From: an uncultured Ectothiorhodospiraceae bacterium
GTDB lineage: Bacteria; Pseudomonadota; Gammaproteobacteria; UBA6429; Thiohalophilaceae
Direction of reading: 5' to 3'
Assembly: GCA_947260005.1 (NCBI GenBank)
Contig: CAMYOL010000007.1
Location: forward strand, 175,574 to 239,573
DNA: 64,000 nucleotides
Below the pieces are notes generated by a model. It worked only from the letters and a program-made list of their open reading frames with translations, had not been told where the DNA came from and did not search any database. Below are positions 1-64,000 of this stretch, piece by piece. How positions within the stretch are numbered: position 1 is the stretch's first letter; each line of letters opens with the position of its first letter. The translations under genes and the position numbers were made by a program.

Positions 1-23
1 AACCACTTCGTGTTTCATGCAGT

Positions 24-60
24 ATTTCCTACGCTACGCTCCGGTTAGGATGACGGTAAT
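24..60. repeat. 37-bp direct repeat, left copy
   Basis: The 37 bases at 24-60 recur exactly at 270-306, so the tandem repeat block is flanked by identical copies. Both begin ATTTCCTACGCTACG and end GGATGACGGTAAT. This could reflect a duplicated composite repeat or slippage. Confidence 0.9.
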
Positions 61-130
61 TAATACTGTACTGCTTTGAATCGCTGCGCGCTTCGTGCAG
101 CCACTGCCTCAAAGCACTTCGTGCATCACG

Positions 131-269
131 CAGTATTCCTTCCGCTTCGCTACAGTCTACTGCCTTGAATCGCTTTGCGCTTCGTGCAGTATTCCTTCCG
201 CTTCGCTACAGTCTACTGCCTTGAATCGCTTTGCGCATCACGCAGTATTCCTTCCGCTTCGCTACAGTC
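131..269. repeat. 56-bp tandem repeat, 2.5 copies
   Basis: Copies start at 131, 187 and 243, an exact 56-bp period. Copies one and two differ only in their last six bases (TTCGTG against ATCACG), and the third breaks off after 27 bases. Fragments of the same unit, less well preserved, occur at about 70-130. A related sequence in opposite orientation lies at about 3150-3205, on the other side of the mla genes. Confidence 0.9.
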
Positions 270-306
270 ATTTCCTACGCTACGCTCCGGTTAGGATGAC
301 GGTAAT
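270..306. repeat. 37-bp direct repeat, right copy
   Basis: Exact second copy of the sequence at 24-60. It directly follows the partial third 56-bp unit and is followed within a few bases by the palindrome at 313-332. Confidence 0.9.
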
Positions 307-312
307 ATTTGG

Positions 313-332
313 ATTCCCGCCTCCGCGGGAAT
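313..332. repeat. ATTCCCGC palindrome (dRS3-like)
   Basis: ATTCCCGC at 313-320 and GCGGGAAT at 325-332 form a perfect 8-bp stem with a four-base loop. The ATTCCC-N8-GGGAAT layout resembles the dRS3 elements known from Neisseria; similar palindromes are dispersed in many proteobacteria, so no kinship is implied. It sits 41 bp beyond the mlaB stop codon and could fold in that transcript, but there is no T-run to make it a classical terminator. Confidence 0.75.
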
Positions 333-372
333 GACGAAACAATGGGGATGACAAGTTGGATAGAAGAACGAC

Positions 373-696
373 TTATGAGTTATGGATTGGCAGCAGTTCG
401 TTCAATTCACTTAATTTTGCGATTTGCATCAGTTGTTCGGGCAGGTGTTCAAATTCGATTTTAAATTTATTACGCTGGGCCGTGCGAAGCCAGTCGATTA
501 ACAAGGCCAGACCTGCGCTATCCGCGCGAACCACCTGGGCGAGGTTAATCTTAATCTCACCACTCATGCGGTTGATGATGCCAAGACTTTCGCGCGCCAC
601 GTTGGGAACGGTTTGCATGGTCAATTCACCAGACAAGGCAAACTGTTGCGAATCGATTTGTTCAAGTTTGGCGGTTTTGTTGTTCTGCTCGGGCAT
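373..696 (-). CDS. mlaB: MlaB, STAS-domain subunit of the Mla phospholipid transporter
   Basis: A 107-residue single STAS-domain protein. The signature is the stretch VVRADSAGLALLIDWLR in the second half, typical of STAS proteins that bind an ABC ATPase. In the Mla system MlaB sits in the cytoplasm and stabilises the MlaF ATPase. It is the last gene of the mlaF-mlaE-mlaD-mlaB run on the minus strand and starts 75 bp after mlaD. In E. coli mlaC lies in this position between mlaD and mlaB; here there is no room for it. Confidence 0.88.
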   Translation of the reverse strand: MPEQNNKTAKLEQIDSQQFALSGELTMQTVPNVARESLGIINRMSGEIKINLAQVVRADSAGLALLIDWLRTAQRNKFKIEFEHLPEQLMQIAKLSELNELLPIHNS

Positions 697-771
697 TTTA
701 TGCGTTGTCCAGATTACTTTTTCTTCAGCTTAGTTTTATTTAGTTTTTATCTAGTTTATTCTTTCTCGGGC

Positions 772-1335
772 TTATTCTTTGTCCGATTTTTTATCGTCAC
801 CCGATCCCATTTGTGAGACAAACTGGGCGATCAATTTCTCTAACACTAACGAGCCTTGTGTGAACTCTATCTTGGCACCCTGGGCTAAATATTGCGGACC
901 ACATTCCAGTCCTTCCGTATCCGGTTTTCTGCCTTCAAGTTCGGCCGTGAGAATTTCATCTTCACAAAGATCATTGACCGAGCCCGGTAACAGTCCCACG
1001 TACTTTTCACCTAACAGACCAGCCGTATAAATATTAGCCGAGGTTTTAATCGGAATCTTCGAATACTGGCTTTCGATTTTCATTTTTACGACCGCTTTGA
1101 AGGTCGCCTCATCAAAACTGATATCGGTGACCCGACCTAATGTGACGCCGGCCATCACTACCGGTGAACGAACTTTTAGACCACTGGCATCGGTAAATCG
1201 AGCTTCGACTTCAAAACCGTCATCACCTGAGTAGGTACTTAAATTGCTCACCTGCATCGCCAACATAAACAGCGACGCAAAACCGATAACAATAAACACC
1301 CCAACGAGTAATTCTGCTGTACGTGACGTCATCAT
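772..1335 (-). CDS. mlaD: MlaD, periplasmic MCE-domain protein
   Basis: About 187 residues with one N-terminal membrane segment (LLVGVFIVIGFASLFMLAM) followed by a single MCE domain. MlaD forms the hexameric ring that carries phospholipid between the inner-membrane MlaFEB complex and its periplasmic partner. The frame is also open from a TTG at 1341 that overlaps the mlaE stop; I prefer the ATG at 1335 (another follows at 1332), which leaves only two bases between the genes and implies translational coupling. The hydrophilic C-terminal tail is charged (GSGDDKKSDKE). Confidence 0.92.
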   Translation of the reverse strand: MMTSRTAELLVGVFIVIGFASLFMLAMQVSNLSTYSGDDGFEVEARFTDASGLKVRSPVVMAGVTLGRVTDISFDEATFKAVVKMKIESQYSKIPIKTSANIYTAGLLGEKYVGLLPGSVNDLCEDEILTAELEGRKPDTEGLECGPQYLAQGAKIEFTQGSLVLEKLIAQFVSQMGSGDDKKSDKE

Positions 1336-1337
1336 AA

Positions 1338-2120
1338 TCAAGACTCTCCAAACATTAATGCTGTCAAAATAAAATCCAGCCCTAACACTGCTAACGCTGA
1401 GTGCACCACCGTTCTGGTCGTGGCACGGCTGACCCCTTCAGAAGTCGGGATCGCATCGTGACCTTCAAAAACAGCAATCCAGGTGACCACCACTCCGAAG
1501 GCAATACTTTTTATGACGCCGTTAACAATATCATCATCATAATCGACGTTGGCCTGCATTTGCGACCAGTAAGCACCTTCATCAACCCCCAGTAATCCCA
1601 CCCCAACAAAATATCCACCAAGAACACCAATAGCACTAAAGATAGCCGCCAGTAATGGCATCGAAATAAAACCGGCCAGAAAACGGGGTGCCAGAACTCG
1701 ACGAATCGGATCTACCGCCATCATCTCCATCGCCGAGAGTTGTTCGGTGGCTTTCATTAATCCAATTTCAGCAGTGAGTGCTGAACCAGCACGTCCGGCA
1801 AATAACAGCGCCGTCACGACCGGGCCTAACTCCCGAACCAGCGATAAGGCCACCACCACCCCTAACGATTCTTCCGCTCCAAATTTAACCAGGGTGTTAT
1901 AACCTTGCAGGCCTAAGACCATGCCAACGAATAGACCCGACACTAATATAATAACGAACGACAGAACACCGACAGAAAAAATCTGTTGCATGATTAAGCC
2001 AGGACGTAAAAATAAACCGGGAATACCAAATAAAATATTGGCAAACAGGATATTGCCACGTCCCAGGCGCTGGAAAAAATCCAGTCCCTTATGACCTAAG
2101 CTTTCAATCGACTCGCGCAT
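1338..2120 (-). CDS. mlaE: MlaE, permease of the Mla ABC transporter
   Basis: 260 residues, the usual length for MlaE/TtgC-type permeases, with several hydrophobic helices and the conserved stretch [21 protein letters not shown] plus [17 protein letters not shown] that contacts the ATPase. Located in the inner membrane with MlaF, MlaD and MlaB to move phospholipid between inner and outer membrane. It is separated from the upstream mlaF by 151 bp holding a palindromic repeat, an unusual gap within this operon. Confidence 0.94.
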
Positions 2121-2206
2121 CTGAAGATTATCCTGCTAACTCTGGTTGTCCCAGCCCATTCGAAATAATCTCTTTTAGTAGGTTTTCTTTTAAACTCAAA
2201 ACTTAT

Positions 2207-2240
2207 CCCCTCATCCCAACCTTCTCCCTGAGGGAGAAGG
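2207..2240. repeat. Dispersed palindromic repeat inside the mla operon
   Basis: CCCCTCATCCCAAC is followed by CTTCTCCCTGAGGGAGAAG (2221-2239), a palindrome. The element matches, in opposite orientation, the sequence at 63309-63345. Elements of this CCCTCACCCCAACC plus CTCCC/GGGAG form are widespread in proteobacterial intergenic DNA. It lies between mlaF and mlaE and could form a hairpin in their shared transcript. Confidence 0.8.
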
Positions 2241-2271
2241 AGTACTTAATAGCACTCATTCGTAAATTTTT

Positions 2272-3078
2272 TTAACCCGATAATAAATCGGTCATGTAAT
2301 CACTCGCCTGATAATGAAAAGGAACGGGGCCATCATCATGGCCTTTTAAAAACTGTTGCGCCCATTCCGAGGTCGAGTTGTTAAGTTCATCCGCGGTACC
2401 ATGACCCACGACTTTGCCATCTGACAATAGGTAAATATAATCGGCAATGCTGCTGGTCTCGGCGATATCATGTGAAACAATGATGCTGGTCAGCCCTAAG
2501 GCGTCGTTAAGTTCGCGAATTAAACGAACTAACACCCCCATTGAGATCGGATCCTGTCCGGTAAACGGTTCGTCATACATCATCATCATCGGATCGAGGG
2601 CAATCGCACGTGCCAGCGCCACCCGTCGCGCCATACCACCGGATAATTCAGTGGTCATCAGATCACGCGCACCCCGCAGGCCGACGGCATGTAACTTCAT
2701 TAACACCAGATCCCGGATCATCGCTTCGGATAACTCAGTATGCTCGCGTAGCGGGAAGGCGACATTATCAAATACATTCATGTCGGTTAGCAGCGCACCG
2801 TTTTGAAACAACATACCCATGCTTTTGCGCAGTTGATATAACTGGCTGTGACGCAAGCGTTCAATATGATGGCCGTCAACATGTACACTGCCCGAGGACG
2901 GTTTTAACTGACCACCGATTAGTCGCAGCATCGTGGTTTTACCCGTCCCACTCGGCCCCATGATGGCAGTAATTTTGCCGCGTTGAATATCAAGATCAAC
3001 GCCGTCAAAAATCTTGCGCGAGCCGCGCGAAAAATGCAGGTCCCGAACCTTAACCAGAATGTCTGTTTGTGTTGCCAT
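2272..3078 (-). CDS. mlaF: MlaF, ATPase of the Mla transporter
   Basis: A 268-residue ABC ATPase with Walker A GPSGTGKTT (41-49), signature LSGGM (145-149), Walker B MMMMYDE (164-170) and the switch histidine in SHD (about 203). The C-terminal extension ending in PVPFHYQASDYMTDLL is the MlaF feature that reaches to the partner subunit. It powers phospholipid transport through MlaE. It is the first mla gene; its promoter must lie in the repeat-filled 3079-3289 region, unless transcription runs in from the DUF72-like gene upstream. Confidence 0.95.
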   Translation of the reverse strand: MATQTDILVKVRDLHFSRGSRKIFDGVDLDIQRGKITAIMGPSGTGKTTMLRLIGGQLKPSSGSVHVDGHHIERLRHSQLYQLRKSMGMLFQNGALLTDMNVFDNVAFPLREHTELSEAMIRDLVLMKLHAVGLRGARDLMTTELSGGMARRVALARAIALDPMMMMYDEPFTGQDPISMGVLVRLIRELNDALGLTSIIVSHDIAETSSIADYIYLLSDGKVVGHGTADELNNSTSEWAQQFLKGHDDGPVPFHYQASDYMTDLLSG

Positions 3079-3124
3079 AAATTTTTTAAGTTATCGTTCT
3101 TCTCACGGTCATTGCCACTCAATT

Positions 3125-3274
3125 GTCATTCCCGCTAGGCGGGAATGACCGGAGCGCAGCGTAGGAAATACTGCATGAAGCGCGCAGCGGTTCAAAGGCA
3201 GTGCCCACACTCTTGTCATTCCCCCTCGTCAGGGGGAAAAGTGCCCCGCGGGTAAAGTGCCCTGCGGGAATGAC
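3125..3274. repeat. Repeat cluster upstream of mlaF, inverted relative to 1-345
   Basis: A perfect 11-bp stem with three-base loop lies at 3125-3149 (GTCATTCCCGC / GCGGGAATGAC). About 3150-3205 carries the sequence GTAGGAAATACTGCATGAAG and relatives, the reverse complement of the repeat family at 1-270. A 7-bp stem TTCCCCC/GGGGGAA follows at 3219-3238, nested within an outer GTCATTCCC (3215-3223) and GGGAATGAC (3266-3274) pair. The cluster fills most of the 211 bp between mlaF and the DUF72-like gene. Confidence 0.85.
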
Positions 3275-3289
3275 GGTGCTCATTCATTC

Positions 3290-3973
3290 TTATAATAAGT
3301 CGAGAATAATACCCGCATTCGTTAAAAGTTTCATATCCGGCGGTGCCCCACCCACAATCAAAGCCAGGCTGCGATCACTATCGCTTGTGGCTATCATGGT
3401 TTCAAGTAACCGTCGCAAATCCTTTGGCTCTCTATCTTTTGTTAGCAGGCAGATTCCCATCTGACCACATTTCACATCGTCCTGGCTTGCTTGATCGCCA
3501 TTCCAGCAAATACCAAAATCTAACTCAGGTAATCGGGTATCCAGCGTGGCCAGAAAATCCGCTCTTACTTCACTGTTGATATGAAAGCTGATCAACTGAT
3601 CTTGAGCGATACCATTTATAAACTGCCATTCTGGTTCAGTCGGCATTTGAGTAATGGGAACCAGTACCGCAGCGACACGTTCTCCCAATAATGTGATACC
3701 TTGCTTTGCCTGTTCATAGTCGCCATTAATCGCCCCTGTGGCAGGCCATTCACAGATAAATCGCAGCGCATCATCACTTTCGTCCAGCCATTCCTGAAAC
3801 TGATCGGGACTTGATGACCAGTATTCGTTCGGTACCACGACAATCTGAAATTCATTCCCGTAATAGCCAATTTTCCATTCAATTGGCAAATCATCCGGAT
3901 AAAACTCACCGTCCCACTGCGGAGACTGCCAGCCGTATGCACCTATTAAAATGATATGTTCGCTCAAATTCAT
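3290..3973 (-). CDS. Short DUF72-like (YecE-type) protein
   Basis: A 227-residue protein. Its N terminus (IGAYGWQSPQWDGEFYPDDL, about residues 10-29, followed by YYGNEFQIVVVPNEYW) has the spacing of the DUF72 opening, where family members carry GTSGW..P.W.G.FYP..LP and later YA..F..VE.N..FY. The usual VEIN is replaced by VVVPNEYW. The rest is divergent, and the protein is shorter than the 240-300 residues common in the family. The biochemical role of DUF72 is unsettled. It lies upstream of mlaF on the same strand and is divergent from the zinc-ribbon gene. The family assignment is an inference from the first 50 residues. Confidence 0.6.
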   Translation of the reverse strand: MNLSEHIILIGAYGWQSPQWDGEFYPDDLPIEWKIGYYGNEFQIVVVPNEYWSSSPDQFQEWLDESDDALRFICEWPATGAINGDYEQAKQGITLLGERVAAVLVPITQMPTEPEWQFINGIAQDQLISFHINSEVRADFLATLDTRLPELDFGICWNGDQASQDDVKCGQMGICLLTKDREPKDLRRLLETMIATSDSDRSLALIVGGAPPDMKLLTNAGIILDLL

Positions 3974-3993
3974 CTACCTTCTCGTGTATGATG

Positions 3994-4022
3994 ATACAGT
4001 AATTATGCACTTTATACTGTAT
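3994..4022. promoter_or_regulatory. Inverted repeat in divergent promoter region, possible operator
   Basis: ATACAGTA (3994-4001) and TACTGTAT (4015-4022) are perfect 8-bp arms separated by 13 bp. The element sits between the divergent starts at 3973 and 4096, and a TATACT hexamer overlaps its right arm. That position suits a dimeric repressor site. No regulator can be named; the TACAGTA/TACTGTA order is not the LexA CTGT-N8-ACAG layout. Confidence 0.4.
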
Positions 4023-4095
4023 AGAGGGTTAGGCAGGATAGCCAGCATCGCTGAATCGCAGCTGAATAGGTGAAAAAAATAAGGGTTCATTAAAT

Positions 4096-4281
4096 ATGGG
4101 TGATGTAGTACGCTTCAAAAAACCCAAATTAAAAGAAAAACATAAAGGCAAAACGCTGTGCCGTAGTGGTTTTCATAAATGGGCGGTCGATAAAAGCAAA
4201 CCCTTTTCAGTTAAACAGGGAAAACTGCTTACCGTATACAAATGCCAGCGCTGCGGAAAAATAAAAACCGCTCAAGAGTAA
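4096..4281 (+). CDS. Small zinc-ribbon protein, conserved hypothetical
   Basis: A 61-residue basic protein with C22, H27, C50 and C53, giving a C-x4-H ... C-x2-C set suited to bind one zinc. The first half is lysine rich (VRFKKPKLKEKHKGK), as in small nucleic-acid or ribosome-associated proteins. The start ATG at 4096 is the only one fitting. mlaA follows 89 bp later on the same strand. I recognise the overall look (basic start, GKTLC..GFHKW, VYKCQRCG) as a small conserved gammaproteobacterial protein of unknown role, but cannot name a function. Confidence 0.75.
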   Translation: MGDVVRFKKPKLKEKHKGKTLCRSGFHKWAVDKSKPFSVKQGKLLTVYKCQRCGKIKTAQE

Positions 4282-4370
4282 AACGGGAAGAGTAAAACCG
4301 GCAATATGAATTTGACTGCTTATATTTCACCGATCAGCTTGAGACGATTATTCGCAAAGAACCGACTGTA

Positions 4371-5144
4371 ATGATCACGTTTAAATATTTTAAATTAATC
4401 GCAATACTCTTATCTGTCCTGACCAGTTCATGTGCGACCGTATCGGCTCCGGATGAACGAGATCCCTGGGAATCATTTAATCGTTCAATATATTCATTCA
4501 ATGATGGTTTTGATAGAGCGATAGGACGTCCCGTTGCCGAGGCCTATCAATTCATACTGCCCGATCCGGTTGAGACCGGCGTATCGAATTTCTTTAGCAA
4601 CCTGAACGATGTCGTCGTCGTTGTAAATGATCTGTTGCAGTTTAAATTTCTTCAAGCCGCGTCTGATTTCTCGCGACTCATCGTTAACACCACCTTTGGC
4701 CTATTGGGTATTTTTGATGTCGCCTCCCATATGGAGTTACCCAAACACGATGAAGACTTTGGACAAACCCTGGCGCACTGGGGTGTCGGCGATGGGGCTT
4801 ATCTGGTTCTCCCCTTCCTCGGCTCAAGTTCAGTGCGTGACGCGACCGGACTGCTTTTTGATGCCTATTTATTATTTCCGATCGCCTATGTTAAGGACGA
4901 TGAGGCACGTTGGGGGCTGATTGCCCTGGCGGCCATCGATAAACGAGCGAGTTTGCTCGAGGCATCACGAATACTGGAAAAATCCGGTGTCGATCCCTAT
5001 GTGTTTGTCAGAGATGCGTATTTTCAAGTGCGGGAAAATCAGATATATGATGGTAATCCTCCGTCAACACGAATCTACAAAGAACCCACCGAAGAAGATC
5101 TTCTGCTCGAAGAAGAACTGGAAAAAGAACTGCTTCTTCAATAA
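4371..5144 (+). CDS. mlaA: MlaA (VacJ) outer-membrane lipoprotein
   Basis: 257 residues with a lipoprotein signal ending LTSSC (acylated Cys21) and the MlaA hallmark DPWESFNRSIYSFNDGFDRA. MlaA forms a ring in the inner leaflet of the outer membrane, where it removes misplaced phospholipid and hands it to MlaC and then MlaFEDB. Its C terminus is strongly acidic (EEDLLLEEELEKELLLQ). In E. coli mlaA lies far from the mla operon; here it is about 1.3 kb from mlaF, on the opposite strand, and directly precedes yrbG. Confidence 0.95.
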   Translation: MITFKYFKLIAILLSVLTSSCATVSAPDERDPWESFNRSIYSFNDGFDRAIGRPVAEAYQFILPDPVETGVSNFFSNLNDVVVVVNDLLQFKFLQAASDFSRLIVNTTFGLLGIFDVASHMELPKHDEDFGQTLAHWGVGDGAYLVLPFLGSSSVRDATGLLFDAYLLFPIAYVKDDEARWGLIALAAIDKRASLLEASRILEKSGVDPYVFVRDAYFQVRENQIYDGNPPSTRIYKEPTEEDLLLEEELEKELLLQ

Positions 5145-5168
5145 GCCAAAAGCGTAAAGTTAATCCAC

Positions 5169-6155
5169 ATGTTATTAGCCCAATATATATTTGCCATCGT
5201 CGCTGGCTTCATCGTCCTGGTCTGGGGTGCGGATCGATTTGTCTATGGCGCCGCCGGCACCGCACGTAATATCGGTGTTTCATCCTTGGTGATTGGCTTG
5301 ACCATTGTTGGTTTTGGCACCTCGGCCCCGGAGATTCTTGTTTCGATAATGGCCGCACTTGAGGGTAGCCCCGGTATCGCCATCGGTAATGCCATCGGCT
5401 CAAACATCGCCAATATTGCCCTGGTATTAGGAACTACGGCATTGGTGAGCCCATTACTGGTTGGCTCCAAAATCCTGAAGCGAGAATTTCCCATCATGTT
5501 GTTCGCCATGGTCGTGGCCTTGTTTTTAATCTACGACCTTCGTTTGAGTTGGATCGATGGTTTGATACTGTTATCTGGTATGGTCGCCTTCACATTTTGG
5601 TTAATAAAAATTAGTCGCAGCAAAGATAAAGACACCACCCTGCAAATGGAATTCGAATCAGAAATTCCGCATATTCCTTTAAAAACGTCTTTACTCTGGA
5701 CCGCAGCCGGTCTGGTTTTGTTGCTAATTAGTTCTCAGGTACTGGTCTATGGCGCGTCAAATTTAGCCAAATATTTTGGTGTCAGTGATCTGGTGATCGG
5801 CCTGACGATTATTGCCATCGGTACCAGCTTACCCGAACTCGCAACCTCAATTATGAGCGCGATCAAAAAAGAACATGATATGGCAATTGGCAACATCATC
5901 GGCTCAAACATGTTTAACTTACTGGCTGTTTTGGGCATCCCGGCCATCCTGGCTTCGCCGATTTCATTGTCCGCAGAAGTGATCAGCCGTGATTACATGA
6001 TGATGCTGGGATTAACCATCGTGTTATTTATCTTTGCCTATGGATTTAGAGGGCCGGGCCGGATAAACCGTATTGAAGGTGGCCTGTTACTGCTTAGCTA
6101 CATAGGCTACATGGGCTGGCTGTATTACAGTATCAGCAGCCAACCTGTCAGCTAA
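5169..6155 (+). CDS. yrbG: YrbG-type calcium/sodium exchanger (CaCA family)
   Basis: 328 residues with the two inverted alpha repeats of this family: GFGTSAPEILVSIMAALEGS with GNAIGSNIANIALVLG in the first half, and AIGTSLPELATSIMSAIKK with GNIIGSNMFNLLAVLG in the second. The GTSxPE glutamates form the ion site. Around ten membrane helices. It starts 24 bp after mlaA and is 74 bp ahead of kdsD, the same order (yrbG-kdsD) as in E. coli. Confidence 0.93.
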   Translation: MLLAQYIFAIVAGFIVLVWGADRFVYGAAGTARNIGVSSLVIGLTIVGFGTSAPEILVSIMAALEGSPGIAIGNAIGSNIANIALVLGTTALVSPLLVGSKILKREFPIMLFAMVVALFLIYDLRLSWIDGLILLSGMVAFTFWLIKISRSKDKDTTLQMEFESEIPHIPLKTSLLWTAAGLVLLLISSQVLVYGASNLAKYFGVSDLVIGLTIIAIGTSLPELATSIMSAIKKEHDMAIGNIIGSNMFNLLAVLGIPAILASPISLSAEVISRDYMMMLGLTIVLFIFAYGFRGPGRINRIEGGLLLLSYIGYMGWLYYSISSQPVS

Positions 6156-6229
6156 CTGATAAAATAATTAGGCGTTCTGGTTTCTTGCGCGCTATCCTTA
6201 CATAAATGATCGATTAACAGTTAACTCAA

Positions 6230-7219
6230 ATGGATAAAACTAAAGTTTCTCAGCTCGCCAGGGCCGTTATTGAAACGGAGGCACTGGCTGCACAAGCCTT
6301 ATTAGACCGTATCGATGATGTCTTTGTCGATGCTGTGCAGGCCATGTTGAATTGCAAAGGACGCATTGTGGTGCTGGGGATGGGAAAATCTGGCCATATT
6401 GGCGGTAAAATCGCAGCGACTCTGGCCAGTACCGGTAGCCCGGCATTTTTTGTTCATCCCGGTGAGGCCAGCCATGGTGACCTTGGCATGATCACGGCCC
6501 AGGACGTGGTACTGGCCTTATCCAATAGCGGTGAGACCGACGAAATTCTCACTATTTTACCGCTGATAAAACGACTCAATGCGCCGCTCATCGCCATGAC
6601 CGGGAACGCGGATTCTCATTTAGCAAAAGAATCTGATTTTCATATCGATATCAGTGTTGAAAAAGAAGCGTGTCCACTCGGGCTGGCACCCACTTCCAGC
6701 ACCACCGCTACCCTGGTAATGGGGGATGCACTGGCGATTGCGCTACTCGAATCCCGTGGCTTTACCGAAAATGATTTCGCGCGCTCACACCCAGGGGGCC
6801 GACTCGGAAAACGCTTACTGTTGCATGTGGCTGACATTATGTTTTCCGGTCAAGACACCCCTATGGTAAAACTCGATGCCAGCCTAAGTGACACGCTTAA
6901 AGAAATGAGTCTCAAAAGTTTAGGCATGACCACCGTGGTTGATAATGATGATCGGTTGTTAGGCATATTTACGGATGGTGATGTGCGACGCTTACTCGAC
7001 AGCAACACCATTAAACTCAATGAGCTACAGATTAGCGAATTAAAAGTTGGTGATTTTATGACGACCGGTTGTATGACGATTAATAAATCCCAGCTCGCCG
7101 CCGAGGCGCTGCAGTTAATGGAATCGAAAAGCATTAACGCCCTTCCCGTTGTAGATGAGAATAATAAAGTCATCGGCGCCCTCAATATGCATAATTTACT
7201 TCGCGCAGGCGTGGTTTAA
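6230..7219 (+). CDS. kdsD: KdsD, arabinose-5-phosphate isomerase
   Basis: 329 residues: an N-terminal SIS sugar isomerase domain containing GMGKSGHIGGKIAATLASTG and HPGEASHGDLGM, then two CBS domains (from about residue 205). It converts ribulose 5-phosphate to arabinose 5-phosphate, the first step to KDO for the LPS inner core. Length and domain order match E. coli KdsD. First gene of a tightly packed KDO/LPS export block; kdsC follows after 18 bp. Confidence 0.95.
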   Translation: MDKTKVSQLARAVIETEALAAQALLDRIDDVFVDAVQAMLNCKGRIVVLGMGKSGHIGGKIAATLASTGSPAFFVHPGEASHGDLGMITAQDVVLALSNSGETDEILTILPLIKRLNAPLIAMTGNADSHLAKESDFHIDISVEKEACPLGLAPTSSTTATLVMGDALAIALLESRGFTENDFARSHPGGRLGKRLLLHVADIMFSGQDTPMVKLDASLSDTLKEMSLKSLGMTTVVDNDDRLLGIFTDGDVRRLLDSNTIKLNELQISELKVGDFMTTGCMTINKSQLAAEALQLMESKSINALPVVDENNKVIGALNMHNLLRAGVV

Positions 7220-7237
7220 TCAATTAAAGGAAAACCG

Positions 7238-7768
7238 ATGCAAGATATATTACAACGTGCACAAAAAATAAAACTGGTATTGTTTGACGTCGATGGTGTG
7301 TTGACCGATGGCAGTTTATTTTTTGGTGACGACGGACAGGAGTATAAAGCCTTTTATTCCCGCGATGGTCTTGGCATTAAACTTTTACAACGAACTGGTG
7401 TTGAAGTGGGTGTGATCACTGCACGTCAATCGCAACTGGTAGTACACCGAATGAAAAATCTGGGCATTGAACATTTTTACCAGGGCCGTCTGGATAAAAC
7501 CATCGCCTTTAAAGAGATTTTGGAAAAGTTAAATTTAACCCCGCAACAGACGGCCTATGCTGGAGACGATGTCATCGACTTACCGGTCATGACCCAGGTA
7601 GGGCTCGCCGTCGCGGTCCAGGATGCCCATCCCTTCGTAAAAAAACACGCACACTGGATCACTGAACATAACGGTGGTCGAGGTGCGGCCCGTGATCTTT
7701 GTGAACTGATTATGGAGGCCCAGGGCTCACATAAAGAGCAACTCAATTCATTCCTCATAAATGAGTAA
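7238..7768 (+). CDS. kdsC: KdsC, KDO 8-phosphate phosphatase
   Basis: 176 residues, HAD superfamily without cap domain, with LFDVDGVLTDG holding nucleophile D17 and acid D19, and GDDVIDLPVM near the end for magnesium. It removes phosphate from KDO 8-phosphate, the step after KDO-8-P synthase. A good ribosome-binding site (AAAGGA) precedes the start. Its stop overlaps the lptC start by 8 bp. Confidence 0.95.
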   Translation: MQDILQRAQKIKLVLFDVDGVLTDGSLFFGDDGQEYKAFYSRDGLGIKLLQRTGVEVGVITARQSQLVVHRMKNLGIEHFYQGRLDKTIAFKEILEKLNLTPQQTAYAGDDVIDLPVMTQVGLAVAVQDAHPFVKKHAHWITEHNGGRGAARDLCELIMEAQGSHKEQLNSFLINE

Positions 7769-8327
7769 ACTGCACTACATTATCCTGCTTATTGTCGTGC
7801 TCGCGATCGCAACACTGACTTACCAATTATCCACCAATGTTGAAGAGACGACCGATACGTCGGACCCTAAGGAACGACATGATCCTGATTATTTTATCGG
7901 TGACTTCATTGCCACCATGTATGATGCAAAAGGGCTCGCCAGCTATTTCATAAAAGCAAACTACCTGGAACACTTCCCGGATGACGATACGATTGAAATC
8001 AAAGATCTCGAGGTCAATTATTTTGACAAGGAAAGGCAAACCTGGATTACCACATCCAATAAAGGTGTAGGCTATGAAAACATCGAGGTATTGCAGTTAT
8101 CTGGTGAGGTTAAAATTGAGAATCAACCCGATAACCCCGACAATAAATTAGTCGTCCTGACTGACGAATTACGTATTGATTTCAAAAAACGCCAGGCCAC
8201 GACCGATAGCAAGGTGAAGATTTTAGGAAAAAACAGTACTATTAACGCTATCGGTATGGATATCAATCTGAACAATGGCACGCTAAAGTTGAAATCACAG
8301 GCACGAGGACATTATGCGCCGAATTAA
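7761..8327 (+). CDS. lptC: LptC, inner-membrane LPS export protein
   Basis: 188 residues: one N-terminal membrane helix (LHYIILLIVVLAIATLTYQL) and a periplasmic beta-jellyroll LptC domain. LptC passes LPS from the LptBFG ATPase complex to LptA. Sequence identity to E. coli LptC looks low, as usual, but position between kdsC and lptA and the topology make the call safe. Overlaps kdsC by 8 bp and lptA by 14 bp. Confidence 0.9.
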   Translation: MSKLHYIILLIVVLAIATLTYQLSTNVEETTDTSDPKERHDPDYFIGDFIATMYDAKGLASYFIKANYLEHFPDDDTIEIKDLEVNYFDKERQTWITTSNKGVGYENIEVLQLSGEVKIENQPDNPDNKLVVLTDELRIDFKKRQATTDSKVKILGKNSTINAIGMDINLNNGTLKLKSQARGHYAPN

Positions 8328-8916
8328 TACTTATATTAGTCTGCTTTGCCTTCTCGCACTCAGTTTCCCAGGCTGGGCGCTGCGCAGTGATCGTAATCAA
8401 CCGGTCACCATTAAGGCTGATCAGGTTGAAATTAATGAGAAAACAGAAATCAGCCATTACCAGGGTAATGTCTATTTGAAACAAGGTACGCTGATTATCA
8501 AAGCCGATAGCGTTTTTGTCTATTTAAGCAAAGGCGAACTTTCCAAGATAGTGATCGATGGTAAACCGGCCACTTTTGAGCAAAAACCCGACGACAACAA
8601 AGACATCGTAAAATCCAGTGCCAATCACATGGAATACTATGCCCCGAAACAAATACTGATACTAAAGCAAAATGCTCGCGTCATACAGGGTGCCAATAAT
8701 TTTAGCGGTGACTTCATCGAATACGACACGTTGAACAGCACCGTAAAAGCAAATACAGATGAAGGCAGTGATTCGCGTGTGCATGCCATTATTCACCCTA
8801 AAGACGATAGCTCGAAGAACAAGGATGAAGCCGCCCCTAAACAACCTGAGTCCAGGTCAGATCCGGCGACCAACACTAACAGCACACCTGATTCCCAGGC
8901 CAAACCCTCCGAATGA
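8314..8916 (+). CDS. lptA: LptA, periplasmic LPS bridge protein
   Basis: 200 residues with a Sec signal peptide (cleavage likely after GWA, about residue 22) and an OstA-type beta-jellyroll domain starting [20 protein letters not shown] and [15 protein letters not shown]. It polymerises into the bridge that carries LPS across the periplasm. After about residue 160 comes a low-complexity polar tail ([18 protein letters not shown] onward) that E. coli LptA (185 residues) does not show. The stop overlaps lptB by ATGA. Confidence 0.93.
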
Positions 8917-9638
8917 GTACGCTGGCCGCACAAAGTCTCGGTAAGAGCTATAAACGCCGAAATGTCGTAAACAACGTCTCCTTTCATATCAACAGTGGTG
9001 AGATTGTTGGACTATTAGGCCCCAATGGAGCCGGTAAAACGACGTCGTTCTATATGGTCGTTGGGCTCGTCGAGGCTGAGCATGGAAGTATTTACCTTGA
9101 TGACAAAGAACTGACCCTGAAACCCATGCATGAACGAGCACGGATGGGCATCGGTTATCTCCCTCAGGAGGCCTCTGTTTTTCGAAAACTCTCGGTATCG
9201 GACAATATTCTGGCTATTTTGCAGACCCGCCCCGATCTGGAGCCGACTCAACAAGAAAACGCACTTGAAGAACTGCTCGAAGAGCTCCACATTACACATA
9301 TACGCCATAATCTGGGTATGAGCTTGTCTGGTGGCGAGCGGCGGCGTGTTGAAATTGCCAGGGCATTGGCCACCCGACCCCGCTTTATCCTGTTAGATGA
9401 ACCATTTGCCGGTGTCGACCCTATCTCAGTATTAGATATTCAGTCTATTATTCAACACCTTAGAGAGCGGGAAATCGGTGTGTTAATAACTGACCATAAT
9501 GTTCGGGAAACCTTAAAAATATGCGATCGCGGTTACATATTAAATGCCGGCGAAGTGATCGCTCAGGGTGAACCTGACGTGCTTTTGGCCGATAAACACG
9601 TGAGAAAGGTCTATCTTGGCGAGGAATTCACGCTTTAA
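8913..9638 (+). CDS. lptB: LptB, ATPase of the LPS export complex
   Basis: 241 residues, the standard LptB length, with Walker [10 protein letters not shown], signature LSGGERRR, Walker [14 protein letters not shown] and switch histidine in TDHN. It drives extraction of LPS from the inner membrane with LptF, LptG and LptC; lptF and lptG are not in the window, as is usual. Translationally coupled to lptA by a 4-bp overlap. Confidence 0.97.
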
Positions 9639-9725
9639 AAACAAGGCTGTGTCTATCCGCAGATCTAGGCTAGAATTAGACTATAGCTGGTGCCAAAACC
9701 ATGCCAGCTCGATAAAAATGACTCT

Positions 9726-11207
9726 ATGAAACAAGCATTACAACTCCGTCTTGGTCAACATCTCACCATGACTCCTCAATTGCAGCAGGCAATCAAACTG
9801 CTGCAGCTGTCTACTTTAGAACTTCAACAGGAGATCCAGGAAGCACTGGACTCAAATTTGATGTTAGAAGTGGCCGAAGATGGCGACGATGACCATCAGG
9901 CTAAAACCACTGACAACAATAAAGAGTCGACAGAAGCAAATGCAACTGACGACTCCAGTGGAGACATATCGGAACAGGATAGTACTCAGGTTGAATCCCT
10001 TCCTGACGAACTGCCCGTCGACAGCGCCTGGGATGACATCTATGAAAATATCCAATCCGCCAGCAGCTCATCGAGTTACCAGGAATCGGATCGCGATCAG
10101 GAAGTTGGCGATACGGATTCGGAAAGCCTGCAGGAACATTTACGCTGGCAGATGCAGCTCACTCCTTTTTCAGACACGGATTTGTTGATCGCCGATGCCA
10201 TCATTGATGCGATTAATGATGATGGTTACTTGCGTGCAGAAATAGAAGACATTCTCAAGTTAATCCCTGAAGAACGTGAAGTTGAATTAGATGAAGTTGA
10301 AGCCGTTTTACATCGTATACAAAATTTTGATCCTCCAGGGGTTGCCGCGCGCAGTATCCAGGAGAGTCTGCAACTGCAACTGAAACAGATATTGGGTGAA
10401 TCAGAAGAAAATAATATTGCCCTCAAATTAGTGAGCGACTATTTTGATTTACTTGCCAATCGTGATTTCAATCAAATCATGCGTAAGTTAAGCATTGATG
10501 AGGAAAGCCTGAAGTCATTAATTAATATTATTCAATCACTAAACCCCAGACCGGGTAGCCAGATTACCTCGAGCAAACCCGAATACATCGTGCCTGATGT
10601 CTTTGTTCGCAAAGTGAAAGATGTCTGGAAGGTTGAGCTCAATGCCGATGCAGCGCCGAAGATCAGAATCAACTCTCAATATGCGAGCATGGTCAAGCAG
10701 GTAAAAAGCAGTTCTGACACGACTTATATGAAAAACCATTTACAGGAAGCTCGCTGGTTTATAAAAAGTCTTGCCAGTCGAAATGAAACCTTATTGAAGG
10801 TAGCAACGTGTATTGTAGAGCGACAACGTGCTTTTTTGGAATACGGTGACGAAGCAATGAAGGCGCTGGTGTTGCACGACATTGCCGAGGCCGTAGAAAT
10901 GCACGAATCAACCATATCCCGCGTGACAACCAAAAAATATATGCACACTCCGCGCGGCATATTTGAATTAAAATATTTTTTCTCCAGCCACGTATCGACA
11001 GCCGATGGCGGAGAATGCTCTGCAACCGCAATCAGAGCTTTAATTAAAAAACTGATCGCGGCTGAGATTCCGAATAAACCTTTAAGTGATAGTAAAATTG
11101 CAACGATTTTATCCGATCAGGGAATAAACGTTGCGCGGCGGACTGTGGCCAAATACCGCGAAGCCATGACCATACCGCCATCCAATGAACGAAAACGGCT
11201 CGCATAA
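9726..11207 (+). CDS. rpoN: RpoN, RNA polymerase sigma-54 factor
   Basis: 493 residues from the ATG at 9726, which gives the canonical start [20 protein letters not shown]; an in-frame GTG at 9690 would add 12 residues that do not fit the family. Order: glutamine-rich activator-interacting region I, acidic region II (about residues 50-110), core-binding and DNA-binding region III, and the RpoN box [10 protein letters not shown] near the C terminus. It directs transcription from -24/-12 promoters that need an AAA+ activator. The 87-bp gap after lptB suggests it can have its own promoter. Confidence 0.96.
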
Positions 11208-11228
11208 CTAAATGAGAAGGAGCATGCT

Positions 11229-11555
11229 ATGCAATTAAATGTAACTGGTCATCATGTAGAGATGACAGACTCATTGCACAACTATGTTGAAACAAAAATG
11301 GAAAAACTTGAACGACACTTCGATCATGTGACCAACGTTCACGTTATTCTAAGTGTAGAAAAACAACGACAAAAGGCCGAAGCCAAATTTCACATCAGCG
11401 GGGCCGAATTATTTGCTGAGGCTGTCAATGAAGATATGTATGCTTCCATTGATGCGCTGGTCGATAAACTTGATCGTCAAATCAAAAAACATAAGGAAAA
11501 AATTACTAACCATCATCGCAGTGAAGGCCGCGCGCAAAAACAGCCTGAAGCGTAA
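11229..11555 (+). CDS. hpf: Ribosome hibernation promoting factor (HPF/RaiA family)
   Basis: 108 residues, short-form HPF, with MQLNVTGHHVEMTDSLHNYV and the basic C-terminal end (DRQIKKHKEKITNHHRSEGR). It binds the small ribosomal subunit in stationary phase and favours inactive 100S dimers. A clear AGAAGGAG ribosome-binding site lies just ahead. Same place, between rpoN and ptsN, as in E. coli. Confidence 0.94.
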   Translation: MQLNVTGHHVEMTDSLHNYVETKMEKLERHFDHVTNVHVILSVEKQRQKAEAKFHISGAELFAEAVNEDMYASIDALVDKLDRQIKKHKEKITNHHRSEGRAQKQPEA

Positions 11556-11587
11556 TAAGGAATAGATGGGGGAGTCATAAAATTAAC

Positions 11588-12049
11588 ATGCTTTTATCAG
11601 ATCTTGTCACACCCGATCGCATCGAATGTGCCGTGAATGCACAAAGTAAGAAACGTGCGCTTGAACACATCAGTGAAATCATATCAAACAGTGAAGACAC
11701 CATATCTTCAAATGACGTATTTGAAAGTTTGCTGGCCAGAGAGCGTCTTGGTGGAACCGGCGTCGGTTACGGCGTTGCTATTCCGCATGGACGCTTAAAA
11801 AGCTCTGATCATACGGTTGGCGCGTTTATTAAACTCCAGAACGGAGTTGACTATGATGCCGCAGATCGACAGCCCGTCGATCTGCTTTTTGCCTTATTGG
11901 TCCCTGAAAAGTCGACTGAAGAACACTTACAGATCCTGGCAAAATTGGCAAAACTGTTCAGTGATGAATCATTTCGAACCCAACTTCGTGACGCTGATGA
12001 CATTGATAAAATTCATCAATTAATACTTGATTGGGAGGCATCACAATAA
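11588..12049 (+). CDS. ptsN: PtsN, nitrogen-PTS EIIA component
   Basis: 153 residues, one EIIA domain of the fructose/mannitol type with the phosphorylated histidine at H67 in GVGYGVAIPHGRL. In other proteobacteria EIIA-Ntr does not transport sugars but regulates potassium uptake, sigma-54-related and envelope functions through its phosphorylation state. Phosphate would come from the HPr encoded downstream. A 70-bp gap follows before hprK. Confidence 0.95.
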   Translation: MLLSDLVTPDRIECAVNAQSKKRALEHISEIISNSEDTISSNDVFESLLARERLGGTGVGYGVAIPHGRLKSSDHTVGAFIKLQNGVDYDAADRQPVDLLFALLVPEKSTEEHLQILAKLAKLFSDESFRTQLRDADDIDKIHQLILDWEASQ

Positions 12050-12119
12050 TACTGACCCGACTTTTCGGAATGACGGTGGTTTCTATTGTTTTACCGCCCG
12101 AATGACTTAAACTCGTATC

Positions 12120-12671
12120 ATGTATCAAACATCTCTGAAAACCACACACCTCGAACACGGCGTGTTTGTTGTCATTTATGATATTGGGGTACTGATCCGG
12201 GGCCCTGCGGGTATTGGCAAAAGCAGCCTGGCATTGGAGCTGATCGATCGCGGACATGGCTTCGTTAGTGACGACGCCGTCCAATTTAGTACCCGGCCTG
12301 CTACATCTCAGTCAAAACCAGCTGTGTTAATTGGCTCAGCCCCTTCAATGTTACAAAATCTGCTCGCGGTACGAGATATTGGGGTACTCGATATTTCTAA
12401 ATTCTATGCTTCGAAGACCATCATTACCGAACACAGCCTGGGCTTCATTATTCAGCTGACTGCAGAGACAACTGCGCCCTCCCCGAATATTACCAATCCA
12501 AGCACCGAATGCCTCTTTCTTGGCCATAAATTCCCCATCCAATCAATCTTTGCTCATGAGAGCAGAAATTTGGCATTAATAGTCGAAACTGCATTAAAAA
12601 ATTATATACTCTGTCAAAGTGGTCTGGATGCCGGTCATACACTGATTACCAGACAGCAACTATACTTATAG
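12120..12671 (+). CDS. hprK: Short HPr kinase/phosphorylase (catalytic domain only)
   Basis: 183 residues. Walker A GPAGIGKS (28-35), SDDAV (D51, D52) and the later block LAVRDIGVLDISKF correspond to the P-loop, the magnesium/catalytic acidic pair and the HprK signature region; ESRNLALIVETALKNY matches the C-terminal helix. Full-length HprK is about 310 residues with an N-terminal domain of about 130; that domain is absent, as in the short HprK forms of alphaproteobacteria. It should phosphorylate and dephosphorylate a serine in HPr. No upstream in-frame remnant of the N-terminal domain is visible in the 70-bp gap after ptsN. Confidence 0.85.
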   Translation: MYQTSLKTTHLEHGVFVVIYDIGVLIRGPAGIGKSSLALELIDRGHGFVSDDAVQFSTRPATSQSKPAVLIGSAPSMLQNLLAVRDIGVLDISKFYASKTIITEHSLGFIIQLTAETTAPSPNITNPSTECLFLGHKFPIQSIFAHESRNLALIVETALKNYILCQSGLDAGHTLITRQQLYL

Positions 12672-12685
12672 TCACTTAATAAACT

Positions 12686-13543
12686 ATGAAACTAATTATC
12701 GTCAGTGGGCTCTCAGGCTCAGGAAAATCTATCGCTTTGCAGGCCCTGGAAGACCTGGGCTTTAACTGCATCGACAATCTTCCTATGGGCTTATTACATG
12801 CCCTTGCCGTGCAAATCACCCATGCGGCCGATCCGGTTGGAGAACAATTCGCCGTCGGTATCGATGCTCGAAATCTGGCACAGGATCTGGAGCAATTTCC
12901 CGAGCTCATAGAAACCCTAAAAGCAATGAACCTCGACGTTAAGGTCATTTATCTGACGGCAGATGAACAAACCTTGATCAAACGCTTTAGCGAGACCCGA
13001 CGAAAACATCCGCTCAGCTCTGGTGACACCTCATTAAATGAAGCGATTATACTCGAAAATAAATACTTGATACCTGTCTCCTCCAGCTCGGATCTGACCC
13101 TGGATAGTAGTCAGACCAATGTTCATCAATTGCGGGAGTTGGTTCGTCAATGTGTTGAATCTGAAAATAAAGAGGGCATGTCGATACTGATAGAATCCTT
13201 TGGATTCAAACACGGTATCCCTAATGATGCAAATTTTATTTTTGATGTCCGTTGCATTACTAATCCACACTGGGTACCTGAATTAAGACGGTTCACGGGT
13301 AAAGATAAGCAGGTAATTAACTATCTGGAAGAACATGACGATGTGATTCAAATGCGTGAAGACATATATGACTTCGTCAGCAAGTGGATCCCTGTCTTTG
13401 AAAAAGAAAATCGCAGTTATATGACCATCGCCGTTGGTTGTACAGGCGGTTACCATCGTTCAGTTTATTTAACCGAAAAAATTGGTGGTAAACTGAAAGA
13501 AGAATATCCGAGTGTGGTAATACGTCATCGTGAGTTGTTATGA
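12686..13543 (+). CDS. rapZ: RapZ (YhbJ/YvcJ), RNase adapter and nucleotide-binding protein
   Basis: 285 residues with P-loop GLSGSGKS (8-15) and the C-terminal domain containing CTGGYHRSVYLTEKI. In E. coli RapZ delivers the GlmZ RNA to RNase E and binds glucosamine 6-phosphate, coupling envelope-precursor supply to RNA decay; whether GlmY/GlmZ exist here cannot be seen. 15 bp after hprK; its stop overlaps the next start by 4 bp. Confidence 0.95.
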   Translation: MKLIIVSGLSGSGKSIALQALEDLGFNCIDNLPMGLLHALAVQITHAADPVGEQFAVGIDARNLAQDLEQFPELIETLKAMNLDVKVIYLTADEQTLIKRFSETRRKHPLSSGDTSLNEAIILENKYLIPVSSSSDLTLDSSQTNVHQLRELVRQCVESENKEGMSILIESFGFKHGIPNDANFIFDVRCITNPHWVPELRRFTGKDKQVINYLEEHDDVIQMREDIYDFVSKWIPVFEKENRSYMTIAVGCTGGYHRSVYLTEKIGGKLKEEYPSVVIRHRELL

Positions 13544-13956
13544 GTGTTGGCTTACTAATCGTCACCCACGGGAACGTAGGGCAAGCACTTTACGAAGCCG
13601 CTACTTCGGTACTTGGCTCATGCCCAATGCGAACAAAGGTTGTGGCCATGCAGTTTGAGTATAACCGTGATGATATGGTTTCTGAAATAAGAAACAAAAT
13701 TATCGATCTCGATACAGATGCGGGCGTATTAGTATTAACGGATCTATATGGTGCAACGCCCAGTAACATAGCCTGTCTGGTCGAGGGGCAAAACGTCGCT
13801 ATTGTCTCAGGTGTTAATTTACCCATGTTAATTCGAGTGCTTAATTACCCTAATCTTTCATTGCCCGATTTAATCTCAAAAGCAATTAGTGGCGGCACCG
13901 AAGGCGTTATTCAATATAAACCTGTAAAGGACTCCCATGCTGCGAACGGAAATTGA
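13540..13956 (+). CDS. Mannose-type PTS EIIA domain protein
   Basis: 138 residues, a stand-alone EIIA of the mannose/sorbose family: GLLIVTHGNVGQALYEAA carries the phosphorylated histidine H10, and VLTDLYGATPSN is the usual second motif. No EIIB, EIIC or EIID is encoded nearby, so this is probably a regulatory phosphate acceptor, as proposed for similar genes in beta- and other gammaproteobacteria. It overlaps rapZ by 4 bp and ptsH by 20 bp. Confidence 0.9.
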   Translation: MSVGLLIVTHGNVGQALYEAATSVLGSCPMRTKVVAMQFEYNRDDMVSEIRNKIIDLDTDAGVLVLTDLYGATPSNIACLVEGQNVAIVSGVNLPMLIRVLNYPNLSLPDLISKAISGGTEGVIQYKPVKDSHAANGN

Positions 13957-14206
13957 GATCATTAACAAACTGGGAATGCATGCACGTGCCGCCGCAAAAT
14001 TCGTTACTTTAGCGCAAACGTTTAGCGCTGAGATTAAGATTGAAAAAAACGGCCAGCAAGTCAATGGTAAAAGTATCATGGGTGTAATGATGCTGGCCGC
14101 CTCACAAGGCAACACAATTATACTTTGTGTCACTGGCGAAGATGAAGAACAGGCAACAAAATATTTACAAAATTTAATCAATAATCGATTTGACGAAGAT
14201 GAGTAA
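13937..14206 (+). CDS. ptsH: HPr phosphocarrier protein
   Basis: 89 residues with the active histidine H15 in LGMHARAAAK and a regulatory serine S47 in NGKSIMGVMML. The serine matches the presence of an HPr kinase gene in the same run. It receives phosphate from EI and passes it to the two EIIA proteins encoded just upstream. The start lies inside the EIIA gene (20-bp overlap). A paralogue name such as ptsO/npr could equally apply. Confidence 0.95.
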   Translation: MLRTEIEIINKLGMHARAAAKFVTLAQTFSAEIKIEKNGQQVNGKSIMGVMMLAASQGNTIILCVTGEDEEQATKYLQNLINNRFDEDE

Positions 14207-14225
14207 CGGCCTTACGGAATAAACT

Positions 14226-15971
14226 ATGACGCTATCATTACAAGGTACCGGAGTTTCAAATGGAGTCGCCATTGGCCCGGTACATATATTGCAGCGTGAT
14301 AGCCTTGAGATCCTTGAGTACATACTTGGTGAAGAATTCATAGAAGCTGAAGTTTTACGTTTTGAACGCGCCTTAAGCATCGTAAAAGAACAACTTCGCT
14401 TTGTACGTAATAAAATTCCTAACCATACTCAATCCGATATCATCGCCTTTATTGACACACACCTGTTAATGCTAGATGACTCAACTTTATCTAAAGTACC
14501 CGTGAGTATCATTCTGGAGCAACGCTGCAATGCCGAGTGGGCATTAAAAACTCAACGCGATGCACTGGTCAAAGTTTTTGATGAAATGGATGATCCTTAC
14601 CTGCGAACACGTCGTGATGACATTGATCATGTCGTCACCAGTATACAGCGCGAATTACTTTCCAGCCCAATGTACCACCATGTCAACCATATTCAGGAGC
14701 AGCGTTTTAGTGGCCATGTTATTGTTGCCGATGATTTATCACCTGCCGATACAGTATTGATGCAACACCAGGGTATTGCCGCTTTTATCACTGAAAGTGG
14801 CGGCCCGACGTCACATACTGCTATTTTAGCTCGCAGCCTTAATATTCCCGCTATTGTTGGTCTTCATCATGCTCGCCGTATGTTGAACGATTTTGAAACC
14901 GTCATCGTCGATGGCATGCAGGGAGTTGTGTTGGCAAAACCTGAAAGCAATATGGTTCAACATTACCAAACGAAAAAAAGAGACAATTTACAACTTGTTG
15001 AACGCCATAAACAAAGTAAAAAAGTCCCTGCAGTCACCAAAGACGGAAAACATATTGCCTTACGGGCTAACATTGAACTGATAGAAGATGTTATCGCCAT
15101 GAAGGCATTGGGAGCCAATGGTGTTGGACTGTTTCGTACTGAATATTTATTTATGAACCGCGAATCCTCACCACCTGAACAGGAACAGTTTGATAATTAT
15201 TGTCAGATTCTAGAACAGCTAGATGGCCAGGTCTTAACCATTCGCACTCTGGATCTTGGTGCCGATAAACAAGTCGATGGTGGACGGCACGATTTGAATA
15301 ATATTACCAATCCTGCACTCGGCCTTCGTGCCATACGTCTGTGCCTACAGGATCCGGCGATTTTCTTACCTCAGTTGCGAGCGATACTTAGAGCCTCGGC
15401 ATATGGTCGTATTCGAATAATGTTGCCGATGATATCCAATGCCCAGGAAGTTATTCAAATCCGACAACAGATAGATAGTGTCTGTCAGCAACTGGCTCGC
15501 GAAGGGATTGCCTATGATGCAAATATCCAGATTGGGGGAATGGTGGAAGTCCCCGCCGCTGCCGTCAATGCCCGCATGTTATGTGAATACCTGGATTTTT
15601 TATCGATTGGAACCAATGATCTCATTCAATACACACTCGCTATTGATCGTATTGATGACGAAGTGAATTATTTATACGATCCCCTTAATCCAGCCGTACT
15701 TAGTTTAATCGCTAGTGTCATTGCCGCTGGAAAACTAACTAACACTCCGGTTGCTATGTGTGGAGAGATGGCCAGTGATGCGATGTTCACACGTCTTTTG
15801 TTGGGCATGGGTCTGGAAGAATTCAGCATGCATCCAAATGCATTAGCCGAAGTTAAAGATGTAATCTTAAATTCAGACGTATCCAGTCTACGTCCATGCG
15901 CAGAAGCACTTCTTAATTGCACATCACATAATCAATTTCAGGATCTACTCGACCAGCTTTCACAACACTAA
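14226..15971 (+). CDS. ptsI: Phosphoenolpyruvate-protein phosphotransferase (enzyme I)
   Basis: 581 residues with the phosphorylated histidine H197 in ESGGPTSHTAILAR, and the PEP-binding C-terminal barrel with GLFRTEYLFM, TIRTLDLGADK and a catalytic cysteine in PVAMCGEMASD. There is no N-terminal GAF domain, so it is ordinary EI rather than EI-Ntr (PtsP). It starts the phosphate relay by taking phosphate from PEP. Last gene of the PTS run, 19 bp after ptsH. Confidence 0.96.
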   Translation: MTLSLQGTGVSNGVAIGPVHILQRDSLEILEYILGEEFIEAEVLRFERALSIVKEQLRFVRNKIPNHTQSDIIAFIDTHLLMLDDSTLSKVPVSIILEQRCNAEWALKTQRDALVKVFDEMDDPYLRTRRDDIDHVVTSIQRELLSSPMYHHVNHIQEQRFSGHVIVADDLSPADTVLMQHQGIAAFITESGGPTSHTAILARSLNIPAIVGLHHARRMLNDFETVIVDGMQGVVLAKPESNMVQHYQTKKRDNLQLVERHKQSKKVPAVTKDGKHIALRANIELIEDVIAMKALGANGVGLFRTEYLFMNRESSPPEQEQFDNYCQILEQLDGQVLTIRTLDLGADKQVDGGRHDLNNITNPALGLRAIRLCLQDPAIFLPQLRAILRASAYGRIRIMLPMISNAQEVIQIRQQIDSVCQQLAREGIAYDANIQIGGMVEVPAAAVNARMLCEYLDFLSIGTNDLIQYTLAIDRIDDEVNYLYDPLNPAVLSLIASVIAAGKLTNTPVAMCGEMASDAMFTRLLLGMGLEEFSMHPNALAEVKDVILNSDVSSLRPCAEALLNCTSHNQFQDLLDQLSQH

Positions 15972-16100
15972 TACCCCACGTCGCATTTATGGCGCTCGCC
16001 TGTTACACTGGCTACGAGATAATAATATCGTTATGGGCGATATCGTTATATTCGCCATCTTTAAGATTCATAAGGTACATAAGATTCAGGAGCCGTTCTG

Positions 16101-17465
16101 ATGAACACCGAAATTACCGACGAAACAGAACAAGAGGTTAACCTCATCGCAGAGTTGACTAAGGCTGTCGGTGAGAATGACTCGGCTCAGATAGAAGCTC
16201 TGCTCGAAGATCTTCACCCTGCAGAGATAGCTCACTCTCTTGAAGCGCTAACGGGTCAACAACGTGAAATGATCTGGCCATTTATCCCTGCGGAATATGA
16301 AGGTGAGGTGTTACTACACCTCAATGACGAGGCGCGAAGCGCCTTAATTGAAAAAATGGATGCCAAATCACTGGTGGCAGCGACCGAGGGCATGGACACT
16401 GATGACCTGGCCGACATCTTACCGGAGATGCCGCAAAACGTTATTCAGGAACTGCTGTTAACGATGGAATACCAGGACCGTGAACGTCTACGTTCGGTGC
16501 TGGCTTATGCAGAAGATAGCGCCGGCGGTCTAATGGATCTGGACACCGTGATGGTGCGTGCTGATATCAGTTTAGATGTGGTTTTTCGATTTCTTCGCCG
16601 TCGTGGAGATATTCCCGCGACAACCGATAGCTTATTTGTTGTTGACCGTGATGGCGTATTCCAGGGAGTGTTACCTTTTAATGATCTACTCACCCACGAC
16701 ACCGAAACCCTGGTGGGTGACATTATGGATGCCGGGATTGAAGGCATCCCCGCCACTATGCCAGCACAAGATGTAGCGAACTTGTTTGAACGACGTGATC
16801 TGGTAACCGCCCCCGTCATCGACGAAAATAAAAAGTTATTAGGTCGAATCACGATCGATGATGTTGTCGACGTAATCAAAGATAAAGCCGATCACTCGTT
16901 CATGGGTACTGCCGGATTAACCGAAGAAGAAGATTTGTTTGCACCCGTAATTAAAAGTACTCGCCGGCGTTTGCTCTGGCTCGGTGTTAACCTGATTACC
17001 GCCATCATGGCCTCCTGGGTAATCCGACAGTTTGACGGCACAATTGATAAGCTGGTTGCGCTAGCCGTGTTGATGCCCATCGTTGCCAGCATGGGGGGTA
17101 TTGCCGGTAGTCAGACCTTAACGCTGGTCATACGAGCGATGGCCTTAGGCCAGATCAGCAAAACCAACGCACGCCGCTTATTATTTAAAGAGATCGGTGT
17201 TGGACTTTGGAATGGTATTATCTGGGCCATTGTCGTCGCCGCCATAGCTGAACTTTGGTATAACAACCTGAATTTAAGCATCGTCATTGGCGTTGCGATC
17301 ATTGTGAATTTAGTCGCAGCAGCTATGGCAGGCGCCATTATCCCATTATTACTAAAACGCATGAACATTGATCCAGCACTCTCCGGCAGCGTCGTGTTAA
17401 CCACGATAACGGATGTACTTGGTTTTTTTGTATTCCTGGGACTCGCAGCACTGTTTTTAGTATAG
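16101..17465 (+). CDS. mgtE: MgtE-family magnesium transporter
   Basis: 454 residues: an N-terminal superhelical MgtE domain, a CBS pair (about 140-260, with GRITIDDVVDVIKDKAD at its end) and five C-terminal membrane helices with GIAGSQTLTLVIRAMALGQI and NIDPALSGSVVLTTITDVLG lining the pore. The cytosolic part senses magnesium and closes the channel. The 129-bp leader holds two short direct repeats (ATATCGTTAT at 16025 and 16040; TAAGATTCA at 16062 and 16080); no magnesium riboswitch could be recognised. Good AGGAG ribosome-binding site. Confidence 0.94.
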   Translation: MNTEITDETEQEVNLIAELTKAVGENDSAQIEALLEDLHPAEIAHSLEALTGQQREMIWPFIPAEYEGEVLLHLNDEARSALIEKMDAKSLVAATEGMDTDDLADILPEMPQNVIQELLLTMEYQDRERLRSVLAYAEDSAGGLMDLDTVMVRADISLDVVFRFLRRRGDIPATTDSLFVVDRDGVFQGVLPFNDLLTHDTETLVGDIMDAGIEGIPATMPAQDVANLFERRDLVTAPVIDENKKLLGRITIDDVVDVIKDKADHSFMGTAGLTEEEDLFAPVIKSTRRRLLWLGVNLITAIMASWVIRQFDGTIDKLVALAVLMPIVASMGGIAGSQTLTLVIRAMALGQISKTNARRLLFKEIGVGLWNGIIWAIVVAAIAELWYNNLNLSIVIGVAIIVNLVAAAMAGAIIPLLLKRMNIDPALSGSVVLTTITDVLGFFVFLGLAALFLV

Positions 17466-17495
17466 ATAGATCGAATCTAAAACAGATAAAACTAA

Positions 17496-18542
17496 TTATA
17501 CATTCCTGGACTCGAAATCAAGTAACCATTTTTTACGGTGTAATCCGCCACCATAGCCCGCTAATTTTCCATCAGATGCGATCACCCGATGACAGGGTAT
17601 CAAGATACTAATACGGTTTTGACCATTCGCTGAACCCACTGCACGTACTGCATTGGGATTATCGATAGCGATGGCTTGTTGCTGGTATGATCGAGTCTTA
17701 CCGTAAGGTATCTTCTGCAATGCTTTCCAAACGCGTTTTTGAAAATCTGTTCCCGGTGAATCCAGAGGAACGGTAAAGCTTTGTCTTTCGCCTGTAAAAT
17801 ATTCATCGATTTCTTTTTGAACCCGTTCGAGATGAGGATTACTTCCCGGTAAGATAACAGCATTGAGCTTATGGCATAAATCCTTAAACTCTGTCTCCAG
17901 CATTCTCCTATCAGTAAATTCTAACAAACATATCCCGTGCTCAGTCGCACAGGCAAACATCGGTCCAAGCGGCGTGGTAAATCGAACGATGTTAATAATA
18001 GATTTATTACTGGTACGGCTTACTGAGTCACCAAAAATGCTACGATAACCTTCATTAAAACCACTTAATGAATCATAACCGCTGTCAAAGGCTGACATAG
18101 TTATCGTCTCACCATTTTTAATCTGGGAAAAAGCTATATTGATCCGTAACATTCGTTGATAGGCATGAAAGGTCATATTGTGATTTTTTTTAAACCAGCG
18201 TCGAATATGACTGGGTTCAATATTTCGTTTTCTTAGATCATAATCTTTAACCCGCAGGAAGGGATTATCCTGTAACTCAGCAATGATATTACGAATGTAT
18301 TCAGGCGCTGCGTCCATATGTTCCATTGGCTTACACCGTTTACAGGGTCTGAAGCCATTTTGAATAGCCTCTTGAGCAGTATCAAAAAACAGTACATTTT
18401 CAGGCTTTGGCGCTCTCGCCTTACAGCCCGGCCGACAAAACACTCCGGTTGTTTTTACCGCTGTAAAAAATATCCCTTCATAACGAGCATCATTTCGGCA
18501 ATATGCATCATATTTTTCCTGGAAATTCAACGATCTATCCAT
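17496..18542 (-). CDS. ada: Ada, adaptive-response regulator and O6-methylguanine-DNA methyltransferase
   Basis: 348 residues with the full three-part Ada architecture: N-terminal zinc module with C36, C40, C67, C70 (phosphotriester repair), an AraC-type helix-turn-helix region, and a C-terminal methyltransferase with PCHRV (acceptor C317). Methylation of the N-terminal cysteine turns Ada into an activator of alkylation-repair genes in E. coli. It is convergent with mgtE (30-bp gap) and has no alkB or alkA neighbour. An AATTTGAAATT palindrome (18565-18575) lies just upstream, not an obvious Ada box. Confidence 0.95.
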   Translation of the reverse strand: MDRSLNFQEKYDAYCRNDARYEGIFFTAVKTTGVFCRPGCKARAPKPENVLFFDTAQEAIQNGFRPCKRCKPMEHMDAAPEYIRNIIAELQDNPFLRVKDYDLRKRNIEPSHIRRWFKKNHNMTFHAYQRMLRINIAFSQIKNGETITMSAFDSGYDSLSGFNEGYRSIFGDSVSRTSNKSIINIVRFTTPLGPMFACATEHGICLLEFTDRRMLETEFKDLCHKLNAVILPGSNPHLERVQKEIDEYFTGERQSFTVPLDSPGTDFQKRVWKALQKIPYGKTRSYQQQAIAIDNPNAVRAVGSANGQNRISILIPCHRVIASDGKLAGYGGGLHRKKWLLDFESRNV

Positions 18543-18648
18543 ATCTATACAAGCTCATATTCTCAATTTGAAATTAGATTGTTAAAGATACTAAATATAA
18601 TAACCCTGGATGACTACCGGAAACTTAACAAGTAACTAAACCTGTCGG

Positions 18649-18894
18649 CTAAGTCATAATTTTAAGTGTAATATAAGGAACCAGATTAAAAATAAATATG
18701 GCTAGTTTATATTGAGCAATATATTGAAAATAGGCACGGGACAGATCCTTGCTATCCAGACCAAACATTTTGCCATGCATGTTCGCCATCGTCTCACGCA
18801 TTAACATGACAGAAATCGCTGCGAGGACTAAAATACCCATGTTGATGACCGTTGACCAGCCCAAAAATACCGTAAAAGTTTCGATAGAAAACAT
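18649..18894 (-). CDS. Small two-helix membrane protein (DUF6868-like)
   Basis: 81 residues with two hydrophobic segments (about 7-33 and 58-80) joined by a polar loop MRETMANMHGKMFGLDSKDL. The pattern, with an inner stretch ending in a FNLVPYITLKIM helix, resembles small proteins annotated as DUF6868, whose role is unknown. Stand-alone, about 105 bp of spacer on both sides. The protein-like loop and the good start argue it is a real gene. Confidence 0.65.
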   Translation of the reverse strand: MFSIETFTVFLGWSTVINMGILVLAAISVMLMRETMANMHGKMFGLDSKDLSRAYFQYIAQYKLAIFIFNLVPYITLKIMT

Positions 18895-18999
18895 AAAATA
18901 ACCCCTTTAGTTATTAAAAGAAATTATTGTAATAATCAAACTATTGTTATGAAATAAGTCATTAAGAGGGAATGATTATATAGGTAAAAAATAGTCTGA

Positions 19000-20364
19000 T
19001 TATGTACCCGCAATCGTCATTTCATCGATTAGCCAGGAGCCAGTACAGAGACTGCTTCGCAGATCGACGTCATTTCCGACTAACGATAAGCGTTGATACA
19101 TTTCAGCCAGGTTACTGGCCAGGGTAAATTCTTCAATAGGATATTGTATCTCACCATTTTCAACCCAAAACCCGGTGCCACCACGAGAATAATCACCGGT
19201 CACAATGTTGACGCCCTGCCCCATAACTTCAGTAACGAGTACGCCTGTGCCCATTTCTTTTAATAATCCATCCAGATCATAATCATCCGTATTAATGAAT
19301 AGATTATGCATACCTCCAGAGTTGCCGGTGGTTTCGGTATTAAGCCGTCGCGCAGAATAGGAATCCAGTACATAACTTTGAATAACCCCATCGCTGACTA
19401 AATCATGTGAGGTATTGATAACCCCTTCGCCATCAAATGGTGCACTGCCAATCGCCTGTTTTAAATGCGGGCGCTCATCAATACGGAATCGTTCTGGAAA
19501 GATTTGCGTACCCAATTTATCGACTAAAAATGAGGCGCGTCTATATTGCGCACCGCCACCCAAAGCCCGAACTAAATGTCCGAGCAAACCTCGAGCCACT
19601 TCGGCTTGAAATACCACGGGGACTTTTTGCGTTTTGATTTGTCTGGCATTTAAACGTTTTATCGCACGCGTTGCGGCCATTTCACCAACTAAATTAAGAT
19701 CATCGAGTTTGTCAGCATTGCGGGCAATACTGTACCAATAGTCTCGTTCCATACCTTCACCTTCCGAGGCGATCACCGTACAACCGTTACTATGACGTGT
19801 CGATGAATAATCTCCGACGAAACCATGACTATTGGCATAAATTCGATAAGCCTGATGGGCAGTAATGTATGCCCCTTCAGAATTGGTAATTCGCTTGTCG
19901 TAGGCTAACGATTTCGCTTCACACTGGGTGGCCATTTCGATAGCTTGCTCTGCGCCCAGATCCCAGGGGTGATTCAAATCGAGATCTGGGTAATCAAATG
20001 CCAGTTTGTTCTTGTCGGCGATACCAGCGAATTTATCTTCTTCGGTATAACGCGCGATATCACACGCTGCGGTAACCGTGTCGATCACCGCCTGCCGGGA
20101 AAAATCAGTTGTACTCGCCGAACCTTTACGTTGACCAAAATAAACGGTCACTCCAAAGCTACGATCACGAGTGTATTCAATCGTTTCAACTTCACCCATT
20201 CTTACTGTGACAGACAATCCTGTCTCAACGCTTAACCCGGCTTCGCTGGCACTTGCCCCTTTGTTCCTGGCCTGTTGCAGCATGAAATCCACTGTTTCTT
20301 TTAAGCTATCACGATCAAAAAGATCAGCATCGCTATTCGCATGTTTTTCTATTGTTTGATTCAT
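19000..20364 (-). CDS. pmbA: PmbA (TldE), metalloprotease partner subunit
   Basis: 454 residues, standard PmbA length, with the N-terminal TldD/PmbA fold ([20 protein letters not shown]) and C-terminal [20 protein letters not shown]. TldE pairs with TldD to form a protease chamber that trims peptides, for example microcin B17 precursor and CcdA in E. coli. It lacks the HExxxH zinc site, as expected for this partner. The start overlaps the tldD stop by ATGA, which ensures equal synthesis. Confidence 0.95.
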
Positions 20365-21806
20365 GTATTGGTTCCACCTACAGTGAGTCGGTCAACCAGC
20401 AAGGTGGGCTGACCCACTCCGACTGGGACACTTTGTCCTTCTTTACCACAAACCCCAACACCGGTATCCAATGACATGTCATTGCCAACCATACTAATCA
20501 GGTTCATTGCCTCAGGACCATTGCCTATCAGGGTGGCGCCTTTAACCGGGTAAGTGATTTTACCTTTTTCTATCATATAGGCTTCGCTGGTTGAAAAAAC
20601 AAATTTACCCGAGGTGATATCAACCTGACCACCGCCAAAATTAACCGCGTATAAACCTTTATCAACCGAGGCAATGATCTCTTCTGCATCGTGATCGCCG
20701 TTAGCCATATAGGTGTTGGTCATTCTTGGCATGGGCATATGGGCATAAGACTCACGGCGACCATTACCGGTTGTCGGTAGATTCATCAGGCGTGAATTTT
20801 GTTTATCTTGCATATAATTTTTTAATATTCCGTTTTCAATCAGTACGTTTTGTTGTGTCACTGTACCTTCGTCGTCAACACTTAACGAACCCCGACGAGA
20901 TTGAATTGAACCATCATCAATCACCGTGCAATATTTCGAGGCAACCTGCTCACCAATGCGTCCGGAGAATACCGAGCTGCCCTTGCGATTAAAATCCCCT
21001 TCTAGCCCATGACCAACGGCTTCATGTAATAACACACCTGGCCAACCAGGGCCCAGCACAACGGGCATGGTACCGGCCGGTGTATCTTTCGCATCTAAAT
21101 TGACGATGGCTTGGCGTACCGCTTCGCGTGCATATCCCAAAGCACGATCATTTTCGGTGAAATATTTATAGGTCACACGACCACCACCGCCGGCGCTTCC
21201 TTGTTCACGTCGACCATCTCGTTCGACGATGACACTAACATTCATCCGCACCAGGGGACGGACATCAGCGCTTAAGGTTCCATCGTTGGCCGCGACTAAT
21301 ACTATTTCATGTACACCAGATATTGACGCAATCACTTGTTGCACACAGGGGTCTATTCTGCGAGCTTCTTTATCAACCGCACGTAATAATTCGATTTTTT
21401 GTTCGGCGCTTAACACCGCCAGGGGATCGTTTTCTGTATAAAGCGGCGAGATAGGTGAAGATTGCCATGCATTCATTCCTCCACTTTGACCTTGTCTGGC
21501 AATAGTCCTGGCGGCATCTGCCGCGGAGGTTAATGCGGGTAAGATTATATCATCGGAATACGCAAACCCTGTTTTCTCACCGCTGATAGCACGGACGCCA
21601 ACACCCTGCTCAATATTATGTTGCCCATCTTTGACGATGCCATCTTCTAATACCCATGACTCATGACGGCTCGTTTGCATGTAAATATCCGCATATTCAA
21701 TAGCATGCCCCATCATACTGCCAATCACTTTTTCCAATATCGATTCATCCAACTCAGCGGGCTGTAATAAGCTTTGTTTTGCGATGAGTAAATTTTTATC
21801 CGTCAT
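20361..21806 (-). CDS. tldD: TldD, catalytic metalloprotease subunit
   Basis: 481 residues from the ATG at 21806; an in-frame GTG at 21818 would add four residues. The zinc site [18 protein letters not shown] (HExxxH) and the C-terminal [20 protein letters not shown] identify TldD. It forms the active heterodimer with PmbA. It overlaps the nitrilase gene upstream by about 11 bp. In E. coli tldD is next to yhdP, and here the nit gene and a small gene come between. Confidence 0.96.
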
Positions 21807-22629
21807 TTTTAGGTCCACATGTTATACGCCGGTGTAATAACGCCGGAAAGTTTGCGCGAGTTAATTGAATCAGATTAAGATCAATATCCGCATAGACAAT
21901 ACCCGAGCCACGAACCAGTCGATCAAGGATATTTCCCCACGGATCAACTATCATACTATCGCCGTGTGTCTCGCGACCATTGACATGATAACCACCCTGG
22001 TTGGCAGCAACAACATAACTTAGGTTTTCAATAGCCCTTGACCTTATAAGTGATTCCCAATGAGCTGCGCCTGTCGTGGCGGTAAAAGCCGATGGAATCA
22101 CGAATATTTCTATATTATGCTCCATTAGCTTTCGAAACAATTCAGGGAAGCGAAGATCATAACAAATCGCCAGCCCAATCCGGCCAAGAGGTGAATCAAA
22201 CCACACTAGCTCTTCACCTGCCTTCATGGTCTTCGATTCAAGATAGTTTTCCTGAGTCGCCTTTAACTGGACATCAAATAAATGGTATTTATCATAGCGA
22301 ACGACTAATTCGCCCTGATCATTAAATACCAGACAGGAGGCATAATAACGCGTGTTGTCTTCAGATTGTATTGGGATGGTGCCTGAGACCACCCAGATCT
22401 GATTCTTTCTAGCCTGTTCTGCCAAAAATTCCTGTATCGGGCCACTTCCCAATGGTTCAGCAAACTCTATTGTATCTTCATCTTGCATGCCCATATGAGA
22501 AAAATTCTCAGGCAAAACAACCATTTTCGCTCCAGCCTTCACGGCAGTATCGATTAGACGTCCAGCTTCGGTGAGATTACCCTGCACATGGGAGCCAGAG
22601 GCCATTTGTATCGCTGCAATACGATTCAT
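21796..22629 (-). CDS. Nit-type carbon-nitrogen hydrolase
   Basis: 277 residues of the nitrilase superfamily with the catalytic triad visible: E41 in [12 protein letters not shown]114 in [11 protein letters not shown] and C156 in [12 protein letters not shown]. The motifs and length fit the Nit1/YbeM-like branch, whose studied members hydrolyse deaminated glutathione or omega-amides. Cytoplasmic. It lies upstream of tldD, overlapping it, in a nit-tldD-pmbA run that is common in beta- and gammaproteobacteria. Confidence 0.88.
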
Positions 22630-22684
22630 CTTTACTTATCTTTTCTTGGATAGTTCTTTATGAAGTGAGATCAAGAGATTAAAG

Positions 22685-23041
22685 TTAATAGCTTGATTTT
22701 AAGATGACGAGTTCGAGTTGGTCAGGATTGGCCGAACCAGGTACTAACTCGATATATTTTCCACTAAGGCCAAGCGAGATCAGCCAGCTTCGCAATTCAT
22801 GAGCCCAAAGGGTACCCACGTCACCACCTGGGTATTTAACCATGATCTTGCTATTTTTGTTTGTCTGAAACGCATGCATGGCTGCCCGAATAGCAGGCAT
22901 TTCTATGATAGAAGAAGCCTCTCTGGGAATATTCCATTGTTCACTTGTCAAAATGTGCGTATTCGTCTCCGCATACGATATGCCATGAGTACTAAAAATC
23001 AGCACCATCACGAAAAATAGTTTATGAGTCAATTTATACAT
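22685..23041 (-). CDS. Small exported protein of unknown function
   Basis: 118 residues from the ATG at 23041; a TTG at 23050 immediately after the yhdP stop would add three residues. It has an N-terminal signal peptide (FFVMVLIFSTHGISYA, cleavage about residue 24). The mature part, with KIMVKYPGGDVGTLWAHELRSWLISLGL and a final beta-like strand, looks like an alpha/beta periplasmic domain, perhaps remotely OmpA-like, but I cannot assign it. Being sandwiched between yhdP and nit suggests co-transcription with yhdP. Confidence 0.7.
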   Translation of the reverse strand: MYKLTHKLFFVMVLIFSTHGISYAETNTHILTSEQWNIPREASSIIEMPAIRAAMHAFQTNKNSKIMVKYPGGDVGTLWAHELRSWLISLGLSGKYIELVPGSANPDQLELVILKSSY

Positions 23042-23050
23042 ACGCCGCAA

Positions 23051-26000
23051 TTATAACTCGTCTTCGTCATCGTTGCCCTGGTTTTCCTCTGACTCGGGAG
23101 ATTTAAGTTTCGTGATGACCGGGTCATCCCAGGATCCGGTCATTTGATATTCGGTGGCGACCGAATTATTCATCGCGTCGCCCACTAACGTCTCTAGCAA
23201 AAAGACCAGCGCACCAATTTGCCCACCCCAGGCTAACCACGAGATTACGGGTATGGCATTGGATACCGCCGGACTGACACTGATATGTTGGTCGAAATCT
23301 TCTTTCGCAAGCCCGGTACGGCCTTTTATCGTTATAAAGGCGATCGGACTAATAATAGTGACATTGTCTGAAAAGGCATCACCATCTTTAATCTCGATTT
23401 GCGCCACTATTTGTTGAAATGCCAATCCCTCTTGTAACTCATCAAAGTCAAACAGTAATCGTCTCGGTAGTTCGGAAACACTGAATAAACCTAATAAACG
23501 TCCGGCACCTGGTTTAACTTCGCGGATAAGTCCATCTTCAATCACCACACCAACATTACCATTTAATTTTTCAATTTTAAACCGGTTGGGTGCATCAAAC
23601 CAATGCGCCTGAATAACAGCCTTGGTATTTCCTTTATTTATCGTCGGAGAAAAACCAAGTTCTTTGAGCGCAAGTCCAAGATCCTCAGCAGTCACCACCA
23701 CCACAAAATTAGTTTGTTGACGTTCTTTTCGTATAAACCAACTCCCTTCACCTTCAACATGCATATAGGGAGCATCAATATATATTTCATTAAACCGCAT
23801 ACCATCTGGATGTCGTTCAACTTTTGTACGAATATGGCCATAGTTAAATTCATCGTAGTTAAATGATTTAATATCAATTTCAAACAGTGAAATCCTGCGG
23901 GGATCTTTTGCCGGACGAAGTTTAACTTCCTCACCTTCGATTTTATTGGTCACCATTTTTAAATGGTCCATATCGACATGGATCGGAATATTTAAATCCG
24001 CCATACCAACATCATTAGCTTCAGTATTTTCTATTGCAAGATCAAACCAGTCATCAATATTGAATTCCGATAAGTGTCCCCTGATGCTTAACTCTTTCTT
24101 GTCAGGGAGAGAGGCAAGTAACAAATTATTTTCGTTTTGTTTTTTTTCATCGTAAAAAACTATTTCTCCACGCTCAATCGGTTTTGTATCCAGCGATTCT
24201 AGATTAAACACCAGCGCAGATGACAGTCTATTAGCATACTTAATTCTAACGGGCAATTTATCTTCTGTAGGGAACTTAATTTTTATATCTAGTAATGCTG
24301 CCTCATTCGGGTTTTTGTTTAACGGTGTAGGAAGCGTTGAGGTCACTCCCTGGAGTTGTGATATATATTGAAAATAACCGGGTTCATTTTCTGTTCCAAT
24401 GTTCAGCACTCCTTGCCAGTTTGATTTGCCAGATAAGTTACTAAACATAGGGGGGCCAAGATGTTCTCTTATAAGTTCTGCTTGCATCTCGCCCTGCATT
24501 GTAAGCTTCATATGATGTTTTTTTGATTTAATCTGAGTATAAAGCTTGCCTCTGGTTTTACCTCCATTTAATAAAAACTCCAGGTTCTCTGAGAATACAC
24601 CCTTCGTACTAAAATCAATATCGGCCTGAATATTTTCAGAAACCAGTTTTCCATCCCAGGTGTCAATCGAGTTATCTTTTATATGCACTTTTCCTTCATA
24701 AAACATCGCAGATCGTGACCGTGTTGCCTCTGATAAAGGTAATTGGAATCGCCCCTCTCCTTTACTATCTCCAGTGATTTTACTTTTTTTGACAATAGTC
24801 TCTGCCCCAGGAGAAACCGGGCTTTTAATTAAAAAATTCGCCAGATCAGAAGTTTTTCCTTTATATCGGCCTCTACCTTTTAATAGCGGCAGACTAAAAT
24901 CATTAATCGATACATGGATATTGTTCAGCTTACTATTATATAGAGTTGAATTACCTGAAGTGGCTTTGACCCCCAGACTTGATATTTCAAGATTAGCATC
25001 GTTTACATAAAGATTAGGCCATCCATTGAAGTAATGTAAATCCACATCCTTAACGTTAAAATCTGCATACAGGATTCCTGATTTATTCCTGAAGGGAAAA
25101 TCTTTTAATCGTCCATTTAAAATGACCCCTCCTTCGGTAATAGTCCCGGAGTTAAACGCGCCATCGATCCAGCTAATCAAATTTTCACCCATAATGCTAA
25201 CCGGTAAATAATTCTTTACGCTGACCGCTTTGCCATTTTTATACGATACCTGAAGATCAATGTAAGGTGAGCCATTATGCAGAGGAATCATGGTATAAAA
25301 ACCAAGATCGGCCTTGATATCATCTGAATCGAGTAACAGTTCATTAGAACGAACATGAATAATATCATTTTGCCGATACCAGTTAATGTTACCCTTTGCA
25401 ATGTTAGTCTTGATCGGTTCTCTAAATAAAGTTGGTAGATTTACACTGGTATTACGGCTATCAAGCGATAACATCCCATTCGACTCATCTAAGACAAGCT
25501 TACCAGAAAGTTCATTAATACCGGGATATCTTTGCCATTCCTTGATTTTAATTGAATTGAATCGACTGGCGAGATAATATTTTTCTGAATCAGCCGCCAA
25601 TGAATATTTCGCATGTACTTCACTTAATGAACCTTTAGGATCAAGTCGTTCCAGTGTCGCGTGAAAAGTATCATCGAGCAGCTTACCTTTTAATAAAACT
25701 TCTTTAATGTCCTCAATTTTAAGATAACTTGCGTAGGCGGATATTTCCTGGTTTTTCTTGTTATAATTTACCAATACATTTGAAGTCGGCCAGATATTGT
25801 CCGATGATAAGTATTCAAACTTATTGATATTAAGCTTCCAGCCCGCATCCAGACGATGCCAGTCCAGTAACCCATTCAGGAATTCGATATGAAAATTCTT
25901 TTTTTTATCTTCCAGGTTTAAGGTCAGATCTTCAGTTTTTACATCGGCAGTAAATGATTTTATTTCTCCCTTTTCCCATTTACCCCATAAAGATAAACCC

Positions 26001-26803
26001 AATGTACCTTTTTCAAGACTCACGTGTTTAAAACTGGGCTTAACACCCCAATTAACCAGATTCAGACGTTCAGCTTTAGTAAAAAAATCACCGCTCCATT
26101 CCGTTGGATTCAAAATATTGCCAGTAAAGTCAATTGCTATTTCTAAATCTTTTCCCAGATCAGGTGGTAATGTAACTGTGCTCGTCACCTGATGTCGGTT
26201 TTCGTCATTTAATAAATGGAAATTTACATTATCAAACTGGATACGTTTATCATTTTGGGTATCATTCCAAACTACAGTACTGTTTTTAATTGCCAGTCGA
26301 CTTCTCTCAAAGAACCATTTCGCTAACTCTTCATTATCATCATTTGTATCGGATGAAGAGAATTGATCTCCCAGCTTCCCTACATCCAGACCTTGAATAG
26401 TAAAATTACCTTTATCATTTCGATGTATACCTAACTGGACGCCTATAATAGTAAAGCTATCCGGAATAAGTTTAAAATTCAAAATGCTCCTGAACAGGTC
26501 AAGAGTCAAAACCGCTTGCTCAAAATGAACAATCGTTTGAGTCCCGCTCTCATCCAGTAAATAGACATCATTGAAAATTATATTCGGAGTGAAGCCGCTC
26601 AATTTAGCATCCATTGATTCGATCAATACATCCTGTTCAAGAATTGAGCTGGCAAACAGCTCGATTTCCTCACGATGATCTTTAACATCAGGAAGATACA
26701 AACGGATGATGGATATACCAATGGCAATGATAAGAATAAAAGCCACCACGGCATACCAAAAGGTTCGGTAACACACGTGGTAGGTGGTTTTAATCCATTT
26801 CAT
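23051..26803 (-). CDS. yhdP: YhdP, AsmA-like inter-membrane phospholipid transport protein
   Basis: 1250 residues with one N-terminal membrane helix (AVVAFILIIAIGISIIRLYL), a long repeated beta-rich body (DUF3971) and an AsmA-like C-terminal domain including GLAFQQIVAQIEIKDG and ITIKGRTGLAKEDFDQ. E. coli YhdP, with TamB and YdbH, forms bridges that carry phospholipid to the outer membrane. Length is close to the E. coli protein (1266). Position between tldD and rng matches E. coli. The last residues are very acidic (EENQGNDDEDEL). Confidence 0.93.
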   Translation of the reverse strand: MKWIKTTYHVCYRTFWYAVVAFILIIAIGISIIRLYLPDVKDHREEIELFASSILEQDVLIESMDAKLSGFTPNIIFNDVYLLDESGTQTIVHFEQAVLTLDLFRSILNFKLIPDSFTIIGVQLGIHRNDKGNFTIQGLDVGKLGDQFSSSDTNDDNEELAKWFFERSRLAIKNSTVVWNDTQNDKRIQFDNVNFHLLNDENRHQVTSTVTLPPDLGKDLEIAIDFTGNILNPTEWSGDFFTKAERLNLVNWGVKPSFKHVSLEKGTLGLSLWGKWEKGEIKSFTADVKTEDLTLNLEDKKKNFHIEFLNGLLDWHRLDAGWKLNINKFEYLSSDNIWPTSNVLVNYNKKNQEISAYASYLKIEDIKEVLLKGKLLDDTFHATLERLDPKGSLSEVHAKYSLAADSEKYYLASRFNSIKIKEWQRYPGINELSGKLVLDESNGMLSLDSRNTSVNLPTLFREPIKTNIAKGNINWYRQNDIIHVRSNELLLDSDDIKADLGFYTMIPLHNGSPYIDLQVSYKNGKAVSVKNYLPVSIMGENLISWIDGAFNSGTITEGGVILNGRLKDFPFRNKSGILYADFNVKDVDLHYFNGWPNLYVNDANLEISSLGVKATSGNSTLYNSKLNNIHVSINDFSLPLLKGRGRYKGKTSDLANFLIKSPVSPGAETIVKKSKITGDSKGEGRFQLPLSEATRSRSAMFYEGKVHIKDNSIDTWDGKLVSENIQADIDFSTKGVFSENLEFLLNGGKTRGKLYTQIKSKKHHMKLTMQGEMQAELIREHLGPPMFSNLSGKSNWQGVLNIGTENEPGYFQYISQLQGVTSTLPTPLNKNPNEAALLDIKIKFPTEDKLPVRIKYANRLSSALVFNLESLDTKPIERGEIVFYDEKKQNENNLLLASLPDKKELSIRGHLSEFNIDDWFDLAIENTEANDVGMADLNIPIHVDMDHLKMVTNKIEGEEVKLRPAKDPRRISLFEIDIKSFNYDEFNYGHIRTKVERHPDGMRFNEIYIDAPYMHVEGEGSWFIRKERQQTNFVVVVTAEDLGLALKELGFSPTINKGNTKAVIQAHWFDAPNRFKIEKLNGNVGVVIEDGLIREVKPGAGRLLGLFSVSELPRRLLFDFDELQEGLAFQQIVAQIEIKDGDAFSDNVTIISPIAFITIKGRTGLAKEDFDQHISVSPAVSNAIPVISWLAWGGQIGALVFLLETLVGDAMNNSVATEYQMTGSWDDPVITKLKSPESEENQGNDDEDEL

Positions 26804-26824
26804 TATTAACTCTTGATTCCCAGT

Positions 26825-28297
26825 CTACATTAAGACGACGTCAAACTGTTCCTGGGTGTATTCTGATTCAACTTGTAACTTAATTGGTTTACCAATGAAT
26901 TCTTCAAGTTCAGCAAAACTAGTAGACTCTTCATCCACCAGCGTATCGATAACCGATTGCGAGGCTAACACCAGTAATTTTTGTGCGTCAAACTGGCGTG
27001 CCTCGCGTAGGATTTCCCGGAAGATATCAAAACAAACGGTTTCAGCCGTCATTAATGATCCTCGTCCACTACAGGTGGGGCAGGTTTCACATAAGATATG
27101 CTCCAGTGATTCACGAGTCCTTTTACGTGTCATCTCAACTAAACCAAGTGATGATACTTCACTGATATAGGTTTTAGCATGGTCTTTATCCAGATTTTTT
27201 TCCAGCGCACGTAAAACCTGGCGGCGATGTTCTTGATCAGTCATGTCGATGAAATCGATAATAATAATACCACCAAGGTTTCGAAGGCGTAACTGTCGCA
27301 CGATCGCCTGTGTCGCTTCTAGATTAGTTTTAAAAATAGTCTCTTCAAGATTTCTATGTCCGACAAAAGCACCCGTATTGACATCTATCGTTGTCATTGC
27401 CTCTGTCTGATCTATGATAAGATAACCACCTGATTTTAATTGCACCTTGCGCTGCAGTGCTTTGATAATTTCATCTTCAACTCCATAGATATCAAAAATG
27501 GGACGTTCGCCAGGATAGTGTTCAATTCTATTGGCAAGATCAGGGATAAACTTATCAACAAATTTATTAACTTTATCGGACGTCTCTCGAGAATCGATTC
27601 TAATTTTTTCTAAATCAGTATCTCCAAGATCACGCATGGTGCGCATCACCAGAGGTAAATCTTCATGCAACAAACCACCTGTTGATTCAGAGTCTTGCTT
27701 TTCTTCAATGGCAATCCATAATTTTTGTAAAAATAAGATATCCTTCACCAGAGCTTCTTCACTCACTCCTTCAGCAACCGTTCGAACGATATAGCCACCG
27801 GGTTTATATTCCTGCGCGTGGTTTTGTATAATATCCTTCAATCGTTGGCGTTCTTCAGGATCTTCAATCTTTTGCGAGATACCAATATGCTGCGCGCCCG
27901 GCATAAAAACCAGATAACGGGACGGTATCGAAATCTGGGTCGTTAATCTTGCGCCTTTAGTACCGATAGGATCTTTAACAACTTGCACGACCACCTCTTG
28001 CCCTTCCGATAACAGGTCGACTATCTGCCCTTCGGCCTTAGGACTAGGGGTTGGATCCTCTTCGTCGATCTCGCGAGCAATATCCGATGCATGTAGAAAC
28101 GCCGTCCGTTCAAGGCCGGCATCAATAAAGGCAGCCTGCATTCCGGGTAGCACACGACTGACTTTACCTTTGTAAACATTGCCGACGATGCCTCGTTTAC
28201 TGGAACGTTCGATATGCACTTCCTGTAACACACCATTTTCAATATAGGCGATACGGGCCTCTTGTGGTGTGATATTAATTAGTAACTCTTCACTCAT
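26825..28297 (-). CDS. rng: Ribonuclease G
   Basis: 490 residues: an S1 RNA-binding domain near the N terminus (GNVYKGKVSRVLPGMQAAFI), the RNase E/G catalytic core with magnesium residues in IIIDFIDM, and the zinc-link cysteines in CETCPTCSGRG. There is no long C-terminal scaffold, so it is RNase G and not RNase E. It matures the 5' end of 16S rRNA and degrades selected mRNAs. 21 bp after... it lies directly upstream of yhdP and 3 bp downstream of maf on the minus strand. Confidence 0.96.
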   Translation of the reverse strand: MSEELLINITPQEARIAYIENGVLQEVHIERSSKRGIVGNVYKGKVSRVLPGMQAAFIDAGLERTAFLHASDIAREIDEEDPTPSPKAEGQIVDLLSEGQEVVVQVVKDPIGTKGARLTTQISIPSRYLVFMPGAQHIGISQKIEDPEERQRLKDIIQNHAQEYKPGGYIVRTVAEGVSEEALVKDILFLQKLWIAIEEKQDSESTGGLLHEDLPLVMRTMRDLGDTDLEKIRIDSRETSDKVNKFVDKFIPDLANRIEHYPGERPIFDIYGVEDEIIKALQRKVQLKSGGYLIIDQTEAMTTIDVNTGAFVGHRNLEETIFKTNLEATQAIVRQLRLRNLGGIIIIDFIDMTDQEHRRQVLRALEKNLDKDHAKTYISEVSSLGLVEMTRKRTRESLEHILCETCPTCSGRGSLMTAETVCFDIFREILREARQFDAQKLLVLASQSVIDTLVDEESTSFAELEEFIGKPIKLQVESEYTQEQFDVVLM

Positions 28298-28300
28298 AAT

Positions 28301-28885
28301 TTAATCTTGCCATATAGGTATATTATATTCTGATAACAACTGGGCCGTTTCGTATAAAGGCAATCCCATTACCCCGGAAAAACTGCCACTTAGATAAGAC
28401 ACGAACGTCGCTGCCCTGCCCTGAATCGCATAACTCCCAGCCTTATCAATGGGCTCGCCGGTCGCCCAATAATCATCAATCTCGGCCTGGCTAAGTTCGC
28501 GAAACGTAACTTGTGAGACATTAACACAAACTGAATGTCTCTCACTAATCAGGGCTATCCCGGTCATCACCTGATGTTCCCGGCCTGATAATGAGCTCAA
28601 CATAGATTTTGCTGACGCCTTGTCAGTCGGTTTGCCTAAAATTTCACCGTCCAGGCAGACAATGGTGTCCGCACCTAATACAGGCAGTCTTATCTCATCA
28701 GACAACGAAGACCAAATAGTGTTCGCTTTCTCAAAGGCTAATCGCTGTACATGTTGTTCCGGGGTTTCATTTTGAATAATCGCCTCATCAACCTCAGCAA
28801 CCATGACCTCAAAACGGACACCAATCTGCTCAAGCAGCTGCTGCCGACGAGGGGACTGTGAAGCTAAATATAAATCGACATCCAT
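28301..28885 (-). CDS. Maf-family nucleoside triphosphate pyrophosphatase
   Basis: 194 residues with YLASQSPRRQQLL at the start, VLGADTIV in the middle and YAIQGRAATFVSYLSGSFSGVMGLPLYE at the end, all Maf hallmarks. These house-cleaning enzymes hydrolyse dTTP, UTP or modified pyrimidine nucleotides. The conserved block suits the YhdE (dTTP/UTP) branch, which also sits next to rng in E. coli. Three bp separate it from rng. Confidence 0.93.
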   Translation of the reverse strand: MDVDLYLASQSPRRQQLLEQIGVRFEVMVAEVDEAIIQNETPEQHVQRLAFEKANTIWSSLSDEIRLPVLGADTIVCLDGEILGKPTDKASAKSMLSSLSGREHQVMTGIALISERHSVCVNVSQVTFRELSQAEIDDYWATGEPIDKAGSYAIQGRAATFVSYLSGSFSGVMGLPLYETAQLLSEYNIPIWQD

Positions 28886-28894
28886 GCAGGCTTT

Positions 28895-29362
28895 TTACTT
28901 ATGATAGGGGTGATTATTAATAATAGAATAAGCTCGATATAATTGCTCGGCCAGCATGACTCTGATAATCGGATGTGGGAAGGTCATGGCTGAAAATGAC
29001 ATTTTTGCATGAGCCTGTTGCAGGAGCCCTGATGTCATTCCTTCAGGCCCACCAATTAGAAAACTGATATTGGTGCCATCTCGTTGCCAATCCTTAATGT
29101 TGTCAGCAAGCGTTTTTGTTGACCAGGCTTGCCCCCCTTTATCCAGGGCAATGATTTTATGATCTTTAGCAACGGCCTGAAGCATGCGTTGCGCTTCTTT
29201 TTCAAGGATTTTTTTAGTATTTGACGATTTGCCACGCTTCTCGGCACTGATTTCAATCAGGCTTATAGTGATGCCACTGCCGATTCGTTTAATGTATTCC
29301 TGATAGCCGTCTTGCACCCAGGCTGGCATCCGTTCACCCACTGCAATGATCTGAATACGCAT
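28895..29362 (-). CDS. rlmH: RlmH, 23S rRNA pseudouridine-1915 N3-methyltransferase
   Basis: 155 residues, exactly the typical length, SPOUT fold with IIALDKGGQAWSTKTLAD, FLIGGPEGMTSGLL and the C-terminal MTFPHPIIRVMLAEQLYRAYSI knot region. It methylates pseudouridine 1915 in helix 69 of 23S rRNA on 70S ribosomes. Abuts rsfS directly, the same order as in E. coli. Confidence 0.97.
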   Translation of the reverse strand: MRIQIIAVGERMPAWVQDGYQEYIKRIGSGITISLIEISAEKRGKSSNTKKILEKEAQRMLQAVAKDHKIIALDKGGQAWSTKTLADNIKDWQRDGTNISFLIGGPEGMTSGLLQQAHAKMSFSAMTFPHPIIRVMLAEQLYRAYSIINNHPYHK

Positions 29363-29749
29363 TTAACTGGAATGATCCGCCTCTTGGTTGGATTGATCGG
29401 CCTCATGGCTTACAGACGAACCTGGGCTTTCATCACCCCAGAGTTTTTCTATGTTATAAAAATCACGCACAGCGGGTTGCATGACGTGTACTACGACATC
29501 ACCTAAATCGATTAAGGCCCACTCACCGGCATCCGTCCCCTCAAGCCCCAGTGGCCGCATCTGGTTTTCTTTACATTTCACCACCACCGAATCGACCAAA
29601 GCCTTGACCTGACGATTGCTGTTGCCAGAGGCAACCACCATAACATCTGTAATGGTTGTCTTATCCTGTACATCAAATACTTTGATATCGATGCCTTTTA
29701 TGTCTTCCAGGGCATCAACCACCAATTGGGTTAATTTCTTACTATCCAT
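29363..29749 (-). CDS. rsfS: RsfS, ribosomal silencing factor
   Basis: 128 residues from the ATG at 29749 (MDSKKLTQLVVDALEDIKG); the frame stays open 18 codons further up, inside nadD, but this ATG fits the family. It contains DIKVFDVQDKTTITDVMVVASG and NQMRPLGLEGTDAGEWALIDLGDVVVHVM, the RsfS hallmarks. It binds uL14 and blocks subunit joining during starvation. The C terminus carries a polar tail with repeated SNQEADHSS-like residues. Overlaps nadD by 8 bp. Confidence 0.95.
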   Translation of the reverse strand: MDSKKLTQLVVDALEDIKGIDIKVFDVQDKTTITDVMVVASGNSNRQVKALVDSVVVKCKENQMRPLGLEGTDAGEWALIDLGDVVVHVMQPAVRDFYNIEKLWGDESPGSSVSHEADQSNQEADHSS

Positions 29750-30392
29750 ATATTTTCTCTTGTTGATAAATTCGTTCTTGCTGCAGGTAATCCACAACCG
29801 CATCCGGTAGCAAAAAATTAAGTTTACTACCTTGTCTTGCCAGTTCGCGAATCCTGGTCGCAGAAATATCCAGTTGCGTAACAGGACAAAAATAACAATG
29901 CCCGAATGACCCTGTTAAAAATTCATCCTTATTCTTTGTTTCGGCGCCACGGATATATTTTTTCAATTCTGATTCGGTAATGGAATCAATATCGAAATTT
30001 GGACGATAGGTGATAACAATATTGATGAGCCCAACAATCGCTTGCCACTCCCGCCATGATTCGAAGCCGATGAAGGCATCCATACCGACTATTAAGCAAA
30101 ATTTTTCATCTGGAAAATCTGACTGCAAACTTCTGATCGTATCAATCATATACGAAGGTCCATCACGATTAATCTCACGATCGTCGACACTCATACCAGC
30201 GATATTTTCAGTCGCCAATAACAGCATTTGACACCGTTGAGCTTTGCTTGCAACAGGTTGTTCACGATGAGCCGGTATACCGGCCGGAATAAAACGTATT
30301 TCAGAAAGACCTAACTCAGTATAAACATCGACCGCAGGTCGCAGGTGTCCGAAATGTACTGGATCAAATGTACCGCCATAAATCCCAATCAT
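29742..30392 (-). CDS. nadD: NadD, nicotinate-nucleotide adenylyltransferase
   Basis: 216 residues with GIYGGTFDPVHFGHLRPAVD (nucleotidyltransferase HxGH) and the C-terminal ISATRIRELARQG (ISxTxxR). It makes deamido-NAD from nicotinate mononucleotide and ATP. Gene order nadD-rsfS-rlmH matches E. coli. proA lies 18 bp upstream, an insertion relative to E. coli, where holA is next. Confidence 0.96.
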   Translation of the reverse strand: MIGIYGGTFDPVHFGHLRPAVDVYTELGLSEIRFIPAGIPAHREQPVASKAQRCQMLLLATENIAGMSVDDREINRDGPSYMIDTIRSLQSDFPDEKFCLIVGMDAFIGFESWREWQAIVGLINIVITYRPNFDIDSITESELKKYIRGAETKNKDEFLTGSFGHCYFCPVTQLDISATRIRELARQGSKLNFLLPDAVVDYLQQERIYQQEKIYG

Positions 30393-30410
30393 GGAAACCG
30401 CATTACCACT

Positions 30411-31679
30411 TTAGCCACGAATATGACCATCACCGAAGACAACATATTTTTGCGAGGTTAATCCATGTAAACCAACCGGTCCACGTGCATGTATTTTATC
30501 TGTGCTGATACCAATCTCGGCACCGAGGCCATATTCAAAACCATCGGCGAAACGGGTTGAGGTATTAACCATAACGGAACTGGAATCCACTTCCGCCATA
30601 AAACGACGGGTACTGGTCAAATCCTCGGTAATAATTGACTCGGTATGTCCAGAACTATGTTGATGGATATGATCAATCGCTTCATCCAGACCATCCAGTG
30701 TTTTAATGGACAATATTGGCGCTAAATATTCTGTATCCCAATCCTCATCCGTCGCTGAATTGATATTCGCTACAATGGCCTGGGTCTGAGCACAACCGCG
30801 TATTTCAACACCCTCTTTTTCATACATGCGAATCAATTTTGGCAATATCTCTGCAGCTATGACCTTATCAACTAATAAGGTTTCCATGGTGTTACAAGTA
30901 CCATAGCGTTGGGTCTTGGCGTTGAAGGCGACCGAAATCGCCTTATCCTGATCAGCCTTACCATCTATATAGACATGACAGACACCATGTAGATGCTTAA
31001 TCACCGGTACACTCGCATCTGCACTCACCCGCTCAATCAATCCTTTACCACCGCGAGGTACAATCACATCCACATAATCCGGCATCGTAATTAATTCGCC
31101 AACGGCTTGTCGATCGGTTGTTTCAACCACCTGTACTGAGGCAGTGGATAGCTTTGCAGCTTTTAAACCTTCGGCAATGCAGCTGGCTAATGCCTGATTC
31201 GAATAGGCCGCTTCAGAGCCGCCCCGTAAAATTGCCGCATTACCTGATTTCAAACACAAGGCCGCAGCATCAATGGTCACGTTGGGGCGAGACTCATAGA
31301 TAATTCCGATCACACCCAGTGGCACTCGCATTTGTCCAACTTGAATACCCGATGGCATGTATTTTAAATCATTAATTTCACCAATTGGATCAGGCAAGGC
31401 GACTATTTGCCGTACACCTTCAGCCATTGATGCAATTCGTTCATCATCCAGCGCCAGACGATCCAGTAAAGCTGCATCCAGACCTTTTTTAGCCCCGGCA
31501 TCCAGGTCTTTTTGATTCTCAGCTAGCAGGGTGGTTTTACTCGACTCGATCGTATCGGCAATCGCCAGTAAAGCGCTGTTTTTTTGATTCGTCGTGGCTT
31601 TCATCAGCTCGCGTGAAGCTTTCCGGGCCTGAACACCGAGTTGAGTCATGTATTGTTTTAAATCAAATTTTGCGTCCAT
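30411..31679 (-). CDS. proA: ProA, gamma-glutamyl phosphate reductase
   Basis: 422 residues, aldehyde dehydrogenase superfamily, with the catalytic cysteine in [17 protein letters not shown] and the cofactor region [17 protein letters not shown]. It reduces gamma-glutamyl phosphate to glutamate semialdehyde in proline synthesis. proB is not in the window. It lies in the nadD-holA run, 25 bp after holA. Confidence 0.97.
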
Positions 31680-31704
31680 TAACTTTCTCTATTCTTTAGC
31701 TAAA

Positions 31705-32727
31705 CTAGGCCGAAACGAGCAGTGGTTGACCGGCCACCTGTAATGCCAATTCTAACAATTCATCCCAGGCTTTGCCTGCTCTTTGTCCCTTAATTATACG
31801 ATCTAATTGCTGACACCGTTGCAGCCAATTTCGCGACTGGTTCAATGAACCTCGTTGAATCGCTCGACTTATCAATGGCTTACGTTTGTCCCAGACACGC
31901 TGTGCCGCCATTGCACTATTTAAGTTGCTGCCACTTAACATTTCCTCCTGTATCCGATACAGGCAACGAATTTCTCGTTGTAATGCCCACAACATCAACA
32001 CTGCCTCTACACCTTCGGCTTTTAAACCAAATATCAGCTTCGCAACACGCTCCGGATCGCCCGACAGAGTGGCATCAGCAAAACTAAAAATATCATAGCG
32101 CGCACTATCACTTACCGCCGACTGAATTTGCTCCGTCGACAAAGCGCCTTCACCATACAGTAATAACAATTTCTCAAATTCCTGATCCGCCGCTAACAAA
32201 TTTCCCTCAATCCGATCAGCAAGAATTTTTAATGCCTCAGGCTCCGCTGATAACCCACGCAGGCTTAGTCGTTGCTGGATCCATTGTGGTAAACGACCAA
32301 TCTCAATTGGCCAAATCTGTAACAACGCTCCGACTTGTTCCAGACTCTTCAACCACTTTGATTTCGTTTGAGCCGCTTCTAATTTTCCGGCACTGATTAA
32401 TAAAATCGTATCTTCGGGTAACGATTCAGAATATTGTTGCAAAGCCTTGGTACCTTCCCGGCCGGGTTTGGCATTCGGAATTCGTAACTCAATCAGTTTT
32501 TTTTCAGAAAATAAGGACAGGTTATTTCCTTCCGCGGCCAGTGATGACCAGTCAAAACTTCGATCGACATGAAAAATCTGCCGCTCGCTAAAACCTTGTT
32601 GCAATGCCGCTTCTCGAATCATGCGACAAGCCTCATCGAGTTGAAAGGGTTCATCGCCTGTAACAAAATACACAGGTAATAGTGGTTTGGTTAGTTGAGA
32701 ACTCAATTGTTGAAATGGGATTTTCAT
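31705..32727 (-). CDS. holA: HolA, DNA polymerase III delta subunit
   Basis: 340 residues, the usual length. It has the AAA+-like delta fold without a functional P-loop, with PVYFVTGDEPFQLDEACRMI at the N terminus and ALQREIRCLYRIQEEM in the C-terminal collar region. It opens the beta sliding clamp in the clamp loader. Between lptE and proA; in E. coli the order is leuS-lptE-holA-nadD. Confidence 0.95.
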   Translation of the reverse strand: MKIPFQQLSSQLTKPLLPVYFVTGDEPFQLDEACRMIREAALQQGFSERQIFHVDRSFDWSSLAAEGNNLSLFSEKKLIELRIPNAKPGREGTKALQQYSESLPEDTILLISAGKLEAAQTKSKWLKSLEQVGALLQIWPIEIGRLPQWIQQRLSLRGLSAEPEALKILADRIEGNLLAADQEFEKLLLLYGEGALSTEQIQSAVSDSARYDIFSFADATLSGDPERVAKLIFGLKAEGVEAVLMLWALQREIRCLYRIQEEMLSGSNLNSAMAAQRVWDKRKPLISRAIQRGSLNQSRNWLQRCQQLDRIIKGQRAGKAWDELLELALQVAGQPLLVSA

Positions 32728-32748
32728 ATTTTCAACAAGTTCACTGGA

Positions 32749-33276
32749 TTATTTAGTTTGGCCGCTTTTAATTTGGGAATCAACGCGACGCATCATTTGC
32801 CTGACCGAAAATTTTACCATATTGGTCCGAATTTGTGCTTCTTGTGCATCGGTGGCGAGAACGTTGTTTGGATCAAACTGGAAATCCCGTATTAAAGAAA
32901 TTTCCTGGTTTTTAATAATCACCGAACCATCAGCTTCGCTAATCTTAAAATAATAACGATATATCAGTTCATATTCTGAAGCTCGTCCCAGAGCATCGAC
33001 CGATAAAACACGACGTCGAAAATTTTCGCCACTAATCGTAATAATCGATTTTGCATTTTGAGCTTGTCTTAATACCTCTGAGCCGGAACTCTGTAACACA
33101 CGCTTTAGTTCCTGGTGTAATTCAGAAAATTCGCCGATACCTGTAATGTGAGTTTTCTGCAACACATCTGGCACCTCAACGCTACCACGCAGACGAAACC
33201 CACAGGCGGTCATGGAAAGCATCAGGCTAACGAGAATAAAAATACGAGCATGGGTATGAAATTTATTTAACAACAA
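32749..33276 (-). CDS. lptE: LptE, outer-membrane LPS-assembly lipoprotein
   Basis: 175 residues with a lipobox LSMTAC (acylated Cys about residue 25) followed by [12 protein letters not shown], the LptE opening. It plugs the LptD barrel and helps insert LPS in the outer membrane. No ATG fits: the next one is at residue 19, inside the signal peptide, so a TTG start at 33276 (or 33273) must be used. The gene overlaps the 3' end of leuS by 14 bp, so the rare start may depend on translational coupling. Confidence 0.9.
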
Positions 33277-35860
33277 TATTCACCAATTTAGCGGGAACGA
33301 CAATCACCTTTACAATCGCCAAACCTTCTACAAAGCGCTTAACGTTGTCATCAGCTAACGCAGTTGCCTCGACCTCATTGCGGTCGGCATCGGCTGGCAC
33401 GCAAATACGCCCACGCAGCTTACCATTCACTTGAACTATCATCTCCAGTTCGTCACGTTGTAATGCCGATTCATCAGCCACCGGCCATGATTGATCTTCG
33501 ATGCTGATTGAGTTCGGTGACAATTCTGACCACAGGCTATGGCAAAAATGAGGAACAATCGGAGAAAGCATCAAGATAATCGACTCGAAGGCCTCTTGCA
33601 GGATCGCTCTGGACATATCGCTACGATCATCAAATTTTCCGATGGTATTCATTAACTCCATCACTGCGGCAATGGCAGTGTTAAAAGTGAAACGCCGGCC
33701 GACATCATCGGAGATTTTTTTAATGGTCGCATGGACTTGTCGACGTAAGGTTTTCTGTTTGTCATTCAAGCTTGATGCATCTAGCTGAACCGTTGGTCCT
33801 GCCTGTACATGCTCAAAAACGACCCGCCATAGACGGCGCAAAAATCGGAAAGAACCTTCCACTGCCGTATCCGACCATTCCAGACTCTGATCCGGCGGCG
33901 CGGTAAACATGATAAACAGACGAGCCGTATCCGCACCGTATTCTTCAATCAGATGTTGAGGATCGACGCCATTACTTTTCGATTTTGACATCTTTTCTAC
34001 CGACCCGACCACAACCGGTTTGGAATCGGCCAGTAATATTGCTCTTTCTATTTGACCCTTACGATCAACTTCCGTATCCACTTCGGCTGGGCTGAAATAT
34101 TCTTTCTTGCCATCCTTTTCTCGATAAAAGGTGGTCGCCACAACCATGCCCTGCGTTAACAGATTATCAATCGGTTCATCATTCTCAACCAAACCGACAC
34201 CGCGCATGAGTTTGTTAAAGAAGCGTGCATACAATAAATGCAGGATCGCATGTTCAATCCCACCAACATATTGATCGACGGGCAACCAATATTTCGCTCG
34301 CTCATCGAGCATGGCTTTATTATTATCGACACAGGCAAAACGCGCGTAATACCATGAGGACTCCATGAAGGTATCAAAGGTATCGGTTTCTCGTTGCGCC
34401 TTACCTCCACACTTTGGGCACTTAGTGTTATAAAACGATGGCATTTTTTTAATGGGTGAACCAACTCCATCAAACTCGACATCTTCGGGCAATTTGACGG
34501 GTAAATCTTTTTCGGCAACCGGTACTTCACCACATTTTTTACAATTAATGATCGGAATCGGGGTTCCCCAGTAACGTTGGCGCGACACACCCCAGTCACG
34601 TAAACGATAGGTAATACGTTTATTGCCTTTGTTGTGTTGTGATAACTTATCAGCAATCTTGTCAAAGGCCTGTTCAGAACTCAGCCCATCGAATTCACCC
34701 GAGTGAATTAATCTTCCTTTATCAACATAGGCTGAGGATTTTAAATCGACCTCAATATCCACTGCGTCTTCACCCGGTTCAATAACCTGTTGAATGGGTA
34801 AACCGTATTTATTGGCAAACTCCCAATCACGTTGATCATGGGCCGGCACCGACATCACCGCACCTTCGCCATATCCCATCAATACAAAGTTAGCAATAAA
34901 TACCGGAACCTTTTGTCCTGTAATAGGATGTATGGCTTTCATCCCGGTATCGATGCCTTTTTTCTCCAACTTTTCAATGGTGGCCTCTGCCGTACCCACA
35001 GCGGCACATTCTTTTATAAAGGCGGCAACATTACTGTGTTTTTCGGCCGCTTGATGTGCGAGTGGATGTTCGGCGGCAACCGCGACATAGGTCACGCCCA
35101 TTAAGGTATCAGGACGAGTGGTAAATACTTTTAATTTATCTTTCGAATCCGCAATATCGAAAACAATATCAACACCTTGTGAGCGCCCAATCCAGTTTCG
35201 CTGCATGGTCACCACTTGTTCAGGCCAGCCAGTCAATCCATCCAGTTCGTTGAGCAATTCATCTGCATAATCCGTTATTTTCATGAACCATTGGGGGATG
35301 TCCTTACGCTCAACCTCACTGTCACATCGCCAGCACTTACCATCGATGACCTGTTCGTTTGCTAATACGGTTAAATCATTTGGACACCAATTGACTGGCG
35401 AGGTTTTTTTGTAAACCAGACCTTTTTTATATAAGCGGGTGAATAGCCATTGTTCCCATCGGTAATAGTCAGGATCACAGGTAGCGAACTCACGATCCCA
35501 GTCATAACCTAATCCCAAACGTTTTAACTGATCACGCATATAATCGATATTTTCACGTGTCCAGGCAGCCGGAGGCACATTATTTTTTATCGCTGCATTC
35601 TCTGCTGGCAGACCAAAGGCATCCCAACCCATCGGTTGTAATACATTTTTACCTAACATGCGCTGGTAACGACTAATCACATCACCAATCGTGTAGTTTC
35701 GTACATGGCCCATATGCAATCGACCACTGGGATAAGGAAACATCGACAGGCAATAATACTTTTCTTTAGTCGTGTCTTCGCTGACACTAAAAACCTTGTT
35801 ATCTTGCCAATAGTCTTGTGCACGTTGTTCTATAATTTTTGGTTCGTATTGTTCTTTCAT
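33263..35860 (-). CDS. leuS: Leucyl-tRNA synthetase
   Basis: 865 residues, class I synthetase with the HIGH-type motif [15 protein letters not shown], a CP1 editing domain, zinc cysteines (CWRCDSEV and [15 protein letters not shown]) and the KMSKS loop in [14 protein letters not shown]. It charges tRNA-Leu. Head of the leuS-lptE-holA run; its own promoter should lie in the 76 bp between it and lnt. Confidence 0.98.
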
Positions 35861-35936
35861 TTTATCTGTCTGTATTTAGGTTTGTTTCTTTACCCGCGTC
35901 CGGTCAATATACCTGATGCCCGATTTTAATTCAGCC

Positions 35937-37445
35937 TCAACGTGCCCGGAAAACGATCCGCTTCACGATCAAAAATCCTAAGGACAAGGACATGAATATC
36001 ACGATAGGCCAATTTCCCCAACGTACATAGGGGGTCGAACCTTGCAGAGGTTGCACCGTTCCGATCAGAATGGCTTTTTCGTGTAATTCTGTGTTTTGAA
36101 CAAGTTGGCCGAATTCATCGATTAATGCAGAAATCCCGGTGGTGGTTGAACGAATAGATTGACGTTGCGTCTCAATGGCGCGCATCCTCGCAATCTGTAA
36201 ATGCTGATGTGCTGCCCACGACTTTCCGTACCAGGCATTATTACTACCATTTATCAGCACTTCGGCCTCCGGTAAAAAATCGATTAACTCTTCACCAAAA
36301 GCATCTTCATAGCAAATGGTAGGGGCCATGCTATGTCCCGCGACTTCAAGCCCGCTTTGATCGGGTTCTCCCGGACTAAAGCCGGACATGGGTAATTGAA
36401 AAAAACCGGCCAATTTTTTTGCAAATTCTGGCAACGGAACATATTCACCAAATGGAACCAGATGTCGTTTGTGATATACATCAGGTTTTGTCCCCAATAC
36501 AATTAATGAGCTATGGTATTGAGTATCCACATCGCCATAAGGCACACCAATCACCAGGGCTGTATTGGTTTCAACGGCACGATCCTGGAGCCTGGTTTTA
36601 TATAACAGGGGTGCGTCTTGCCATAAAATGGTGAGCGCATTCTCCGGCCACATAATAAGATCATGTTCACCCCACAACGGTTCACTCATTTGTGCATAGA
36701 CATCCATGCGATGTCTGATTTGTTCCGGATCCCACTTGGTGATCTGAGGCAGACTGGCCTGGACAATGGCGACCTTGATCGGTTCACCGGATTTTTCAGT
36801 CCACTGAAACGGAATGAGTCCTGAGCCCATAATAAACAAGCCGACGAGCACAATGGACACGACAGGCGTAATAAATTTTTTAATCGGCACTAATAAGCAA
36901 ATACTGGCCGAGACCAATAACGAGAGTAACGATAAACCATAAATGCCTAAAATCGGCGCAAAGCCCACTAATGACGTATTGATATGTGCATAACCGAGGT
37001 GCAACCATGGGAAGCCGGTCATAAACCAACCGCGAATCCATTCAAAGATTAACCAGGTTAAGGCAAACACAAACGCGGCAAGACCAAACGACAAGCCTCT
37101 CGCTAAAATCACACCAACCAGCGCCTGTGACGCTTGAAACAAAGCCAGGAAAGCAACAAAAATTAACGTCAATAAAAAGGCTACGGGGGCCGAAGTAAAA
37201 CCAAAATCACTAATGGCGATGTAGACCCAGGAAGCGCCCACCGCAAAAAGTCCAAAACCAAATAGATAACCGCGTCGGAAAGCTAATTTTTTAGGGCTAT
37301 CGTATATAATCCAGAAGAATAAACTCGGAATGAGCAAACTTAGTGGGTAGTAATTTAATGGTGCAAAAGCAAGTGGCAGCAACATGCCAAGGACAAGCGC
37401 AAACACATCAAAACCATAATGCGACTTATCCATCATACGACTCAT
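35937..37445 (-). CDS. lnt: Lnt, apolipoprotein N-acyltransferase
   Basis: 502 residues: about seven membrane helices in the first 200 residues, then a periplasmic nitrilase-like domain with the triad glutamate in MWPENAL, lysine in YHKRHLVPFGEYV and cysteine in TICYEDAFGEE. It adds the third acyl chain to outer-membrane lipoproteins, needed by MlaA and LptE encoded in this window. Its start shares one base with the corC stop (TGATG). Confidence 0.96.
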   Translation of the reverse strand: MSRMMDKSHYGFDVFALVLGMLLPLAFAPLNYYPLSLLIPSLFFWIIYDSPKKLAFRRGYLFGFGLFAVGASWVYIAISDFGFTSAPVAFLLTLIFVAFLALFQASQALVGVILARGLSFGLAAFVFALTWLIFEWIRGWFMTGFPWLHLGYAHINTSLVGFAPILGIYGLSLLSLLVSASICLLVPIKKFITPVVSIVLVGLFIMGSGLIPFQWTEKSGEPIKVAIVQASLPQITKWDPEQIRHRMDVYAQMSEPLWGEHDLIMWPENALTILWQDAPLLYKTRLQDRAVETNTALVIGVPYGDVDTQYHSSLIVLGTKPDVYHKRHLVPFGEYVPLPEFAKKLAGFFQLPMSGFSPGEPDQSGLEVAGHSMAPTICYEDAFGEELIDFLPEAEVLINGSNNAWYGKSWAAHQHLQIARMRAIETQRQSIRSTTTGISALIDEFGQLVQNTELHEKAILIGTVQPLQGSTPYVRWGNWPIVIFMSLSLGFLIVKRIVFRAR

Positions 37446-38353
37446 CAGGTATTATCGGTTTGATCTTCTACGACAGCTCGTTCTTCTTCAACCGATTTAG
37501 TGACTTGTAATAAATGAACCCGTCGCGCATCAGCACGTAGCACTTTAAAGTCATAGCCGGCAATCGCGGTAATCTCTCCACGCTTAGGCAAATGACCCAG
37601 TGCATTCATCACCAGGCCACCAATAGTATCAAACTCGTGACTTTTAAGTTTGGTCTTGAAATGTTGATTAAACTCGTCAATCGGTGTTATTGCTTTCACC
37701 GTCGACTTCGTCGCTGAATGTTCCATAATATAAATATCATCTTCGAAATCATGTTCGTCCTCTATCTCACCGACGATTTGTTCCAGTACATCTTCAATGG
37801 TCACCATCCCGGCGACACCGCCATATTCATCGACAACGATGGCCATATGATTGCGACTGGCTCGAAACTCTTTTAATAGCACATTTAAACGTTTGCTCTC
37901 AGGGATAAATGCGGCTGGACGGAGGATATCGCGTAGATTAAATTTATCTTCGCTGCCCAACTGGAAATAAGGTAATAAATCTTTCGCTAATAAAATGCCA
38001 ATTACTTCATCGCGATTATCACCCACCACGGGATATCGGGAATGAGCAGCATCAACGACCATGGGCAACACTTCCTGCATACTCATATCACGTTCTAATA
38101 CGGTCATTTGCGAACGAGGGATCATCACATCCCTGACTTGCATTTCGGTGACCTGCAAGACACCCTCAATCATGACCAGGGCATCGAGATCAATAATATC
38201 TTTGTCCTGCGCTTCACGCACAACACTCACTAACTCATCACGGTTTTTCGGATCCGAATTTAGTAAGCTTGTAATGCGTCCAATCCAGGAGCGTTCGTTT
38301 TTATCTTCCGTGTGAGTCTGCCCATCCGGGCTACCCGATCGATCCTCATTCAT
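37445..38353 (-). CDS. corC: CorC (YbeX)-family CBS-domain protein
   Basis: 302 residues with a CBS pair ([18 protein letters not shown] at the first) and the C-terminal CorC_HlyC domain ([34 protein letters not shown]). There is no membrane domain, so it is the short soluble CorC form, linked to magnesium/cobalt efflux and, in E. coli, to ribosome biogenesis. It is coupled to ybeY by an ATGA overlap. Confidence 0.94.
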
Positions 38354-38850
38354 GAGTGTGTTATCACCTCGTAGGGGTTTGGAAATCCAAGTCTCTGCAT
38401 ATAAATAATTTCTTTTTGTTCCATTTGCTCTGCCTGATCGTTTTCAATGTGGTCATAACCGAGCAGATGTAACGTGCCATGTACCACCATATGCGCCCAA
38501 TGCGCGACAAGCGGTTTCTGTTGCTCGACGGCCTCTTTGGCAACGACCTCTGCACAAATGACCAGGTCACCTAATAACGGGATAGGCACCGGTAAATCTT
38601 TTTCAGCCGGGAATGACAAGACATTCGTTGTTTTATCTTTGTCCCGGTATTGTTTATTCAACTCAGTTATCTCGTGTTCATCCACAATACGTACGGTAAG
38701 TTCGGCTTCTGATTGATGCTCACCGACTACAGTCGCAACCCAACTATGAATATCGTCCTCATTGGGTATACCTGTTTCATCTACGGCGCATTGCACGTCA
38801 ACTACGATAGGCGATATGTCATTCATTTGTGCTGTTATCAGCGTGTTCAT
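38350..38850 (-). CDS. ybeY: YbeY, rRNA maturation endoribonuclease
   Basis: 166 residues with the zinc site HGTLHLLGYDH and DKTTNVLSFPAE, both YbeY hallmarks. It takes part in 16S rRNA 3'-end processing and ribosome quality control. An alternative ATG at 38826 ([11 protein letters not shown]) is closer to typical N termini and would reduce the overlap with ybeZ from 32 to 8 bp; I keep the longer form as the upper bound. Confidence 0.94.
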   Translation of the reverse strand: MNTLITAQMNDISPIVVDVQCAVDETGIPNEDDIHSWVATVVGEHQSEAELTVRIVDEHEITELNKQYRDKDKTTNVLSFPAEKDLPVPIPLLGDLVICAEVVAKEAVEQQKPLVAHWAHMVVHGTLHLLGYDHIENDQAEQMEQKEIIYMQRLGFPNPYEVITHS

Positions 38851-39871
38851 AAGCCGTCACGATTCGTTGCACTAATGGATGCCGGACCACATCTTTGGCG
38901 GTAAAAAATGTAAAGCTAATGCCATCAACATCTTTTAAGACATCCACGACATGACGCAACCCTGATTTTTGACCTCGCGGTAAATCGATTTGCGTTACAT
39001 CACCGGTTACCACGACGGTCGAACCAAAACCGATTCGGGTTAAAAACATCTTCATTTGTTCGGTCGTGGTATTTTGCGCTTCGTCAAGAATAATGAATGA
39101 ATCATTTAAGGTACGGCCGCGCATATACGCCAACGGTGCCACTTCAATCACACTACGCTCAATCAAACGAGCCACTTTTTCAAATCCAAACATCTCATAT
39201 AGTGCGTCATAAAGTGGACGTAAATAAGGATCGATCTTTTGGCTTAGATCACCGGGCAGGAATCCGAGCCGCTCACCACTCTCAACGGCTGGTCGCGTTA
39301 ATATAATTCGTCGCACCTTATCGCGTTCCAGGGCATCAACCGCACTCGCCACGGCTAAGTAGGTTTTTCCGGTACCGGCCGGACCTACCCCAAAACTTAT
39401 GTCTGTCTCAAGGATACTACGCATATAGCTACTTTGATGGGGTCCACGTGGACGAACAGTTCCGCGGCGAGTCTTAATCATCACCTCCGGAGAAACATCA
39501 GCAACATCGTCTAACAACGCATCGACACCGGACTCTTGCAACGACAAATGTACATATTCTGGTTTCAGAGTCTGGCTTGCCGTCTCAGCATAGAGCAACT
39601 TTAAGATTTCTGAGGCCGCCGCAACCGAGCGCTGTTCACCGATGACTCTGAATGTATTACCGCGATTATTAATCTCGACACCCAGCCGTCGCTCGATCTG
39701 GCGCAGATGTTCATCGAACTGACCACAGAGATTAGCCAGCCGTTGATTATCGGCGGGTTCTAAGACAAGGTCAGAAAAGTTTGCTGCGGTACTCAAAGTG
39801 GGATCGATGTTTAGGCTATAGGTTTTGGGATCAGAGGATATTGTGTGTCGCGATATTTTCAACAACCGCAT
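38819..39871 (-). CDS. ybeZ: YbeZ, PhoH-family ATPase
   Basis: 350 residues from the ATG at 39871; the frame extends to a GTG at 39907, and both starts fall inside the 3' end of miaB. It has Walker [12 protein letters not shown], Walker [10 protein letters not shown] and [18 protein letters not shown], the PhoH core. It is an ATPase, often with RNA-helicase-like features, that partners YbeY. Order miaB-ybeZ-ybeY-corC-lnt matches E. coli. The true start is uncertain because the family N terminus is variable. Confidence 0.92.
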
Positions 39872-41210
39872 TTTTGACAGACGCACCGGAGTCTGGCAGT
39901 TCGCCACGAAGAGAATTCGGTAAGGCTTCAGTAATAGTCACGTTTATAAAATCGCCAATTAAACTGGAATCACCTTTAAAGTTTACCACACGATTGTTGA
40001 CTGTGCGGCCCGAAAGTTGGCCCGGATCTTTCCTGGAAGGGCCGGTCACCAATACCTGCTGGATACTGCCGACCATCTTGCGTGAGATGGACTGAGCCTG
40101 TTGGTTGATTCGCATCTGTAGAATTTTCAGCCGTTCTTTTTTGGTCTCCATCGGCACATCGTCCGGCAGGGCCGCAGCCGGGGTGCCAGGACGTGCACTA
40201 TATATAAAGCTAAAGGAGAGATCGAAGCCGACATCGGCGATTAAATCCATGGTGTCTGCAAAATCCTGCTCAGTTTCACCTGGAAAGCCAATTATAAAAT
40301 CAGATGAAATCGTCATATCCGGTCGAACTTCCTGCAATTTGCGAATAATGGCCTTGTACTCAAGCGCAGTATGTTTGCGCTTCATTTGCGCCAAAATGCG
40401 ATCAGAACCACTTTGCACCGGTAAATGCAGGAAACTCACCAGTTCAGGCACTTCGGCATACACCTGGATCAGGCTATCACTCATTTCAATAGGATGTGAG
40501 GTGGTAAAGCGGATTCTATCGATGCCATCAATAGCGGCAACATATTGAATTAACAGGGCTAAATCGGCTATGCCGCCGTCATGAGTCTGGCCACGGTACG
40601 CATTCACGTTTTGCCCTAACAGATTGACCTCACGGACGCCCTGCTCGGCTAGCTGAGCCACCTCGGCGATCACATCATCGAATGGACGACTCACCTCTTC
40701 ACCACGGGTATAGGGAACGACACAGAATGTGCAATATTTGGAGCAACCCTCCATGATAGAAACAAACGCCGTAGGGCCTTCGGCCTTGGGTTTAGGCATG
40801 TGGTCAAATTTTTCGATTTCCGGGAAACTAATATCGATAGCTGGACGCTGCTTCGATATCACATCATTCACCATTTGAGGGAGGCGGTGCAAGGTCTGGG
40901 GGCCAAAGACCAGATCAACGAATTTTGCTCTTTTTAATATCGCCTCGCCTTCCTGACTCGCCACACAGCCGCCGACCCCGATAATCAGATTAGGATTTTT
41001 CTCCTTAAACGGCCGCCACATACCTAATTGCGAAAACACCTTCTCCTGCGCCTTTTCCCTGATAGAACAGGTATTTAACAATAACACATCGGCCAATTCT
41101 GGCTTATCGGTCAATTCCAGGCCATGCGAGACCCCAAGCACTTCAGCCATTTTTGCCGTGTCGTACTCATTCATCTGACAACCGAAGGTCTTGATATGTA
41201 ATCGTTTCAT
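39831..41210 (-). CDS. miaB: MiaB, tRNA-2-methylthio-N6-isopentenyladenosine synthase
   Basis: 459 residues: N-terminal methylthiotransferase domain with [14 protein letters not shown] and [13 protein letters not shown], radical SAM cluster motif in [17 protein letters not shown], and a C-terminal TRAM domain ([20 protein letters not shown]). It adds the methylthio group to i6A37 in tRNAs reading UNN codons. Upstream of it, 168 bp separate it from the divergent DsrE-like gene. Confidence 0.97.
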
Positions 41211-41378
41211 TTATGGTCACATTGCGTACAGGACGCGCATGATACCGGCAAAATGGTCACAAAGACAATCTTAATACGCCCAGATCCTGGCCTAAGCGCT
41301 TGAATCTTATGTTCTAAACAATTTCCTTCAGTTACCGATACTAAGGGTTAGTAAGTACACAAATAATCGGTATATCCT

Positions 41379-41831
41379 ATGAGCCTATTTCATCAAAAAT
41401 TTATTATTCTGTTGTTTTCGTTGCTCCTGATATCTATTTCAAGCATCGTATTAGCAAGTGTCCCAGCCAACGATAAAGAGAAATTCAATGTTGTCATCCA
41501 TATCTCTAAGAATTTGAAGGCCGACTATTTAGCCGCCCTCACCCAGGCGAAAATCATTCAAAAACATTATGGTAAGGACCAGGTTAATATTGAAATACTT
41601 GTGAATGGTACCGGAATCGGCTTCGTCAATCGCCAAAACCAATATGTTGAACCCATCACAGATCTGATTAATGACGGTGTACGATTTTCAGCCTGCAACG
41701 CCACTATAAGACGGATACTAAAAGATAATAATTACGAAGTGCCTCTAATTGAAGGAGTAAAATTTGTTCCGTTTGGAATCGTCCACTTGATCGAATTACA
41801 ACGTAATGGTTATTATTATTTGAAACCTTAA
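41379..41831 (+). CDS. Exported DsrE/DsrF-like protein
   Basis: 150 residues with a signal peptide (LLFSLLLISISSIVLA, cleavage about residue 27). The mature part follows the DsrE/DsrF pattern: FNVVIHISKN, a helix, VNIEILVNGTGIGFVN, and VRFSACNATIRR with a single conserved cysteine C106, then GVKFVPFGIVHLIELQRNGY. DsrE-family proteins transfer sulfur in the cytoplasm of sulfur oxidizers; exported single-cysteine relatives are common in the same groups, and their partner is unknown. Stand-alone gene convergent with cls. Confidence 0.8.
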   Translation: MSLFHQKFIILLFSLLLISISSIVLASVPANDKEKFNVVIHISKNLKADYLAALTQAKIIQKHYGKDQVNIEILVNGTGIGFVNRQNQYVEPITDLINDGVRFSACNATIRRILKDNNYEVPLIEGVKFVPFGIVHLIELQRNGYYYLKP

Positions 41832-41883
41832 TTTCATCTCAATGATTGAGCAGCATATTATTAATATTTAATTAGAAAAGCCA

Positions 41884-43338
41884 TTACAAAACCGGCGAAA
41901 ACAATCTTGCGATCTTGGTGAGTACTTTAAACCACACCGAGCGTTGCTCAATTTCACTCAGTTCCATTTTCCGACACTGTTTGAAATCGGCCTCCAGCAT
42001 GAGCTCAACATCTCGCACACATTTTTTATCGACAAATAGTAGCGTGATCTCAAAATTCAACCGAAACGAGCGATTGTCAAAGTTCGCGGTACCGACACCT
42101 GCAATTTCATCATCCACTAGCACCACTTTTTGATGTAAAAACCCAGCCTGATAACTATAAACATGAATCCCAAATGGAAGGGTTTCCTGTAAATAAGTAA
42201 ATTTTGCTAGATACACAAGATAGTGATCGGGTTTTTCAGGCAACATGATACGAACATCCACACCACGAAGTGCGGCCAACTGCAATGCACTGATAATCGT
42301 TTCATCGGGTACAAAATAGGGACTCACTATCCAGATACGTTGCCGTGCAGTATGGATTAATTCTGTAAATAATAATCCACACGTATCATATTCATCGGCT
42401 GGACCACTTGGTAGCACCAGCACTCGTTGATTTTCAGTCTCGTGTTCACAAGGCATTGAGTTTACCGCTGGAACCGTCTGCTTCACCCAATACCAATCTT
42501 CTAAAAAGGCTAATTTAATTCCCAATACCGCAGGACCACAGACCTCGACATGCGTATCCCGCCATGGACGTAAATCAGGATTTTTACTCTTGCCGACATA
42601 TTCATCCCCTACATTGTGGCCACCAACATAAGCAGTATGGCCATCGACAACAACAATTTTACGGTGGTTACGAAAATTCACCCGGAACATATGGCCTATG
42701 CCATGACTACTACCCCGAAAGGCACCAACCTCAACACCGGCGGTGTTTAACTCCGTCAGATAAGATGCCGGTAATGCATGAGATCCAATCGCATCATACA
42801 AAAAATAAATCCGTACCCCTGCGTTTGCTTTTTTAATTAATAATTGTTGAAAGTCTCGACCTAACTCATCATTTTTTACTATAAAAAACTGTACCAGCAC
42901 ATACTCTTTAGCATCATTTATACATTTAAAAATTGAATCAAATGTTTTTTTGCCATCAATTAATAATTCACATTTATTCCGGGAAAAAAAAGGCATACGT
43001 GCCAAACGTGTTAACACAACATGATCATGCTCCTCGGGTAAAAATTCAGCTAGCACGGATTTCGGTAGTTGATCTTTTGCTTTTTGAACTAATAGCTGTA
43101 GCGGTTCGTTTCCACTACGGCGAGCGTCCAGATAACCGGAAAATTTTCGACCACCAAATATCAGATAGAGAGGTAGGCCAAACAAGGGAAACATAATAAG
43201 GAACAAAGACCAGGCAATGGCGCCCTGAGAGGTACGAGAATTAAGCAATGCTTCTATAGCTGCCAGGATGGCGGCTATTTCTAACAATACATACAGCACT
43301 GTTAAAATGTAGGGCAAATACTCAAGCATGGTAACCAT
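41884..43338 (-). CDS. cls: Cardiolipin synthase (phospholipase D family)
   Basis: 484 residues: two N-terminal membrane helices, then two phospholipase D half-sites, HRKIVVVDG in the first and HQKVVLVDD in the second, followed by GTANFDNRSFRLNFE. It makes cardiolipin by transferring a phosphatidyl group between two phosphatidylglycerols in the inner membrane. The length fits ClsA. An upstream ATG at 43338 is used; another at residue 4 is possible. Confidence 0.94.
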   Translation of the reverse strand: MVTMLEYLPYILTVLYVLLEIAAILAAIEALLNSRTSQGAIAWSLFLIMFPLFGLPLYLIFGGRKFSGYLDARRSGNEPLQLLVQKAKDQLPKSVLAEFLPEEHDHVVLTRLARMPFFSRNKCELLIDGKKTFDSIFKCINDAKEYVLVQFFIVKNDELGRDFQQLLIKKANAGVRIYFLYDAIGSHALPASYLTELNTAGVEVGAFRGSSHGIGHMFRVNFRNHRKIVVVDGHTAYVGGHNVGDEYVGKSKNPDLRPWRDTHVEVCGPAVLGIKLAFLEDWYWVKQTVPAVNSMPCEHETENQRVLVLPSGPADEYDTCGLLFTELIHTARQRIWIVSPYFVPDETIISALQLAALRGVDVRIMLPEKPDHYLVYLAKFTYLQETLPFGIHVYSYQAGFLHQKVVLVDDEIAGVGTANFDNRSFRLNFEITLLFVDKKCVRDVELMLEADFKQCRKMELSEIEQRSVWFKVLTKIARLFSPVL

Positions 43339-43383
43339 TAGCTAATATTTTCCTGTTACTTATATTATTGTAAAAGTGTCTGG

Positions 43384-44583
43384 TTACTCAGATCGTAAAG
43401 CCTCTATTGGATCAAGTTTTGCCGCATACAGTGCAGGTACGACCCCTGCGGCCAGACCAATTAATATTGCTATCACTTCGGCTAATAAAACAAAAATCCA
43501 CGGCGTATGTATCGGTAACGCCGGTATTAATAATCCCAATAACTGTCCAATGCCAATCCCGAAGATTAACCCACAAACGCCGCCAATGGCAGATAACACA
43601 ATGGCTTCGCCTAAAAATAATGAGAGGATTTGAGAATGTCGACCGCCAAGCGCGCGAATTAAACCAATTTCAGAAGTGCGTTCGTTAACATTAATGATCA
43701 TAATCGTGACGATACCAATGCCACCGACAAGCAATGAGATGCCACCAATGGCACCCACCGCAAATGTTAAAACATTTAATATCGAACCTAAAACATCTAA
43801 CATTTGCTCTTGCGTTGTAATCGTGAAATCTTCACGGCCATGGCGTGCCGTTAATACTCGTTTTATTCCTGCGACCACTTTATCGACCGGTACCCCTTCA
43901 CGGTATAACACATCGATCTCAATCAGTCCTTCGCGGTTAAATAATTCCAGTCCGCGCGCTAACGGAATATAAACTGTATCATCCAAATCAAAACCTAAGA
44001 CCTGGCCTTTGGATTCCATTACCCCAATGACTCGATAACGATCGCCACCGATACGAATCCGTTGTCCTAATGGATTTATATTACCAAATAACTCTTCTTT
44101 TACTTTGCTACCCAACACAGCGAAGGCGCGCGGTGCAACCGGATCATCCTCTGGAAGAAATCGCCCTGATCGAACCGGCATGTTATATGCGTTCGGAAAA
44201 TCATGTCCGGAACCATACACGGTGGTTCGCCGTGTACGCTTATTACCTTCTATCTCCGCATTTCCCTGAACCAAACCAACCACGCTCTGTGCATATGGTA
44301 ATCGTTTTAATGCTTCTGCATCTTCGATCGATAACGGGCGTACACTACCAAATACGCCAACGCTCATTCCCATGGTGGTTGTTTTGCCCGGAGTAATTCC
44401 AATGATCGTGGTACCGAACTGGGTAAATTCAGCCAGCACGTATTTATGCAGTCCTTCACCTATCGACGTAAGTAATACCACCGCAGCAATACCAACCGCA
44501 ATCCCCAGCATCGTTAAAAAACTACGCAGCTTTTGTGCCCATAAAGAGGTAGCGGTCAGTCGGATGAAGTCGTTTACTAACAT
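43384..44583 (-). CDS. ABC transporter permease, MacB-like (second copy)
   Basis: About 399 residues from the ATG at 44583 (MLVNDFIRLTATSLWAQKLR); the frame is open much further upstream, but that part lies inside the preceding permease gene. It has an N-terminal helix with KLRSFLTMLGIAVGIAAVVLLTSIGEG, a periplasmic MacB_PCD domain, and three C-terminal FtsX helices with NVNERTSEIGLIRALGGRH. Together with its neighbours it should form an exporter driven by the ATPase at 45780-46478. It starts one base after the other permease ends. Confidence 0.88.
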   Translation of the reverse strand: MLVNDFIRLTATSLWAQKLRSFLTMLGIAVGIAAVVLLTSIGEGLHKYVLAEFTQFGTTIIGITPGKTTTMGMSVGVFGSVRPLSIEDAEALKRLPYAQSVVGLVQGNAEIEGNKRTRRTTVYGSGHDFPNAYNMPVRSGRFLPEDDPVAPRAFAVLGSKVKEELFGNINPLGQRIRIGGDRYRVIGVMESKGQVLGFDLDDTVYIPLARGLELFNREGLIEIDVLYREGVPVDKVVAGIKRVLTARHGREDFTITTQEQMLDVLGSILNVLTFAVGAIGGISLLVGGIGIVTIMIINVNERTSEIGLIRALGGRHSQILSLFLGEAIVLSAIGGVCGLIFGIGIGQLLGLLIPALPIHTPWIFVLLAEVIAILIGLAAGVVPALYAAKLDPIEALRSE

Positions 44584-44584
44584 G

Positions 44585-45796
44585 TTAACGTTTTGCCAGG
44601 GCAAGTACCGGATCAAGCTTTGACGCTTTACGGGCCGGAAGTAAACAAAAAATAGCGCCAGTAACAATTGCGACAGAGAACGACATGGCGGCTGCCCATA
44701 GCGGAGGATAGGCCTGTAATTCAGGCACAGCACTGCGTATTGCCCAGGCACCTAATTGTCCAATCGTTAAACCGATGATGCCACCCATCGCCGATAACAA
44801 CATGGCCTCGGTCAGGATTAGCATTATGATTCCCCTTCGAGAAGCACCCAATGCTTTTAACAAACCAATCTCTGATGTTCTTTGAGAAACCGCGACTAAC
44901 ATAACATTCATGATCAATATACCCGCTACGGCAAGGCTGATACCGGCAATCCCTCCAACTGCATAAGTCAATACGCTTAAGATATTATCGAACGTGGCCA
45001 GCACTGCATCCTGGGTCACCACCGTGATGTCTTCTTCGCCCTGGTGACGTGCCTTAATGGTATCTTTTGTAAATTGGATCACCCTGGGAATCGCGTTACG
45101 AGTTTTTGCTTCGATGAATATTCTGAAAAGTGATGGTGTGTTAAATAAAGCTTGCGCTGAGGCCACTGGAATAACGACGACTTCATCCACGTCAACGCCG
45201 ATAGATTGGCCTTCCGATGACATGATGCCAATGACACGACATCGATTGTCGCCAATGCGTACCCATTGCCCCAAAGCATTGTGTGCAGTAAATATTTCAT
45301 CGCGAATTTTCTTACCGATGACACAAACAGGCGAAGCCCGTTCCCAATCCGTATCCGGCAGAAATTTACCACGAGATAAGGACCAATGGCGGATACTGAG
45401 TAGCTCACTACTGGTCCCCATCACGGTCACTTCACGCTTACGATTTTGCCACGATATTTCTGCACCACCAATATTAAGGGGGGCTATTTGCTTAACATTA
45501 GGATGACGCGTCAGGGCTTCGGCATCCCCCAGGGTTAGATCCCGAGGGGTTACCCCCATCATATTCCCCAGACCTGATCCAGATGTTTCACTACGACCGG
45601 GTATGACAATAATTAAATTAGTTCCCAATGAAGCGAATTCGCCACGCACGTAACGCCTTGCACCCTCACCCAACGAAGTTAATACCAGCACGGAGGCAAC
45701 ACCGATGCTCATTGCGATTAACATTAAAATCGTTCGGGTGCGATACCCTTTTAAGGCCTGCCAGGCAAATCTGATGACATCACGAGACGCTAACAT
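44585..45796 (-). CDS. ABC transporter permease, MacB-like (first copy)
   Basis: About 403 residues from the ATG at 45796 ([21 protein letters not shown]); the frame is open to 45838 within the ATPase gene. It has the same layout as the next gene: RTRTILMLIAMSIGVASVLVLT, a periplasmic domain, and FtsX helices with VSQRTSEIGLLKALGASRRG. The two permeases are paralogues and may form a heterodimer. It overlaps the ATPase 3' end by 17 bp. Confidence 0.88.
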   Translation of the reverse strand: MLASRDVIRFAWQALKGYRTRTILMLIAMSIGVASVLVLTSLGEGARRYVRGEFASLGTNLIIVIPGRSETSGSGLGNMMGVTPRDLTLGDAEALTRHPNVKQIAPLNIGGAEISWQNRKREVTVMGTSSELLSIRHWSLSRGKFLPDTDWERASPVCVIGKKIRDEIFTAHNALGQWVRIGDNRCRVIGIMSSEGQSIGVDVDEVVVIPVASAQALFNTPSLFRIFIEAKTRNAIPRVIQFTKDTIKARHQGEEDITVVTQDAVLATFDNILSVLTYAVGGIAGISLAVAGILIMNVMLVAVSQRTSEIGLLKALGASRRGIIMLILTEAMLLSAMGGIIGLTIGQLGAWAIRSAVPELQAYPPLWAAAMSFSVAIVTGAIFCLLPARKASKLDPVLALAKR

Positions 45797-46478
45797 GATC
45801 TGAATTTTTAGTAATATCGGATTCAATACGACCATCAATCATATTAATTGAACGTACTGAACGGTCACCCAAACTTTGATCATGCGTGACCATTATTAAC
45901 GTGATGCCACGTTGATTGAGTGCTTCCAATATATCCATGACATCATGGCCAGATTTTTGATCAAGGTTTCCGGTTGGCTCATCGGCAAGCAACACCGAGG
46001 GTTCGGTGATCGTTGCACGCGCAATCGCGACCCGTTGCCGTTGTCCGCCTGACAACTGCTCGGGTTTGTGATGTGCCCGTTCTGTCAAATTTAATGAAAC
46101 AAGCGCCTGCTCAACTTTTGTTTTCCTTAAATCCGGATCAATCCCAGCTAACATCAAAGGTAATTCGATATTTTCTGCTGCACTCAAGCGCGGAACCAGG
46201 TGGAATGCCTGAAAAACAAAACCAATGTTATTATTTCTAATTAAAGCCTCTTCGACCTCATCAAGCTCAGTGACATTTTTATCATTTAAATAGTATTGGC
46301 CCGAACTGGGATGATCGAGCATACCTATCAAATTTAATAAGGTAGATTTCCCCGATCCCGAAGGCCCCATAACAGAAACATATTCACCCTGCCCGATCTC
46401 AAGGTTGATATCATCCAGTGCATGTACGGTCTGATCACCGACCTGGAAATTGCGATGAATCTTTTGCAGTTTGATCAT
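45780..46478 (-). CDS. ABC transporter ATPase, LolD/MacB type
   Basis: 232 residues with Walker [10 protein letters not shown], signature LSGGQRQRV, Walker [12 protein letters not shown] and switch histidine in VTHD. The [20 protein letters not shown] region marks the MacB/LolD branch that works on periplasmic substrates mechanically. Encoded between the membrane-fusion protein and the two permeases, so it should power both. Confidence 0.93.
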
Positions 46479-46490
46479 GGGCTTTTAAAT

Positions 46491-47648
46491 TTATTCCGAC
46501 TTGTCTATTTTAACCAGAGCACCATCGCTCAAACCATCACGATCGATTGATAAAACTATCTGTTGTCCTTTGTCGAGTCCCGATTTGACTTCAGTGTATT
46601 GCCAGTTACTAAGCCCACTTCTAATTTCGATCTCGGTAATGACCTGGCTATCTGCGTCATACAAATAAACACGATTACCTTCAAGTAAGGCTTCACTTGG
46701 AATACGTAATACCTCAGTATGCGCATCGATGATCACTTCTACATCAGCGGTATACCCTGGCAACATATTGGCGTTATCTTTTTCGGAAAGAAAATCAACT
46801 TCAATATCGACGGTACGGGCCTGCTTTTCGATATCAAGAACATAAGGGGCTACTCGACGAACCCGACCTTTAAAGAATTCCTTACCAAAAGCATCCAATG
46901 ATATCCTCGCGACCATATCCGCTTTAATTTCCGGGGCATCCACTTCATCAATCGGTGCCGCCACATACAAACAACTATTGTCGATTAGATCGATCGCCGG
47001 CTGAGTAGGCACACCAACGGGCGAAGGGGTCACATATTCACCCAGTTCACCATTTACTTCAGCAATCGCGCCATCAAAGGGTGCAGTCAAACGCGTGCGA
47101 TCAAGGGCCGCCTGAGCAACGGCAACACGCGATTCGCTGACTTTAATCATTGATGTTACCGCAGCACAACCAGCACGTTTTGACTCAGCTTGTCCAACCG
47201 CCTGTTCAACTTTTTCATCCGAGGCCAGCGCCTTTTTCCTTAACTGCGTTAAGCGCTTCGCTTCACCTTTAGCCACATCAGCCAATACGCATGCCTCTTT
47301 GGCTCGTGCCTGCGCGGCTTGAAGTTCGCTTTTGGCCAGTTGCATCTGAGCTAATAAATCATCATTCCAGATCTCAAACAAGATTTGTCCGGATTTCACT
47401 GTGTCACCATCACGCACGGGTAGACTCGATATCTGACCACCAATGGAAGGGGATAATTTTGCACGCCGACAGGCCTTAAGTGTACCTGCTCGGGTATTGG
47501 TTACCGTTCGTTCAACCGGTCCGATTTCAACATTGGTAAGTACGACTGCAACGGGTTTTGCACGCTTGAGCCAGAAAAAAGCGGCTATCGCAACCAGCGT
47601 CACGATAGTGATAATAAGGATGAGTCGTTTTCGACTGGACATCACCAT
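46491..47648 (-). CDS. Membrane-fusion (HlyD/MacA-like) periplasmic adaptor
   Basis: 385 residues with one N-terminal membrane helix (LILIITIVTLVAIAAFFWL), a lipoyl-like half (SSLPVRDGDTVKSGQILFEI), a coiled-coil hairpin (about 95-165), the second lipoyl half (RLTAPFDGAIAEVNGELGEYV) and a beta-barrel. It would link the ABC permeases to an outer-membrane channel, which is not encoded nearby. First gene of the exporter; AGGAG precedes the start, and TATAAT at about 47684-47690 on this strand may be its -10 hexamer. Confidence 0.9.
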   Translation of the reverse strand: MVMSSRKRLILIITIVTLVAIAAFFWLKRAKPVAVVLTNVEIGPVERTVTNTRAGTLKACRRAKLSPSIGGQISSLPVRDGDTVKSGQILFEIWNDDLLAQMQLAKSELQAAQARAKEACVLADVAKGEAKRLTQLRKKALASDEKVEQAVGQAESKRAGCAAVTSMIKVSESRVAVAQAALDRTRLTAPFDGAIAEVNGELGEYVTPSPVGVPTQPAIDLIDNSCLYVAAPIDEVDAPEIKADMVARISLDAFGKEFFKGRVRRVAPYVLDIEKQARTVDIEVDFLSEKDNANMLPGYTADVEVIIDAHTEVLRIPSEALLEGNRVYLYDADSQVITEIEIRSGLSNWQYTEVKSGLDKGQQIVLSIDRDGLSDGALVKIDKSE

Positions 47649-47952
47649 CTCCTGAGAATGGTCGCTGGGGTAAACACCGTATACTAATTATAGTAGTCTA
47701 TCATGATGCCTATGCTTAATAAGGTAACGATTTGTCCAGATGATGCCCAATTATGACAATTAACACTTGCAGAAAAAATGAACTGCTGCAATGGTGCTAA
47801 ATTCATTACAAACGTTATGATGTTCATTAATAGTATTCGAAATGCAGCCCATTTAGATTTTTTTATATCTACCTTTAAAGACACGGCAAGCTTTCTAAGT
47901 CTATTTCTTGAATAGATTTTTACGAAGGTATTACATAATAATGACAAATAGA
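47649..47952. other. AT-rich spacer between fcl and the exporter operon
   Basis: 304 bp that hold the leader of the HlyD-like gene (minus strand) and the fcl 3' end. A TATAAT-like hexamer on the minus strand near 47685 is a candidate -10 box, but I see no good -35. An open frame at 47684-47947 has no protein-like character. No strong hairpin plus T-run was found after fcl. Confidence 0.6.
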
Positions 47953-48933
47953 TTAATTACTAAGGACCGACTTGGGCATGAAATTTTGATCCATCATAAG
48001 AAAATTTTCATAGGTCTTATGAATTCCGTCTTTCAAACTTGTTTTTGCCTGCCAGCCTAATTTCGTTAAACGTGAGACATCCAATAATTTACGTGGGGTA
48101 CCATCTGGCTTAGTGTCGTCAAAAATTAAATTTCCACTAAAACCGATTACTTTCGCAATTAACTCAGCCAATTCCCGAATTGAGATATCAACGCCTACAC
48201 CAATATTGATAACCTCGCCAGTATCTGAATGGTCCACATTCTTCATCAAATAGACACAGGCATCGGCTAAATCTTCACTATAAAGGAATTCACGACGTGG
48301 ATTCCCCGTACCCCAGACCACTACATGATCACTCTTAGAGATTTTTGCTTCGTGCATTTTACGGATCAAAGCGGGTACCACATGTGAGGTATCAAGATCA
48401 TAACTATCCCCCGGCCCAAAAAGATTAGTGGGCATCACACTCATGTAATTGGTGCCATATTGTCGATTGTATGCATTACACATTTTGATGCCGGCTATTT
48501 TAGCAACAGCATAGGGCTCATTAGTTGATTCAAGGTAATCTGATAATAAATACTCTTCCTTAATTGGTTGGAGTGAATGCTTTGGATAGATACAACTCGA
48601 ACCAAGAAATAATAGTTTGGCGACATCATGAAGGTAAGAGGCATGAATTATATTATTCTGTATTACAAGATTTTGATAAATAAAATCTGCTGGGTAAGAA
48701 TTGTTTGCCACAATTCCACCCACTTTCGCTGCCGCCAGGAATACATGTCGTGGTTGGACATCGGCAAAGAAAGCAAAGACCGCATTGTTGTCCATCAAAT
48801 CCAATTCTTTATGCGTACGTACAATAAGGTTGTGATAACCATTTGCCTGTAATTGGCGGACAATGGCAGACCCCACCATTCCACGATGACCCGCGACGTA
48901 AATTTTATCTTCTGATGAAAATATATTATTCAT
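47953..48933 (-). CDS. fcl: GDP-L-fucose synthase (Fcl/WcaG)
   Basis: 326 residues from the ATG at 48933 ([20 protein letters not shown]); the frame extends 11 codons upstream into gmd. NAD(P)-binding [14 protein letters not shown], the catalytic serine in [10 protein letters not shown] and tyrosine/lysine in YAVAKIAG mark a short-chain epimerase-reductase. It converts GDP-4-keto-6-deoxymannose to GDP-L-fucose for LPS or exopolysaccharide. It overlaps gmd by 8 bp. Confidence 0.95.
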
Positions 48934-50008
48934 GATAGTTAAATGCAGTATAGCCATTATTAACAATCAGTGCGTCCCGTTTAGCGGTACTTAAATCTTC
49001 CTCGATCATCTCTGTGACTAATTGTTGGAAACTGGTCGTAGGCGTCCAACCAAGTTTTTCTTTTGCCTTGCTCGGATCACCTAACAGGGTTTCTACTTCT
49101 GTCGGCCGGAAATAACGAGGATCGACCTGTACAATACAAACCCCATTTTGGTCATAACCTTTTTCCTCTACCCCGGAGCCTTCCCAGCTCATTTCCATAC
49201 CTAATGCCCAGGCAGCATGCTCGACAAAATCTCTCACACTATATTGCTCACCGGTAGCGATAACAAAATCCTCCGGTTTTTCCTGTTGCAGCATTAACCA
49301 TTGCATATAAACATAATCGCGAGCATGCCCCCAATCTCGTTTGGCATCTAGATTACCAAGATATAAACAATCCTGTAGATCCAGTTTTATGCGTGCAAGA
49401 GCACGGGTAATTTTACGGGTTACAAAGGTTTCGCCTCGTAAAGGAGATTCATGGTTAAATAAAATTCCATTACAGGCATAAATTCCATACGCTTCGCGAT
49501 AATTAATGGTTATCCAGTATGCGTAAAGTTTAGCAACTGCATAAGGCGAACGTGGATAAAATGGCGTTGTCTCAGTTTGTGGCATTTCATGCACCTTGCC
49601 AAACAGTTCGGATGTAGATGCCTGATAAAAACGTGTTTTTTTCTCCAGACCAAGAATACGGATGGCTTCTAAAATACGCAGTGCGCCAAGCGCATCAGAA
49701 TTGGCCGTATATTCCGGTTCCTCGAAAGACACCATGACATGACTTTGTGCGGCCAGGTTATAAATTTCATCTGGTTGTACTTTCTGGATTATATGCAACA
49801 AACTACTAGAATCGGTCATATCACCATGGTGTAAGACCAATTTTAATTCTTTTTCATGGGGATCTTGATAAAGATGATCAATACGATCAGTGTTAAATAA
49901 TGAAGTACGTCTTTTTATTCCGTGAACTTCGTAACCTTTTCCCAATAAAAATTCTGCCAGATAGGCACCATCCTGACCCGTTATGCCTGTAATTAGTGCT
50001 ACTTTCAC
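48926..50008 (-). CDS. gmd: GDP-mannose 4,6-dehydratase
   Basis: About 360 residues. Two GTG codons are possible starts; I choose the one at 50008 because GGAG (50015-50018) lies at ribosome-binding distance and the protein then begins [14 protein letters not shown], the family norm. Other motifs: [19 protein letters not shown] and the YxxxK pair in [15 protein letters not shown]. It makes GDP-4-keto-6-deoxymannose, the substrate of fcl. No other sugar or glycosyltransferase genes flank the pair. Confidence 0.95.
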
Positions 50009-50088
50009 CCTATTCTCCACGTATAAATCTATTCCGGCACAACAGCCAAACTATGTAAGGTTTTTGAAATTCGCAACTTACATGATCG

Positions 50089-50235
50089 AATTGTGAAAAT
50101 ACCCACAAAAATATATTAATATAATGAGTCTCTGTATATACCTGTAACATATCCAGTCTATTAGTTCAATGGCATTGCCAATCTTATTTGTTACAGCGAT
50201 TCAATCCCATACCGCAAATATCTATTTTCACAATT
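50089..50235. repeat. 13-bp inverted repeat with 121-bp spacing
   Basis: AATTGTGAAAATA at 50089-50101 is the exact reverse complement of TATTTTCACAATT at 50223-50235. Both lie in the gmd upstream region. They might be paired sites for a regulator acting by looping, or chance in AT-rich DNA, though 13 perfect bases is more than expected. Confidence 0.6.
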
Positions 50236-50287
50236 GTTATAATTGCCGCCACAACTTGCAATTAATGTCACCAGAATATTTCTCAAT

Positions 50288-50320
50288 AAAAAAATAAAAA
50301 ATGGGTGCCGAAGCACCCAC
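50288..50320 (-). terminator. Rho-independent terminator of amtB
   Basis: On the minus strand a 7-bp stem TGGGTGC/GCACCCA (plus-strand 50302-50308 and 50313-50319) with a TTCG tetraloop is followed by a T-rich run (TTTTTTATTTTTTT). It lies about 30 bp after the amtB stop codon. Confidence 0.9.
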
Positions 50321-50348
50321 TAAAATCTTACAAAAAGAAATAAATTAT

Positions 50349-51668
50349 TTATAAATTGTATCCGGTTTCATCGTGCATAGAATGATCAAGTCCTTCGGTC
50401 TCTTCTTCACTGCTCACGCGGACGCCAACCATAATGTCGACAAACTTAAGGATCAGCCAGCTAAGTACACCACACCATATAATAGTCACAATTACACCCA
50501 GCGCCTGTACGCTAAGTTGATCCATAATTGAAGAGGCAACACTGGTTTCACTGTCTTTCGGCTGATTAACACCACCTGCGGTAAAGGCAAAAACACCGAC
50601 TAGCATGGTACCTAAGATACCGCCAACCCCGTGCACCGGGAAGACATCCAGTGAATCATCGATTTTAAGTTTACGTTTGATGTATTGCGTCGAGAAATAA
50701 CAGATTACGCCCGCAGATAAGCCAATAATCATCGCACCCATCGGTCCGACATGTCCTGATGCCGGTGTAATGGTACCTAAACCCGCGACCATGCCCGTCA
50801 CAATACCCAACACACTTGGTTTACGATAGCGTATCCACTCCAACATCATCCAGGCCAATGAACCCATCGCCGCACTGATGTGAGTAACCAACATGGCACT
50901 GCCCGCATCACGGAAAAGATCATCGCCCATCACGATGGCACTACCGGCATTAAAGCCAAACCAACCGACCCATAACATACCGGCGCCAATAACCGTCATG
51001 GTTAAGTTATGCGGAGGCATTGCAGTTTCAGGAAAACCTTTGCGTCTCCCCATGTATACCGCGGCAACAAGCGCTGCGACACCCGCATTGATGTGTACGA
51101 CTGTCCCCCCGGCAAAATCGATTAGACCTTTTTTTAACAACCAGCCATTGTCTGACCAAACCCAGTAGCAAACCGGGACATAAACCAGGATTAACCATAT
51201 TGCGCTGAATAACATCATTGCTGAGAATTTCATACGTTCCGCAAAGGCACCCACAATCAGTGCCGGGGTAATAATGGCAAAGGTCATCTGAAACATTATC
51301 CAGACATTCTCCGGAATCTTTCCCAGGAATACAGAGTCGCGAGTGACTCCGCTCAAAAAGGCCTTGTCCAGATTGCCCCAGAATGAATGGTCACCATTCA
51401 ATGCCAGGCTGTAACCGACCGCAACCCAGATAATCGAGGCCATGCAGGTGATCGCAAAACACTGCATCAACACCGACAGCACGTTTTTAGATCGTACCAG
51501 GCCAGCGTAGAACAACGATAAGCCTGGAATGGTCATGAATAATACGAGCACCGTCGCAGTGAGCATCCAGGCGGTATAGCCAGAATCAAAGCTCGCAGCA
51601 GACGCGATGTTGGGCAAAAGCATAACCATGAGTAACAGGCTGAATCGCCCAAGCTGGTTGGTGGACAT
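50349..51668 (-). CDS. amtB: AmtB ammonium transporter
   Basis: 439 residues with a cleavable signal peptide (ending NIASAASF), eleven predicted membrane helices, the paired pore histidines in VVHINAGVAALVAA and VFPVHGVGGILGT, and the C-terminal cytosolic tail. It conducts ammonium and is normally gated by GlnK. No glnK lies upstream, where it usually is; mazG occupies that place after a 250-bp gap. A good AGGAGAGG ribosome-binding site precedes the start. Confidence 0.96.
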   Translation of the reverse strand: MSTNQLGRFSLLLMVMLLPNIASAASFDSGYTAWMLTATVLVLFMTIPGLSLFYAGLVRSKNVLSVLMQCFAITCMASIIWVAVGYSLALNGDHSFWGNLDKAFLSGVTRDSVFLGKIPENVWIMFQMTFAIITPALIVGAFAERMKFSAMMLFSAIWLILVYVPVCYWVWSDNGWLLKKGLIDFAGGTVVHINAGVAALVAAVYMGRRKGFPETAMPPHNLTMTVIGAGMLWVGWFGFNAGSAIVMGDDLFRDAGSAMLVTHISAAMGSLAWMMLEWIRYRKPSVLGIVTGMVAGLGTITPASGHVGPMGAMIIGLSAGVICYFSTQYIKRKLKIDDSLDVFPVHGVGGILGTMLVGVFAFTAGGVNQPKDSETSVASSIMDQLSVQALGVIVTIIWCGVLSWLILKFVDIMVGVRVSSEEETEGLDHSMHDETGYNL

Positions 51669-51733
51669 AACACCTCTCCTTATAATTTTTCTGATGATTT
51701 CTTATAATTAATTTTTGACGATGTTATACCACC

Positions 51734-51748
51734 GCAAAACTTGATGCA
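51734..51748 (-). promoter_or_regulatory. Possible sigma-54 promoter of amtB
   Basis: On the minus strand TGCATCAAGTTTTGC resembles TGGCAC-N5-TTGC: the -12 TTGC is perfect, but the -24 element has GC in place of GG. It would give a leader of about 54 bases. amtB is a classic NtrC/sigma-54 target, and rpoN is encoded in this window. Weak match, so tentative. Confidence 0.3.
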
Positions 51749-51841
51749 GGCCTTTTTCAATATAATTTGTACTTAAACAGTGCGTTATTCGCTCTATGCT
51801 TGCGAGCAACCACAATCAATGATTTACAGCGTTTTATTTCA

Positions 51842-51864
51842 GTGCAACATGAAGTTTGCTGCAC
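51842..51864. promoter_or_regulatory. Imperfect palindrome upstream of amtB, possible NtrC-type site
   Basis: GTGCAACA and TGCTGCAC (7 of 8 complementary) flank seven bases. Arms containing GTGCA/TGCAC recall NtrC sites, but the spacing is larger than the usual 17-bp site. It lies about 120 bp upstream of the possible -24/-12 element, a normal enhancer distance. A second small palindrome, TTGCGAGCAA, lies at about 51800. Confidence 0.3.
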
Positions 51865-51921
51865 GCTATGGGTGCTATATATTAACTTTGTAGAGACTAA
51901 GCTGTTTCCGGTGTTGATATA

Positions 51922-52725
51922 TTACCCCTTTGGCTGACTCGTTTCTTTTTTTGCCAGCTGCCATAAGGCCTCCCATCGAGATTCGGATAACTCGTCGATT
52001 TGCTCTCCTGCTTTAGTGGCAATGGACTCCATCACTCGAAAGCGCTGCTCAAATTTTTTGTTTGCCAACCGTAAGGCCTGCTCAGGGTCAACATCCGCAT
52101 GCCGACTGAGGTTTACACAGGTAAATAACAAATCACCCAACTCTTCACTACGCGCCTGATCATCATCCCAGGACGCTCGACATTCATTCGCCTCTTCTTC
52201 GAGCTTGGCGAACACACCTTGTGCAGAAGGCCAGTCAAACCCAACGCGTGCGGCTCTGGATTGTAATTTTCGAGCCAGACTCAACGCAGGCAAGCCTTTT
52301 ACCACACCATCAAGTTGGCTCTGAATTTGGCCCGGAGTCTGGTTTGTTTTGTCCGTTCGTTCTTGCGCCTTGGTTTGCTCCCAATGTGCAGTTTGTTGCT
52401 CGGCATTATCAAATTTCATATCAGCAAACACGTGAGGATGGCGACGTATTAATTTGTCCGATATCGCCGCGACTACATCAATAAATTCAAACCGTGATTC
52501 TTCTTTTGCAAGCTGGGCATAAAAGACAATTTGAAATAACAAATCACCCAGTTCATCCCGTAATGCATCAAAATCGCCATTCTCTATCGTGTCGGCAACC
52601 TCATAGGCCTCTTCAAGTGTATGAGGCACGATGGATTGATAAGTCTGTTTTTGATCCCAGGGGCAGCCTTTGTCCGGATCTCTAAGTCGGGACATAATAT
52701 CCAGTAATTGTTGTATATCACTCAT
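51922..52725 (-). CDS. mazG: MazG, nucleoside triphosphate pyrophosphohydrolase
   Basis: 267 residues from the ATG at 52725 (a GTG one codon upstream is also in frame). Two MazG domains: CPWDQKQTYQSIVPHTLEEAYEV and DELGDLLFQIVFY in the first, EELGDLLFTCVNLSRH in the second. It hydrolyses all NTPs and dNTPs and, in E. coli, lowers ppGpp-related effects. Divergent from trmH. Confidence 0.95.
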   Translation of the reverse strand: MSDIQQLLDIMSRLRDPDKGCPWDQKQTYQSIVPHTLEEAYEVADTIENGDFDALRDELGDLLFQIVFYAQLAKEESRFEFIDVVAAISDKLIRRHPHVFADMKFDNAEQQTAHWEQTKAQERTDKTNQTPGQIQSQLDGVVKGLPALSLARKLQSRAARVGFDWPSAQGVFAKLEEEANECRASWDDDQARSEELGDLLFTCVNLSRHADVDPEQALRLANKKFEQRFRVMESIATKAGEQIDELSESRWEALWQLAKKETSQPKG

Positions 52726-52814
52726 CACTTTTCCCTAAATTAAAATGCATAGTTCGAACCAGGCACGTACAATAACACGCTTAATCTGCTGCTGTACTCC
52801 ACTTACAGAAAATT

Positions 52815-53501
52815 ATGACACCTGAACGTTTTAGAAAATTGACTACCGTACTACAACGTCGCCAGCTGGATCTCAGTGTGGTGATGGATAAAGTACACAA
52901 GGGCCACAATCTGTCCGCCGTGATTCGTACTTGTGACGCCGTTGGTGTACATAATGTACATGCCGTTACCCCGGACGCAGGCGTTCGCACCTCAAAAGAT
53001 ATTACCTCCGGTTCAGGTAAGTGGATCAATCTTCATCGTCATGACAACATTACCAGTGCCGTTGCAGCGGTAAAACAACAGAATATGCGAGTTTATGCGG
53101 CACACCTGTCAGATAGTGCTCGAGATTTCAGAGAAATTGACTTTACTCAACCCAGCGCCATTATGTTGGGAACAGAACTGTTCGGCGTCAGTGACGATGG
53201 CCTGGACCTTGCCGATGAACACATTGTTATTCCAATGTTAGGTATGATCGATTCATTGAATGTTTCAGTTGCAGCCGCGCTCATCTTATTTGAAGCCCAG
53301 CGACAACGCTTAGCAGCGGGTATTTATGATAAACAACAGCTGACAAAATCAGACTTTAATAACACTTTATTTAAATGGTCACATCCAAAGCTCGCAGAAT
53401 TTTATACTCGGAAAGGTTTAGATTACCCGGCCCTTGATGAGGATGGTGAAGTTATTGAAAGTGAAGCGCATAGTAACGCCAGACTCAAAGGCTCATATTA
53501 A
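52815..53501 (+). CDS. trmH: TrmH, tRNA (guanosine-18-2'-O)-methyltransferase
   Basis: 228 residues, SPOUT family with the TrmH-specific opening MTPERFRKLTTVLQRRQLDL, NLSAVIRTCDAVGVHNVHAV, and the knot motifs GTELFGVSDDGLDLAD and IPMLGMIDSLNVSVAAALIL. It methylates G18 of tRNAs. Its 3' end overlaps that of pdxB by 17 bp, tail to tail. Confidence 0.95.
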   Translation: MTPERFRKLTTVLQRRQLDLSVVMDKVHKGHNLSAVIRTCDAVGVHNVHAVTPDAGVRTSKDITSGSGKWINLHRHDNITSAVAAVKQQNMRVYAAHLSDSARDFREIDFTQPSAIMLGTELFGVSDDGLDLADEHIVIPMLGMIDSLNVSVAAALILFEAQRQRLAAGIYDKQQLTKSDFNNTLFKWSHPKLAEFYTRKGLDYPALDEDGEVIESEAHSNARLKGSY

Positions 53502-54648
53502 AACCTAATTTCGCCAACAGCGTGATCTCTTTTGCTGATATTGAATCACTCGACACCTTATAAAAACTAAATTCTCGACGTTTAGGATAATTCTTTCGCA
53601 ACAAATCAAATTGAACTGATCGTAGTTCAGTATCTAACGACATGGTCTCAATTAACTTTTGACTGTCCGCTTCAATCGAGTAGGCCCCATTAAGCAACGA
53701 CCATAAACCTTGTACGTCGTCTATGGCATCGGCAGAATATTGCAGGATATTATTTTTTTCGTTATCGACTAAAACCGCCGCTGTATCCCAGCCTGGTTTG
53801 GTATTTAACTGCTTACATGCCGCCCGATAGATCATTTCCGTACCACGACATTTTCCATCAAACGAATAACCGGCGATATGGGGGGTCGAGATATTTGCTT
53901 TTGATACCAGGGTAGTATTGATTTCAGGTTCATTTTGCCAGACATCCAGAATCAAATTAATTTTTTTTGTTTCAAGTTGTTTTAATAATGCGGTTTCATC
54001 AACGGCACCACCACGCGATGTATTTATAAATAAACTATCCGTGGTTAATGCTGAAAAAAAATCAGAATCGAACATTCGCTTTGTTGGGTAATCACCTTCC
54101 GTCGTTAACGGCACGTGGGCAGTAATGACATTACAGGATTTTATTTTCTGCCAGTCTACATATTCCACATCGTCGTGTATTAAGGCCCTGGGTGGATCAT
54201 AGATAAAAGTCTTAATTCCTAATGCAGTTAATTTTTGTACGACACGGGATCCAACATTTCCATAACCCACAACACCAATTTTTAGCTCAGACAATGCTAA
54301 ATTATTCTGGCGTGCATGATTCAGCAAACCACACAGTACATACTCAGAGGCAGAAGTTGCATTACATCCAGGCGCATTTGCGAAAGGAATATTTCGGGAC
54401 GCCAGATAATCCAGATCAATATGATCGGTACCGATGGTAGCCGAGCCGACAAACTTAATTTTGCTACCCGCCAATAGTGACCCGTTGACTTTGGTCACCG
54501 AACGAACCATTAATACTTCGGCATCGGTGAGCTGCTGATTCTCTAGTTGGCGTCCATCAAACAAAACCACTTCTGCATCAGGTGACAGTGTTGAGAAGGC
54601 CTCGGTAGCAAAAGGAATATTCTGATCCGCAAATATTTTCATGTTCAT
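53485..54648 (-). CDS. pdxB: PdxB, erythronate-4-phosphate dehydrogenase
   Basis: 387 residues of the D-2-hydroxyacid dehydrogenase family with NAD motif GVVGYGNVGSRV and catalytic residues in NTSRGGAVDETAL (Arg), DVWQNEPEI (Glu) and TPHIAGYSFDGK (His), plus the PdxB-specific C-terminal domain. It acts in the DXP-dependent vitamin B6 pathway, which is typical of gammaproteobacteria. ATGs at 54648 and 54642 are both possible. Confidence 0.94.
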   Translation of the reverse strand: MNMKIFADQNIPFATEAFSTLSPDAEVVLFDGRQLENQQLTDAEVLMVRSVTKVNGSLLAGSKIKFVGSATIGTDHIDLDYLASRNIPFANAPGCNATSASEYVLCGLLNHARQNNLALSELKIGVVGYGNVGSRVVQKLTALGIKTFIYDPPRALIHDDVEYVDWQKIKSCNVITAHVPLTTEGDYPTKRMFDSDFFSALTTDSLFINTSRGGAVDETALLKQLETKKINLILDVWQNEPEINTTLVSKANISTPHIAGYSFDGKCRGTEMIYRAACKQLNTKPGWDTAAVLVDNEKNNILQYSADAIDDVQGLWSLLNGAYSIEADSQKLIETMSLDTELRSVQFDLLRKNYPKRREFSFYKVSSDSISAKEITLLAKLGFNMSL

Positions 54649-54790
54649 TTGGTAAAATAGTAAACAGCGGGGAATCTACCATGCTTGAATACGATAAGGA
54701 AATATTTGCTTAATAATCCAGGTAAAAACTTTCTAGCCTGGAATGATTATAGTTTAGATTGAACTTTGCACGGCATATCGATGACAGGGA

Positions 54791-55687
54791 TTAATATGGA
54801 CGATAACTGCGCGGTAAAATGGATTCCAACGCCTCACTGAATAAATTTCCAGCGTCATGGAATATTTCATCCATAACGGACGGATCAAGATTCGTCGTTT
54901 GCCAGGCGTAATCGGAAATTTCTCCCGTTTCACCATATAATTCTAATCCATTTTCTGCAATCAAGGTCATACCATTGGCGATGTGAATCAAACACACATC
55001 CATTATCGCCTCATCGGCTTCACTCGGTTGGTGATGATGGCGAACCGCCTCTTCCAGCGTCTTAGGCATTTGCCACACCTTTAATAATTCTCCGCCGACA
55101 TCGGTATGGTCGAAACCAAATACTTCGCGTTCGATCTCATAATCAGGTCTGTCTTCGGCCTTGCAGCGTTCGACAACGATTGCCATTTCATTCGGCATAC
55201 GGTGGCACAAAATGAGTTTGCCGATATCATGCAACATGCCTGCAACAAATAGACGTTCGCTGTGTAATACATGACAACGTTCAGCAAGCAATTGTGCAAC
55301 CACACCACAGTAGACACTGTGTCGCCAAAACTTGACCATATTCAGAATTTCATTAGGAATTTTTGAAAAGGCTTCGACCGCAGATGCCGCCAAAACCAAA
55401 CCACGCAATTCACGCAAGCCAATCACCGTGACCGCTCTTGAAACGGTCTCAATGCGTGAAGGAAAACCATAAAATGCACTGTTGACGATTTTTAATAATC
55501 GCGCGGTCAAACCAGTATCTTGCACAATCACTTTACCAATATCACTGGCATTTACCCGCACGTCTTCGAGCATTTCATTGACACGAATACACACCTCCGG
55601 CAAAGATACTAAACGAACCACTCCAGAGACTAAATCATAAGGTGTGGTTTTTACTTTCTTTGTCGTTTTGTTGCGGACTGACTGCAT
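54791..55687 (-). CDS. HDOD-domain signalling protein
   Basis: 298 residues from the ATG at 55687; an in-frame GTG at 55702 would add five. An HDOD domain covers most of the protein, with LPEVCIRVNEMLEDVRVNAS, TGLTARLLKIVNSAFYGFPS, FVAGMLHDIGKLILCHRMP (the HD pair) and EEAVRHHHQPSEAD. HDOD proteins are non-enzymatic or weakly characterised partners in stress and c-di-GMP-linked signalling. It lies next to an LRV protein and a REC-GGDEF regulator. Confidence 0.9.
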   Translation of the reverse strand: MQSVRNKTTKKVKTTPYDLVSGVVRLVSLPEVCIRVNEMLEDVRVNASDIGKVIVQDTGLTARLLKIVNSAFYGFPSRIETVSRAVTVIGLRELRGLVLAASAVEAFSKIPNEILNMVKFWRHSVYCGVVAQLLAERCHVLHSERLFVAGMLHDIGKLILCHRMPNEMAIVVERCKAEDRPDYEIEREVFGFDHTDVGGELLKVWQMPKTLEEAVRHHHQPSEADEAIMDVCLIHIANGMTLIAENGLELYGETGEISDYAWQTTNLDPSVMDEIFHDAGNLFSEALESILPRSYRPY

Positions 55688-55834
55688 GCGATTGATTCTC
55701 ACTTAACGCTATAATTAATATGGCTAAATAAATGTCCAGGCTGATTTATATAACGACAAATCAGTGTAGTTGCTTTAGAAGAGATCAGGCTTGCTGACTT
55801 GTTTATCTCATAAAAACGTCTGAATCAAATATGA

Positions 55835-56368
55835 TTATTTATCCATCATTTCGTCGCTAAGTCGTTGTAAACCAACGTGTGCAGCCTGGGCAACCTCAGG
55901 TTGCGAGTCCTTACTGAGGACTTCAAGTGTCTGTTTACTGGTATTAAGATTTTTGGCTACTTCAAAACGAATATCTGGATTCTTATCTGCGGATAAAACC
56001 GCCAGAGTGGCGCTGGGTACATATTCAAAGCGGGCCACGACACTGCGAACCTGCAAATCGGCATCGTTAGCCAGTTTTAAAAACGTCTTGTCGGCCGTTG
56101 CCAGATTAGTCGCAACCGCTATCCTGACCTGGGGATGTTTATCGCTCGCCAACACATCGAGCAATTCAATTGGAGACTTACGATTTCTGGCCAGGTATTG
56201 ACGGACCCGCCAGTCAGGATCCTTGCTAAGTTGCCACAACTGCTCAACCGGTGTTTGAGGATGACCGGCCTGACGTCGTCGCTGATCTTCAGACTCACTG
56301 GCATAGGAATTTGATAACAGGGTCACAAAACACAACATGAATACTATTTGAACACTATTTTTAATCAC
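55835..56368 (-). CDS. Exported leucine-rich-repeat-variant (LRV) protein
   Basis: About 177 residues from the GTG at 56368, chosen because AGAGG lies at the right distance and the protein then starts with a proper signal peptide (MIKNSVQIVFMLCFVTLLSNSYA). A frame open to 56404 would nearly touch the divergent gene. The mature part has four or five repeats of about 24 residues such as DPDWRVRQYLARNRKSPIEL and KHPQVRIAVATNLATADKTF (VR..VA.N..T...L..L..D), the LRV/HEAT-like pattern, which forms a solenoid for protein binding. Probably periplasmic. The partner is unknown. Confidence 0.8.
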   Translation of the reverse strand: MIKNSVQIVFMLCFVTLLSNSYASESEDQRRRQAGHPQTPVEQLWQLSKDPDWRVRQYLARNRKSPIELLDVLASDKHPQVRIAVATNLATADKTFLKLANDADLQVRSVVARFEYVPSATLAVLSADKNPDIRFEVAKNLNTSKQTLEVLSKDSQPEVAQAAHVGLQRLSDEMMDK

Positions 56369-56405
56369 AAAACCAACCTCTTTATCTATAATCTGGCAAC
56401 CCAAA

Positions 56406-57602
56406 ATGACAAATCTGACCGATGCGCTATTATTTAGAAATCAAACAATAAAAACAAACCTAAGCGTGCCAGATAAACCTATTCAACCCCGAATACTTGC
56501 CGTCGATGACTCTCGAGTCATGCGACTGGCTATGCGCAAAATTCTTGGCAAAGAATATGATGTCATCGAAGCCGAGCACGGTGAAGACGCCTGGACCCTG
56601 TTAATCAATGACAGCGCAATCCAGGTTTTGTTCACTGATCTGTCCATGCCTTATCTGGATGGCTATGCCCTGTTAGACCGAATGCGGGCAAGTGATGATC
56701 CACATTTACAAAATATGCCAGTCATTATTATCACCGGTAAAGAGGATGATGATGAAGCCAAGCAGCAGGCCCTGGATCACGGTGCCAGTGATTTTATTAG
56801 CAAACCATTTGAATCAATCCAGTTGCTGGCTCGAGCCAAGGCCCATGTCAGCTTCCAACAAACGACGACAAAACTAACCAGTACACAGGAAAAACTGGAA
56901 CGACAGGCCGCGGTTGATGAAGTTACCGGGTTAGCAGGACAACGTTATTTCTGTAAGGCGTCGGAAGAAAACCTCGCATATGCCAGCCGCCATGGCGGGC
57001 AATATATCCTGGTGCGCATGGATCTGGACAATTTTGACCACATCTTTATTAAAAATGGTAAAAAAGCGGCTGATGCAATCTTAAAAACCATTGGCACGCA
57101 ATTGCTCGGTATCGTTCGTAAAGAAGATATGCTTGCCCGGGTCGGTCTGGCGAAGTTCGCGATGTTATTACGTGACACACCGATGTCAAAAGCAAAGCAA
57201 ATGGCAAAACGAATCGCACATGAAGTTTCTAATTTGCGTTTTAAATTAAACGGCGATGCGGAAGTTAAAATCGAACTCAGCTTTGGGATCTATGAGCCCG
57301 ATATTTCCAAAGAATCCAATTTTGCTCTACAACTGGTTGCCGTGGAAGAGTATCTACAACAAGCAGCAGAACAGGATGGTAACCACTATGTAGCTTATTC
57401 TGCCGTTGCCGAGGCGGGAGAAGAACAAACTAATTTAGAAACTGCACTTAGTCACATCAAACTCAACGAATCCGAGATCCTTGAAAATCAGATTCACGGA
57501 TTAGCCAAACGCCTTTTTCCTTTACTTGAATTTATCGCCAAACATTTCGGTGAAGAGGCTATCGAGTTAGTCAATAAATTAAAAAACAAAATTCTCTCTT
57601 AA
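56406..57602 (+). CDS. Response regulator with degenerate GGDEF domain
   Basis: 398 residues: a receiver domain (about 28-150) with D34/D35, phosphorylated D78 in LFTDLSMPYLDG and K133 in SKPF, a short linker, and a GGDEF-fold domain (about 168-325). In place of GGDEF the sequence reads RVGLAKFAML (245-254), so diguanylate cyclase activity should be lost. The C-terminal 70 residues form a helical tail. Divergently transcribed from the exported LRV gene, with only about 37 bp between starts. Sensor kinase unknown. The start ATG at 56406 has a poor ribosome-binding site. Confidence 0.88.
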   Translation: MTNLTDALLFRNQTIKTNLSVPDKPIQPRILAVDDSRVMRLAMRKILGKEYDVIEAEHGEDAWTLLINDSAIQVLFTDLSMPYLDGYALLDRMRASDDPHLQNMPVIIITGKEDDDEAKQQALDHGASDFISKPFESIQLLARAKAHVSFQQTTTKLTSTQEKLERQAAVDEVTGLAGQRYFCKASEENLAYASRHGGQYILVRMDLDNFDHIFIKNGKKAADAILKTIGTQLLGIVRKEDMLARVGLAKFAMLLRDTPMSKAKQMAKRIAHEVSNLRFKLNGDAEVKIELSFGIYEPDISKESNFALQLVAVEEYLQQAAEQDGNHYVAYSAVAEAGEEQTNLETALSHIKLNESEILENQIHGLAKRLFPLLEFIAKHFGEEAIELVNKLKNKILS

Positions 57603-58105
57603 TCTGCTAGCCACAAACGAAAACGAAGCCCCCAGGGAGTGGTATAGCCTACTTCGCTCGCAACGATCTCGTTTTGACTATTTACGACAAAACTAGCTGG
57701 TACACCCGCAACACCATAACGTTGCACCCATGTCCCATCGATATCATTGATTACTTTAAAATCCAGATCATGTTCCTGCAAATAGGCTTTCACTTCATCA
57801 TCACTACCTGACTGCATCGCAATTGTCATGACATGGTAATCTTTACTCAAGGCATCAATACTATCTTGTTCCAACTTACAGATTCCACACCAACTTGCCC
57901 AAAAGTGGACGAGTACGGGTTTAGCTTCAGAAGCATGTAAACTAAAGGCCTGCTGTTCAATCGTGGTCGCCTGAATATCCGGTGCCTGGCCAGAGATCAT
58001 ATTGCGCTGCATATAGCCCCGTAAGGCCAGATAAAGCACAATAAAAAATAAAATTTCGAGCGTCCACTTAACCCAGCGCTTTTTAAAAAGTGTTTTAATA
58101 TTCAT
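57599..58105 (-). CDS. Membrane-anchored TlpA-like thioredoxin
   Basis: 168 residues: an N-terminal membrane helix (LEILFFIVLYLALRGYM) and a periplasmic thioredoxin domain with WCGIC (C73, C76). It would reduce or oxidise periplasmic thiols; the WCxxC with GI between the cysteines and the anchor are typical of TlpA/ResA/ScsD-like proteins. Its stop overlaps the response-regulator gene on the other strand by 4 bp. Confidence 0.9.
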   Translation of the reverse strand: MNIKTLFKKRWVKWTLEILFFIVLYLALRGYMQRNMISGQAPDIQATTIEQQAFSLHASEAKPVLVHFWASWCGICKLEQDSIDALSKDYHVMTIAMQSGSDDEVKAYLQEHDLDFKVINDIDGTWVQRYGVAGVPASFVVNSQNEIVASEVGYTTPWGLRFRLWLAD

Positions 58106-58147
58106 GATGCTTAGTTTGTTAAAGTAATTAAAAGTTTCATACTTGAC

Positions 58148-59242
58148 TTATTTTTTGTATGAAATTCTATAGATCACGCCTGCCCTATCATCGGAAATTA
58201 ACAATGAACCATCCGGTAAAGCTTTGATGTCGGTTGGCCTGCCCCATGCCGATTGGCCTTGCAACCAGCCTGTAGCAAAACTCTCATACGCAATCGCCCG
58301 ATTGTCTTTTAACTTAACCAGGGAAATTCGATAACCGGATTTTTTACTCCGGTTCCAGGAACCGTGTTCGGCAATAAACACTTGTCCATTATAAGCTTCC
58401 GGAAACATCGAACCTGAATAGCTATGCACTCCAAGTGATGCAACGTGTGCCCCTAAGTTTTGCACAGGAGAACTATAATCAGAACAAGATTTACCGTCAC
58501 CAAATTCCGGATCTAATACCGATTTACCATGGCAATAAGGGTATCCAAAATGTTGCCCCGTGTTAGTAACTCTATTCAATTCATCCGGTGGCATGTCATC
58601 CCCCATCATGTCGCGTCCATTATCGGTAAACCAAAGTTGCTTGGTGACAGGATGCCAGGTAAATCCAACACTGTTGCGTACACCATGGGCGACAACTTCA
58701 AAGCCACTTCCATCCAGGTTTAAACGGGCAATCTTTGCATAATCATCTTCATCACAAATATTATATGGGGCACCAATGGAGATATAAAGTTTATTATCCG
58801 GCCCGAGATTTAAATACCGCCAGCCATGATGAGCTTCAGTTGGTAATTCGTTATAAACAAGTTTAGCTTTTGGAGGGTTTGAAATTTTAGAGTCAATGTT
58901 TTCAAACTTAATGATACGATGCATCTCAGCAACATATAAATCACCCTGATGATAAACAAGACCATTTGGCATATTTAAATCACTGGCGATGATATACATT
59001 TGTTCAGCCTGATAATCACCATTTTTATCTATCAGTGCATACACATTACCTTCACTGCGCGTGCCAACATATAAGGTATCTTTACCATTCCAGGCCATGG
59101 AACGGGCGTTGGGAACCTGCTGGGCAAAAGTGGTAATAGAAAACCCGGCAGGCAGCTGTATGCCCTTTAAGGGAAGTTCTTCAGAATAAATATAAGGTGA
59201 ACAAAAGCAGGCGACAATTAACAGAAAAGTGTGCGATCTCAC
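58148..59242 (-). CDS. Secreted PQQ-type sugar dehydrogenase homologue (GSDH/sorbosone dehydrogenase-like)
   Basis: 364 residues with a signal peptide ([15 protein letters not shown]) and a six-bladed propeller: [72 protein letters not shown]. These match the glucose/sorbosone dehydrogenase family, soluble periplasmic enzymes; whether it binds PQQ is not provable by eye. The GTG start overlaps the fabB stop (GTGA), so it is translationally coupled to fatty-acid genes. Confidence 0.88.
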
Positions 59243-60453
59243 TGGTGTTTAGCAAATATCAGGCTCGCATTGGTACCACCGAAACCAAAACTGTTCGACA
59301 TCACACAATTTAGATTCGCATTATCGATACGTTCACGTAACACAGGGAATCCTTCTGCTTCCGGATCCAGATTCTGGATATTGGCTGACGCACAAAGAAA
59401 ATCATTTTGCATCATAATCAAAGAATAGATTGCTTCATTCACACCTGCCGCACCTAAAGCATGGCCGGTTAGTGATTTTGTCGAACTGACATGCGGGACA
59501 GTATCACCGAAGACTTCTTTTAATGCTTCAAGCTCTCTGATATCACCAACCGGGGTACTGGTACCATGGGCATTAACATAATCAATTTTATGATCGGTCG
59601 TCGCCAAAGCTTTCTGCATACAACGCACCGCACCTTCACCTGAAGGTTGCACCATGTCATACCCATCAGAGGTCGCACCATAACCGACCAACTCGGCGTA
59701 TATTTTTGCACCACGAGCTTTGGCATGTTCCAGTTCTTCAAGAACCAATACACCGCCGCCGCCACTGATAACAAACCCATCACGATCGACGTCATAGGCA
59801 CGTGAAGCCAGTGTCGGCGTCTCGTTATATTTAGAAGACATCGCACCCATCGCATCGAATAATACGCTCATGGTCCAGTGCAATTCTTCTCCACCACCGG
59901 CAAAGACAATGTCCTGTTTATCAAATTGAATTAACTCGGCACCATGTCCGACACAATGCGCACTGGTCGAACAAGCCGAGCTGATTGAATAATTAACACC
60001 TTTAATCTTAAAGGGAGTGGCTAAGCAAGCTGAGTTTGTGCTCGACATGGTACGAGTCACCATATACGGACCAACACGACGGATGCCGCGATCACGCAAA
60101 ATATCAGCGGCATCAACAATATTAGAAGTTGAAGGTCCGCCTGAACCCATCACTAAACCAGAACGAGGGTTAGATACCTCCGCCTCACCAAGCCCTGAAT
60201 CCTCAATGGCCTGTTTCATGGCAACATAGTTATAAGCTGCACCATTACCCATGAAGCGTTTCAGTTTTCGATCGATTAGCGCTTCTAAATCGATATTAAC
60301 TGTACCATGGATATGGGAGCGGAAACCAAGATCAGCATACTCTTGCGCAAACTCGATTCCTGAATCGCCATTTAGTAATGACGTTTTAACCTGTTCTTGA
60401 TCGTTCCCTATACTTGAGACGATCCCAATACCTGTTATGACTACTCTTCGCAT
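59239..60453 (-). CDS. fabB: FabB, beta-ketoacyl-ACP synthase I
   Basis: 404 residues with the catalytic cysteine C161 in [12 protein letters not shown], and the two histidines in [12 protein letters not shown] and [11 protein letters not shown]. It elongates fatty acids including the cis-3-decenoyl-ACP made by FabA, the step needed for unsaturated fatty acids. FabB was called instead of FabF because of the fabA partner 27 bp upstream and the cysteine block. Confidence 0.96.
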
Positions 60454-60480
60454 TTGATTATTTTATTTCTTTGCTTGTTA

Positions 60481-61008
60481 TTAATTAGTAAATAAACCCA
60501 CGCGCAAATCTTTTGCGGTATATATTGTTTCACCATCGACTTCAACTTCGCCGTCAGCAATGCCCATGAATAACTTACGCATGATGACGCGTTTTAGATT
60601 AAGTCGATATTTCACCAATTTGCTGGTCGGCATAACCTGACCGGTAAACTTAACTTCTCCAGCAGCCAGTGCACGACCATGGCCGGGTCCACCCATCCAG
60701 CCCAGATAAAAACCAACGAGCTGCCAAAGGGCATCAAGACCTAAACAGCCAGGCATAACGGGATCGTTAATAAAATGGCATTCAAAAAACCACAGATCAG
60801 GGTTAATGTCGAGCTCAGCAATGATTTCACCTTTACCATAACTCCCACCGTTTACGTTTATATTGGTAATTCGATCAAACATTAACATGGGGGGGGCCGG
60901 TAATTGTGCGTTACCTGGGCCAAATAATTCACCACGGCCTGATTTTAAAAGCTCTTCATAATCAAAGCTAGACTTTCTTTCCTGGACTTCTGCATGGGTT
61001 GTGCTCAT
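60481..61008 (-). CDS. fabA: FabA, 3-hydroxydecanoyl-ACP dehydratase/isomerase
   Basis: 175 residues from the ATG at 61008; a TTG at 61017 would extend it by three. It has the catalytic H78 in [18 protein letters not shown] and D92 in [11 protein letters not shown], in the FabA-specific surround. It makes trans-2 and cis-3-decenoyl-ACP, the branch point for unsaturated fatty acids. First gene of a fabA-fabB operon. A near-palindrome ACAGT-N11-ACTGT (61046-61066) lies upstream and could bind a FabR-like repressor, though it does not match the E. coli site. Confidence 0.97.
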
Positions 61009-61224
61009 TGATACCAACTTTTCACTTCACTAATACGTTATCGGTACAGTCCATCGGGTTTACTGTTCAATTCCATCACTAGCAGGAAATACGTTGAGAG
61101 CCCGAACGATCTGACTACTATTTGAAATCCATCTATACAGGAGCGTTGATTTAAAACCACGAACTGAAATCTAGCGACATTTTACCCATCTCGCTCCACT
61201 AAAACAAAGGCCGAGCGGACTTTT

Positions 61225-62001
61225 TTACTTGTTCCGGTGAAAACCACGCTCTGAATGGGCAATGAAATCGCATAATTGACCGGTTAAATCATGATTTAGG
61301 GCTCGAATAGCGCTCAAATTGTCCTCCAGGGTCCCTCCTCGAAACAGCAATTGGTATGCCTGCTTAAGAGCCTTGATATCATCCATTTTAAACCCAGCTC
61401 GTTTCAAACCGACTAAATTTAATCCCCGCACACTGGCCGGATTACCATCGGTAATCATAAAAGGCAGCACATCCTGAGTGATTTTTGCATTTCCACCCAC
61501 CATCGCAAAACGGCCAATCTTCCCAAACTGATGCACCATCACGCCCCCCGAGATAAAGGCCTTATCCGCAATCTCAACATGCCCCCCAATCCCGGTTGAA
61601 GGGCCAAAGGTGACGTCATTTCCAATAATGCAATCATGTCCAATATGCATGGCATGCATCAGAAAATTCCGATCGCCAACACGTGTCCTTTCGCCTTCAT
61701 GTAAAGCGCAATTAATTGTAACGGCCTCTCGGAAAACATTGCCGCTACCTATCTCCAGATAAGTCGGTGTTGACTCATCAAAGCCGGTGTATTGTGGAAT
61801 CCCACCTAACACGACATGCTCAGCAAGGGTATTATCATCCTGCATATGCACACTTTTTTTAATCACAGCATGTGCCGCTACACGGTTGTTATTTCCCAGT
61901 ACTGCACCGTCTTCAATAATGGCATAGGGCCCAACCGAATTATCACGGCCTAGCTCTGCCTGGCCAGAGACGATGGCGGTTGGGTGTATTTGATTTGTCA
62001 T
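61225..62001 (-). CDS. LpxA-like acyl-ACP:UDP-sugar O-acyltransferase (divergent)
   Basis: 258 residues with left-handed beta-helix hexapeptide repeats in the first 190 residues, then a helical tail, the LpxA build. The catalytic H122 is kept in MHIGHDC, as are H157 in VHQFGKIG and GLKRAGF. Unlike E. coli LpxA, TIHRG is replaced by TINCA (residues 95-99) and GLKRRGF by GLKRAGF. It is also not next to lpxD, fabZ or lpxB but to fabA. So it is either a true LpxA in an unusual place or a paralogue acylating another nucleotide sugar. Confidence 0.8.
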   Translation of the reverse strand: MTNQIHPTAIVSGQAELGRDNSVGPYAIIEDGAVLGNNNRVAAHAVIKKSVHMQDDNTLAEHVVLGGIPQYTGFDESTPTYLEIGSGNVFREAVTINCALHEGERTRVGDRNFLMHAMHIGHDCIIGNDVTFGPSTGIGGHVEIADKAFISGGVMVHQFGKIGRFAMVGGNAKITQDVLPFMITDGNPASVRGLNLVGLKRAGFKMDDIKALKQAYQLLFRGGTLEDNLSAIRALNHDLTGQLCDFIAHSERGFHRNK

Positions 62002-62183
62002 AAATAAATAATCACTAGATTGAATTCAGAGCATAAGCCTTTATTATTATCTGAATTATTACATTATCAATTTAGTTCTCATGATGTTAGAAACCCTTGA
62101 AAAACACAACTAAAAAAAATAGACCACGTTGTCGTCATTCAGAATTAATCAGTTTTTTATTAACTGCTTTGTCTAACTCTTTT

Positions 62184-63284
62184 CTATTCATATTTCTTCA
62201 ATAATATCCCTTCATCACCACAACAGGTCGCTGCACATTTTTTTACCTGATGTACATCATTTGGGTTGGCCGACAGATATTCACTGACGGTCAGGTTCTC
62301 ATCCGCACAGTCACATCCTTTGTCATCGTAAACATAAACATTTTTTAGCCCGACTTGTTTTGCCACATCGTAGGTCTTGTGCAATAACTCAGTCGGTGTG
62401 GATGGTATATCAGAGAGTTTATAGGCTGGAAAAAATTTTGTGATATGCCACGGACTTTCGCTGCCAAGATGATTATAGATCCATTGTGCGATTCCTTTCA
62501 GCATATCCAGATCATCATTTTTCGTCGGAATAACATTAGTACGCGTCTCAACATGCATTCCCAACTTATGTGCCATTTCAATCGAATTTAAGATGTCCTG
62601 CACTTTTGAAGCACGACAGATATCCTGATAGAACGCTTCATCTAAACTTTTCACATCTGAACAGAGTACATCCACATATGGAGCTATTTCTTTTAATGCC
62701 TCATCGGTCACAAAACTGTTCGACACGTAAACGGTATACAATCCCGCTTCACGTGCTAGCTGGGCGACATCACTAACATACTCTAACCACACTGCTGGTT
62801 CTGAATAGGTAAAAGCAATCCCCTGTACCTGATGTGTTTGTGCCACATCGATCATTTTCTGTGGCGAGACATAGGCCTCTGTTGATTCACCTTTCGCTAA
62901 GCCATCCAGCGCCGACACGCCCCAGGAGATATCCAGGTTATGACAACCACCACAACGAAAACTGCAACCATAACTGCCAATCGACATCACTTGAGTGCCG
63001 GGTTGAAAATGTTTAACGGGTTTGTCTTCGATAGGGGAAATGTCGATGGCCGAAATAATCCCATAAGAAAGGTTATACAAAGTGCCATTACGGTTGACAT
63101 GCGCCTGACAAAAACCACGTTGTCCGTGTTTTAATCGGCAACGCCAGCTGCACAGATGGCAACGCGTCGTGCCGTCCGGCATTTTCTCCTGCAAGCGTGT
63201 CTCTTGCAATTGATAGCGTTGTGTATCTTTTTCTATATTAACTTTGCATGATGTCTTGTTGTCTGTCTGCATAATTTTTCTCAT
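62184..63284 (-). CDS. amrS: AmmeMemoRadiSam-type radical SAM enzyme (AmrS) with unusual C terminus
   Basis: 366 residues. The iron-sulfur motif is C107-x3-C111-x2-C114 (YGCSFRCGGCHNLDISW), preceded by an N-terminal cysteine set CHLCSWRC..GQRGFC (42-59), as in AmrS proteins. Downstream come YVDVLCSDVKSLDE and TKFFPAYKL. The usual ending of the family has a CPGCG-like zinc motif; here it is replaced by CDC (324, 326) and KCAATCCGDEG (C350, C354, C355). The reaction is unknown. The partners Memo and AMMECR1 are not in the window. A GAGG ribosome-binding site supports the start. Confidence 0.88.
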   Translation of the reverse strand: MRKIMQTDNKTSCKVNIEKDTQRYQLQETRLQEKMPDGTTRCHLCSWRCRLKHGQRGFCQAHVNRNGTLYNLSYGIISAIDISPIEDKPVKHFQPGTQVMSIGSYGCSFRCGGCHNLDISWGVSALDGLAKGESTEAYVSPQKMIDVAQTHQVQGIAFTYSEPAVWLEYVSDVAQLAREAGLYTVYVSNSFVTDEALKEIAPYVDVLCSDVKSLDEAFYQDICRASKVQDILNSIEMAHKLGMHVETRTNVIPTKNDDLDMLKGIAQWIYNHLGSESPWHITKFFPAYKLSDIPSTPTELLHKTYDVAKQVGLKNVYVYDDKGCDCADENLTVSEYLSANPNDVHQVKKCAATCCGDEGILLKKYE

Positions 63285-63308
63285 GTCCGCCTCACTACAA
63301 ACTAAATA

Positions 63309-63345
63309 CCCCCTCTCCCTTAGGGAGAGGGTTGGGGTGAGGGGA
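63309..63345. repeat. Dispersed palindromic repeat upstream of amrS
   Basis: CCCTCTCCCT at 63311-63320 faces AGGGAGAGGG at 63322-63331, then GTTGGGGTGAGGGG follows. It is the reverse-oriented relative of the element at 2207-2240. It lies in the spacer between the ATP-grasp gene and amrS, on whose transcript it could fold. Confidence 0.85.
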
Positions 63346-63402
63346 GCTTAATTAATAAAACTACTTTAAACCCAACCATGGATGGAAAAACTTACCCTGA
63401 TT

Positions 63403-64000
63403 TTAACTAACCTGGCTGAGTTTCCAGACGGGTGCAATTACAAAATTTAAATGTGCATGCGCCGCGCGTAGAGCATGTTCGACTTCGTCGGTCGTATCCG
63501 CATAAGCAAATATAAAACCTAAATAGCTCGATCCTTCCGGTAACGGGATAAGCTCATGTCCTTCCCGAATCTGAATATTAATCTCATCGATATGTGCCAC
63601 GGCTTGAGCAGCAAGCATACCTTCAATTCGTTTTAAAATCCCGGCTTTTGGAATCGGAATCATTAATACCCCTGCCGCTTGTTGCTGTGGCTTTATAACA
63701 CAACGTTGCCCCATGGCATGCTGTAATACAATTTCTTCAAGACTATGACCCGTGCCAACACTCAACAATCGTGCGCATAAGCCGCCGATAGTACGGGCCG
63801 CTACTTCGATGATGTATACCTGACCATCCTGAATTCGGCATTCCGCATGCACCGGTCCTTCGGTTAATCCATAGGCATCACAGGCTTGCTGTATAACGAC
63901 TTTAATTTGTTGTTGTCGTTGTTTAGATAATTTGCTCGGACACAGGTAATAATTTTCTTCAAAATAAGGCCCATTTAACGGCTCAGGCTTATCAAAAAGC
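63403..64000 (-). CDS. ATP-grasp domain protein, 3' part only (cut by window edge)
   Basis: The frame stays open through the right window edge, so the N terminus is missing. The 199 visible residues include FDKPEPLNGPYFEENYYLCP, then GPVHAECRIQDGQVYIIEVA and ARTIGGLCARLL: the ATP-grasp metal-binding core (E..A.RxxGG) and a C-terminal lobe with IREGHELIPLPEGSSYLGFI. This is the layout of carboxylate-amine ligases of the PurK/carbamoyl-phosphate-like group. The substrate is unknown. It is followed 118 bp later by amrS on the same strand. Confidence 0.8.
   Translation of the reverse strand, partial: LFDKPEPLNGPYFEENYYLCPSKLSKQRQQQIKVVIQQACDAYGLTEGPVHAECRIQDGQVYIIEVAARTIGGLCARLLSVGTGHSLEEIVLQHAMGQRCVIKPQQQAAGVLMIPIPKAGILKRIEGMLAAQAVAHIDEINIQIREGHELIPLPEGSSYLGFIFAYADTTDEVEHALRAAHAHLNFVIAPVWKLSQVS

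Follow-up and report, generated by a model that had tools for sequence, protein, structure and literature searches.

A putative c-di-GMP effector among response regulators with a degenerate GGDEF motif, and its gene neighbourhood

On balance, and with little more than even confidence, the REC-GGDEF response regulator (RR) encoded in the window analysed here, a stretch of 64,000 nucleotides from an uncultured Ectothiorhodospiraceae bacterium, appears to be an enzymatically dead, cyclase-like protein that works as a c-di-GMP effector. Non-catalytic c-di-GMP effectors are an already known kind, and the gene group to which RR belongs looks, from its sequence, like a real variant of known messenger receptors. 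Among the mechanistic steps proposed below, the best supported is that of RR itself, for which alignments indicate that the catalytic motif has been lost and the messenger-binding site kept.

Response regulators with these traits seem to form a widespread subfamily, of which no study was found in the open-access literature searched. In addition, the neighbourhood of the gene supplies candidate partners, namely an HDOD protein, an exported LRV protein and an exported DUF302 protein. To our knowledge, no settled function has been assigned to any of the three families, and a neighbourhood that recurs therefore provides a foothold.

Genomes, Samples and Alignments

Loci, genomes and families are designated by L, G and f numbers, respectively. 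The genome that contains the window (G000) measures 3.7 Mb, and the window occupies positions 175574-239573 of its contig C7. Two samples were used for comparison: one of 40 genomes of the order, in which RR orthologues were counted at E <= 1e-30, and one of 369 genomes of the class, in which the RR cut-off was E <= 1e-75 and at most five candidates were scored per genome, with some possibly missed. The loci of 33 relatives were fetched by means of LRV, and among them is that of Thiohalophilus thiocyanatoxydans (NCBI order Thiohalomonadales, Gammaproteobacteria). The 75 non-redundant RR rows were obtained from 165 open reading frames at E below 1e-70 by removing near-identical cores.

Alignment A1 comprises the window and 23 of the 29 relatives' RR loci (L003, L004, L014, L015, L024 and L028 were omitted). 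Five weaker LRV matches (L056-L060) were left out of alignment A2, and L122 and L124 out of A4, while the HDOD alignment, A6, omits L115, L117, L118 and L124 and includes L202, L205 and L206 as additions. At the locus, the Pfam scan covered five neighbouring proteins (54791-59242), and the frame from 56371 was used for LRV. The proteins AmtB, MazG, PdxB, FabA, FabB, LpxA, YihY, ExbB/ExbD and TypA were assigned by eye from sequence.

Layout of the Locus and Start Sites

From left to right, the genes follow the order HDOD, LRV, RR and thioredoxin (Table 1), and the 3′ ends of the last two overlap by 4 bp. The initial annotation had placed three signalling-like genes together here, for an HDOD, an exported LRV and a REC-GGDEF protein, and Pfam recovers all three at those places, with RR matching both PF00072 (E 5e-24) and PF00990 (E 4e-24).

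Table 1. Features of the locus, in coordinates of the window
Feature	Position	Strand	Basis
HDOD-domain cytoplasmic signalling protein	54791-55702	-	PF08668, E 6e-67, 225.3 bits against a gathering cut-off of 22.9
Predicted exported LRV solenoid, 177 aa, GTG start	55835-56368	-	PF01816, E 2e-14, 53.4 bits against a gathering cut-off of 21.6
LRV/RR divergent intergenic region, 97 bp if the RR start is GTG 56466	56369-56465	.	Start alignment
RR: REC, coiled-coil, degenerate GGDEF (GLAKF), I-site RKED, C-terminal helical extension of ~70 aa	56466-57602	+	
RR I-site and degenerate A-site, RKEDMLARVGLAKF	57117-57158	+	Sequence, column counts
TlpA/ResA-like thioredoxin, convergent with RR	57599-58105	-	PF00578, E 6e-16

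The divergent arrangement of LRV and RR was also described correctly, but the distance of about 37 bp then given between their starts probably has to be revised. This spacing presupposes that RR begins at ATG 56406. In L003 and L004, two loci from the window's genus that are 88 and 83% identical, the frame that starts at this ATG runs into a TAA at codon 13, and the RR N-termini read VSEKTTQPRIL and VSEKTTQLRIL, respectively, with their counterpart in the window at GTG 56466. Because the longer frame is interrupted in these two congeners, RR probably starts at this GTG. The start of LRV is most likely GTG 56368, as in L033 and L034. If both starts are placed in this way, the divergent gap becomes about 97 bp.

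No excess of promoters or terminators was observed in a scan of 54600-58250 (8 promoter-like sites against 8.2 expected). Likewise, neither a histidine kinase adjoining RR nor a transmembrane receptor was found among the five proteins scanned between 54791 and 59242.

Conservation and Predicted Structure of the Response Regulator

RR orthologues are present in 35 of the 40 genomes of the order, and RR matches in 54 of the 369 class genomes (from the best five or fewer candidates per genome), four of which come from the window's family. When the RR profile is aligned with PleD, the tallied columns coincide with the I-site and A-site of that protein; the columns are labelled with the PleD residue numbers and roles (N335, the guanine-binding Asn, and R390, the secondary I-site Arg).

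The A-site is degenerate throughout the order. The motif had been read as GLAKF in the initial annotation, a reading that is confirmed, and all 35 rows of the order keep the form G(L/V)(A/S)(K/R)F. An intact GG(D/E)EF was observed in one of the 75 homologues (L200, GGEEF). At the position of D/E370, 46 of these proteins have Ala and 15 have Ser; at that of E371, 57 have Lys or Arg. The F372 column is conserved in 69. In addition, Phe or Tyr replaces the guanine-binding Asn in 64 of the 75, including all 35 rows of the order. Motifs close to the canonical one occur in L106 (GGGEF) and L196 (GADEF).

The I-site Arg and Asp (RxxD, five residues before the motif) are present in all 75 homologues. 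Because the profile used to collect these proteins was built from degenerate members, the counts are biased with regard to A-site degeneration as well as I-site retention. Between the two residues, one position is free (K in 21, Q in 15, R in 8, N in 6, others in the rest; n = 75) and the other is Glu in 70. The secondary I-site Arg is found in 35/35 rows of the order and in 70/75 overall. In the receiver domain, the phospho-acceptor Asp and the conserved Lys are each retained in 75/75.

It had been proposed that RR signals by protein contact or by binding of c-di-GMP or GTP, and not by synthesis. This is still likely, with the modification that GTP is less favoured than c-di-GMP, because the Arg and Asp of the I-site are invariant (75/75) and the guanine-binding Asn has mostly become Phe or Tyr (64/75). 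The notion that RR keeps some weak or altered catalysis, producing another dinucleotide or working as a low-activity cyclase despite GLAKF, is extremely improbable. Active degenerate motifs do exist, for instance the AGDEF of VCA0965 (excerpts of PMC3974145), but GLAKF is devoid of both acidic signature residues, and the exchange of the guanine-binding Asn extends to every row of the order (35/35).

The genome of the window encodes 42 GGDEF domains, of which 34 have an intact GG(D/E)EF in the alignment, and c-di-GMP should therefore be made in this organism. An RxxD is present at the I-site of 38 of the 42, namely in 33 of the 34 canonical domains and in 5 of the 8 non-canonical ones, RR included. 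The non-canonical motifs that go with RxxD are GLAKF, DKNEF, SGDTF, AGDEF and GRDEF, and those that do not are EGPVF, GADQF and GGDEY. As RxxD is so common among the GGDEF domains of this genome, the I-site of RR is, taken by itself, weak evidence. The argument for an effector rests on the strict conservation of RxxD together with the loss of the A-site, both as read from alignments. A point against it is that conservation in this region extends to further columns, namely the Glu between the I-site Arg and Asp (70/75) and F372 (69/75).

The AF2 model of RR has a pLDDT of 83.5 and a pTM of 0.48, and because of the latter value the domain arrangement of the full model is uninformative. For the GGDEF domain, Foldseek returned 6tts_A (the DgcB GGDEF domain with c-di-GMP), with a TMt of 0.90 and an rmsd of 1.4; in the model, the GGDEF fold of RR is thus predicted to be intact despite the lost motif.

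For an effector of this kind, the REC domain would be phosphorylated by an unlinked histidine kinase, and the I-site would be filled by c-di-GMP from other cyclases of the cell. Together, these two inputs would set the dimer state of RR. The output would then be a contact with another protein, made by the surface of the GGDEF domain or by the helical extension at the C-terminus, and the HDOD protein might be the likeliest target of this contact, as judged purely from gene neighbourhood.

The HDOD Protein

The HDOD protein has 303 aa when counted from a GTG, and an ATG is located five codons further in. Its HD-type ligands (H128, H158-D159, H199 and H223-H224) are invariant in the 20 aligned rows. 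A close homologue occurs in 34 of the 40 genomes of the order (E <= 1e-90), and in 31 of the 35 RR-bearing ones HDOD is located no more than 3 kb from RR. The exceptions are G014, G021, G037 and G038, the last two of which have RR and LRV, with no HDOD match at E <= 1e-90. As discussed below, the whole block is syntenic within the order, and the nearness of HDOD to RR is consequently confounded. Twelve HDOD domains are encoded in the genome of the window. In three genomes of family f132, RR is encoded tail to tail with a different HDOD protein; of the two such proteins scanned, one has a GAF match that passes the cut-off and the other a GAF match that does not.

A functional link between RR and HDOD is plausible by analogy. 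In excerpts of PMC6543031, SadB of Pseudomonas fluorescens, which contains an HDOD domain, is described as binding c-di-GMP and as part of a c-di-GMP pathway. SadB differs from the HDOD protein of the window in that it carries an added YbaK-like domain, none of which was found in the latter by Pfam.

The Exported Proteins

In the LRV of the window, and in those of many relatives, the N-terminus resembles a signal peptide, as judged by eye, and the only Cys of the window's 177-aa protein is located in this hydrophobic region. The AF2 model (pLDDT 95.2) has 1lrv as its best PDB match (Foldseek E 1.2e-4), followed by HEAT-type scaffolds, and LRV thus resembles a protein-binding solenoid. Homologues are present in 25/40 genomes of the order and 21/369 of the class. 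The co-occurrence of HDOD, LRV and RR in other genomes is borne out by the neighbourhood comparison: LRV and RR are a divergent pair in 23 of the 35 RR genomes of the order, and LRV is not beside RR in the remaining 12.

Relatives encode a second predicted exported protein, DUF302, either beside LRV or in its slot. No match to it was obtained at E <= 1e-20 in the window's genus (G000, G030, G031 and G032), and for this reason it was invisible to the initial annotation. Four of these proteins were scanned against PF03625 and scored 27.6, 21.9, 21.2 and 15.4 bits, so that one passed the cut-off of 23. The 16 aligned proteins form one family and share two invariant Cys. Within the order, DUF302 was found in 16/40 genomes, 15 times beside RR and once (G002) where no RR was found; within the class, it was found in 59/369 genomes. 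Among the 35 RR genomes of the order, 19 have LRV only, 11 have DUF302 only, 4 have both and 1 has neither (G007). Of three outgroup rows from family f36, two have both proteins and the third has LRV only. Across a tree built from 38 RRs, LRV and DUF302 undergo 4 changes each, too few for their alternation to be tested.

It had also been suggested that the exported solenoid senses the periplasm. As a sensor that feeds RR, this role is weakened by several observations: no transmembrane receptor lies among the five neighbours scanned, LRV is absent beside RR in 12/35 genomes and occurs apart from RR in other families, and the co-occurrence within the order is largely that of a conserved syntenic block. 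LRV and DUF302 are unlikely to be sensors of RR because none of the scanned neighbours would relay the signal of a soluble periplasmic protein to it, and no mechanistic link between these predicted exported proteins and RR was found in this analysis. More likely, LRV, or DUF302 in relatives, is a co-inherited and possibly co-regulated envelope product. An obligate partnership of LRV with RR was considered and rejected, both in view of the 12 RR genomes mentioned above and because LRV occurs with no nearby RR match in L130, L132, L133, L136, L143, L146 and family f132.

Comparison with Known Systems

The combination of genes had not been recognised as a described system, and no description of it was found in the open-access literature searched. 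Among its components, RR is most similar to PleD, DgcR and WspR, its best PDB matches, which also join a receiver to a GGDEF domain with the same fold and I-site. These proteins are cyclases with an intact motif, whereas RR is devoid of the motif and has a C-terminal helical extension. The LRV protein of the window belongs to the same Pfam family as its best fold match, 1lrv, the Azotobacter protein with a 4Fe-4S Cys cluster. Unlike this protein, the LRV of the window looks exported, and it cannot hold a cluster of the Azotobacter type, because its only Cys is in the signal region.

A further likeness is that to Bd3125/CdgA of Bdellovibrio bacteriovorus, which has a degenerate GGDEF motif (GVNEF) with RxxD five residues upstream, and which, in excerpts of PMC3271064, shows no cyclase activity and binds c-di-GMP with a Kd of ~2 uM. 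Bd3125/CdgA has a role in prey entry, and the comparison made here covers its motif, cyclase activity and c-di-GMP binding. In DgcR, c-di-GMP bound at the RxxD site cross-links domains (excerpts of PMC8041772).

A DUF302 protein, assumed to be periplasmic, is encoded between soxA and soxB in the sox clusters of sulfur oxidisers (excerpts of PMC5037610), while the DUF302 of the relatives studied here is encoded beside RR and HDOD. By analogy, these clusters and the thioredoxin neighbour may hint at thiol or sulfur chemistry, and at nothing more. PMC6193735 was discarded as a source on DUF302, as its matches were to DUF3021. EAL-HDOD proteins and candidate degenerate effectors have been described in Acidithiobacillus, and a cluster of HDOD, LRV, DUF302 and RR was not seen in the excerpts of that report (PMC6416229). 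In the open-access literature, DUF302 was not found together with HDOD, nor Thiohalophilus together with c-di-GMP. Among the matches listed there, nothing relevant was obtained for a periplasmic LRV protein, and none had GLAKF with GGDEF.

Linkage and Inherited Synteny

The synteny control comprised 20 regions of the order, of 12-20 kb, that contain RR. FabB and FabA were found in all 20, LpxA in 19, HDOD in 17, AmtB and MazG in 15 each, LRV in 14, DUF302 in 8, a PQQ-type gene in 4 and PdxB in 3. The thioredoxin gene was present in 15, next to RR in 14 and 8.9 kb away in one. Much of the block is also present in L178, L134, L187 and L128. Since the block is conserved as a whole, adjacency within the order proves little, and it was discarded as proof of function on the basis of this control.

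More is to be learned from contexts in which the flanks have changed. In G322/bin408 (L165 and L124, family f36), RR, DUF302, LRV and HDOD are kept without the rest of the block, between ExbB/ExbD-like flanks; HDOD is partly masked there, and one small gene intervenes. In family f132, HDOD, a YihY-like protein and LRV are kept, with DUF302 in 2/3 genomes, without RR and the rest of the block. Linkage after a change of flanks is thus confined to two rearranged contexts, just one of which includes RR, and is otherwise that of the syntenic block. In G307 (family f2), RR and LRV are encoded on the same strand at a distance of about 1 kb, with a gene between them; in G040, which has the same genus code, they lie on different contigs.

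Plain inheritance, in which unrelated genes have remained together since the region is seldom rearranged, is a rather unlikely account, though the likeliest of the rivals. It would explain why FabB and FabA (20/20), LpxA (19/20) and AmtB and MazG (15/20) belong to the same block, why this block recurs in f36 loci and why RR, LRV and DUF302 each have other contexts. It is less readily reconciled with the retention of HDOD, LRV and DUF302 in the two contexts where the other genes of the block were not found, or with the turnover of PdxB and the PQQ-type neighbour (3 and 4/20) while HDOD stayed (17/20).

These same retentions would suit an envelope module, in which the exported DUF302 and LRV proteins and the TlpA-like thioredoxin handle or sense a periplasmic thiol or sulfur compound and HDOD and RR read their state. 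Such a module is decidedly unlikely. It agrees with the presence, in 34/35 RR genomes of the order, of at least one of the two exported proteins in divergent orientation to RR, with the closeness of HDOD, LRV and DUF302 in G322/bin408 (with RR) and f132 (without RR), with the short distance between RR and LRV in G307 and with the two invariant Cys of DUF302 and its place in sox clusters (excerpts of PMC5037610). Against it stand the missing transmembrane receptor among the scanned neighbours, the fact that the order keeps the entire block in synteny, the separation of LRV and RR in G040, the occurrence of LRV beside HU-like proteins elsewhere, the 20 DUF302 loci of other families with neither LRV nor HDOD in the stretch fetched and the 4 changes of each protein on the tree, a number too small for a test. 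Still more doubtful is a complete envelope-to-c-di-GMP circuit in the order and its relatives, in which interchangeable DUF302 and LRV proteins would report on periplasmic thiol or sulfur, and HDOD together with a phospho-gated I-site receptor, the dead GGDEF protein, would pass this on to a c-di-GMP-dependent output.

Elsewhere, RR, LRV and DUF302 are each encountered in the absence of the other two. When f36 and f132 are set aside, L165-L200 comprise 30 RR loci from families other than f1, some of which were fetched as short stretches. In 28 of them the fetched stretch has no match to HDOD, LRV or DUF302, the exceptions being L173 (LRV) and L186 (HDOD, 3 kb away). Several of the RR loci of other families have a TypA-like gene instead. 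In other clades, the neighbours of LRV include HU-like and DsbD_2-type genes. In two of the 20 DUF302 loci of other families (L250 and L262), possibly by chance, DUF302 is divergent to a GGDEF-like protein.

Gene neighbourhoods of the regulator and the solenoid protein

In the window, the genes of the REC-GGDEF response regulator and the TlpA/ResA-like thioredoxin lie on opposite strands, and their ends overlap by 4 bp (57599-57602). Among relatives, the gene between the regulator and the exported LRV solenoid protein in genome G307 sits on the strand opposite to both. In family f132, the larger HDOD protein, whose gene is convergent with that of the RR-family regulator, may carry a GAF domain. 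In two further families (L250 and L262), a GGDEF-like protein is encoded divergently to an exported DUF302 gene; these proteins match the regulator profile with E-values of 1e-16 and 4e-20, respectively.

A gene assigned by eye to a TypA/BipA-like translation GTPase adjoins the degenerate RR-family gene in other families (L169, L179, L183, L186, and L195; five of 11 loci listed). In other clades (L130, L132, L133, L136, L143, and L146), LRV homologues are encoded next to a DNA-binding protein of HU-like type and a membrane protein of DsbD_2/TauE-like type; one of each was scanned, and the remainder were assigned by eye. Finally, a metal P-type ATPase, a multicopper oxidase, and a YHS-like protein, recognized by eye, surround the divergent LRV homologue of L214, and these genes look like copper-handling genes.

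Locus coordinates and gene arrangements in relatives
Feature	Locus and positions	Arrangement
Regulator and LRV genes of G307 (family f2)	L173 271-2971	One strand, ~1 kb apart
Regulator and larger HDOD protein of f132	L166 2889-4673; L168 5819-7492; L174 5887-7569	Convergent
Divergent LRV homologue	L214 3523-4218	Among apparent copper-handling genes (by eye)
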